Assembly: GCA_018666555.1 (NCBI GenBank)
Contig: JABIZD010000183.1
Span: 1 to 32,624 of the forward strand
Origin: Gammaproteobacteria bacterium
GTDB taxonomy: Bacteria > Pseudomonadota > Gammaproteobacteria > Pseudomonadales > Azotimanducaceae
Direction: 5' to 3'
DNA: 32,624 bases
The notes beneath the pieces were generated by a model. It searched no databases. It was not told the DNA's origin and worked only from the letters and a program-made list of their open reading frames with translations. Both the position numbers and the translations under genes were made by a program. Shown here in pieces: positions 1 through 32,624 of this stretch. Every line of letters starts with the position of its first letter. The stretch's first letter is position 1.

Positions 1-2
1 GT

Positions 3-455
3 GATCAGGATGAGGTGCTGGACGTCACCCAGGAAGTGTTTGTTAAGGCTTACCGAGCCATGAATAACTTTCGCGGAGACGCGCAGTTTTATACCTGGCT
101 GTATCGGATCGCCATTAATACGGCGAAAAATTTTTTGGTTGCTAAGTCACGAAGACCTCCGGATACTGACATTGATGTAGATGAAAGGGAATTTTCTGAG
201 CAATCTGTTGTCATAAGCGAAGAGGGTAATCCCGAGGATCAGTTATCAGGGGAGCAATTAAAGCGAGTCCTGCAAAAAGCGCTGGAGGATTTGCCGGAAG
301 AGTTACGTGTCGCCTTAATGTTAAGAGAGTTCGATGGATTGAGCTACGATGAAATAGCGCAGATCATGGATTGTCCAGTCGGAACGGTCAGATCGAGAAT
401 ATTCAGGGGTCGGGAATCGATTGAGAAAAGTATTACGAAGATGGAATCGGATTGA
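3..455 (+). CDS. rpoE: RNA polymerase sigma-E factor (RpoE/AlgU), 5' end cut by window
   Basis: Extracytoplasmic-function sigma factor that directs RNA polymerase to envelope-stress promoters. The reading frame is open to the left edge, so the true start lies outside the window and about 40 N-terminal residues are missing if it matches the usual ~190. The visible part begins in region 2 (DVTQEVFVKAYRA, then FRGDAQFYTWLYRIAINTAKN, the helix that recognises the -10 element). It ends with a region 4 helix-turn-helix (LSYDEIAQIMDCPVGTVRSRIFRGRE). These match RpoE closely. The gene is followed after 36 bp by rseA, the expected anti-sigma partner, and by rseB, rseC and mucD. In this family the sigma factor activates its own operon; its promoter is not visible here. 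Confidence 0.95.
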   Translation, partial: DQDEVLDVTQEVFVKAYRAMNNFRGDAQFYTWLYRIAINTAKNFLVAKSRRPPDTDIDVDEREFSEQSVVISEEGNPEDQLSGEQLKRVLQKALEDLPEELRVALMLREFDGLSYDEIAQIMDCPVGTVRSRIFRGRESIEKSITKMESD

Positions 456-491
456 CGTTCAGCGAGAGATTTTACGAGGTAGTCAGATTTA

Positions 492-1154
492 ATGGATAAC
501 AAGAAACTTTTGTCAGCACTCTATGACGGAGAACTCACTGAGGTGGAGGAGCATCAATTGCTGAGACAAGCGGATGTTGCCTCGTCCAGTAAAGATTGGA
601 TGTTTTGGCAGGAAATCAGGCTGGCTGGAAAGGCAATTGAAGCTGAGCGTCGACTATCACCGAAACAGCATCAATTGCTGTACGAACGAGTTCAGCAAGC
701 TATCGCCGGAGAGGCACAGTTAGCCGTTGAGCCCGCTTTTGGTTTTCGGCACAGATTGCAGCGAAACCTGGTTGGTATTCGCAGCAAAGTAGCCAGTAAT
801 GTCTTACCGCTGGGTGCTATGGCAGCGATGTTGGCCCTGGCAGTATCGCTGGTAAACCTAAATCCAGCTCAGAATGGGCCGGTGACAACGCCCGGTGTTG
901 TCCAGGGTATAGTCCAAAATGATACTAATCGTGAATATAACAGCTCGACTCCAGGGTCTGAAAATGTCACGCTCGCTGGTACATTACCTTCTGGAATGAT
1001 GGCGACGAATGCAGGTGCAGCCGGTCCTGAGCTAAAAGCACTGGATGAAGAGAGTCAGCAGCGGTTACGTGCCTATTTATACGAGCATGACAGAATGAAC
1101 CAGTTGCCCGGGAATAGCCGCTTTGTTAAATATCCCAGTACCATCTCAAAGTAG
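492..1154 (+). CDS. rseA: Sigma-E anti-sigma factor RseA (MucA)
   Basis: Single-pass inner-membrane protein that holds sigma-E inactive until regulated proteolysis (DegS, RseP, ClpXP in known systems) releases it. The 220-residue product has the conserved N-terminal sigma-binding start (LLSALYDGELTEVEEHQLL), a cytoplasmic region to about residue 100, one hydrophobic segment at about 103-122 (LPLGAMAAMLALAVSLVNL), and a periplasmic tail of about 95 residues. The architecture and the place between rpoE and rseB make the call secure, although the periplasmic part is poorly conserved in this family. The ribosome-binding site is weak. The ATG at 492 is chosen because it starts the conserved N-terminus. 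Confidence 0.92.
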   Translation: MDNKKLLSALYDGELTEVEEHQLLRQADVASSSKDWMFWQEIRLAGKAIEAERRLSPKQHQLLYERVQQAIAGEAQLAVEPAFGFRHRLQRNLVGIRSKVASNVLPLGAMAAMLALAVSLVNLNPAQNGPVTTPGVVQGIVQNDTNREYNSSTPGSENVTLAGTLPSGMMATNAGAAGPELKALDEESQQRLRAYLYEHDRMNQLPGNSRFVKYPSTISK

Positions 1155-1163
1155 GGTTGCTCC

Positions 1164-2111
1164 ATGAAGAAGCCTGGGTTACTCACTATTGCAAGGCTGG
1201 TCACGGTTGCTTTTAGCGGCTTGGCGCTGGCTATGTCGACCTATGCTCAGGAGGATGCGTCGGCCCAGCAGTGGCTCGAAAAAATGATCAGTGCGAAGCA
1301 GCATGAAACCTATTCAGGTATTTTTACTTTCATCAGGGGTAAAGATTTTAATACCATGCGCATCTCCCACGAAAACCAGGAAGGTCTGGTGCGCGAAAGT
1401 ATCTATCAGTTAAACGGTGTGACAAGAAATCTGCTCCGGCATGGCGATGAGATTATTTGTTATCACGATGCCCATGAGCCAGGTGAATTAGAACACGACC
1501 TGTCACTTGGGCCTTTCAGCCAATCATTTGCTGAGCTGCTGACCAGCTTTCAAAGTGGCTATCGACTGGCTCTGCATGGCAAAGATAGAGTTGCTGATAG
1601 ACCTGCAGTGCAATTGTCAGTGCAACCGCGTGATGATGATCGTTACGGTTACATGTTGTGGATTGATGAAGCTTCTGGCTTGCTGCTTCAATCACATTTG
1701 ATCGGAGGCGGTAGAATCCGGGAGATTTTCCAGTTTTCCCAGGTGTCAATTGGTGAACCTATTGCAGAGGATGCCTTCAGTCGAATTCCTGTAAATGCGG
1801 TGTCACATCACATGACCGATGATTTGAAAGAACCTGAGTCTAAACCCTCCTTTAAGGTGAGGTGGTTGCCAAACGGCTTTAAAACAGTCAGGGCGTCAGG
1901 TAATAGGCTTCATTTTAGTGACGGTGTGGCAACATTTTCGATTTTTATTGCCAAAGCCAAGCGTCTTCCTGAAATGGCTACGGAGGTAAATGGTAAAGCC
2001 GTGGTGACCAGATTATTGAAGGATGATCACGGTCAGATCACCCTCGTAGGCAATGTCCCCGTGCAAATGGCCAAGAAGGTCGCAGACTCGGTAGAGCCAG
2101 TTATATACTAG
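1164..2111 (+). CDS. rseB: Sigma-E factor regulatory protein RseB (MucB)
   Basis: Periplasmic protein that binds the periplasmic domain of RseA and protects it from DegS cleavage until lipopolysaccharide or mislocalised lipids displace it (known role of the family). The product has 315 residues, close to E. coli RseB at about 318. It has an N-terminal signal peptide (hydrophobic core about residues 10-27, ending in a YAQ-type cleavage site). Next come a LolA-like domain starting near AQQWLEKMISAKQHETYSGIF, and a smaller C-terminal domain (FKVRWLPNGFKTVRASGNR). It starts 9 bp after rseA and is surely in the same transcript. Confidence 0.92.
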   Translation: MKKPGLLTIARLVTVAFSGLALAMSTYAQEDASAQQWLEKMISAKQHETYSGIFTFIRGKDFNTMRISHENQEGLVRESIYQLNGVTRNLLRHGDEIICYHDAHEPGELEHDLSLGPFSQSFAELLTSFQSGYRLALHGKDRVADRPAVQLSVQPRDDDRYGYMLWIDEASGLLLQSHLIGGGRIREIFQFSQVSIGEPIAEDAFSRIPVNAVSHHMTDDLKEPESKPSFKVRWLPNGFKTVRASGNRLHFSDGVATFSIFIAKAKRLPEMATEVNGKAVVTRLLKDDHGQITLVGNVPVQMAKKVADSVEPVIY

Positions 2112-2143
2112 ACCCCCCAAGATTAAAGCTTTGGCCGAATAAT

Positions 2144-2500
2144 ATGATGACCATTAGTTTGGATGCTCGGGTACTCGAGCGTCATCCCTCCGGTGTCGAA
2201 GTTCACCTAGATGGTTCTGGTTGCAGTGCTTGCAGTAGGCATTGCTCAGCCAGACAGGGTTTGATGATACCGGGGAAATTCGCTCACGACAGGATAAAAA
2301 TTAGCCTGTCCAGCGGCGTATTGGGGAAATTACTTGTAAATAGTTTGTATTTACCGCTGGCCATGTTTGTTATATTTGCCTGGTTAGCGAGTTGCGTTAC
2401 TGCATCAGAAATCGTACAGGGATCAGCAGCTGTAGCAGGTTTGGCTTTGGGCATCATTCGGTGTCGTCAGATGACATTTAACGACATTAAAATTGAGTAG
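2144..2500 (+). CDS. rseC: Sigma-E regulatory protein RseC (MucC)
   Basis: Small inner-membrane protein of the RseC/MucC family, linked in other bacteria to sigma-E control and to electron transfer to SoxR. The sequence shows a short N-terminal domain with a cysteine cluster (GCSACSRHC, residues about 26-34, a CxxCxxxC pattern typical of the family). Two adjacent hydrophobic segments follow, about residues 60-82 and 87-104. At 118 residues it is shorter than E. coli RseC (about 159), mainly through a reduced C-terminal tail after the second membrane segment. It lies 32 bp after rseB and 8 bp before mucD. Confidence 0.88.
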   Translation: MMTISLDARVLERHPSGVEVHLDGSGCSACSRHCSARQGLMIPGKFAHDRIKISLSSGVLGKLLVNSLYLPLAMFVIFAWLASCVTASEIVQGSAAVAGLALGIIRCRQMTFNDIKIE

Positions 2501-2508
2501 AGGGGATT

Positions 2509-3891
2509 ATGATGAATTCATTGAGAATACCGATATTGTGCATTATAGCTGTGTCTCTGTTGGCTCCTGGGCTGGTGTGGGGAAGCCTGCCTGACTTTAC
2601 CAGTCTGGTTGCTGAATCATCACCGGCGGTAGTAAATATTACCGCAACCAGAGAAGCTAAAGTTCCTCCAAGTCAGTTCAACCAGGACGAAGTTCCTGAG
2701 ATGTTCAAGCGCTTTTTTCGAGATTACCAGGGTAAACCCGCGCCCAGGCCAGCCACCGGGTCGGGGTTTATTATCTCTGAAGATGGCTATCTATTGACTA
2801 ACCACCATGTAGTTGAGAACGCCAGCGAGATCGTTGTTGCTTTAAGTGACAGGCGTGAACGGGTAGCTAGTTTAGTCGGAGCTGATCCTGTGTCGGATCT
2901 AGCGTTGTTGAAGATAGACGCTGAAAACCTGCCAGTTGTCGAAATTGGCCGCTCCAAGAATTTGAAAGTCGGTGAATGGGTGGTGGCTATCGGTTCGCCA
3001 TTCGGCTTTGAACTGTCCGTAACCGCAGGAATCGTCAGCGCTAAGGGTAGAAGCCTGCCTGATGAGCGAGGCAATTACGTACCCTTTATTCAGACAGATG
3101 TAGCAATTAATCCTGGAAACTCTGGTGGTCCACTTTTTAATTTAGCAGGCGAGGTGGTTGGTATTAATTCACAGATTTTCACACGATCCGGTGGGTTCAT
3201 GGGGTTGTCTTTTGCTATTCCCATTGACGTTGCTATGGAGGTGGTTCAGCAATTAAAGGATACAGGGGTGGTTTCCAGAGGCTGGCTGGGTGTACAGATT
3301 CAGAAGGTAGATCGTGACCTGGCTGAATCCTTTGGCTTGGATAGGGCCGCCGGTGCACTGGTAACCCAGGTTTTTGCTGATAGCCCAGCGGAAAGGGCAG
3401 GCCTTAAGGAAGGCGATATTATTGTGGAGTTTGCAGACCAGGCAGTTGATCTGTCTTCCGATTTACCCCATATCGTTGGTCGGACAAAAGCCGAGTCTGA
3501 AGTGCATGTGGTTGTGGTGAGAGCCGGCGATAAGAAAGTGCTCCCGGTAACTGTAGGTAAGCTGGATCCCCAAGGCCAGAATGCGCCTTCCATGCTCTCT
3601 GGCAACAATGACGTGAATAGATTGGGTATCCGGGTCAGAGAACTGACCAAGGATGATACTACTCGCCTGGGCATCGACAGGGGAGTTGTCATCGAGGATG
3701 TAAGCGCTGGTGCTGGACAAAATGCAGGTTTACAGGAGGGAGACATCATCACGACGGTGGATGGGAGCTGGGTCGATTCACAAGCCGAATTGGATGAAAT
3801 CCTGGAAGGTTTGGCAAACGACGTGGCTATACCCGTGCGGATCCTGAGAAACGGACAGGCTCAGTTTGTCGCCATTAAGATCGACCCGTAA
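2509..3891 (+). CDS. mucD: Periplasmic serine endoprotease MucD/DegP-like
   Basis: HtrA-family periplasmic protease and chaperone that removes misfolded envelope proteins and damps sigma-E activation. The 460-residue product has a signal peptide (about residues 1-25, cleavage near VWG/S) and a trypsin-like domain. The catalytic triad is visible: His100 in TNHHVVENA, Asp130 in DPVSDLALLK and Ser205 in NPGNSGGPLF. Two C-terminal PDZ domains follow, around residues 255-345 and 370-455, each with a GLxEGDII motif. A good Shine-Dalgarno (AGGGGA) precedes ATGATG at 2509. Its place as the last gene of the rpoE cluster matches Pseudomonas mucD rather than the separate enteric degP. Confidence 0.93.
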   Translation: MMNSLRIPILCIIAVSLLAPGLVWGSLPDFTSLVAESSPAVVNITATREAKVPPSQFNQDEVPEMFKRFFRDYQGKPAPRPATGSGFIISEDGYLLTNHHVVENASEIVVALSDRRERVASLVGADPVSDLALLKIDAENLPVVEIGRSKNLKVGEWVVAIGSPFGFELSVTAGIVSAKGRSLPDERGNYVPFIQTDVAINPGNSGGPLFNLAGEVVGINSQIFTRSGGFMGLSFAIPIDVAMEVVQQLKDTGVVSRGWLGVQIQKVDRDLAESFGLDRAAGALVTQVFADSPAERAGLKEGDIIVEFADQAVDLSSDLPHIVGRTKAESEVHVVVVRAGDKKVLPVTVGKLDPQGQNAPSMLSGNNDVNRLGIRVRELTKDDTTRLGIDRGVVIEDVSAGAGQNAGLQEGDIITTVDGSWVDSQAELDEILEGLANDVAIPVRILRNGQAQFVAIKIDP

Positions 3892-3946
3892 TGTTTCAGG
3901 TTGTTCGTTTCAGGTAAAATGGTGGTCACGATTAGCTGGGTTAGTT

Positions 3947-3994
3947 GCGCGCTTTGCATAGCTAATATTTTCATTATCTATTAGACTGGCGCGC
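3947..3994 (+). promoter_or_regulatory. Nested inverted repeat in the mucD-lepA spacer
   Basis: The 126-bp spacer contains an inner inverted repeat CTAATA (3962-3967) / TATTAG (3979-3984) with an 11-base loop, flanked by two GCGCGC blocks (3947-3952 and 3989-3994) that can also pair. The structure would sit in the 5' leader just ahead of the non-ATG start of lepA, so it could affect lepA expression. No protein or RNA family is recognised and a chance origin is possible, because GCGCGC is self-complementary. Confidence 0.25.
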
Positions 3995-4017
3995 TGTTTG
4001 GTTTGCTGGAAAATAGT

Positions 4018-5814
4018 TTGGTTCAGCCAAAATTTATTCGAAATTTTTCTATCATCGCCCATATTGACCATGGTAAATCGACGCTGGCTGATCGGTTTAT
4101 ACAGATGTGCGGTGGGCTGACTGATCGGGAGATGGCTAATCAAGTTCTTGACTCGATGGATATCGAGCGGGAAAGAGGGATCACGATTAAAGCCCAAAGC
4201 GTTTCTCTGAAGTATATTGCAGATGATGGCAATACCTACCAGTTTAATATTATCGACACCCCTGGCCATGTGGATTTCTCTTATGAGGTGTCGCGTTCAA
4301 TGGCGGCTTGTGAAGGCGCGCTACTGGTTGTTGATGCAGCTCAGGGTGTCGAGGCCCAATCCGTGGCAAATTGTTATACCGCCGTTGAACAGGGCCTGGA
4401 AGTACTTCCCGTTCTCAATAAAATTGACCTCCCGCAGGCTGATCCAGGCCGAGTTTGCCAGGAAATTGAAGAAATCATTGGTTTGGATACGACCGATGCT
4501 ATGTTTGTCAGTGCCAAGAGTGGACAGGGTGTTCGGGAATTGCTGGAAGCATTGATTAATGTCATTCCACCTCCAGCGAATTATCGTGATGAGCCATTGC
4601 AGGCGCTTATTATTGATTCCTGGTTCGACAATTATCTTGGTGTAGTCTCGTTAGTAAAAGTAGTTAAGGGACAGATCAAGACCAAGGACAAATTTATCAC
4701 TCGGACGTTAGGAAAAACCCACCAAGTTGATTCCATTGGTACCTTCACGCCGCGAAGAGAGGTTACAGGGGTGCTTCGTTCTGGTGAGGTCGGCTTTGTT
4801 GTTGCCGGCATTAAAGATGTAAAAGGCGCACCAGTAGGGGACACCATTGTCGCTGCAGGAAGTGATACAGAGGCTTTGCCGGGCTTTGAGAAGGTTAAGC
4901 CCCAGGTGTTTGCAGGCATGTTTACGGTTAATGCTGATGATTTTGATAATTTCCGTGATGCGTTAGAAAAATTGACGCTAAATGATGCATCACTTGTATA
5001 TGAGCCAGAAAGTTCTGATGCCTTGGGCAGTGGGTTTCGCTGTGGATTCCTTGGCATGTTACACATGGAAATTATTCAGGAACGCCTGGAGAGGGAATAT
5101 AACCTTGATCTGATAACCTCACCACCTACGGTTGTTTACGAGGTTCTGAGTAAGGCAGGCGAGGTTCTGCAGGTAGACAACCCTTCTCAATTACCTGCTG
5201 TGACCAGTATTGAGGAAATGCGCGAGCCAATTGCACAGGTTAATGTTCTGGTACCGTCCGAACACCTGGGTAGCGTCATTGTTCTCTGTGAACAAAGAAG
5301 GGGTGTGCAGAAAGATATGCAATTCGTTGGTAAGCAGGTATCGCTTACTTATGAGATACCCATGAATGAGGTAGTATTAGATTTTTTTGATCGTTTAAAG
5401 TCTGTGTCCAGGGGATATGCTTCGCTAGACTATACTTTTTTGCGTTTTCAGGCTGCCCGGCTGGTGCGCCTGGATATGCTCATCAATGGTGACCGAGTCG
5501 ATGCACTGGCGCTCATTGTTCATACCGATGATGCGCATAGTAAGGGTCTTGCACTGACTTCCAAAATGAAGGAATTGATTCCTAGGCAGATGTTCGATGT
5601 GGCTATTCAAGCTGCTATTGGCGGACAGATCATTTCCCGGCAGACCGTGAAAGCGCTGCGAAAAAATGTAACAGCCAAATGTTATGGTGGTGACATCACC
5701 CGCAAGAAGAAATTGCTGGAAAAACAAAAAGCTGGCAAGAAACGAATGAAGCAGGTCGGTAGTGTCGAGATTCCACAGGAGGCCTTTCTGGCAGTGCTGA
5801 AAGTGGAGCGATGA
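4018..5814 (+). CDS. lepA: Elongation factor 4 (LepA), ribosome back-translocase GTPase
   Basis: Translational GTPase that acts on stalled or mis-translocated ribosomes. Visible motifs are the G1 loop AHIDHGKST (about residues 14-22), the G3 motif DTPGHVDF, the G4 motif NKIDLP and the LepA-specific C-terminal domain ending near [17 protein letters not shown]. No ATG or GTG exists in frame between the upstream stop at 3982-3984 and the conserved start of the protein. TTG at 4018 gives [13 protein letters not shown], the same N-terminal length as typical LepA, and has a GGA about 7 bases upstream. It yields 598 residues against 599 in E. coli. TTG at 4003 is the alternative and has no visible ribosome-binding site. 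lepB follows 72 bp later, the usual pairing. Confidence 0.96.
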
Positions 5815-5886
5815 GAGTTCTGCGGCAGGGTCACAAGGTCGATCAGGTTGGTGATATGATTTGCCATCAGGAAGGATGTATTTAAT

Positions 5887-6663
5887 ATGAGCGTAAATTT
5901 CCCTTTGTTCCTGGTATTGGCAACGGCTGTCACTGGATTGGTTTGGTTGCTTGAAATAGTTTGGCTGGCTCGGCGCAGGCAAGCGAAAAAAACAGCCAAA
6001 GCGTTGGCTGAATCACTCGATCAACCGTTGGTAGTTGAATATTCTATTTCTTTCTTCCCGGTTTTATTGTTCGTCTTAGTTTTACGATCTTTCCTTTTTG
6101 AGCCATTTCAGATCCCAACAGGGAGCATGATTCCAAGCTTAAACATTGGTGACTTTATTTTGGTAAATAAGTATTCCTATGGCATCAGGTTACCCGTGGT
6201 GGGTACCAAGGTGATGGATATCTCGGACCCCCAACGCGGTGAGGTCATGGTGTTTATTCCTCCCCACAAAGATGAGTATTTCATCAAACGTATCGTCGGA
6301 TTACCTGGAGACAGGATCCGTTATCAGGACAAGAAGCTTTTTGTTAACGACGTTATGCAGGAGCAGGAGTTTGTCGAGCGACTGACAGGAGAAAACTCCC
6401 AGGATATGCTTTTTGAAGAAACGCTTGGTGAGTTCGATCATTTTATTTATCGTAATCGCTATAAAGATCCTCGTTCGCAGGCCTGGCTAGTCCCAGAGGG
6501 GCACTATTTCATGATGGGCGATAACCGCGACCGAAGCAGCGACAGCAGATACTGGGGTTTTGTCTCAGAAGATAAGATTGTCGGTAAGGCGATTGCCGTG
6601 TGGTTACATAAGGAACCAGGTCTTAATTTACCGGAATTTTCCCAGAATCGATGGATTCAGTAA
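5887..6663 (+). CDS. lepB: Signal peptidase I (LepB)
   Basis: Inner-membrane serine-lysine protease that removes signal peptides from exported proteins. The 258-residue product has two N-terminal membrane segments (about residues 5-28 and 53-72). The catalytic Ser80 lies in IPTGSMIPSL and the general-base Lys134 in YFIKRIVGLPGD. The C-terminal box GDNRDRSSDSRYWG is present. A ribosome-binding sequence AGGAAGGA lies about 11 bases before the ATG. The protein is shorter than E. coli LepB (about 324) because it lacks part of the periplasmic insertion, as in Pseudomonas-type enzymes. It sits between lepA and the DUF4845 gene. Confidence 0.95.
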   Translation: MSVNFPLFLVLATAVTGLVWLLEIVWLARRRQAKKTAKALAESLDQPLVVEYSISFFPVLLFVLVLRSFLFEPFQIPTGSMIPSLNIGDFILVNKYSYGIRLPVVGTKVMDISDPQRGEVMVFIPPHKDEYFIKRIVGLPGDRIRYQDKKLFVNDVMQEQEFVERLTGENSQDMLFEETLGEFDHFIYRNRYKDPRSQAWLVPEGHYFMMGDNRDRSSDSRYWGFVSEDKIVGKAIAVWLHKEPGLNLPEFSQNRWIQ

Positions 6664-6673
6664 CGAGGTCGCA

Positions 6674-7081
6674 ATGAAGTTATTTGCTAAAAAGGTGGAT
6701 TGTCGAGGGGGTGTCCGTAGGCAGGCCGGAATTGGCCTCATGGACATTATTCTTATTCTTATTGTCGTTACCGTACTGACCTCTGTCAGCCTTAAAGTGG
6801 TCCCCCCTTATTTGGAACATCGAACCATTACGCACATATTGTCGAGCCTGGCAGAAGATCGGTCTGCCGGACTCAAGAGTAAGGATGAGCTCCGCGAACT
6901 GATTGACAAGAGGTTTGATTTCAATCAGTTGGGATCATTTGATATGGATAACAGCATTAAGATGGAATCCTTCTCTGGTGGGACGAAAGTAATTTTGAAA
7001 TATGAGGTGAGGGAGAGGCTTGTTGCCAATATTGATATTGTCATGAGCTTTGATGATGATTTTTCTCTCTCTAGTCAGTAA
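6674..7081 (+). CDS. DUF4845 small membrane protein with pilin-like N-terminus
   Basis: A 135-residue protein of unknown function that matches, in position and form, the DUF4845 protein found between lepB and rnc in Pseudomonas and relatives. The start at ATG 6674 is chosen over an upstream in-frame start because it follows lepB by 10 bp, has a GAGG ribosome-binding site, and avoids overlap with lepB. The N-terminus has basic residues, then RQAGIGLMDIILILIVVTVL, a single hydrophobic helix at about 20-40. This resembles the start of type IV pilins and pseudopilins (Gly before a hydrophobic helix), though the usual Glu at +5 is replaced by Asp or absent. The rest looks soluble and extracytoplasmic. 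No function is assigned. Confidence 0.8.
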   Translation: MKLFAKKVDCRGGVRRQAGIGLMDIILILIVVTVLTSVSLKVVPPYLEHRTITHILSSLAEDRSAGLKSKDELRELIDKRFDFNQLGSFDMDNSIKMESFSGGTKVILKYEVRERLVANIDIVMSFDDDFSLSSQ

Positions 7082-7090
7082 TCTTGATTA

Positions 7091-7777
7091 ATGGCTGACC
7101 GGATTGACAAGCTGCAAAAAAAGCTCGGGCATTACTTTTCGACACCGGTATTACTGGAGCAGGCGTTAATTCATCGAAGCTTTGCTGCAGTTAACAACGA
7201 AAGACTGGAATTCCTGGGTGATGCTGTGCTGGAATTAATTGTTTCCCAGGCTTTGTATTTGAAATTCCCAGCAGCAGAGGAAGGTCAGTTAACCCGCTTA
7301 CGAGCCGCTCTTGTGCGTAAAGAAGCACTGGCTGCCAGAGCCCGGGAGTTGGGCCTTGGAGATTTTCTGGTAATGGGGCAGGGCGAGAATAAGAGTGGCG
7401 GACGGGATCGGGACTCTATTCTTGCAGATGCATTTGAAGCAGTTACTGGCGCTATTTATCTCGACGCAGGATTTGAAGTTGTGCGTCTTCGGGTTAGTGT
7501 CTGGCTCAAAGCAGCTATTGAGGCATTATCACTCGAGGTAACGGGGAAGGATGCGAAAACCCGATTGCAGGAGCATCTACAAGCTCAGTCGTTGCCCTTA
7601 CCGGTTTACGAAGTGCTTAGTATCGATGGCGCTTCGCATAGTCAGAGTTTCACGGTTAATTGCAATTGTGAATTACTGGATAAACCTGAGATAGCGCAGG
7701 GCTCATCCAGAAGGCTGGCAGAACAGCGAGCAGCACAACAGGTGTTATCAGTTTTATTGAATCAAGTGGCTTTGTAA
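7091..7777 (+). CDS. rnc: Ribonuclease III
   Basis: Double-strand-specific endoribonuclease that processes rRNA precursors and structured mRNAs. The 228-residue protein shows the signature NERLEFLGDAVLELIVS (about 36-52) and the second acidic cluster DSILADAFEAVTGAIYLD. The catalytic residues match the family: Glu40, Asp44, Asp113 and Glu116. A C-terminal double-stranded-RNA-binding domain runs from about residue 153 (AKTRLQEHLQ) to the end. Its stop TAA shares one base with the era start (taATG at 7775-7779), the usual coupled rnc-era arrangement. Confidence 0.96.
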   Translation: MADRIDKLQKKLGHYFSTPVLLEQALIHRSFAAVNNERLEFLGDAVLELIVSQALYLKFPAAEEGQLTRLRAALVRKEALAARARELGLGDFLVMGQGENKSGGRDRDSILADAFEAVTGAIYLDAGFEVVRLRVSVWLKAAIEALSLEVTGKDAKTRLQEHLQAQSLPLPVYEVLSIDGASHSQSFTVNCNCELLDKPEIAQGSSRRLAEQRAAQQVLSVLLNQVAL

Positions 7778-8670
7778 TGAAAAACACGAGGTGTGGTTAT
7801 ATTGCGATCGTAGGCCGGCCCAATGTGGGCAAGTCAACCTTGCTCAATACGATCATGGAGCAGAAAATAAGTATTACATCAAAGAAGCCCCAGACCACCC
7901 GGCACCAGTTGCTGGGGATCAAAACGTTTAACCAGGCACAGTTTCTCTATGTCGATACTCCCGGTATACACAGTAATGAGAAGAAAGCGATAAATCGCTA
8001 CATGAACCGCAATGCGCGTAGTGTTATAAGAGATGTGGATGCTGTTATATTTGTGGTCGATCGGGGCTCCTGGAATAAAGAAGATGACCTGGTTGCTGAA
8101 GCATTAGCCGGTCAAGCCGGGCAGTTGATTATTGCTGTCAATAAATTTGACCTGATTACACCAAGGAATAGGCTGTTGCCTGTGCTCGAGAAATTACAGG
8201 CTCGTTTCCCTGAGGCTGAGGTGGTGCCTGTTTCCGCTCTGAAGGGTGAGAACGTTGAGCAGTTGGAAAAGCTAATTGAAAAAAGAATTCCCTATAGTGA
8301 GTTTTATTTCCCAGATGATCAGGTAACTGACCGTACTGAAAGATTTATGGTGGCTGAAATTATCAGGGAAAAACTCATGCGCCAGTTAGGCGATGAAGTT
8401 CCCTATGCAGCCAGTATTCAGATTGACCGATTCGAGAGAACGGAAAAAATTGTCCATATTGTGGCCACTATTTTTGTTGAACGAGCAGGGCAGAAAGCCA
8501 TTCTCATCGGGGCGGGTGGTAACAAACTAAAACGAATTGGAATAGATGCTCGTGTTGACATCGAGAAGTTATTGGCCAGTAAAGTAATGCTGACTAACTG
8601 GGTAAAGGTGAAGTCAGGTTGGTCTGATAGTGAGCGCGCACTAAAAAGCCTGGGTTATGACCCAGTCTGA
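7777..8670 (+). CDS. era: Ribosome-assembly GTPase Era
   Basis: GTPase that binds the 3' end of 16S rRNA and helps mature the 30S subunit. The 297-residue protein has G1 GRPNVGKST (13-21), a TTRH switch region, G3 DTPG, G4 NKFD and a C-terminal KH RNA-binding domain (with ILIGAGGNKLKRIG as the GxxG loop region). Length is close to E. coli Era (301). The start overlaps the rnc stop by one base and the end overlaps recO by 14 bp, so the three genes are probably translated in a coupled way. Confidence 0.96.
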   Translation: MKNTRCGYIAIVGRPNVGKSTLLNTIMEQKISITSKKPQTTRHQLLGIKTFNQAQFLYVDTPGIHSNEKKAINRYMNRNARSVIRDVDAVIFVVDRGSWNKEDDLVAEALAGQAGQLIIAVNKFDLITPRNRLLPVLEKLQARFPEAEVVPVSALKGENVEQLEKLIEKRIPYSEFYFPDDQVTDRTERFMVAEIIREKLMRQLGDEVPYAASIQIDRFERTEKIVHIVATIFVERAGQKAILIGAGGNKLKRIGIDARVDIEKLLASKVMLTNWVKVKSGWSDSERALKSLGYDPV

Positions 8671-9373
8671 TAACAAAGACGTAGAGATATATATTCTCCA
8701 TACGCGAAAATATAGAGATACCAGTCTGTTAGCTGAGGTTTTTTCCAGAGAAGAAGGCCGGTTTAGTTTGTTGTTCAAGGGAATCAGGCGCGAAGCTAAG
8801 AAGGGTTCACGCAGTGCAGGGCAGATCCAGCCTTTTGTTCCTATTATTGTCTCTATATACGGACGGGGAGACCTGAGAACTGCCGTTTATCAGGAGACGG
8901 CACCCTTTGGTTACCATTTAATGGGTAAGGCATCGTTTATTGGATTGTATATCAATGAATTAATGTACCGCGTGCTTGGTAAATATGAGCCTCTACCTGA
9001 GCTTTATGATGATTATAAAAGAGTTCTGAACGATTTGGGTCGTCCTGAATTTGATCTGGGTATGTTGCGGCGCTTTGAGTTTGGCCTGTTGATGGCGTTA
9101 GGTTTTGGTGTTGATTTCGGTTTTGATGCAAAAACCGGCAAGCCGATAGATTCTGCTGGGGCTTATAGATTTGTTCCCCAAAGTGGGTTCGAACGGGCAA
9201 CTTCTTCTGAGCCTAAAGCTTGCAGCGGTGAAACCATCCACCGGATGGCCATGGGTGATTTCTCGGGGGCTGGTGCGAGTCTTTCAAAATGGATGGTCAG
9301 TGCATCGGTACGGCCGCTTTTGGGCGGAAGACCCTTAAAATCCCGAGAATTGTTTTCAGCGAGGAACAGATGA
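8657..9373 (+). CDS. recO: DNA repair protein RecO
   Basis: RecFOR-pathway protein that anneals strands and helps load RecA on SSB-coated DNA. The 238-residue product has the N-terminal OB-fold part (YILHTRKYRDTSLLAEVFS, then GRFSLLFKGIRR), a helical middle with ELMYRVLGKYEPLPELYDDY, and the typical C-terminal motif LLGGRPLKSRELF. It begins inside the end of era. Its stop TGA overlaps the acpS ATG (ATGA, 9370-9373). In most gammaproteobacteria pdxJ follows recO; here it does not. Confidence 0.92.
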   Translation: MTQSDNKDVEIYILHTRKYRDTSLLAEVFSREEGRFSLLFKGIRREAKKGSRSAGQIQPFVPIIVSIYGRGDLRTAVYQETAPFGYHLMGKASFIGLYINELMYRVLGKYEPLPELYDDYKRVLNDLGRPEFDLGMLRRFEFGLLMALGFGVDFGFDAKTGKPIDSAGAYRFVPQSGFERATSSEPKACSGETIHRMAMGDFSGAGASLSKWMVSASVRPLLGGRPLKSRELFSARNR

Positions 9374-9759
9374 TTATATCGGTAGGCACCGACCTGGTGA
9401 AAATTGCCAGAGTCGAACAGGCTCTGAACCGCTGGGGGCAGCGGTTTGTCAAAAAACTGTTAACTTCCGAGGAGCAATTACTGCTGGAGGGCAGGTCGAA
9501 GGCGAACCAGGGGGCGTTTCTGGCTAAGCAATTCGCGGCCAAGGAAGCGGTCTGTAAAGCGCTGGGCACAGGTATGAGGCAGGGAGTGAGTTTCCCGGCG
9601 ATAGAAATTCCCAGGAATCGATATGGCGCACCAACAGTGAAATTATTTGGCGCTGCTCTGGCCAGGCAGAATAAATTGCAAATCTCTACCTGGCACTTAT
9701 CTATTTCAGATGAATCAGGATACGCCCTCGCTTTTGTTGTTGCTGAGGGCAGATATTGA
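9370..9759 (+). CDS. acpS: Holo-[acyl-carrier-protein] synthase AcpS
   Basis: Transfers 4'-phosphopantetheine from CoA to apo-ACP, making it active for fatty acid synthesis. The 129-residue product has the family's N-terminal IISVGTDLVKIARVE, with Mg-binding Asp8, and the helix FLAKQFAAKEAVCKALGTG with Glu59. ATG 9370 is preferred to an in-frame start at 9289. It begins the conserved N-terminus and gives a 4-bp ATGA overlap with recO. The last 45 bp overlap the 3' end of the convergent gacS-like gene. Confidence 0.95.
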   Translation: MIISVGTDLVKIARVEQALNRWGQRFVKKLLTSEEQLLLEGRSKANQGAFLAKQFAAKEAVCKALGTGMRQGVSFPAIEIPRNRYGAPTVKLFGAALARQNKLQISTWHLSISDESGYALAFVVAEGRY

Positions 9760-11754
9760 GGCCTTCTTAAACGGTTCAGGGGTCGTTTGTAGCCAGGTCA
9801 GCAGGTTTTCGGCCTCAGAGATCACCTGTTTGGTGGCCTGCATAATATTACCCTGGGAGAGATGATTGGCAATTTGACCCGCCTGCCTGGTTGATTGCTG
9901 CAACCTTGTCGCAGCAGTGAATTCAAGCGCACCGTTAAGTTTGTGAAGCAACTGTTTTATGTCATTGTGATCGCTCCTATCCCAGGCAGATCTCAATAGG
10001 TTCAAGTCTCCGGGCAAGGTGGTCAGCAGTATGGCCAATATCTGGATGGCGAGTTCAGTGCGCCCATTTGCAGCTTTAATAGCAGCAGCGGAGTCAAATA
10101 TGGGCAAGGCAATGCCTTCTTCCAGTTGCCCCTGGGTTGGTTGGTCCGGGGCAGAAGCCAGCGAGGTTGTAGCGGCTAGCAACAATCTTTCTAAGCTGGC
10201 TTTGTCGACGGGGTTGGTCAGTATTTCAGAAAATACCGGGTGGGGCAGTTTATCAAGGTTGCTCGTAGGGATACTAGTAATACCAATAACTTTCAGGTTC
10301 GGTTGTCGGTATTTAATTTTCGCAGCGATGCCTGCACTGTTCTGTTCGGGTCGTTGCAGGTTAACCAATGCCAGGGAAAACTCCATTTCGTCCATCAATG
10401 CCATGGCCTCATCACTATTTGAAGCAGTGAATAAGGATTGTTGCAGATCTTCGAGATACACCTTCGGGAGAGCTGGACTGGCGGATTCATTGTCAACCAA
10501 CAGAATACAAGGGGACTTGGGATCGCGGCGTGACCACTGTTGGAATTTTTCGGTCAGCACCTTTTGTAGATTGGCGATGAGTTCAGGATTATCAGGATCC
10601 CCTTGGCTTTGGCCGAGCATCCAGACCCTGGCTTTATCTGTGATATAGGGTTTAAAACGATCGAAAAAGGTGCCACTGGATGACGTGACCAGGAACAGGT
10701 CGATCTGTCCAGATTTGAAATCCGGGTTGATGGAGCAGCCAAAGTACTGGATACGTTGTTTTAAGGCCAGTCTCTGGATTGGATCAGCAGCTAATACCAT
10801 TGCAGTTCTGCCTTTTCCTGGATGGAGCCTGTTTTCGCTGTAGCTCTTCAATGGCAGCTGGAATTCAGGGTTGGTATGATCGATTTGGTCGGCGGTGAAG
10901 GCTTCTACCCTGGATATGAGCTGTAATAAACATAGATGGTCGCTACCAGGTGAGTTGACAACCAGCCCCAGTGAATTGGTTTTCCCCTGGCTCTGCAGTG
11001 CTATATCTATAAGGAAAGACAGTAGCCTGACCAGATTGATTCGGTGTACTTCAATGCGGCTAGGCATTGCCGGGTCGATAATAAGATTGATAAGCCCATT
11101 ATGGATTGGTTTGAGGAGTTCAAGCCAGTTGTCCATTGTCTCAATTAAATCAATGGATAGGATCACAGGGTCAGGTTGCTCCTGCGAAATCGAATCAGAC
11201 AGCAATTGAATTTGTTCGTGGAAGTCGGAGGTCGAATGGGAATCAAGTGAGTTTTTTGCTTCTGACGGTATCCGGTCGAGCTGCTTGCTGATAATTTTCA
11301 GGGTGGCGGAGGTCTTTTCATTCAGCCTGTTTAGTTCTGTGGACAGGTGGTTATTGTGGACGTTTAAATTATTAAATAAGGCTTCCGAACTGCGTTTTTG
11401 CTGCTGGTTCTCCAATTGTGAGTGTTCCAGTTTTTGTTGTAACCCTGAGAAGGTAGATTGTATGTGGCTGATCAACTGTGCGGGTTGCAGTAGTTCTGCC
11501 GCAGGAGCGTCAGTGGGTGCACCCTCATTGTTTTCTGAGGTTGATAACGATCGGTGGAATTTTTGCAATTTTTTTAGCGGAATCAGATAGGAATTCTGCA
11601 GCAGGTTGAACAGTGTTACGCAAAGCAGCCATTGTGCCAGAAGGCTTGCTACCAAGAGCCAGGATGGTGCGCTTTGCAGCCAACTTACCTGGGCAATAGA
11701 AATCATAAATATCGAACTGATAATAACGGCAATCCGACGGCTTGATTTTTTCAT
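9715..11754 (-). CDS. Degenerate GacS/BarA-family hybrid histidine kinase, HPt domain retained
   Basis: Homologue of the GacS/BarA hybrid sensor kinase, at the usual gacS position beside cysM-rlmD-relA. Residues are numbered from ATG 11775; the start chosen is M8 (11754), which has a GAGGA ribosome-binding site (679 residues). Two membrane helices at about 14-32 and 38-58 have almost no periplasmic loop. A coiled-coil-rich region (100-170) follows. No H-box (HExRTP type) or ATP N/G boxes are visible; the N-box position reads FLIDIALQ. The receiver domain (421-535) keeps ILLVD but has Asn472 at the phospho-Asp position and Asn521 where LTKP is expected. The C-terminal HPt domain (about 562-660) is well preserved, with His611 in LLHKLNGALEF. 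The frame is intact over 2 kb, so this is not a simple pseudogene. I infer a non-kinase scaffold or phosphotransfer role. Confidence 0.8.
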   Translation of the reverse strand: MKKSSRRIAVIISSIFMISIAQVSWLQSAPSWLLVASLLAQWLLCVTLFNLLQNSYLIPLKKLQKFHRSLSTSENNEGAPTDAPAAELLQPAQLISHIQSTFSGLQQKLEHSQLENQQQKRSSEALFNNLNVHNNHLSTELNRLNEKTSATLKIISKQLDRIPSEAKNSLDSHSTSDFHEQIQLLSDSISQEQPDPVILSIDLIETMDNWLELLKPIHNGLINLIIDPAMPSRIEVHRINLVRLLSFLIDIALQSQGKTNSLGLVVNSPGSDHLCLLQLISRVEAFTADQIDHTNPEFQLPLKSYSENRLHPGKGRTAMVLAADPIQRLALKQRIQYFGCSINPDFKSGQIDLFLVTSSSGTFFDRFKPYITDKARVWMLGQSQGDPDNPELIANLQKVLTEKFQQWSRRDPKSPCILLVDNESASPALPKVYLEDLQQSLFTASNSDEAMALMDEMEFSLALVNLQRPEQNSAGIAAKIKYRQPNLKVIGITSIPTSNLDKLPHPVFSEILTNPVDKASLERLLLAATTSLASAPDQPTQGQLEEGIALPIFDSAAAIKAANGRTELAIQILAILLTTLPGDLNLLRSAWDRSDHNDIKQLLHKLNGALEFTAATRLQQSTRQAGQIANHLSQGNIMQATKQVISEAENLLTWLQTTPEPFKKASISALSNNKSEGVS

Positions 11755-11910
11755 CCCTGGTTCCTCAACGACCATGCCAGATATATGTTGTTGTGGATGC
11801 TGGCGGACCTATCTTTGAATTTATCAGACAGCTAACTCAACGAGTCAGGCTCTTGGTTATTTTCTTAATTAGATAATAACAGAATCTTTCAACGGCTTGT
11901 CTGTACAATT

Positions 11911-11927
11911 TGTCCTTGTTTGGGACA
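11911..11927. promoter_or_regulatory. Short inverted repeat, possible operator
   Basis: TGTCC (11911-11915) and GGACA (11923-11927) form a perfect 5-bp inverted repeat around a 7-base centre, a few bases before the 17-bp repeat array. The size and place in a divergent promoter region would suit a transcription-factor site. The arms are short and no known regulator is matched, so this is a weak call. Confidence 0.25.
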
Positions 11928-11933
11928 GTTAAA

Positions 11934-12001
11934 TCCGGTCGTCCCTTATATCCGGTCGTCCCTTATATCTGGTCGTCCCTTATATCTGGTCGTCCCTTAT
12001 A
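11934..12001. repeat. Four-copy 17-bp tandem repeat
   Basis: Four head-to-tail units of tcYggtcgtcccttata start at 11934, 11951, 11968 and 11985. They differ only at the third base: C in the first two units and T in the last two. There is no spacer, so this is not a CRISPR array. The unit length is not a multiple of three and no gene covers it. The first/second and third/fourth pairs look like successive duplications. On the minus strand (the leader direction of the gacS-like gene) each unit carries AGGGA, which fits the ANGGA core bound by CsrA/RsmA proteins. That match is short and may be chance. Confidence 0.95.
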
Positions 12002-12077
12002 TCAGAGAAGAATTAGATTAGACCCAGTTGCTACTATGAGTACAGGTTCTGTTGTCCTATCATGTGTAAAATTTTGA

Positions 12078-12992
12078 ATGCCGGTTTCAATGCAACGATA
12101 TCCTACGATAGAAGAGAGTGTTGGGGAAACGCCGTTAGTGAGGTTGCAGCGGTTACCGGAAGCTTCTTCAAATATCATATTAGCAAAATTGGAGGGTAAT
12201 AACCCCGCCGGTTCAGTCAAGGATCGACCGGCCCTTAGTATGATTACTGGGGCAGAGACGGCCGGTAAGATTTCCCCTGGAGACACACTGATAGAGGCTA
12301 CCAGCGGCAATACTGGCATTGCTTTGGCTATGGCGGCTGCAATCAAAGGTTACCGGATAAAGCTGATTATGCCTGTTCATATGAGCGAAGAAAGAAAAGC
12401 AGCTATGCGTGCCTATGGGGCTGAGCTGATCCTGGTATCCTCGCAGGATGGCATGGAAGGAGCTCGCGACTTAGCTCTCACAATGGAACAAAAAGGACAG
12501 GGCATTGTCCTTGATCAATTCTCGAACCTGGATAATCCGATGTCGCACTATCGGGGTACTGGCCCAGAAATATTCAGGCAGACTGACGGGGAAATCTCTC
12601 ATTTCATCAGTTCTATGGGGACCACCGGTACGATTATGGGAGTCTCGAAGTTCTTCAATGAAGTAAAACCTGAGATTGAAATTATCGGTTTACAGCCTTT
12701 TGATGGGCAGTCTATTCCTGGAATTCGTCGTTGGCCTGCGGCTTACTTACCGACAATTTTTGATAAAGATGCAGTCGACCGGGTTATCGACATAGACCAA
12801 ACAGAAGCAGAAGATACAATGCGCCGACTGGCGCGCGAAGAAGGTATCTTTGCTGGTGTTTCATCAGGTGGGGCAATTGCTGCGGCATTGCAGATAAATC
12901 GAGAAGTTGAAAATGCCACAATTGTCGCCATTGTTTGTGACCGGGGAGATCGTTATCTTTCAACGGGTGTGTATGCGGACCCAATAGTTTAG
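12078..12992 (+). CDS. cysM: Cysteine synthase B (O-acetylserine sulfhydrylase)
   Basis: PLP enzyme that makes cysteine from O-acetylserine and sulfide or thiosulfate. The 304-residue product has the PLP lysine Lys48 in NNPAGSVKDRPA, the substrate loop EATSGNTGIAL, the phosphate-binding SSMGTTGTIMG and the C-terminal FAGVSSGGA. GNNPAGSVKDRPALSMI and YPTI at the start look like the CysM subgroup rather than CysK, and length equals E. coli CysM (303). ATG 12078 is used; ATG 12090 (M5) is equally possible, since neither has a strong ribosome-binding site. cysM between gacS and rlmD is the Pseudomonas-type order. Confidence 0.92.
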   Translation: MPVSMQRYPTIEESVGETPLVRLQRLPEASSNIILAKLEGNNPAGSVKDRPALSMITGAETAGKISPGDTLIEATSGNTGIALAMAAAIKGYRIKLIMPVHMSEERKAAMRAYGAELILVSSQDGMEGARDLALTMEQKGQGIVLDQFSNLDNPMSHYRGTGPEIFRQTDGEISHFISSMGTTGTIMGVSKFFNEVKPEIEIIGLQPFDGQSIPGIRRWPAAYLPTIFDKDAVDRVIDIDQTEAEDTMRRLAREEGIFAGVSSGGAIAAALQINREVENATIVAIVCDRGDRYLSTGVYADPIV

Positions 12993-13052
12993 CCACTTGT
13001 AAAGAGATTGATCAGACCGGGTTTGCCACCCCAAGGATAATTGAGATAGCTT

Positions 13053-14345
13053 ATGCGTCGTAAAAAACAACCTTTCCCTACCCGATTGACGTCCCTGAGT
13101 ATGCAGGGTTATGCGATGGATGATGAGCAGAAATGTGGCGTCTACGGTGCTTTAGAAGGCGAACAGGTTGTTGCTGTACCGTTACGAAAAAAAAAGAAAG
13201 TTTGGCTGTGTCGAGCGGAAAAGATTCAGTCGCTGAGTCCGGATCGAGTTGAACCCAGTTGCCAGTATGCGGATATCTGTGGCGGGTGCTCCTGGCAGCA
13301 TTTAAGCAGGCAGGGCCAACTGGACTTGAAAGAGTCCTGGCTGAGAGATCTGTTTTCGCATTTAACACCGAGGCTGTGGCAAAAACCATTGTCGGGTCAG
13401 GGCTCGGCTTATAGAAGCAAGGCGAGGCTGGGGGTCAGGTTTGTAGCGAAAAGAAATAAAACGCTGGTGGGCTTTAGAGAAACAGCTAATTCTTTTATAG
13501 CTGATGTGTCACGCTGCGATATTCTTGTTCCACCATTGGGGGATTTACTCGAGCCTCTGTCCCAGTTGATTGATCGATTTGCTGAACCTTCGATGATTCC
13601 GCAGATTGAAGTCGCGGCAGGAGAAGGCCGGGCTGCGCTGGTGATCCGGCATTTAGCTGGCCTGCCTGAAGAGGACTTGCTTGCTCTGGCAGCGTTTGCA
13701 GAGCAGCATGAGGTGCTCATCTTTTTGCAACCAGGGGGTACCGATTCAGTAAGGTTTTTTGCGCCTCAGGGTGAGGAGAGCCTGCTCAGCTATTCATTAA
13801 ATGACCAAAATTTGAAGTTTCTCTTCCACCCCCTGGAATTTACCCAGATAAATCAGCCGATAAACCAGTTAATGGTTAATCAGGCGCTGGCTCTACTCAG
13901 GACTGACGCAGGAGACAGGGTATTAGACGCATTTTGCGGTATCGGTAATTTCAGTTTGGCAATCGCCCAGCAGGTTGCTTTTGTAACGGGTTTGGAAGGG
14001 TCAGAGGTCAGCGTGGCGAGAGCGAGGCAGAATGCAACCAGCAATAACGTGGCTAACGTTATATTTGAGTATTGCGATTTATATGGAACACAGCTGCCAC
14101 AGATAGAAGATGGTGGTTATAATAAGGTGCTTTTGGATCCGCCAAGATCGGGGGCTGAAGATTTTTGCAAGGCACTTGCTGCCAGTGACGTGGAAAGAGT
14201 AGTGTACGTGTCCTGTAATCCGAAGACGCTGGTTCGAGATAGCGAGGTTTTAACCTCGGGTGGCTTTGATTTTGATAGCATTGGAATGATTGATATGTTT
14301 CCACACACAACCCATCTTGAAACCATTACATTATTCAGCAGGTAA
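13053..14345 (+). CDS. rlmD: 23S rRNA (uracil-1939-C5)-methyltransferase RlmD
   Basis: SAM-dependent enzyme that methylates U1939 of 23S rRNA and carries a [4Fe-4S] cluster. The 430-residue product has an N-terminal TRAM-like part and the cluster cysteines Cys70, Cys76, Cys79 (CQYADICGGCSWQH) and Cys155. The SAM motif VLDAFCGIGNFSLA, the motif LLDPPRSGA, and the catalytic Cys388 in VYVSCNPKTLVRD are also present. Related RlmC and TrmA share these motifs, but the location directly before relA is that of RlmD (RumA). The relA start follows 8 bp after its stop. Confidence 0.9.
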   Translation: MRRKKQPFPTRLTSLSMQGYAMDDEQKCGVYGALEGEQVVAVPLRKKKKVWLCRAEKIQSLSPDRVEPSCQYADICGGCSWQHLSRQGQLDLKESWLRDLFSHLTPRLWQKPLSGQGSAYRSKARLGVRFVAKRNKTLVGFRETANSFIADVSRCDILVPPLGDLLEPLSQLIDRFAEPSMIPQIEVAAGEGRAALVIRHLAGLPEEDLLALAAFAEQHEVLIFLQPGGTDSVRFFAPQGEESLLSYSLNDQNLKFLFHPLEFTQINQPINQLMVNQALALLRTDAGDRVLDAFCGIGNFSLAIAQQVAFVTGLEGSEVSVARARQNATSNNVANVIFEYCDLYGTQLPQIEDGGYNKVLLDPPRSGAEDFCKALAASDVERVVYVSCNPKTLVRDSEVLTSGGFDFDSIGMIDMFPHTTHLETITLFSR

Positions 14346-14353
14346 GAGGCAGC

Positions 14354-16618
14354 GTGGTTAAAGTAAAACAACATCAACCGATTTTTTCTGAAAATGGGGT
14401 CGATCTGGAGGATTGGTTAGCCCTGCTGGCAGAGCGATGTCCCCTGGTTTCAGTAGACAGGTTGCAGGAAGCCTGCGAATTGTCTGAGCAGGCAGAAAAA
14501 AAGGCTTTACAGACTACCGGTGCTTGGGCACCGGGGCGAAGCAGTTACTTAACCGGCCTGGAAATGGCGGATATTCTGGCGGAGTTGCAGGTAGATGAAG
14601 ACGGATTGATTGCCGCGATTATCTATCGGGCTGTACGTGAGAATCAGATCACAGCCAAACATGTTCGTAAACAGTTTGGAAATGCGGTGGCGGACCTGGT
14701 TGAAGGCGTTTTGAAGATGGTAGCCATCAGCAATATTCAGATCGGTAAATCTGAAGTCGTTTTGGGTAAGGATACCGATCAGATTGACCAGGCCAAGCGC
14801 ATGCTGGTATCGCTGGTAGACGACATTCGCGTCGCACTTATCAAACTGGCGGAGCGGACCTGTACCATTCGCCAGGCTAATAAGAGTGAGCGAGGCAAAC
14901 AGATAAAATTGGCCAAGGAAATAAGTGAAATCTATGCGCCGTTAGCCCACCGGCTTGGTATTGGTCATCTGAAGTGGGAGTTGGAAGACCTTGCTTTTCG
15001 TTACCTGGAACCCCTTCAATATAAGCGAATTGCAGGCTTGTTGGATGAGAAGCGGGTGGTTAGGGATCAATACATCGATGAGGTGATAGTCGAGCTTGAT
15101 GACAGATTACAACAGGTGGGTATTAACGCTGAGTTGGAAGGCAGAGCCAAACACATCTGCAGTATCTGGCGCAAAATGAATCGGAAAGGGATTGATTTTT
15201 CTGAAGTTTATGATGTCAGGGCGATACGCGTGCTGGTTAAAAATGCTGATGAGTGTTACCGGGTGCTGGGAATGGTTCACAGTCTCTGGCGGAATATACC
15301 CAATGAGTTTGATGATTATGTCGCCAATCCAAAGGAAAACGGTTATCAATCCCTCCACACGGCTTTGATCGGTCCTGATGGTAAGGTGCTGGAAGTTCAG
15401 ATAAGGACTGATGAGATGCACCGCGAGGCCGAGTACGGGGTCTGTGCTCACTGGCAATATAAGAGTCTGGTTGCCAAGGATCGCAGCGCCAAATATGAAA
15501 GACGGATGGAATGGCTCAGGCAGATTCTCGAGTGGCAGGATGAGGTGAGAGGACTGCCGGGGACAGCCAATGAAATTTTGGCTAATGTCAGTCTTGATCG
15601 AATATATCTGTTTACACCAGATGGCCATGTAGTGGATATGCCCCCTGATGCAACCGCTGTAGATTTTGCCTATCGTGTTCATACTGAGATAGGCCATAAG
15701 TGCCGCGGCGCTAAAATCAATGGCAAAATGGTTAATCTGGATCATAAATTGAAGTCCGGCGATCACGTCCAGATCATTACTGGTGATGAAGTTGCACCCA
15801 GGCGGGAGTGGTTACATGCGCATCTGGGTTATGTAACTACCTCAAGAGCAAGGACTAAAATTCAGGCTTGGTTTGGACATAGGGCAAAAATACGCAATGT
15901 CGAGGACGGTCGCAAAATGCTCATGGATGAATTGCGACAGTTGGGAATAGAGCAGGTTGATTATAGCCCCCTTATTCGCGAGTTCAGTTATGAACATCCA
16001 GATGAACTTTTTTATGCTCTGGCGGTAGGAGAAATTCAGCTCACCGATGTTGTTGAGCTGATCGTGTCGGAATCTGAAATACCCCTGGCATCGCCTTCGG
16101 TTTCTTTAGAGCATCAGGAACCCGATCAGGATGTGAATCGTGATCACTCGGAGCCTCGGGAACCCGAACAACCGTCGGCCCTGATTATCGGTATGGGTGA
16201 CCGTGAGCACTTCATCGCCAAGTGCTGTAATCCGGTACTGGGTGATCCTATTGCCGGTATCATGGATGATGAGGGTGTCGTTAATGTCCATCTCCACGAT
16301 TGTATTCAAGTCTTAAATGCTGATGTCTATGGACGTCTGATGCGGCTGAGCTGGCGTGAGGATGTAGAAGCAGCATTCCCGGTTTTGATCGATGTGGATT
16401 CCTACGATAGACCCGGGTTGCTGTTTGATATTACCGGTATTTTCTTCGATGAGTTGATCAATGTCATTATGATGAACTCCATTACCGATAAAGTAAGGCA
16501 TACCGTTAATATTCAGATGACGATAGAAGTAGCATCACTGGAGCGACTCATAAGGGCGTTGGAACTCATCCAACAGTTACCGAATGTCATATCCGCCAGG
16601 AGATCGACTCAGACGTAA
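14354..16618 (+). CDS. relA: (p)ppGpp synthetase I (RelA)
   Basis: Ribosome-associated synthetase that makes (p)ppGpp when uncharged tRNA enters the A site. GTG 14354 has an AGAGG site five bases upstream and gives 754 residues. The N-terminal hydrolase-like domain is degenerate: where bifunctional SpoT/Rel enzymes have HDxxED, this reads IIYRAVREN (about 89-97), so hydrolysis is not expected. The synthetase domain is intact, including EFDDYVANPKENGYQSLHT (about 318-336). A TGS domain begins near 417 (IYLFTPDGHVVDMP), followed by a zinc-finger-like segment (KCCNPVLGDPIAGI) and a C-terminal ACT domain (DSYDRPGLLFDITGIFFD). mazG, which often follows relA, is not present. Confidence 0.95.
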   Translation: MVKVKQHQPIFSENGVDLEDWLALLAERCPLVSVDRLQEACELSEQAEKKALQTTGAWAPGRSSYLTGLEMADILAELQVDEDGLIAAIIYRAVRENQITAKHVRKQFGNAVADLVEGVLKMVAISNIQIGKSEVVLGKDTDQIDQAKRMLVSLVDDIRVALIKLAERTCTIRQANKSERGKQIKLAKEISEIYAPLAHRLGIGHLKWELEDLAFRYLEPLQYKRIAGLLDEKRVVRDQYIDEVIVELDDRLQQVGINAELEGRAKHICSIWRKMNRKGIDFSEVYDVRAIRVLVKNADECYRVLGMVHSLWRNIPNEFDDYVANPKENGYQSLHTALIGPDGKVLEVQIRTDEMHREAEYGVCAHWQYKSLVAKDRSAKYERRMEWLRQILEWQDEVRGLPGTANEILANVSLDRIYLFTPDGHVVDMPPDATAVDFAYRVHTEIGHKCRGAKINGKMVNLDHKLKSGDHVQIITGDEVAPRREWLHAHLGYVTTSRARTKIQAWFGHRAKIRNVEDGRKMLMDELRQLGIEQVDYSPLIREFSYEHPDELFYALAVGEIQLTDVVELIVSESEIPLASPSVSLEHQEPDQDVNRDHSEPREPEQPSALIIGMGDREHFIAKCCNPVLGDPIAGIMDDEGVVNVHLHDCIQVLNADVYGRLMRLSWREDVEAAFPVLIDVDSYDRPGLLFDITGIFFDELINVIMMNSITDKVRHTVNIQMTIEVASLERLIRALELIQQLPNVISARRSTQT

Positions 16619-16656
16619 GATAATCACGAATGAGCCATGGATTAGTTTTAAAATAA

Positions 16657-17319
<663 letters not shown>

Positions 17320-17404
17320 GGTTGATTCCCTGGGCAGGGCTGTAGCGCGCCTGCCAAAAGCAGCATGACAGTGGATTTGATCAGCAAAAAAAGCTGTGCA
17401 AATA

Positions 17405-17440
17405 CCTATTTATTTTCTAAACTTGACCCCACTTAAGCAG
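17405..17440 (-). mobile_element. Possible relict of a Y1-transposase (IS200/RAYT-type) boundary
   Basis: Read on the minus strand this stretch contains TTAAGTGGGGTCAAGTTTAG. Similar AAGTGGGGTCAAGTTT-like sequence is, from memory, often seen beside Y1-type (REP-associated) transposase genes in gammaproteobacteria. No transposase reading frame or second end is visible here, so if the match is real it is only a remnant in the adk-mobA spacer. Confidence 0.2.
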
Positions 17441-17551
17441 ATTGTTGAATGTTCTTGCTGACCTGGAATTAGTGGTTTTTGCCGAGGAGAAACGAAGCCG
17501 GGTGAGACGATGTCCGGATAACCGACGTTGGCCCATAAGTGAACCAGGATG

Positions 17552-17578
17552 TACTCAAAAAGCCCTCGAAGAGGGCTT
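17552..17578 (-). terminator. Rho-independent terminator of mobA
   Basis: A perfect 8-bp stem AAGCCCTC (17560-17567) / GAGGGCTT (17571-17578) closes on a 3-base loop (TTC on the minus strand). On that strand it is followed at once by a T-run (TTTTGAG). It lies about 20 bp past the mobA stop. On the plus strand the hairpin is followed by ACTTTGTT, so weak bidirectional action that also ends adk transcription is possible. Confidence 0.8.
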
Positions 17579-17598
17579 ACTTTGTTATGGGCTTGAAT

Positions 17599-18171
17599 TT
17601 AAAGGTCAATTAATCGATTAATGTTTTTGAATGCATTTGTATCTTCTGACCAAATGAGCGTGAGCAGGTTGAGACTGTTCAGCCATTGCTTTACTGATCG
17701 GTGATTGTCGTCAAGGAATGCCTGGATAGAATGCAGTGCGCTGGTTTCGCAAACGAATAGACCGCATTGCAGGGCATGCTGGTCACGAAAGACTGCAGCA
17801 GACGATTTTTCAGGGGCGCTACACAGTTGTTTTTTCAATTGCTCTATGACTTCTGCGCTGATATCAGGCATATCGCAGGACATGACGATTGTATAAGGTG
17901 TTTCAATGTGAGGTGCGCAAGATACTAAACCAGCCAGGGGGCCAGAGTAGTCGGCAAAATTGTCAGCATAAACAGATAGGCCCATCGCTCTATATTCTTC
18001 TTGATTGCGATTGGCGCTGATGAGTATCCGTTGGCTTTGTGATTCAGCCACCGTGATCGCGTAGCGGATTAAGGGCTGACCTTTGTAAAGGGCAAGTCCT
18101 TTGTCGCAGCCGCCCATTCTTGAGGCCCTGCCGCCGGCCAGTATCACGGTGGTATATGAGTTCACGTCCAT
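17599..18171 (-). CDS. mobA: Molybdenum cofactor guanylyltransferase MobA
   Basis: Attaches GMP to molybdopterin to make the guanine-dinucleotide cofactor used by bacterial molybdoenzymes. The product shows the nucleotidyltransferase loop VILAGGRASRMGGCDKGL near the N-terminus, then GPLAGLVS and MSCDMPDIS (metal-binding CDxP). The frame can extend to a TTG at 18201 (200 residues). ATG 18171 is preferred because it gives an N-terminal length like E. coli MobA (190 against 194 residues overall). Neither start has a strong ribosome-binding site. It is divergent from the YoaA-type helicase gene and has its own terminator, so it is probably a single-gene unit. Confidence 0.9.
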   Translation of the reverse strand: MDVNSYTTVILAGGRASRMGGCDKGLALYKGQPLIRYAITVAESQSQRILISANRNQEEYRAMGLSVYADNFADYSGPLAGLVSCAPHIETPYTIVMSCDMPDISAEVIEQLKKQLCSAPEKSSAAVFRDQHALQCGLFVCETSALHSIQAFLDDNHRSVKQWLNSLNLLTLIWSEDTNAFKNINRLIDL

Positions 18172-18231
18172 CACAGAATTGTAAGCTATAAGTTCACTCA
18201 ATAAGGATAGAGACCTGATTGCAGAAGTAAA

Positions 18232-20151
18232 GTGGTGCAGATAGTGTCAGATCTTGCCGACCGATATTTTTCAGTCAGCGGCCTGCTATGCAGTCAACTG
18301 AATTCGTTCTCCTATCGACGCAGCCAATTAGAGTTGGCGCGAGTGATTGATGGTTTAATCAATAGCCACGAGAATGCGCTGCTTGAGGCAGCGACGGGCA
18401 CAGGAAAAACGCTTGCTTATCTGATTCCACTTCTGGAGAAGGGCGGGCGAACTATTATTTCTACAGGTACCCGCGCACTCCAAGATCAGCTTTATGAGAA
18501 GGACCTGCCACTCGCCATCAAACTTTCCAGTATCCACAAGCAGGTTGCTGTTCTTAAAGGCAGGTCGAACTATGTTTGTCCCTATAGGCTCAACAAAAAT
18601 ATAAGTGAAGAAAATCACTTTAAAAATCAAGATCTGGCGACTGAGCTTAAAGAGGTACAGGCTTGGTCGAGGCAGACCAAGACCGGTGACCTCAATGAGC
18701 TAGCTGATTTTTCCGGTAAGCCGGACCTTTTGTCTTTGATCACCAGTACCAGAGCTAATTGTCTGGCCAGAAGCTGTTCTTGGTATCATAGCTGCCCGGT
18801 CTATCGCTCTCGAGACAAGGCCATGCAGGCCGATATCGTGGTCGTAAATCACCACATACTTTGGGCGGATCTGGCGTTGAAGGATGATCAATTGGGCCAG
18901 TTACTTCCCCAGGCGAATCATATCATTGTTGATGAGGCGCATCAGGTACCGGATGTGGCCAGGCGTTTTTTTGGTAATAGTCTGAGCAGCTCGCAGCTGA
19001 TCGATGTGGCTATGCAACTGCGGAGGGAACTGGCCTCGCTAGGTGGAGATGATCCTGAGTTGGCCTCAGTGGTGTCCTGGATGTTACGGTCTATTCGAAC
19101 CTTGAGTGACCAATTTGACCTCATAGGAAGGCATCTCAAGCTGGCGGAGTGGATTACCGGGCCCGGCAGTGAGCTGATGGATGAACTCGAGGCTGCCTTG
19201 GCAAAATGTTTAAATGTGCTGGCAGCGAGGCTGGATCGAAGTCTTGTATTTAGGCATTGCTACGCTCGAGCCAGTGACATTTCAGATCATTTGATGATGA
19301 TTTCCTCAAATAAGTCTCTATCGGGTTCAGCGCACTGGCTTGAGTTTGATGAAAACGGTTTTCAGTTTAATAGTATGCCGAGTGATCTGGGAGAGGTGCT
19401 GTCTGCCTGTTACCAGAATTCGTCTGCCCAATGGCTTTTTGTTTCGGCGACACTGTCGGTAGATGGGTCATTCGAATTCATCAAAGATACACTTGGTGTG
19501 GGAGCAATTAAGGAATATCAGTTCGATAGCCCTTTTGATTTTGCTGTGCAGGCTGCGGGCTTCATTCCAACAGACTTGCCAGCTGTCAATTCGCCAGGGC
19601 ATTGCCTTGCGCTGATGCAGCACGCTACCCCTATGTTGTCTAAAAAGGCTTTACTGCTGTTCACTTCTTTTCGTGCGCTGGCTACTGCCAAGGAGTACCT
19701 TGAGACATTGCATTTACCACTGTTGCTGGCCCAGGGAGAGGGCCCTAAGAGTAGCTTGATTGATCAGTTTATGCGAGCCGAGCAAGCCGTGTTAGTGGCG
19801 ACTCAAAGCTTCTGGGAGGGGGTGGATTTTGCCGGCGCAAACCTTTGCTGCCTGTTAATTGATAAACTGCCTTTTGACAGCCCTGCAGACGCCAGGGTTG
19901 AAGCACTGGCCAGTACCTACTCAGCCAGGGGCAAAAATCCCTTCATGGATCTGCACTTACCAAGATGTGCCGTCAACTTGCGGCAGGGGTTTGGGCGGCT
20001 GATTCGACTTGAGTCAGATAGGGGCTTGTTTATTCTGGGTGATAGCAGGATAGTTGAGAAGCCCTATGGTAAGGCTTTGATCAACAGCCTGCCATCGATA
20101 GAATGGACACGTGATAAAGAGACTGCAATGAAGTTTTTTGAGGAAATATGA
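18232..20151 (+). CDS. yoaA: YoaA-type iron-sulfur DNA helicase (DinG/XPD family)
   Basis: Superfamily 2, 5'-3' DNA helicase of the DinG/YoaA group; E. coli YoaA acts with the clamp-loader subunit chi in repair of blocked replication. The 639-residue product has Walker A EAATGTGKT (52-60), the four cluster cysteines Cys116, Cys177, Cys182 and Cys188, the DEAH box VDEAHQVPD (from 233) and motif VI-like LRQGFGRLIR near the end. YoaA rather than DinG is chosen because the length (about 640) and the 4-bp ATGA overlap with tsaB match the E. coli yoaA-tsaB neighbourhood. The start is GTG 18232; GTG codons at 18235 and 18244 are alternatives. Confidence 0.9.
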   Translation: MVQIVSDLADRYFSVSGLLCSQLNSFSYRRSQLELARVIDGLINSHENALLEAATGTGKTLAYLIPLLEKGGRTIISTGTRALQDQLYEKDLPLAIKLSSIHKQVAVLKGRSNYVCPYRLNKNISEENHFKNQDLATELKEVQAWSRQTKTGDLNELADFSGKPDLLSLITSTRANCLARSCSWYHSCPVYRSRDKAMQADIVVVNHHILWADLALKDDQLGQLLPQANHIIVDEAHQVPDVARRFFGNSLSSSQLIDVAMQLRRELASLGGDDPELASVVSWMLRSIRTLSDQFDLIGRHLKLAEWITGPGSELMDELEAALAKCLNVLAARLDRSLVFRHCYARASDISDHLMMISSNKSLSGSAHWLEFDENGFQFNSMPSDLGEVLSACYQNSSAQWLFVSATLSVDGSFEFIKDTLGVGAIKEYQFDSPFDFAVQAAGFIPTDLPAVNSPGHCLALMQHATPMLSKKALLLFTSFRALATAKEYLETLHLPLLLAQGEGPKSSLIDQFMRAEQAVLVATQSFWEGVDFAGANLCCLLIDKLPFDSPADARVEALASTYSARGKNPFMDLHLPRCAVNLRQGFGRLIRLESDRGLFILGDSRIVEKPYGKALINSLPSIEWTRDKETAMKFFEEI

Positions 20152-20828
20152 ACTTACTCGCTATTGATACGTCGGCTTCGAGTATGACTCTGGGTGTCCG
20201 TACAGCATCTGAAGATGTTTATAGGGTGATTGATTCAGGCAGGAAGCATTCCCGAGATATTCTGCCCAATATACTGTCTATCCTGACAGAGTCCGGAATT
20301 GGCCTAAACCAACTGGATGGGTTGGCCTTTGCCAGGGGCCCCGGGTCATTTACAGGCTTGAGAATTGCTGTCGGAGTTGTACAAGGCATAGCCTACGGAT
20401 TATCGATTCCGGTAATACCTGTTTCTAACCTCGCTGCTATCGCTAGAAAGCTGGGCAGGGAAAAGGGTTGTGACAATGTGGTGGTTGCTTTGGCTGCCCG
20501 GGAACAAGAAGTTTATATGGGGGCTTATATGAATTGTACCGCTGTCTGCCCGGAATTAACGGGTGAGGAAGTAGTCGTAGAGCCAGCGAATTTTCCTGGG
20601 TTGCCGTCAGGTAGCTGGCATGGTGCAGGTAATAGGCAGGTGTTCTTTGCCGATTTGGCAACATTGAGCGGCTTTCGTTTTGAAACAATCTCGGAGGTGG
20701 CGCAGCCGAGCTCCCGGGATTTGTTGGATATGGCCACCCATCGTATGCGTGACTCCGACTATGTGGATGCATTAAATGCCAGGCCTGAGTATGTAAGACA
20801 CCAGGTAGCGAGTCCACCGAGCAAGTGA
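20148..20828 (+). CDS. tsaB: tRNA threonylcarbamoyladenosine synthesis protein TsaB
   Basis: Partner of TsaD and TsaE in making the universal t6A37 modification of ANN-decoding tRNAs. The 226-residue product starts MNLLAIDTSASSMTLGV and carries the ASKHA-fold signature FARGPGSFTGLRIAVGVVQG, as in E. coli TsaB (231). It lacks the metal-binding His pair of TsaD, as expected for the non-catalytic paralogue. Starts and stops overlap on both sides: ATGA with yoaA (20148-20151) and GTGA with rsmJ (20825-20828), so the three are probably translated together. Confidence 0.94.
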   Translation: MNLLAIDTSASSMTLGVRTASEDVYRVIDSGRKHSRDILPNILSILTESGIGLNQLDGLAFARGPGSFTGLRIAVGVVQGIAYGLSIPVIPVSNLAAIARKLGREKGCDNVVVALAAREQEVYMGAYMNCTAVCPELTGEEVVVEPANFPGLPSGSWHGAGNRQVFFADLATLSGFRFETISEVAQPSSRDLLDMATHRMRDSDYVDALNARPEYVRHQVASPPSK

Positions 20829-21478
20829 GCCAGTATCGAATCGAGCAAATAGATGATCGTTTGTCGCTGGTTGATTGCTGGGATGATTTCTCACCCTTGG
20901 CAGTTGATTTTGGGTCTTCTAGCATGCGTTATCGTCTAGAGCACCTCTCTGCTAAAAATGAAATGTTGATCAAAGCAGTCGGCGCAAACCGAACCTACAC
21001 TATATTGGATATGACGGCGGGTCTCGGTAAGGATGCTTTTATCCTGGCAGCCTTTGGCTGTGAAGTTTATCTAAAAGAACGCTCAAAGGTACTCTACCTG
21101 CTGCTTTCCGATGGCTTGCGACGAGCGAGCCAGAATCCTGATCTGCAGTCTATCGTCGCCCGAATGCACCTATTCTTTGGCGATTCGTGTGAGGGTCTTG
21201 AGGGTGTTGAGCGGTTTGATGCCGCCATGATCGACCCTATGTTCGCGGTGAAGAAAAAATCTGCGTTGGCGAGCGGTGAAATGCAGATATTGCAATCGTA
21301 TATTGGAGGAAATCTGACGCCAGAAAATCTGTTGTCTACTGCTTTTGATATGGGGATACCGCGGATAGCCGTGAAACGTGCTTTACGAGATACGACCACC
21401 TATTCTGATCGCTCGCCTGTTTATTCGTTAAAGGGAAGAAGCAGTCGATTCGATATTTTTATGCAGCAGGGTATTTGA
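20825..21478 (+). CDS. rsmJ: 16S rRNA (guanine-1516-N2)-methyltransferase RsmJ
   Basis: SAM-dependent methyltransferase of the RsmJ (YhiQ) family, which makes m2G1516 in 16S rRNA. The product shows the family's VDFxxxxMxxR motif (LAVDFGSSSMRYR, about 26-37), the SAM motif ILDMTAGLGKDAF (60-72), and IDPMFAVKKKSAL (136-148), matching E. coli DPMFPHKQKSAL. GTG 20825 is used because no better start lies after the in-frame stop at 20786-20788. This gives 217 residues, about 30 fewer than E. coli, all missing from the N-terminus before VDF. The last 51 bp overlap the convergent plsB gene. Confidence 0.87.
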   Translation: MSQYRIEQIDDRLSLVDCWDDFSPLAVDFGSSSMRYRLEHLSAKNEMLIKAVGANRTYTILDMTAGLGKDAFILAAFGCEVYLKERSKVLYLLLSDGLRRASQNPDLQSIVARMHLFFGDSCEGLEGVERFDAAMIDPMFAVKKKSALASGEMQILQSYIGGNLTPENLLSTAFDMGIPRIAVKRALRDTTTYSDRSPVYSLKGRSSRFDIFMQQGI

Positions 21479-23872
21479 GCAGCTTGCTACGGTGGCGATG
21501 ACATCTGCTGACAATAGACTGGCCAGGAATTTTTGCAGGTTGTGAACTTCCGCGCTATCCGTCGAATGTCCAGAATCCAACCAGCCTTGCTCAACTAACT
21601 CCTTCAGGAAACCATTAAAAGGGGTGGTGGTAATGGTTTCCGCAGGTACGCTATTCAGGGTCTCGAATACCTGCTGGTAAATGCTCAAGGCGGTATTTTC
21701 TATTTCAACCTGACTGGGGAGGTTGGATTCTAATAAATAGCAGACAATGTAGTAACGAATCAGGAACGGGCTAACGGCATCACCCAGATCATATAAGCCT
21801 AGATATGTCTCGATGGGGTGCTGCTGTACATTCAGTTGGTTCTGTTGACGGATAAGTAAATTTTCTGCTTCTAAAGTGGACAGCAACCGATCAACTGCGG
21901 TACGTGTCGACAACGGGTTATTCTTGATGAGTAGTTCATTAGTAATAAAAGGCAGAACCAGGTTAACTTCATCGATTAGATTTTGGTAACCGATGTCGTT
22001 TCGGTGCCTGAGGATTCGTGCTACCAGGCTTGGGATTGCGAACAAATGAATGACGTTGTTGTAATAGTATCTTAGTTCGACGTGGTTGCCAGGGTCAGCT
22101 TTTATGATTGTCCCGGCTGCGGAGGTAGATTTTTCCAGGCCGGTGATGCGAAGGGCATTTTCGATAATGTCCTCGGCTGCTTGGTCCAATAAAGAGGTTT
22201 TTAGCTGGTTGTCACTGACTCTCAGCAGGAAGGTAATTTGGGATTCAAGTCTACCCATCTCGATGGCATTTCTCAGCGTGCATAAAATGGCGAAGGCCGT
22301 GATATTGACGGTGTTAAGAACCGCTGCGTCGTTGATTCTTTGGCTCAGCTCATGAGCTAAACTGATACTGGTTTTTCGTTGCATATCCTCAGGTAAGTGG
22401 GTGTGCCAGTCAGGCGCCAGTTCACTGAGGTAGGCGCGCAGGTTTAAGGGCTCCCCAAAGCTGACCGCAACCTGACCAAAGTCTTGTTTTAGCAGTTTAA
22501 GCGTCGTAAGCAAGCCACCCAGGGTTTCTTTACTCTTTTTTCTGCCGGCAAGCTCTCCTATATAACTATTAATTTCCATCACCTTCTCATAGCTGAAGTA
22601 GACGGGCATAAACGTTAATTCTTTAGTGTTATCTTTATAATAACCATTCAGGGTCATGCTGATCATGCCGATTCTCGGATTAAGCATGCTGCCTGTTCTG
22701 CTCCGGCCTCCTTCAATGAAGTATTCAATGGAATGGCCTTTACTGAGCATTAAATGCAGGTACTCATCGAAAACAGCTTTGTAGAGTAGATCTTCCTTGA
22801 AAGTACGCCGCATAAAGAAAGCTCCGCCTCTTCTAAGCAACGAGCCGACCAGGGGTAGGTTGAGATTCACGCCTGCGGCGATGTGAGGCGGTGTCAGGCC
22901 ATTGTGATATAAGACGTAGGATAGTAGTAGGTAATCAATATGACTGCGGTGACAGGGTACGTAGACGACTTCAGAGGTTAGTGCCGCTGCTTTAGCGCGA
23001 TCAAGATTATAAAGCTCTATGCCCTCATAGAGTTTGTGCCATAGCCAGGATAAGAATACTTCGAAAAACCGAATAACCCGATAGGACTGATCTGAGGCAA
23101 TTTCACGGGCATATTTCTCGGCCCTTTTTGCTGTGTCTGTTTGTGGTTCCTGATCAATTATAGACGCATCAATGACGGCTGCCTTGACTCGGTCGCTATC
23201 GACGATAGTTTTCAGGAGAGTTCTTCGATGAGAAAGGTCTGGCCCTAATATAGCTTGTCGTTGTTGGGTAAAGTGTGTTCTTAGCTTGCGATGCAGATGT
23301 CGTGCTGATAACGCTGGATTATCCTGGGCGCGGATAATAGAAAGCAGATCAATGGGTTCTCCAAATTCGACTAAAAGGTGTTTTGGGACCAGTAGCAGTG
23401 CCAGAATTTTCCTGATTCGGGAGGTGGTTGACCAGTTATCTGAGAGCATCAGCTTCAGCCAGGATTTTTCTTTGTCAGGTTGATGTCCCCAAAAAAGCGA
23501 GACTGGAACGACTTTGATGGGCTGGGTTCGTTGCCGTTGTCTTGATAACAATCGTTCCAGTCTCGGGCTGAAGTTCTTTGCAGTTTTGCGTCCCGTTATA
23601 CCGGTTGCATGTCGCAAAAAGAAAAATGATCTGGCCTCAGGCAGGCCCGCCATGGCTGCCCGGGGAAGTGGTAGGTCGCCCTGTTCACAGGCTATCTCCG
23701 TAACCATGAGGTCTGCGATGGACTGATAGTCCATGACATAACAGACCTTATCATCAGCCTGAAGATCAAGCTGGTGCAACGAGTTCCGAATGAAAGTTGG
23801 CGATAACCAGAATTTTAAAAACGATTTGGTAAGATTAAACTGCTGTTCTCTGAAGCGATTATAAATTGCCAT
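21428..23872 (-). CDS. plsB: Glycerol-3-phosphate 1-O-acyltransferase PlsB
   Basis: Inner-membrane enzyme that acylates the sn-1 position of glycerol-3-phosphate, the first step of phospholipid synthesis. The acyltransferase motifs are HRSHIDYLLL (HX4D, His308 and Asp313), GAFFMRRTF, YFIEGGRSRTG and FMPVYFSYEKV. The frame extends to a TTG at 23923, but ATG 23872 is chosen. It gives 814 residues against 807 in E. coli and puts the HX4D histidine two residues from the E. coli position (306). The start then overlaps the gspD stop by 14 bp, which suggests coupled translation. The 3' end overlaps the convergent rsmJ gene. Confidence 0.95.
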   Translation of the reverse strand: MAIYNRFREQQFNLTKSFLKFWLSPTFIRNSLHQLDLQADDKVCYVMDYQSIADLMVTEIACEQGDLPLPRAAMAGLPEARSFFFLRHATGITGRKTAKNFSPRLERLLSRQRQRTQPIKVVPVSLFWGHQPDKEKSWLKLMLSDNWSTTSRIRKILALLLVPKHLLVEFGEPIDLLSIIRAQDNPALSARHLHRKLRTHFTQQRQAILGPDLSHRRTLLKTIVDSDRVKAAVIDASIIDQEPQTDTAKRAEKYAREIASDQSYRVIRFFEVFLSWLWHKLYEGIELYNLDRAKAAALTSEVVYVPCHRSHIDYLLLSYVLYHNGLTPPHIAAGVNLNLPLVGSLLRRGGAFFMRRTFKEDLLYKAVFDEYLHLMLSKGHSIEYFIEGGRSRTGSMLNPRIGMISMTLNGYYKDNTKELTFMPVYFSYEKVMEINSYIGELAGRKKSKETLGGLLTTLKLLKQDFGQVAVSFGEPLNLRAYLSELAPDWHTHLPEDMQRKTSISLAHELSQRINDAAVLNTVNITAFAILCTLRNAIEMGRLESQITFLLRVSDNQLKTSLLDQAAEDIIENALRITGLEKSTSAAGTIIKADPGNHVELRYYYNNVIHLFAIPSLVARILRHRNDIGYQNLIDEVNLVLPFITNELLIKNNPLSTRTAVDRLLSTLEAENLLIRQQNQLNVQQHPIETYLGLYDLGDAVSPFLIRYYIVCYLLESNLPSQVEIENTALSIYQQVFETLNSVPAETITTTPFNGFLKELVEQGWLDSGHSTDSAEVHNLQKFLASLLSADVIATVASCSNTLLHKNIESTASSL

Positions 23873-25736
23873 CGAAGAGTTCTGATATATTTTCAGACGT
23901 GGCGCCTGTACCCTCGATTTCAATTTGGTAGACCCGGTTATATTTCCGTTCTGAAACCGTCGCTATATCTTCTTTAGTGGCTAAAACAGTGGGTCGCAGG
24001 AAAACCAGCAGGTTCTGCTTTTCGATACTCGAGGTTCTACTCCTGAAAAGCATCCCTAATATGGGGATGCTGCCCAGTAAAGGCACTCTTGATTCACCGT
24101 TGGTCTCCTTATCGCGCATTAGGCCACCGAGGATAATGACTTCTCCATTGTCAACGAGAATAGTGGTATCGATGGTTCTTTTGTTGGTGATCAGGTCTGC
24201 AGCGGCGTCTGAACCTATATCCCGCAGGCTGGAAGCATCAACCTCAGAGACTTCCTGATGGATGGTGAGTCGCACCAGGTTGTCGTTGTTGATGTGCGGC
24301 GTAACTTGCAGAGTCAAGCCAACGTCTTCTCTTTGAATGGTGGTGAAGGGATTAGTAGTTCCTTGGCTTCCTGAGACAGTTGAGCCAGTTCTGAACGGCA
24401 CATTCTGCCCAACTACGATTTTTGCCTCTTCGTTATCCATGGTAGTGATACTCGGTGTGGACAACAGATTGACATCGCTATTCGCGGCCAGCGCCTTAAC
24501 TATAAAAGCAAAGCTTGGGCCGGTCGTACTGACTCGTCCTCCAGCGATTAGTGGCGAGTCGCCCAGTGAAGTCATTGGCGCGGTGTTCGTTGCCAGACCC
24601 TGAAGAACCTGCGCGAGAGTACCACCAGGTGCAGTTAAACCGATAGGGGTGTTTCCACTGGTGTTATCGCCGATGGCAAGTTCGCTGCCCAGTTGCTGGC
24701 TGAAGTCTGTAGTCACTTCTACAATAGCGGCTTCTATGAGCACCTGCATGCGCCGGACGTCAAGACTATCAACAATATCCATGATATCAATCATGGTCGC
24801 AGGGTCTGCCCGGATTATAAGCGCATTGATAGCTTCATCTGCCTGGACACTGACTTCGACCATGGCAGAGGATTCGCTGTCGTTAGTATTGCTGGCAATA
24901 TTAGTCAGGATTTCTGCCAGTTTTGTGGCATCTGCATGGGCAAGGCGAATGACCTTGATGGTGCCAGAGCGATTCGCTGGGACATCCAACTGACTGATCA
25001 GTGCCTTAACTTTGGCTAGCGTGTATCGTTCTCCCTTGAGGACAAGACTGTTGGTTCTTTCACTGGCCACTATCGTAATACGGTTGGGTCCCTTGGCGCT
25101 TTTACCGATTTGCTCCGGTGCTAACTGCTCAAGTAAAGTGACAATGTCTTCTACCCAGGCTTCTTTAAGATCGATGATAGCCACTTCCAGGTTATCAGCA
25201 ACATCGACACGATTGATTATTTCTACTAAGCGACTGATATTTGAGGCGTGATCGCTGATGATGAGGACGTTTGGGTCAATTAACCCTGCAATGTGCCCAT
25301 ATTGGGGGATTAAAGGCCTGAGTACTTTAACCATTTCTTGAGAGGCCGCATTGCGTATTGGTATGACGCGGGTTACCAGCTCCTGGGAAATCAGATCCTC
25401 AATGAAATCGTTCGGATTACCACTTTGTTTGGCTAGTACGGTCTGGACAATTTTTGTAATGCCATTGGCGCTCACAGCAGCAAAACCATGTACCTGCAAT
25501 ACGCTCAGGAAGAGCTCGTAAACGGCCTCCTGACCCATGGCCGTGTTTGAAACCACGGTAACATTACCTTTAACTCTGGGGTCAATAATAAAACTTTTAC
25601 CGGTAATGGCTGAGACCTGAGTAACGAATTCCCTGATATCTGCATTTTTAAGATTGATGCGCCAACTGTCCTGAGCAAAGGCAGGATTTGCGGAAAAAGC
25701 GAACAGGATCAGAACGGCTGTGAAAATTACTCTCAT
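23859..25736 (-). CDS. gspD: Type II secretion outer-membrane secretin GspD
   Basis: Forms the outer-membrane pore through which folded proteins leave the periplasm. The 625-residue protein has a signal peptide (1-21, cleavage after AFA). Periplasmic N domains begin at SWRINLKNADIREFVTQVS, and N1-N3 repeats include GLIDPNVLIISDHASNI. The C-terminal secretin domain carries EDVGLTLQVTPHIN and VPLLGSIPILGMLF. It follows gspC (51 bp) and gspN, but none of the other general-secretion genes is in the window. Its end overlaps the plsB start. Confidence 0.94.
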   Translation of the reverse strand: MRVIFTAVLILFAFSANPAFAQDSWRINLKNADIREFVTQVSAITGKSFIIDPRVKGNVTVVSNTAMGQEAVYELFLSVLQVHGFAAVSANGITKIVQTVLAKQSGNPNDFIEDLISQELVTRVIPIRNAASQEMVKVLRPLIPQYGHIAGLIDPNVLIISDHASNISRLVEIINRVDVADNLEVAIIDLKEAWVEDIVTLLEQLAPEQIGKSAKGPNRITIVASERTNSLVLKGERYTLAKVKALISQLDVPANRSGTIKVIRLAHADATKLAEILTNIASNTNDSESSAMVEVSVQADEAINALIIRADPATMIDIMDIVDSLDVRRMQVLIEAAIVEVTTDFSQQLGSELAIGDNTSGNTPIGLTAPGGTLAQVLQGLATNTAPMTSLGDSPLIAGGRVSTTGPSFAFIVKALAANSDVNLLSTPSITTMDNEEAKIVVGQNVPFRTGSTVSGSQGTTNPFTTIQREDVGLTLQVTPHINNDNLVRLTIHQEVSEVDASSLRDIGSDAAADLITNKRTIDTTILVDNGEVIILGGLMRDKETNGESRVPLLGSIPILGMLFRSRTSSIEKQNLLVFLRPTVLATKEDIATVSERKYNRVYQIEIEGTGATSENISELFDGNL

Positions 25737-25787
25737 GGTTTACTTTTTCTGCTTTTTTCAATTTAAAGTTTACTGGAATAGATGACG

Positions 25788-26696
25788 TTAGGGTATGGGA
25801 ATCGTCAGAAAAAATCGCCTTCCGCCCCTTTGGACTTCTACCCGAACACGTCCTGCAGCCATTGCCTGGTCAACTAATCTTGAATCATTCATGGCAACAC
25901 CGACGGCTAACCCATTGACTGATATCACCACGTCACCACCCTGCAGGCCAGCTTGGGTCAAAGCTGCTCCAGCGCTGCCACTGCCTACTTTATAACCATT
26001 TGCGCTTTCTTTGGAGACTGGCGACATCCCTATCTCTCTGAGTAGTTCGTCCGGGTTTGATTTTAGTCGGCTTTTGTTCTGTTCGAGGTATTCTCTCAGT
26101 GAGTTGTCCTGGCTCTCTGGATTGGTTAGCAGTGGACTGGCAATGTTTCTGGGGTTTCGCTTGGCTGACTGGTTCTGGTTGGGTTCAGCGGAGCTATTCG
26201 CATCACCGGATTCAAATGTGACTTTGGCAAGGAGGAACATGAGTTTTTCAAGCCGGCTGCCTCTGCGTAGGAGTATGTGATCGGCACGAACAGCATGCAG
26301 GTAGGCATTACCAGGTAGTTTGTCACCGACCTGAAATAGCTTCCCAGGTTTGTTTTTTTCCGCAATGATCGCACTGGAGGCAGTCGGGTCTTCACTAATA
26401 AAAACACCCTGGAGCTCAAGGTTCAGGCGAGTCTCGGGTGCTTCCTGAAGGCTAGGGCTCGCCGCTCTTGTCACCTCTCCAAACAGATTTAATCGCCGCA
26501 ATTGCAGGATATTTGTATCCTGATTTGCAGTAATACTGGTGGGGGCCTGATTAACCGTCTGAGTGATTAATGCATCGTCAAGGAAGAACGAAACACTTCT
26601 TGCTATGGAGAAAGACGTAAAAATAACCAGTCCAGCTATGAGTGTTAGCCCGACTGATTTCTGATACTGGTGCAGGACATTTAACAGTGTGAACAT
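25788..26696 (-). CDS. gspC: Type II secretion inner-membrane protein GspC
   Basis: Links the inner-membrane platform to the secretin through its periplasmic homology region. The 302-residue product has a short cytoplasmic N-terminus, one membrane helix (about 15-36), and a homology region (about 65-155, LRRLNLFGEV, LNLELQGVFISED, AIIAEKNKPGKLFQVGDKLPGNAYL). A Ser/Asn-rich linker follows, then a C-terminal PDZ domain (about 208-302, with GLQGGDVVISVNGLAV). AGGAGA lies 11 bases before the ATG. The following gspD supports the call. Confidence 0.92.
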   Translation of the reverse strand: MFTLLNVLHQYQKSVGLTLIAGLVIFTSFSIARSVSFFLDDALITQTVNQAPTSITANQDTNILQLRRLNLFGEVTRAASPSLQEAPETRLNLELQGVFISEDPTASSAIIAEKNKPGKLFQVGDKLPGNAYLHAVRADHILLRRGSRLEKLMFLLAKVTFESGDANSSAEPNQNQSAKRNPRNIASPLLTNPESQDNSLREYLEQNKSRLKSNPDELLREIGMSPVSKESANGYKVGSGSAGAALTQAGLQGGDVVISVNGLAVGVAMNDSRLVDQAMAAGRVRVEVQRGGRRFFLTIPIP

Positions 26697-26723
26697 GGGT
26701 TACCGATTCTCCTATTGCAGAGG

Positions 26724-27479
26724 TTACAGTATTTTTTCCTCGAACAGCAGCACTGGTTTTAGTTCGTTCCCGGCGGGCACAGGTTCAGCCAGCCCGGCGA
26801 GATTTAGCATTGCTTGGTATATCTGCACTTCAACCCATCCGGTCGGCTTTAATTGGATGTCCATCAGCTTGTCTGGCCTGTTTTCAAGTGCCAGCTCGAG
26901 ATTGCAGTCATGACTGTCCAGCAACCCGCTTATGGGAGGAAGTTCCAGGCTAAGGGGCGGCTCAGCGACATTTAAAAGGATACCGCCACCATCCCAGTAT
27001 ACTTGCCCCGCTAATGACTGCAGACAACGGAAATCGGTTGTCAGGGAAATCCCCTTCAAAACAAGTTCACCGCTGAAGCGATGGCCGTATTCAGCACTGA
27101 GCTGATTTATGTCGTTGGCGTGAATCGATCCCTGAAGCTGATTCATGCTGAGTTGTAATTCAGAAATAGTAAATTCGGCCGTCATATCATGGTGCGGTCC
27201 GGTTATACCTACATTGTAGGTTGCCGCAGGGGTAAGATCGTCAGCTGATATTTCATCAAATTGCCATTGTACTGATGATTCCGGGAAGTTGCGGAACTGG
27301 ATGGTGGTATACCCAGACCAGATCGTTCCCTGGGGATGGCCGATGATAAGCCCCTTGGCTGCCCTGACTTCCTGGGGAAGTAGTGCAAAAAAAATGCTGG
27401 CCGGCAATAGTGTCAGCAGGAAACCGCAGAAGGAAATAATAGCCAGTGCGATGAATAAAACGACTTTCAATCTGCCCAC
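26724..27479 (-). CDS. gspN: Type II secretion system protein GspN
   Basis: Accessory inner-membrane protein present in some type II secretion loci; its role is not well defined. The 251-residue product has an N-terminal membrane anchor (about 5-35) and a beta-rich periplasmic region. GHPQGTIWSGYTTIQFRNFP near residue 47, and VYWDGGGILLN further on, are typical of the T2SSN family. The start is GTG 27479, overlapping the preceding small gene by 13 bp. Finding it before gspC, not after gspM, is a less common order. Confidence 0.85.
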   Translation of the reverse strand: MGRLKVVLFIALAIISFCGFLLTLLPASIFFALLPQEVRAAKGLIIGHPQGTIWSGYTTIQFRNFPESSVQWQFDEISADDLTPAATYNVGITGPHHDMTAEFTISELQLSMNQLQGSIHANDINQLSAEYGHRFSGELVLKGISLTTDFRCLQSLAGQVYWDGGGILLNVAEPPLSLELPPISGLLDSHDCNLELALENRPDKLMDIQLKPTGWVEVQIYQAMLNLAGLAEPVPAGNELKPVLLFEEKIL

Positions 27480-27841
27480 CTTATTTTGGATATCTCATTG
27501 TCGACTAGTTTGTACCAGACCGAACCCTGAGCTTCGGCCGGCTCCTCCCAGGAGCCGTCGCTGCATCTTATCTCGGTCTGCAGGCATGCTGCTGCGCTGG
27601 TGGCACAGTCAAGGTCGGTTGACCAGGGTGTGTGGTTTTGCTTGAACCAAAGGCTTGAGAAATGTCCGCGTGCGGCTTTCTCCACATAATGGATCTCTGT
27701 GGTCTGTCGCTGATAGGTGACTTTAAACACTGGGTTCTGACTGGAATGGGTTTCTATAACTGCATCAAAGTGTAGATCAAGCCAATCCTTGACGCGCTTG
27801 AGGTCGATATTTTTGATGTAAACTTCAATATCAGGAAACAT
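27467..27841 (-). CDS. Uncharacterised 124-residue protein between dapE and gspN
   Basis: I do not recognise a named family. The protein is small, apparently soluble, without signal peptide or membrane helix. The N-terminal part (EVYIKNIDLKRVKDWLDLHF) looks like a short alpha/beta fold. The second half is rich in Trp and Cys: FSSLWFKQNHTPWSTDLDCA, then an EIRCSDGSWEEP stretch, ending SKIRWAD. From memory, similar small proteins with a TPW...DxxCA...VRCSxGxW pattern occur near dapE in other gammaproteobacteria, but no function is known to me. It overlaps dapE by 11 bp and gspN by 13 bp, strong support for a real, coupled gene. Confidence 0.75.
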   Translation of the reverse strand: MFPDIEVYIKNIDLKRVKDWLDLHFDAVIETHSSQNPVFKVTYQRQTTEIHYVEKAARGHFSSLWFKQNHTPWSTDLDCATSAAACLQTEIRCSDGSWEEPAEAQGSVWYKLVDNEISKIRWAD

Positions 27842-29009
27842 GCTGTGAGTTGTCCGGTAACAGTATCCCTTCCATAATATCCAGATAAATCAGGGTTAGA
27901 TCCCTGAGATCGGATAACGAAGTACATTCGTTAATCTGATGGATGGTTTCATTGCAGAGACCGATTTCGACGACTTCAATCCCGGAAGGTGCTATAAATC
28001 TTCCATCAGAGGTACCACCACCGGTGGATAGGACCGGCTGATATCCCTTGATCTTGTTAACAGCTGCTGATGTGGAAGTGATCAGAACGCCATCTTGGGT
28101 CAGGAAAGGTTCGCCGGACAAAGACCATTGCAGCGCATATTCCAGATGATAGTGCTTGAGAATGTCTTCCGTCCGCTGCATCAAGGAGGTCTCGGTGGAT
28201 TCAGTGGAGTAGCGAAAATTGAAATCGATGATCGCATCGCCAGGAATAACATTGGTGGCACCGGTACCTGATTGGAAGTTTGATATCTGGAAACTGGTCG
28301 GCGGGAAAAACGTATTGCCCGTATCCCATGTCACTGCACTGAGCTCAGCCAGCGCTGTCAAACAGGAATGAATAGGATTGCTTGCTTTGTCTGGATAGGC
28401 AACGTGACCCTGCTTACCCTTTATAGTGAGCTTGCCGTTTAAGGAACCCCGTCGTCCTACCCGGATTACATCGCCAAGGCTTTGGTCACTGGAGGGCTCG
28501 CCAACAACGCAGTAGTCGAAATGCTCGTCCTGCTCGTTGAGCCAGGCCATGACTTTTTTGGTGCCATTAATGGCTGCGGCTTCTTCATCACTGGTGATCA
28601 GGAAACCCAGTCGACCATGGAAAACCTGATACTTGTTCTGGAACATTTCGGTTGCGATGAGCATGGCAGCCAGAGCGCCTTTCATATCGGCTGCACCTCT
28701 ACCTGTGATCACGTCACCTGAGACGTTGGCTTTAAATGGATCGCAATCCCAGGAAGAGAGCTGACCCGTCGGGACAACATCGGTATGCCCGGCAAATATG
28801 AGTGTTGGCCCGGGTTTCGATCCGGATTTTGTAGCCCAGAGATTACTGACGTCTTCGAAAGGAAGACGAGTAGAGGTAAAGCCCAGCGGTGTAATGAAAG
28901 CCTCGATGGAATCCTGGCAGCCGCAGTCCTGGGGCGACGTCGATGGTTTTTCCATGAGCTCGGATAGGACTGCTAGCAGCTTTCGTTCTCTATCGGCATC
29001 AATTTTCAT
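27831..29009 (-). CDS. dapE: Succinyl-diaminopimelate desuccinylase DapE
   Basis: Dizinc hydrolase that removes succinate from N-succinyl-LL-diaminopimelate, giving LL-DAP for lysine and peptidoglycan. The 392-residue product has the metal and catalytic residues His75 (FAGHTDVVPTG), Asp108 (RGAADMKG), Glu142 and Glu143 (ITSDEEAAA), Glu171 (VVGEPSS) and His357 (NETIHQINE). It is slightly longer than E. coli DapE (375). The substrate motif STGGGTSDGRFIA is present. It starts 11 bp after dapD. All three succinylase-branch genes dapC, dapD and dapE are adjacent. Confidence 0.95.
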   Translation of the reverse strand: MKIDADRERKLLAVLSELMEKPSTSPQDCGCQDSIEAFITPLGFTSTRLPFEDVSNLWATKSGSKPGPTLIFAGHTDVVPTGQLSSWDCDPFKANVSGDVITGRGAADMKGALAAMLIATEMFQNKYQVFHGRLGFLITSDEEAAAINGTKKVMAWLNEQDEHFDYCVVGEPSSDQSLGDVIRVGRRGSLNGKLTIKGKQGHVAYPDKASNPIHSCLTALAELSAVTWDTGNTFFPPTSFQISNFQSGTGATNVIPGDAIIDFNFRYSTESTETSLMQRTEDILKHYHLEYALQWSLSGEPFLTQDGVLITSTSAAVNKIKGYQPVLSTGGGTSDGRFIAPSGIEVVEIGLCNETIHQINECTSLSDLRDLTLIYLDIMEGILLPDNSQHVS

Positions 29010-29020
29010 GGTCTGCCGGC

Positions 29021-30070
29021 TTAATTATGGGTGTGTAAGGTGCTGTTCAGTTGAATCGCTTGTCGATTGGTTCGGCATTGTACAGCGCCAGAGCGAGAGT
29101 GCCGAATGAACAGCATATCATCCTGGCCGCTTAATTCCCTGGCCTTTGCCAGCATTACCTGCTCGAGCTTTTCATCGAGAACTTCAACCAGGGTCCCAGG
29201 AGTGATGTAAAGACCTGCTTCAATCGTACAGCGGTTTCCAAGAGAGATGCCTGTTCCTGCATTGGCACTGATCAGGCAGTCCTCACCGACACTGATCACC
29301 GTGTTTCCACCACCTGATAATGTGCCGGCTGTCGATGCGCTGCCGCCGAGGTCACTACCTGAACCGACCATGACGCCCTGGGAAATACGTCCTTCTATCA
29401 TGTTGGGCCCTTCACAGCCAGCATTGAAATTGCTGAAGCCTTCATGCATGACGGTAGTTCCCTCGCCGAGATAGGCACCTAACCGTACCCGTGCTGAATC
29501 AGCAATTCTCACGCCCTTAGGAATAAAGTAGTTGGTCAGTATGGGGAATTTATCGACACTGAATACGGTCAATAATTTGCCTGAAACTCTGGCGTTGATT
29601 CTTGCCTGCTCAACTTCTTCCAGGTCAATGGCGCCCAGGTTAGTCCAGGCAACATTGGGTAGGAGAGGGAAAATGCCCTGGAGATTTATGTCGTTAGGCT
29701 TGATCAGACGATGGGATAGTAAATGGAGTTTTAGATAAGCCTCCGGCGTTGAAGTCAGGTCGCTATCGTGCTCTAAGACCGTCAATACAATAGGACTCGA
29801 GGCATCTCGAAATTGTTGCAGAATCTGTTTCTGAGAGTGGATGTTAACGGCCTCTGACAGGCTACGGATAGATGATGGGTCGAGTGGCAGGGCTTGATTT
29901 CCGCCTTCATAAGCCGTTAAAGAGCTAATGGTGGCTATTAATGAGGCACTGGGGTTAATTAAGGGTTCGGGGTAGTAAACTTCTAACCATTCCTCTTTTC
30001 GGTTTTGAGTTCCAATGCCGAAGGCTAAGCTGAACATGTTATTGCCCGTGGTGTGTAAGAGACGCGACAT
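29021..30070 (-). CDS. dapD: Tetrahydrodipicolinate N-succinyltransferase DapD
   Basis: Transfers succinyl from succinyl-CoA to tetrahydrodipicolinate, the first committed step of the succinylase branch. It is the long, Pseudomonas-type DapD: LFxLAFGxGTQNR near the start (here MFSLAFGIGTQNR), LPNVAWTNLGAIDL, then a left-handed beta-helix of hexapeptide repeats (RIADSARVRLGAYLGEGTTV, GSGSDLGGSAS). The frame is open for another 73 codons upstream. ATG 30070 is chosen because it gives 349 residues against about 344 in Pseudomonas and leaves a 151-bp spacer after dapC instead of an overlap. The ribosome-binding site is weak. Confidence 0.93.
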   Translation of the reverse strand: MSRLLHTTGNNMFSLAFGIGTQNRKEEWLEVYYPEPLINPSASLIATISSLTAYEGGNQALPLDPSSIRSLSEAVNIHSQKQILQQFRDASSPIVLTVLEHDSDLTSTPEAYLKLHLLSHRLIKPNDINLQGIFPLLPNVAWTNLGAIDLEEVEQARINARVSGKLLTVFSVDKFPILTNYFIPKGVRIADSARVRLGAYLGEGTTVMHEGFSNFNAGCEGPNMIEGRISQGVMVGSGSDLGGSASTAGTLSGGGNTVISVGEDCLISANAGTGISLGNRCTIEAGLYITPGTLVEVLDEKLEQVMLAKARELSGQDDMLFIRHSRSGAVQCRTNRQAIQLNSTLHTHN

Positions 30071-30221
30071 TATGCCAGTCTTCGAGGTTAAATTCAGTAG
30101 ATACCAGCGTCTTCTCGGGGCTATCGCGGCTTGACTGCTGTTGGCTTGCTGAAATACCAGCTGTAAACGCGATTTATTGAAGGTCCTGCAGGATTTAACG
30201 CTTGGCACTGCAAAATGCTTC

Positions 30222-31421
30222 TCAGCAGAGCTTTGGCCAATGATCACGTATTCTTTCCGCTGCCTGTATGCATTGGTCCAGTTCGGCAACCAGGGCTAAT
30301 CTAACTCGATTTTGGCCGGGGTTTTGCTGATTTGAAGTGCGCGCCAGGTAGCTGCCAGGGAGAACCCGAATGTTAGTTTCCTTAACCAGGTTGATGGCGA
30401 ACTTCTGGTCATCATAGGGGGTCTGGGGCCATAGGTAAAAGCTGGCTTCAGGTTGGTGCATGGGCCAGACGTCATCGACGATCTCCAGGAATGCAGTATA
30501 TTTTTCTCTGTACATCTCGCGATTAAGAATCACATGCTGTTCATCTGACCAGGCCAGGGCACTGAGTAGCTGATTATGAATAGGCATGGCAGAACCATGA
30601 TAGGTGCGATACAGGAGGAATGACTCGATCAGTTTAGCGTCCCCACAAACATAGCCAGAACGCAGGCCTGGGAGGTTGGAGCGTTTCGAAAGGCTGTTGA
30701 ATGCCAGACATTGTTTATGCCCAGTATTGCCCATCTTTGCAGAGGCCTCCAGTAGGCCAGGCGGGGCAGCCGCCTCACTGCGATAAATCTCGGAATAGCA
30801 TTCATCAGCTATGATAATGAAACCGTGCTGCTGTGCTCGTTCGATCAGAAATTGCAGTTCTTTAATGCTCAGCAGGCTTCCATGTGGATTACCGGGATTG
30901 CAAAGGTACAGGATGCTGACCTGATCCCAGGTGCTTGGTTTGATAGCAGTGTAATCAGGCTTATATGGGGCACTGTGTTCACTGTTTACATAGATGGGTT
31001 GGCAACCTGCCAGGATAGAGGCACCTTCATATATTTGATAAAAGGGGTTGGGCAAAACGATGTGTTTTCGTTTCCGTGGTTCGCTTAATGCTTGAGCGAC
31101 TGAAAACAGTCCTTCACGGGTGCCATTGACCGGCAACACCTCGGTTTCCGGGTTAATCTTTGCTGGTGGATAACGTCTGCTAATAAATTCCGAGATAGCC
31201 TGCCTTAGCTCTGCAATGCCGCGGGTTGGCGGGTAAGTTGCCAGCCCCTTCCTGAGCAGCTCGGGATTAGTCATATAATCGATAAGAAAGGCTGGTGTGG
31301 CATGTTTGGGTTCCCCCAGGGCGAGGGAGATCAGGCTGAAGTCTGCCGGGGTCACGGTTGTCAGTAATTGGTTGAGGCGGGCAAAAGGGTACGGGTTTAA
31401 TTTACTTAATGAGGTGTTCAT
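30222..31421 (-). CDS. dapC: N-succinyldiaminopimelate aminotransferase DapC
   Basis: Fold-type I PLP aminotransferase, converting N-succinyl-2-amino-6-ketopimelate to N-succinyl-LL-DAP. The 399-residue product has LALGEPKHATP near the N-terminus, YPPTRGIAELRQAI, the PLP-contacting LCNPGNPHGS and ADECYSEIY, the PLP lysine Lys246 in NSLSKRSNLPGLRSGY and the carboxylate-binding Arg in RVRLAL. Aminotransferases of this class are alike, but the position directly before dapD and after glnD supports DapC. Its ATG overlaps the glnD stop (ATGA, 31418-31421). Confidence 0.92.
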   Translation of the reverse strand: MNTSLSKLNPYPFARLNQLLTTVTPADFSLISLALGEPKHATPAFLIDYMTNPELLRKGLATYPPTRGIAELRQAISEFISRRYPPAKINPETEVLPVNGTREGLFSVAQALSEPRKRKHIVLPNPFYQIYEGASILAGCQPIYVNSEHSAPYKPDYTAIKPSTWDQVSILYLCNPGNPHGSLLSIKELQFLIERAQQHGFIIIADECYSEIYRSEAAAPPGLLEASAKMGNTGHKQCLAFNSLSKRSNLPGLRSGYVCGDAKLIESFLLYRTYHGSAMPIHNQLLSALAWSDEQHVILNREMYREKYTAFLEIVDDVWPMHQPEASFYLWPQTPYDDQKFAINLVKETNIRVLPGSYLARTSNQQNPGQNRVRLALVAELDQCIQAAERIRDHWPKLC

Positions 31422-32624
31422 CGGGTTGTCAGGTCGGCGATATGTTGATCCAAGGCATCACAGATAGTCTGTCTGACCCTATCCTGGTCTAAGATATCCA
31501 GTATCTGCTGCTCCTCATGGTTAACAATGTGGAATACATCCTCGACCCGTTCACCGAGGGTGCTTATCTTCGCAGCCAACATATGAATTTCCAAGTCATC
31601 AAAGGTGTTCGCCAGAACTACCAGTAAACCAGGACGGTCTGGTGCGATGACCTCTAGGACAGTGAAGTTAACATTGGCTTGATTGGTCAGGGAGACTTCC
31701 GTTTTCCTGCTGAATTGTTTGAGCGCACGTGATGTGCGTCGAGGATTAAAACTTTTCTGGTCTGGCGCCATAATGGAGGTATGAAGGGATTTTTTAATCG
31801 TTTTAATACGCTCGGGTTGGTTTCCAACGGGTCTGCCATTACTTTCCAGGACATCGAATGTGTAGTTGGTCCTGGCGGTTGAGGTGCTGGGAATCCGGGC
31901 ATCGACTATATTTAGACCCAGTCTTTCAAAAGCCGTCGCAATGGCATGAAACAGGGATCTCCGTGCAGTGGAATGGATTAAAATATGGGTTGCAGCCTCC
32001 TCTTCGGAAATTCTCGTTACCTCCTGATGTATCAGGATCAAGGGTTCATCTGGTCTGCTGTGCTGAAAGATCGACTCAGTTTGCCAAACAATATTTGCCA
32101 GAGGTTCGCGGATGAAATAATCATCATCCAGGCCCTCCCAGAGACTCAGCACCGTGTCGATGCTGATATTCTTATCCTTTAGCCGCTTTATTGCTGAACT
32201 CTGTACCTGTTCCAGGTAGTGTTCACGGTCAACGGTGTTTTCTAATCCATTCCTTAGCAGACGGTTGGTTGCGAGATAGAGTTGTGACAGCAGTGATGCT
32301 CGCCAGCTATTCCAGAGGGTCGGATTGGTGGCGTTGATATCCGCCACGGTGAGGGCATATAGGTAGTCGAGCCTGCGTTGATCACCCATTAGTTGCGCAA
32401 ATTCAAGAACAATATCAGGGTCGAAGATATCTTTGCGCTGCGCTGTAGTCGACATCAGCAGGTGATTTTCCACTAGCCAGCAGACCAGGTTGGTGTCCCA
32501 TGTACCCAGGGCATGCCGATGGCAGAAGTCTCTGGCCAAGCCAATGCCTAGAATGGAATGGTCGCCACCCTGGCCCTTTGCCAGGTCGTGGAACAGACCG
32601 GCAATATAAAGCAACTCGACTTTA
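31418..32624 (-). CDS. glnD: [Protein-PII] uridylyltransferase GlnD, C-terminal part
   Basis: Bifunctional nitrogen sensor that uridylylates and de-uridylylates PII proteins according to glutamine. Only the C-terminal 400 or so residues lie in the window; the frame is open to the right edge. The piece begins inside the HD domain (GLFHDLAKGQGGDHSILG, the uridylyl-removing site) and continues with LMSTTAQRKDIFDP and TVADINATNPTLWNSWR. It ends with two ACT domains (about LFHAIATAFERLGLNIVDAR and LEVIAPDRPGLLVVLANTF) that sense glutamine. The nucleotidyltransferase domain is outside the window. Confidence 0.95.
   Translation of the reverse strand, partial: KVELLYIAGLFHDLAKGQGGDHSILGIGLARDFCHRHALGTWDTNLVCWLVENHLLMSTTAQRKDIFDPDIVLEFAQLMGDQRRLDYLYALTVADINATNPTLWNSWRASLLSQLYLATNRLLRNGLENTVDREHYLEQVQSSAIKRLKDKNISIDTVLSLWEGLDDDYFIREPLANIVWQTESIFQHSRPDEPLILIHQEVTRISEEEAATHILIHSTARRSLFHAIATAFERLGLNIVDARIPSTSTARTNYTFDVLESNGRPVGNQPERIKTIKKSLHTSIMAPDQKSFNPRRTSRALKQFSRKTEVSLTNQANVNFTVLEVIAPDRPGLLVVLANTFDDLEIHMLAAKISTLGERVEDVFHIVNHEEQQILDILDQDRVRQTICDALDQHIADLTTR

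Follow-up and report, generated by a model that had tools for sequence, protein, structure and literature searches.

The Gac/Rsm cascade is taken to start with the kinase GacS; what is left for GacS to do once its kinase core has gone? The question is raised by a minus-strand open reading frame (ORF) in the stretch of DNA analysed here (the window, 32,624 nucleotides in full), which comes from a group of Pseudomonadales bacteria represented chiefly by metagenome assemblies, and all counts over the group are made within one GTDB family. The ORF ends in a TGA stop at 9715-9717 and starts at 11775 or 11754, ATG 11754 being the likelier start as it has GAGGA upstream and aligns with a Met in three sister genomes. 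Residue numbers count from 11775, as in a preliminary description of this DNA. The same full-length ORF is present in the three sister genomes at 53-55% identity and is therefore not a chance frame, in keeping with the intact 2-kb frame first described. The features of the locus are as follows.

9289..9759, plus strand: acpS, convergent, overlapping the gacS-like 3' end by 45 bases; locus anchor
9715..11775, minus strand: gacS-locus ORF, kinase-less GacS orthologue, 686 aa from 11775 or 679 aa from the likelier 11754 start
9760..10110, minus strand: HPt domain, aa 556-672
9943..9945, minus strand: H611, CAC codon, phospho-accepting His of the HPt, with K at H+1 and G at H+4
10150..10515, minus strand: receiver domain, aa 421-542, catalytic residues replaced (N472, N521; N429 beside D428)
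10213..10215, minus strand: N521, AAC codon, conserved Lys position
10360..10362, minus strand: N472, AAC codon, phospho-Asp position
10531..10824, minus strand: pseudo-receiver, aa 318-415
10894..11163, minus strand: shrunken ATP-binding (CA) relic, aa 205-294, N-box Asn replaced, without G boxes (profile-profile; alpha/beta in model)
11188..11484, minus strand: DHp (HisKA) relic, helical, aa 98-196, without the H-box His (profile-profile; model helices)
11596..11667, minus strand: membrane helix 2, aa 37-60, almost no periplasmic loop (hydropathy; AlphaFold model)
11674..11736, minus strand: membrane helix 1, aa 14-34 (hydropathy; helix 10-32 in the AlphaFold model)
12078..12992, plus strand: cysM, divergent (PRK11761.1, 513.6 bits, over cut-off); locus anchor

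The gene order is era-recO-acpS, the gacS-like ORF, then cysM-rlmD-relA, and synteny from era-recO-acpS to cysM-rlmD was found in 12 of the 14 loci of the genus, the other two being cut by contig ends. In five genomes of other families in the order, the gene beside cysM is a GacS of 912-959 aa with HisKA, HATPase, receiver and HPt; every scored site is present in all five, and four carry an sCache_4 sensor (none was seen in G027). The window ORF sits at the ancestral gacS locus, a placement which also rests on these intact comparators. Among 51 named loci, most of them from elsewhere, HisKA, HATPase, receiver and HPt occurred in one ORF in 16, mostly Vibrio. The tail-to-tail overlap of acpS and the gacS-like ORF (window positions 9715-9759) has a similar counterpart in the sister genomes.

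Pfam searches of the window protein at E<=1 returned Hpt (31.2 bits, over the cut-off of 24.6) and Response_reg (26.2 bits, under the cut-off of 30.2) and no other match, neither HisKA, HATPase nor a sensor domain, and there is no room for a periplasmic sensor between the two membrane helices. The best NCBIfam model is the BarA equivalog NF008318, matched at the C-terminus only with 62.7 bits, short of its curated cut-off of 890. The receiver matches the solved GacS D1 structure (7qz2), and the HPt matches that of BarA (3iqt), as does the HPt of the short forms described below. The preliminary description thus holds: the GacS-like receiver-plus-HPt C-terminus, the two membrane helices with almost no sensor loop, the missing H-box, and the codons for Asn472, Asn521 and the retained His611, to which we add D428 (GAC) and N429 (AAT). 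Its statement that no ATP-binding boxes exist is true of the residues, the N-box Asn and G boxes being gone, and has to be amended for the fold, as shrunken remnants of both kinase domains were found when family alignments were compared profile to profile: the DHp relic matched five intact GacS proteins (probability 95, E 4e-8) and the CA relic was matched over 52 columns (probability 96, E 1.3e-9). The AlphaFold model has a helical stretch and an alpha/beta part in this region. VIA-align rows cover mainly 420-550 and the HPt, so the relics rest on profile comparison and not on fold matches; it is from the DHp and ATP-binding relics found in this way that the window ORF is identified as a GacS orthologue. 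The pseudo-receiver matched the family receiver with a profile probability of only 44. With the H-box His, N-box Asn and G boxes gone, the protein, as judged from its sequence, is unable to work as a kinase through the usual chemistry, as had been proposed, and it falls outside the functional GacS kinase class because the defining residues were tested and are absent. It shares with GacS/BarA (NF008318) the locus, the domain order and the HPt, and differs in having no sensor domain, no H-box and no N or G boxes, and a dead receiver.

Does this state extend beyond the window? CysM was searched for in 206 genomes of the family and matched in 58, of which 53 had the gacS locus inspected (the window, 13 more of its genus, G015, G022 and 37 others; G085, G088, G173, G185 and G201 were left out). 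Forty loci were scored residue by residue, and dropping two rows of genus g37 and G095 left 37 kinase-less rows; the 53 loci comprise these 37, G095, five of g37, two that are cut, two with a matchless ORF and six with no ORF. By alignment the H-box His was kept in 0/37 rows, the HPt His in 34/37 and the Gly at H+4 in 36/37, which makes the loss lineage-wide, with the same residue missing in relatives. No HATPase match was seen in the 37 rows and HisKA gave a single weak one (11 bits, G087), whilst the N-box Asn appeared in 1/37 and an Asp at the G1 column in 3/37, where the alignment is poor. Receiver D, K and T/S were all present in 26/37 rows by alignment, or 24/37 excluding G004 and G007, whose receiver residues align as intact, yet Pfam finds no receiver there. 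The HPt defects are a Ser in place of the His in G022, an HPt split over two frames in G182, and a frame broken near a contig end in G013, with an HPt match in another frame.

The remaining loci are varied. Two (G198, G199) are cut by a contig end and have a receiver match and no kinase match, two (G172, G097) have an ORF without any domain match, and between acpS and cysM six (G093, G177-G181) lack any recognisable ORF, the gap measuring 0.8-1.5 kb in G177 and G178 and 95-180 bases in the other four. HisKA and HATPase were matched in four of the five g37 genomes (G099, G102, G103, G104), with G104 over the Pfam cut-offs, the fifth (G100) being cut too short to read. These g37 kinases (L326, L337, L316, L327) have a weak receiver and a weak or unseen HPt, the reverse of the window pattern. 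The G095 protein (L343:477-1889) keeps HisKA, receiver and HPt with no HATPase, the layout of a phosphorelay without its ATP-binding domain.

In an Era+RecO tree of 41 genomes (G015, G086, G087, G092 and G095 not included; several inner nodes weak), g37, which keeps its kinase domains, groups with three outgroup genomes and the kinase-less genera group together, with 0.997 at the split. This fits one ancestral kinase loss in the family, although the loss may have been stepwise or repeated, given the weak inner nodes and the five genomes outside the tree; on the sequences compared it is older than the window lineage. Both D and K are still present in the receiver of the sister genomes G001, G010 and G012, therefore N472 and N521 arose after the split and independently of the way the other half of the genus lost its receiver. 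Judging by this distribution, the kinase and the receiver were lost in two distinct events, one older than the other, which corrects the preliminary description. The receiver has also been lost in other members of the genus and in g29. Genes from the other half of the genus encode 529-667 aa or 287-295 aa (that of G013 is cut). The 287-295 aa forms have no predicted membrane helix, Hpt is their only Pfam family over cut-off and the HPt His is kept; the N-terminal part of the 295 aa form compared with receiver or pseudo-receiver at a profile probability of 6 or less, and its AlphaFold model is weak (mean pLDDT 64).

Selection on the gene was estimated as dN/dS by Nei-Gojobori; some dS values are >1 or saturated, and these are rough. 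Whole-gene dN/dS was 0.21-0.36 in ten pairs within the genus, above that of recO, acpS, cysM and rlmD in nine of them, the exception being G001/G012, where recO (0.30) and acpS (0.42) lie above the gacS-like gene. The HPt was the lowest region in the four pairs from the window's clade (0.043, 0.125, 0.081 and 0.086), with the pseudo-receiver second lowest (0.11-0.17) and the receiver at 0.27-0.43. In four pairs of short forms the HPt (0.13-0.32) was much like the N-terminal part (0.17-0.26), and in G004/G007 it was no lower (0.25) than elsewhere in the protein; in pairs from other genera the HPt values were 0.145 (G195/G202) and 0.140 (G082/G083). By these ratios the frame and the HPt are under purifying selection, as had been supposed when both were said to have been kept by selection.

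Is there still a pathway for the HPt to serve? GacA is intact in the window's own genome (292.6 bits, cut-off 280, phospho-Asp kept), at a gcdH-gacA-UDG-uvrC locus in the same place as in relatives, which settles one of the checks proposed earlier. It was found in nine of 15 genus genomes, eight over cut-off and one (G010) cut; the other six are not counted as losses because uvrC is also missing in five of them and cut by the contig end in the sixth. MED690 (G039 = G180; L268, L323) has no gene at the gacS locus with its acpS and cysM neighbours present, and there gcdH adjoins UDG-uvrC with no gacA between, an absence at that place in one genome. The genome search of G181 (= G040) found no uvrC. 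G182 (= G041) has an intact GacA though its HPt is split, which counts against a link between HPt and GacA. In G021 (L272) gcdH lies directly beside uvrC, without gacA, and CsrA is present in the genome. Two further checks, for CsrA and for a second GacS in the same genome, found neither. CsrA occurs in 10 of 15 genus genomes, and its absence from the own genome was rejected as a true loss: an assembly gap is likelier, because the aspartokinase that neighbours csrA in G001 is also without a close match (best 64%). The second GacS-like protein was searched for with the window protein as query.

On balance we lean towards the reading that the GacS orthologue has been turned from an unorthodox sensor kinase into an RcsD-like phosphotransfer relay. 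The kinase part was lost and the phosphate-passing part kept, therefore the Gac pathway has probably been rewired to another kinase's signal. The receiver of another hybrid histidine kinase would phosphorylate H611, and the HPt would pass the phosphoryl group to GacA, following the LadS-GacS-GacA route of P. aeruginosa. In most family rows GacS keeps its own receiver and the input could enter at its Asp or its His; the window receiver is dead, so here it would have to enter at the HPt His. The membrane anchor, inactive CA and intact HPt of a relay are present in sequence and model, transfer from hybrid kinase to response regulator being presumed by analogy. Synteny, the HPt His in 34/37 rows, low HPt dN/dS, intact GacA and one joint absence of gacS-locus gene and gacA argue for the relay; the lack of a donor, the HPt defects in G022, G182 and G013, the six gene-less loci and the weak HPt constraint of the short forms and of G004/G007 weaken it, as does the fact that the joint absence rests on one genome. 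Of the roles first offered, an HPt donor served by another kinase fits best, with sink and scaffold ranked lower. The rewiring of a whole lineage, also suggested then, agrees with the lineage-wide loss and the intact GacA, whilst the donor kinase is still missing. A more specific form, which we hold tentatively and a little short of an even chance, is that GacS became an open socket: after the ancestral loss of the kinase core, a receiver-HPt adaptor would let other hybrid kinases drive GacA, and parts of the genus would then have shed receiver and membrane anchor, leaving a soluble HPt at the gacS locus. Control of Gac would in that case have passed from a single dedicated sensor to a shifting set of kinases.

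Precedents exist for both halves of the relay idea in the LadS route and RcsD. As described in PMC7418988, RcsD is a membrane protein whose HATPase domain is inactive and whose working HPt stands between hybrid kinase and response regulator; it is thought to come from duplication, and its kinase partner is RcsC. The window case differs in that GacS itself was converted, there is no adjacent partner and the receiver is usually kept. In P. aeruginosa the LadS receiver uses the GacS HPt, GacS there still being a kinase (PMC4866733). The proposed relay shares with that route the use of the GacS HPt by another kinase's receiver; it differs in that no other route through GacS would be left, and in that the genus genomes searched gave no LadS-type sensor. 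A 2015 domain survey lists proteins with receiver and HPt and no kinase as RRHPt, with the number 312 (PMC4558063), the passage concerned listing types only and naming no GacS descent. Among the literature matches listed, with most subscription journals outside their scope, there was no report of a kinase-less GacS lineage, and term searches of PMC7695008 and PMC8175716 brought up nothing on one. A clade whose scored orthologues are kinase-dead, yet in which HPt and GacA persist, would be a natural experiment in pathway rewiring. The graded series of receiver with HPt, dead receiver with HPt, and soluble HPt offers possible steps from a kinase to an RcsD-like relay, and opens the source of GacA's phosphate to direct testing.

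The same data could be read as slow decay, in which residual use after kinase loss is followed by erosion in many lineages, with the HPt the last piece to go. The six loci without a recognisable gene, the HPt that is dead, split or broken in 3/37 rows, the receiver losses in the window, other genus members and g29, a whole-gene dN/dS above all four neighbours in nine of ten pairs, and the weak HPt constraint in G004/G007 and the short forms all fit this account. We nevertheless consider it unlikely, since the receiver has kept D, K and T/S in 24/37 rows across deep divergence, HPt dN/dS is 0.04-0.13 within the window's clade and, for two pairs from other genera, 0.14-0.15, and frames are open in 35/37 rows; neutral decay in relatives, which the preliminary description had set against its own reading, is countered by these open frames and by dN/dS <1, and favoured by the broken, split or absent genes of some lineages.

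HPt transfer is in general reversible, and the HPt might then be a phosphate sink or reverse relay that drains GacA and acts as a brake, which we judge improbable. In its favour, GacA could be charged by the intact unorthodox kinase of the own genome (L210, below); against it, draining would be helped by the protein's own receiver, and this is dead in the window and cannot be recognised in some members of the genus. Least probable to us is a scaffold or pseudokinase role in which other kinases would be controlled through contact, in the manner of RetS acting on GacS, and no phosphotransfer would be needed: DHp/CA relics and membrane anchor do persist in the full-length forms, and the pseudo-receiver is well conserved in the window's clade, but the 287-295 aa forms have neither predicted membrane helices nor recognisable kinase relics, and in them the HPt His stays.

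The relay reading calls for a donor, and none was identified for the GacS-locus HPt among the kinases of the own genome, which has 21 HATPase_c matches, not all of them kinases. A LadS/RetS-type donor is unsupported for the genus, as 7TMR-DISM had no match in 14/14 genus genomes searched (the own genome and G001-G013). Hybrid kinases without a detected HPt lie on L212, L215 and L218. L210 (contig C56) carries an intact unorthodox PAS-HisKA-HATPase-REC-HPt kinase at L210:2136-5018, beside leuA; having its own HPt, it could serve GacA without the GacS-locus protein, which we count against the relay. As a universal donor L210 was rejected: its relative in G001 (L348) has lost approximately residues 300-852, again leaving an HPt piece, and there was no match at E<=1e-30 in G008, G038 and G042, the only match in G012 being a different hybrid. 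L210 is intact in genomes whose GacS receiver is dead or missing (G000, G002, G003, G005, G007, G011) and broken in G001, which has an intact GacS receiver, whilst G008 has neither; the apparent pattern is loose, resting on few independent events, with G010 outside the search. A two-receiver hybrid of 1008-1014 aa in G001, G003 and G005 was also set aside, having no own-genome orthologue among the kinases compared (best 43% over 251 residues). In G001 (L345:1463-6821) this hybrid kinase is followed by a Castor/Pollux-type channel protein and then a single receiver, and by ORF length and receiver match the same three-gene layout recurs in L346 (G005) and L347 (G003).
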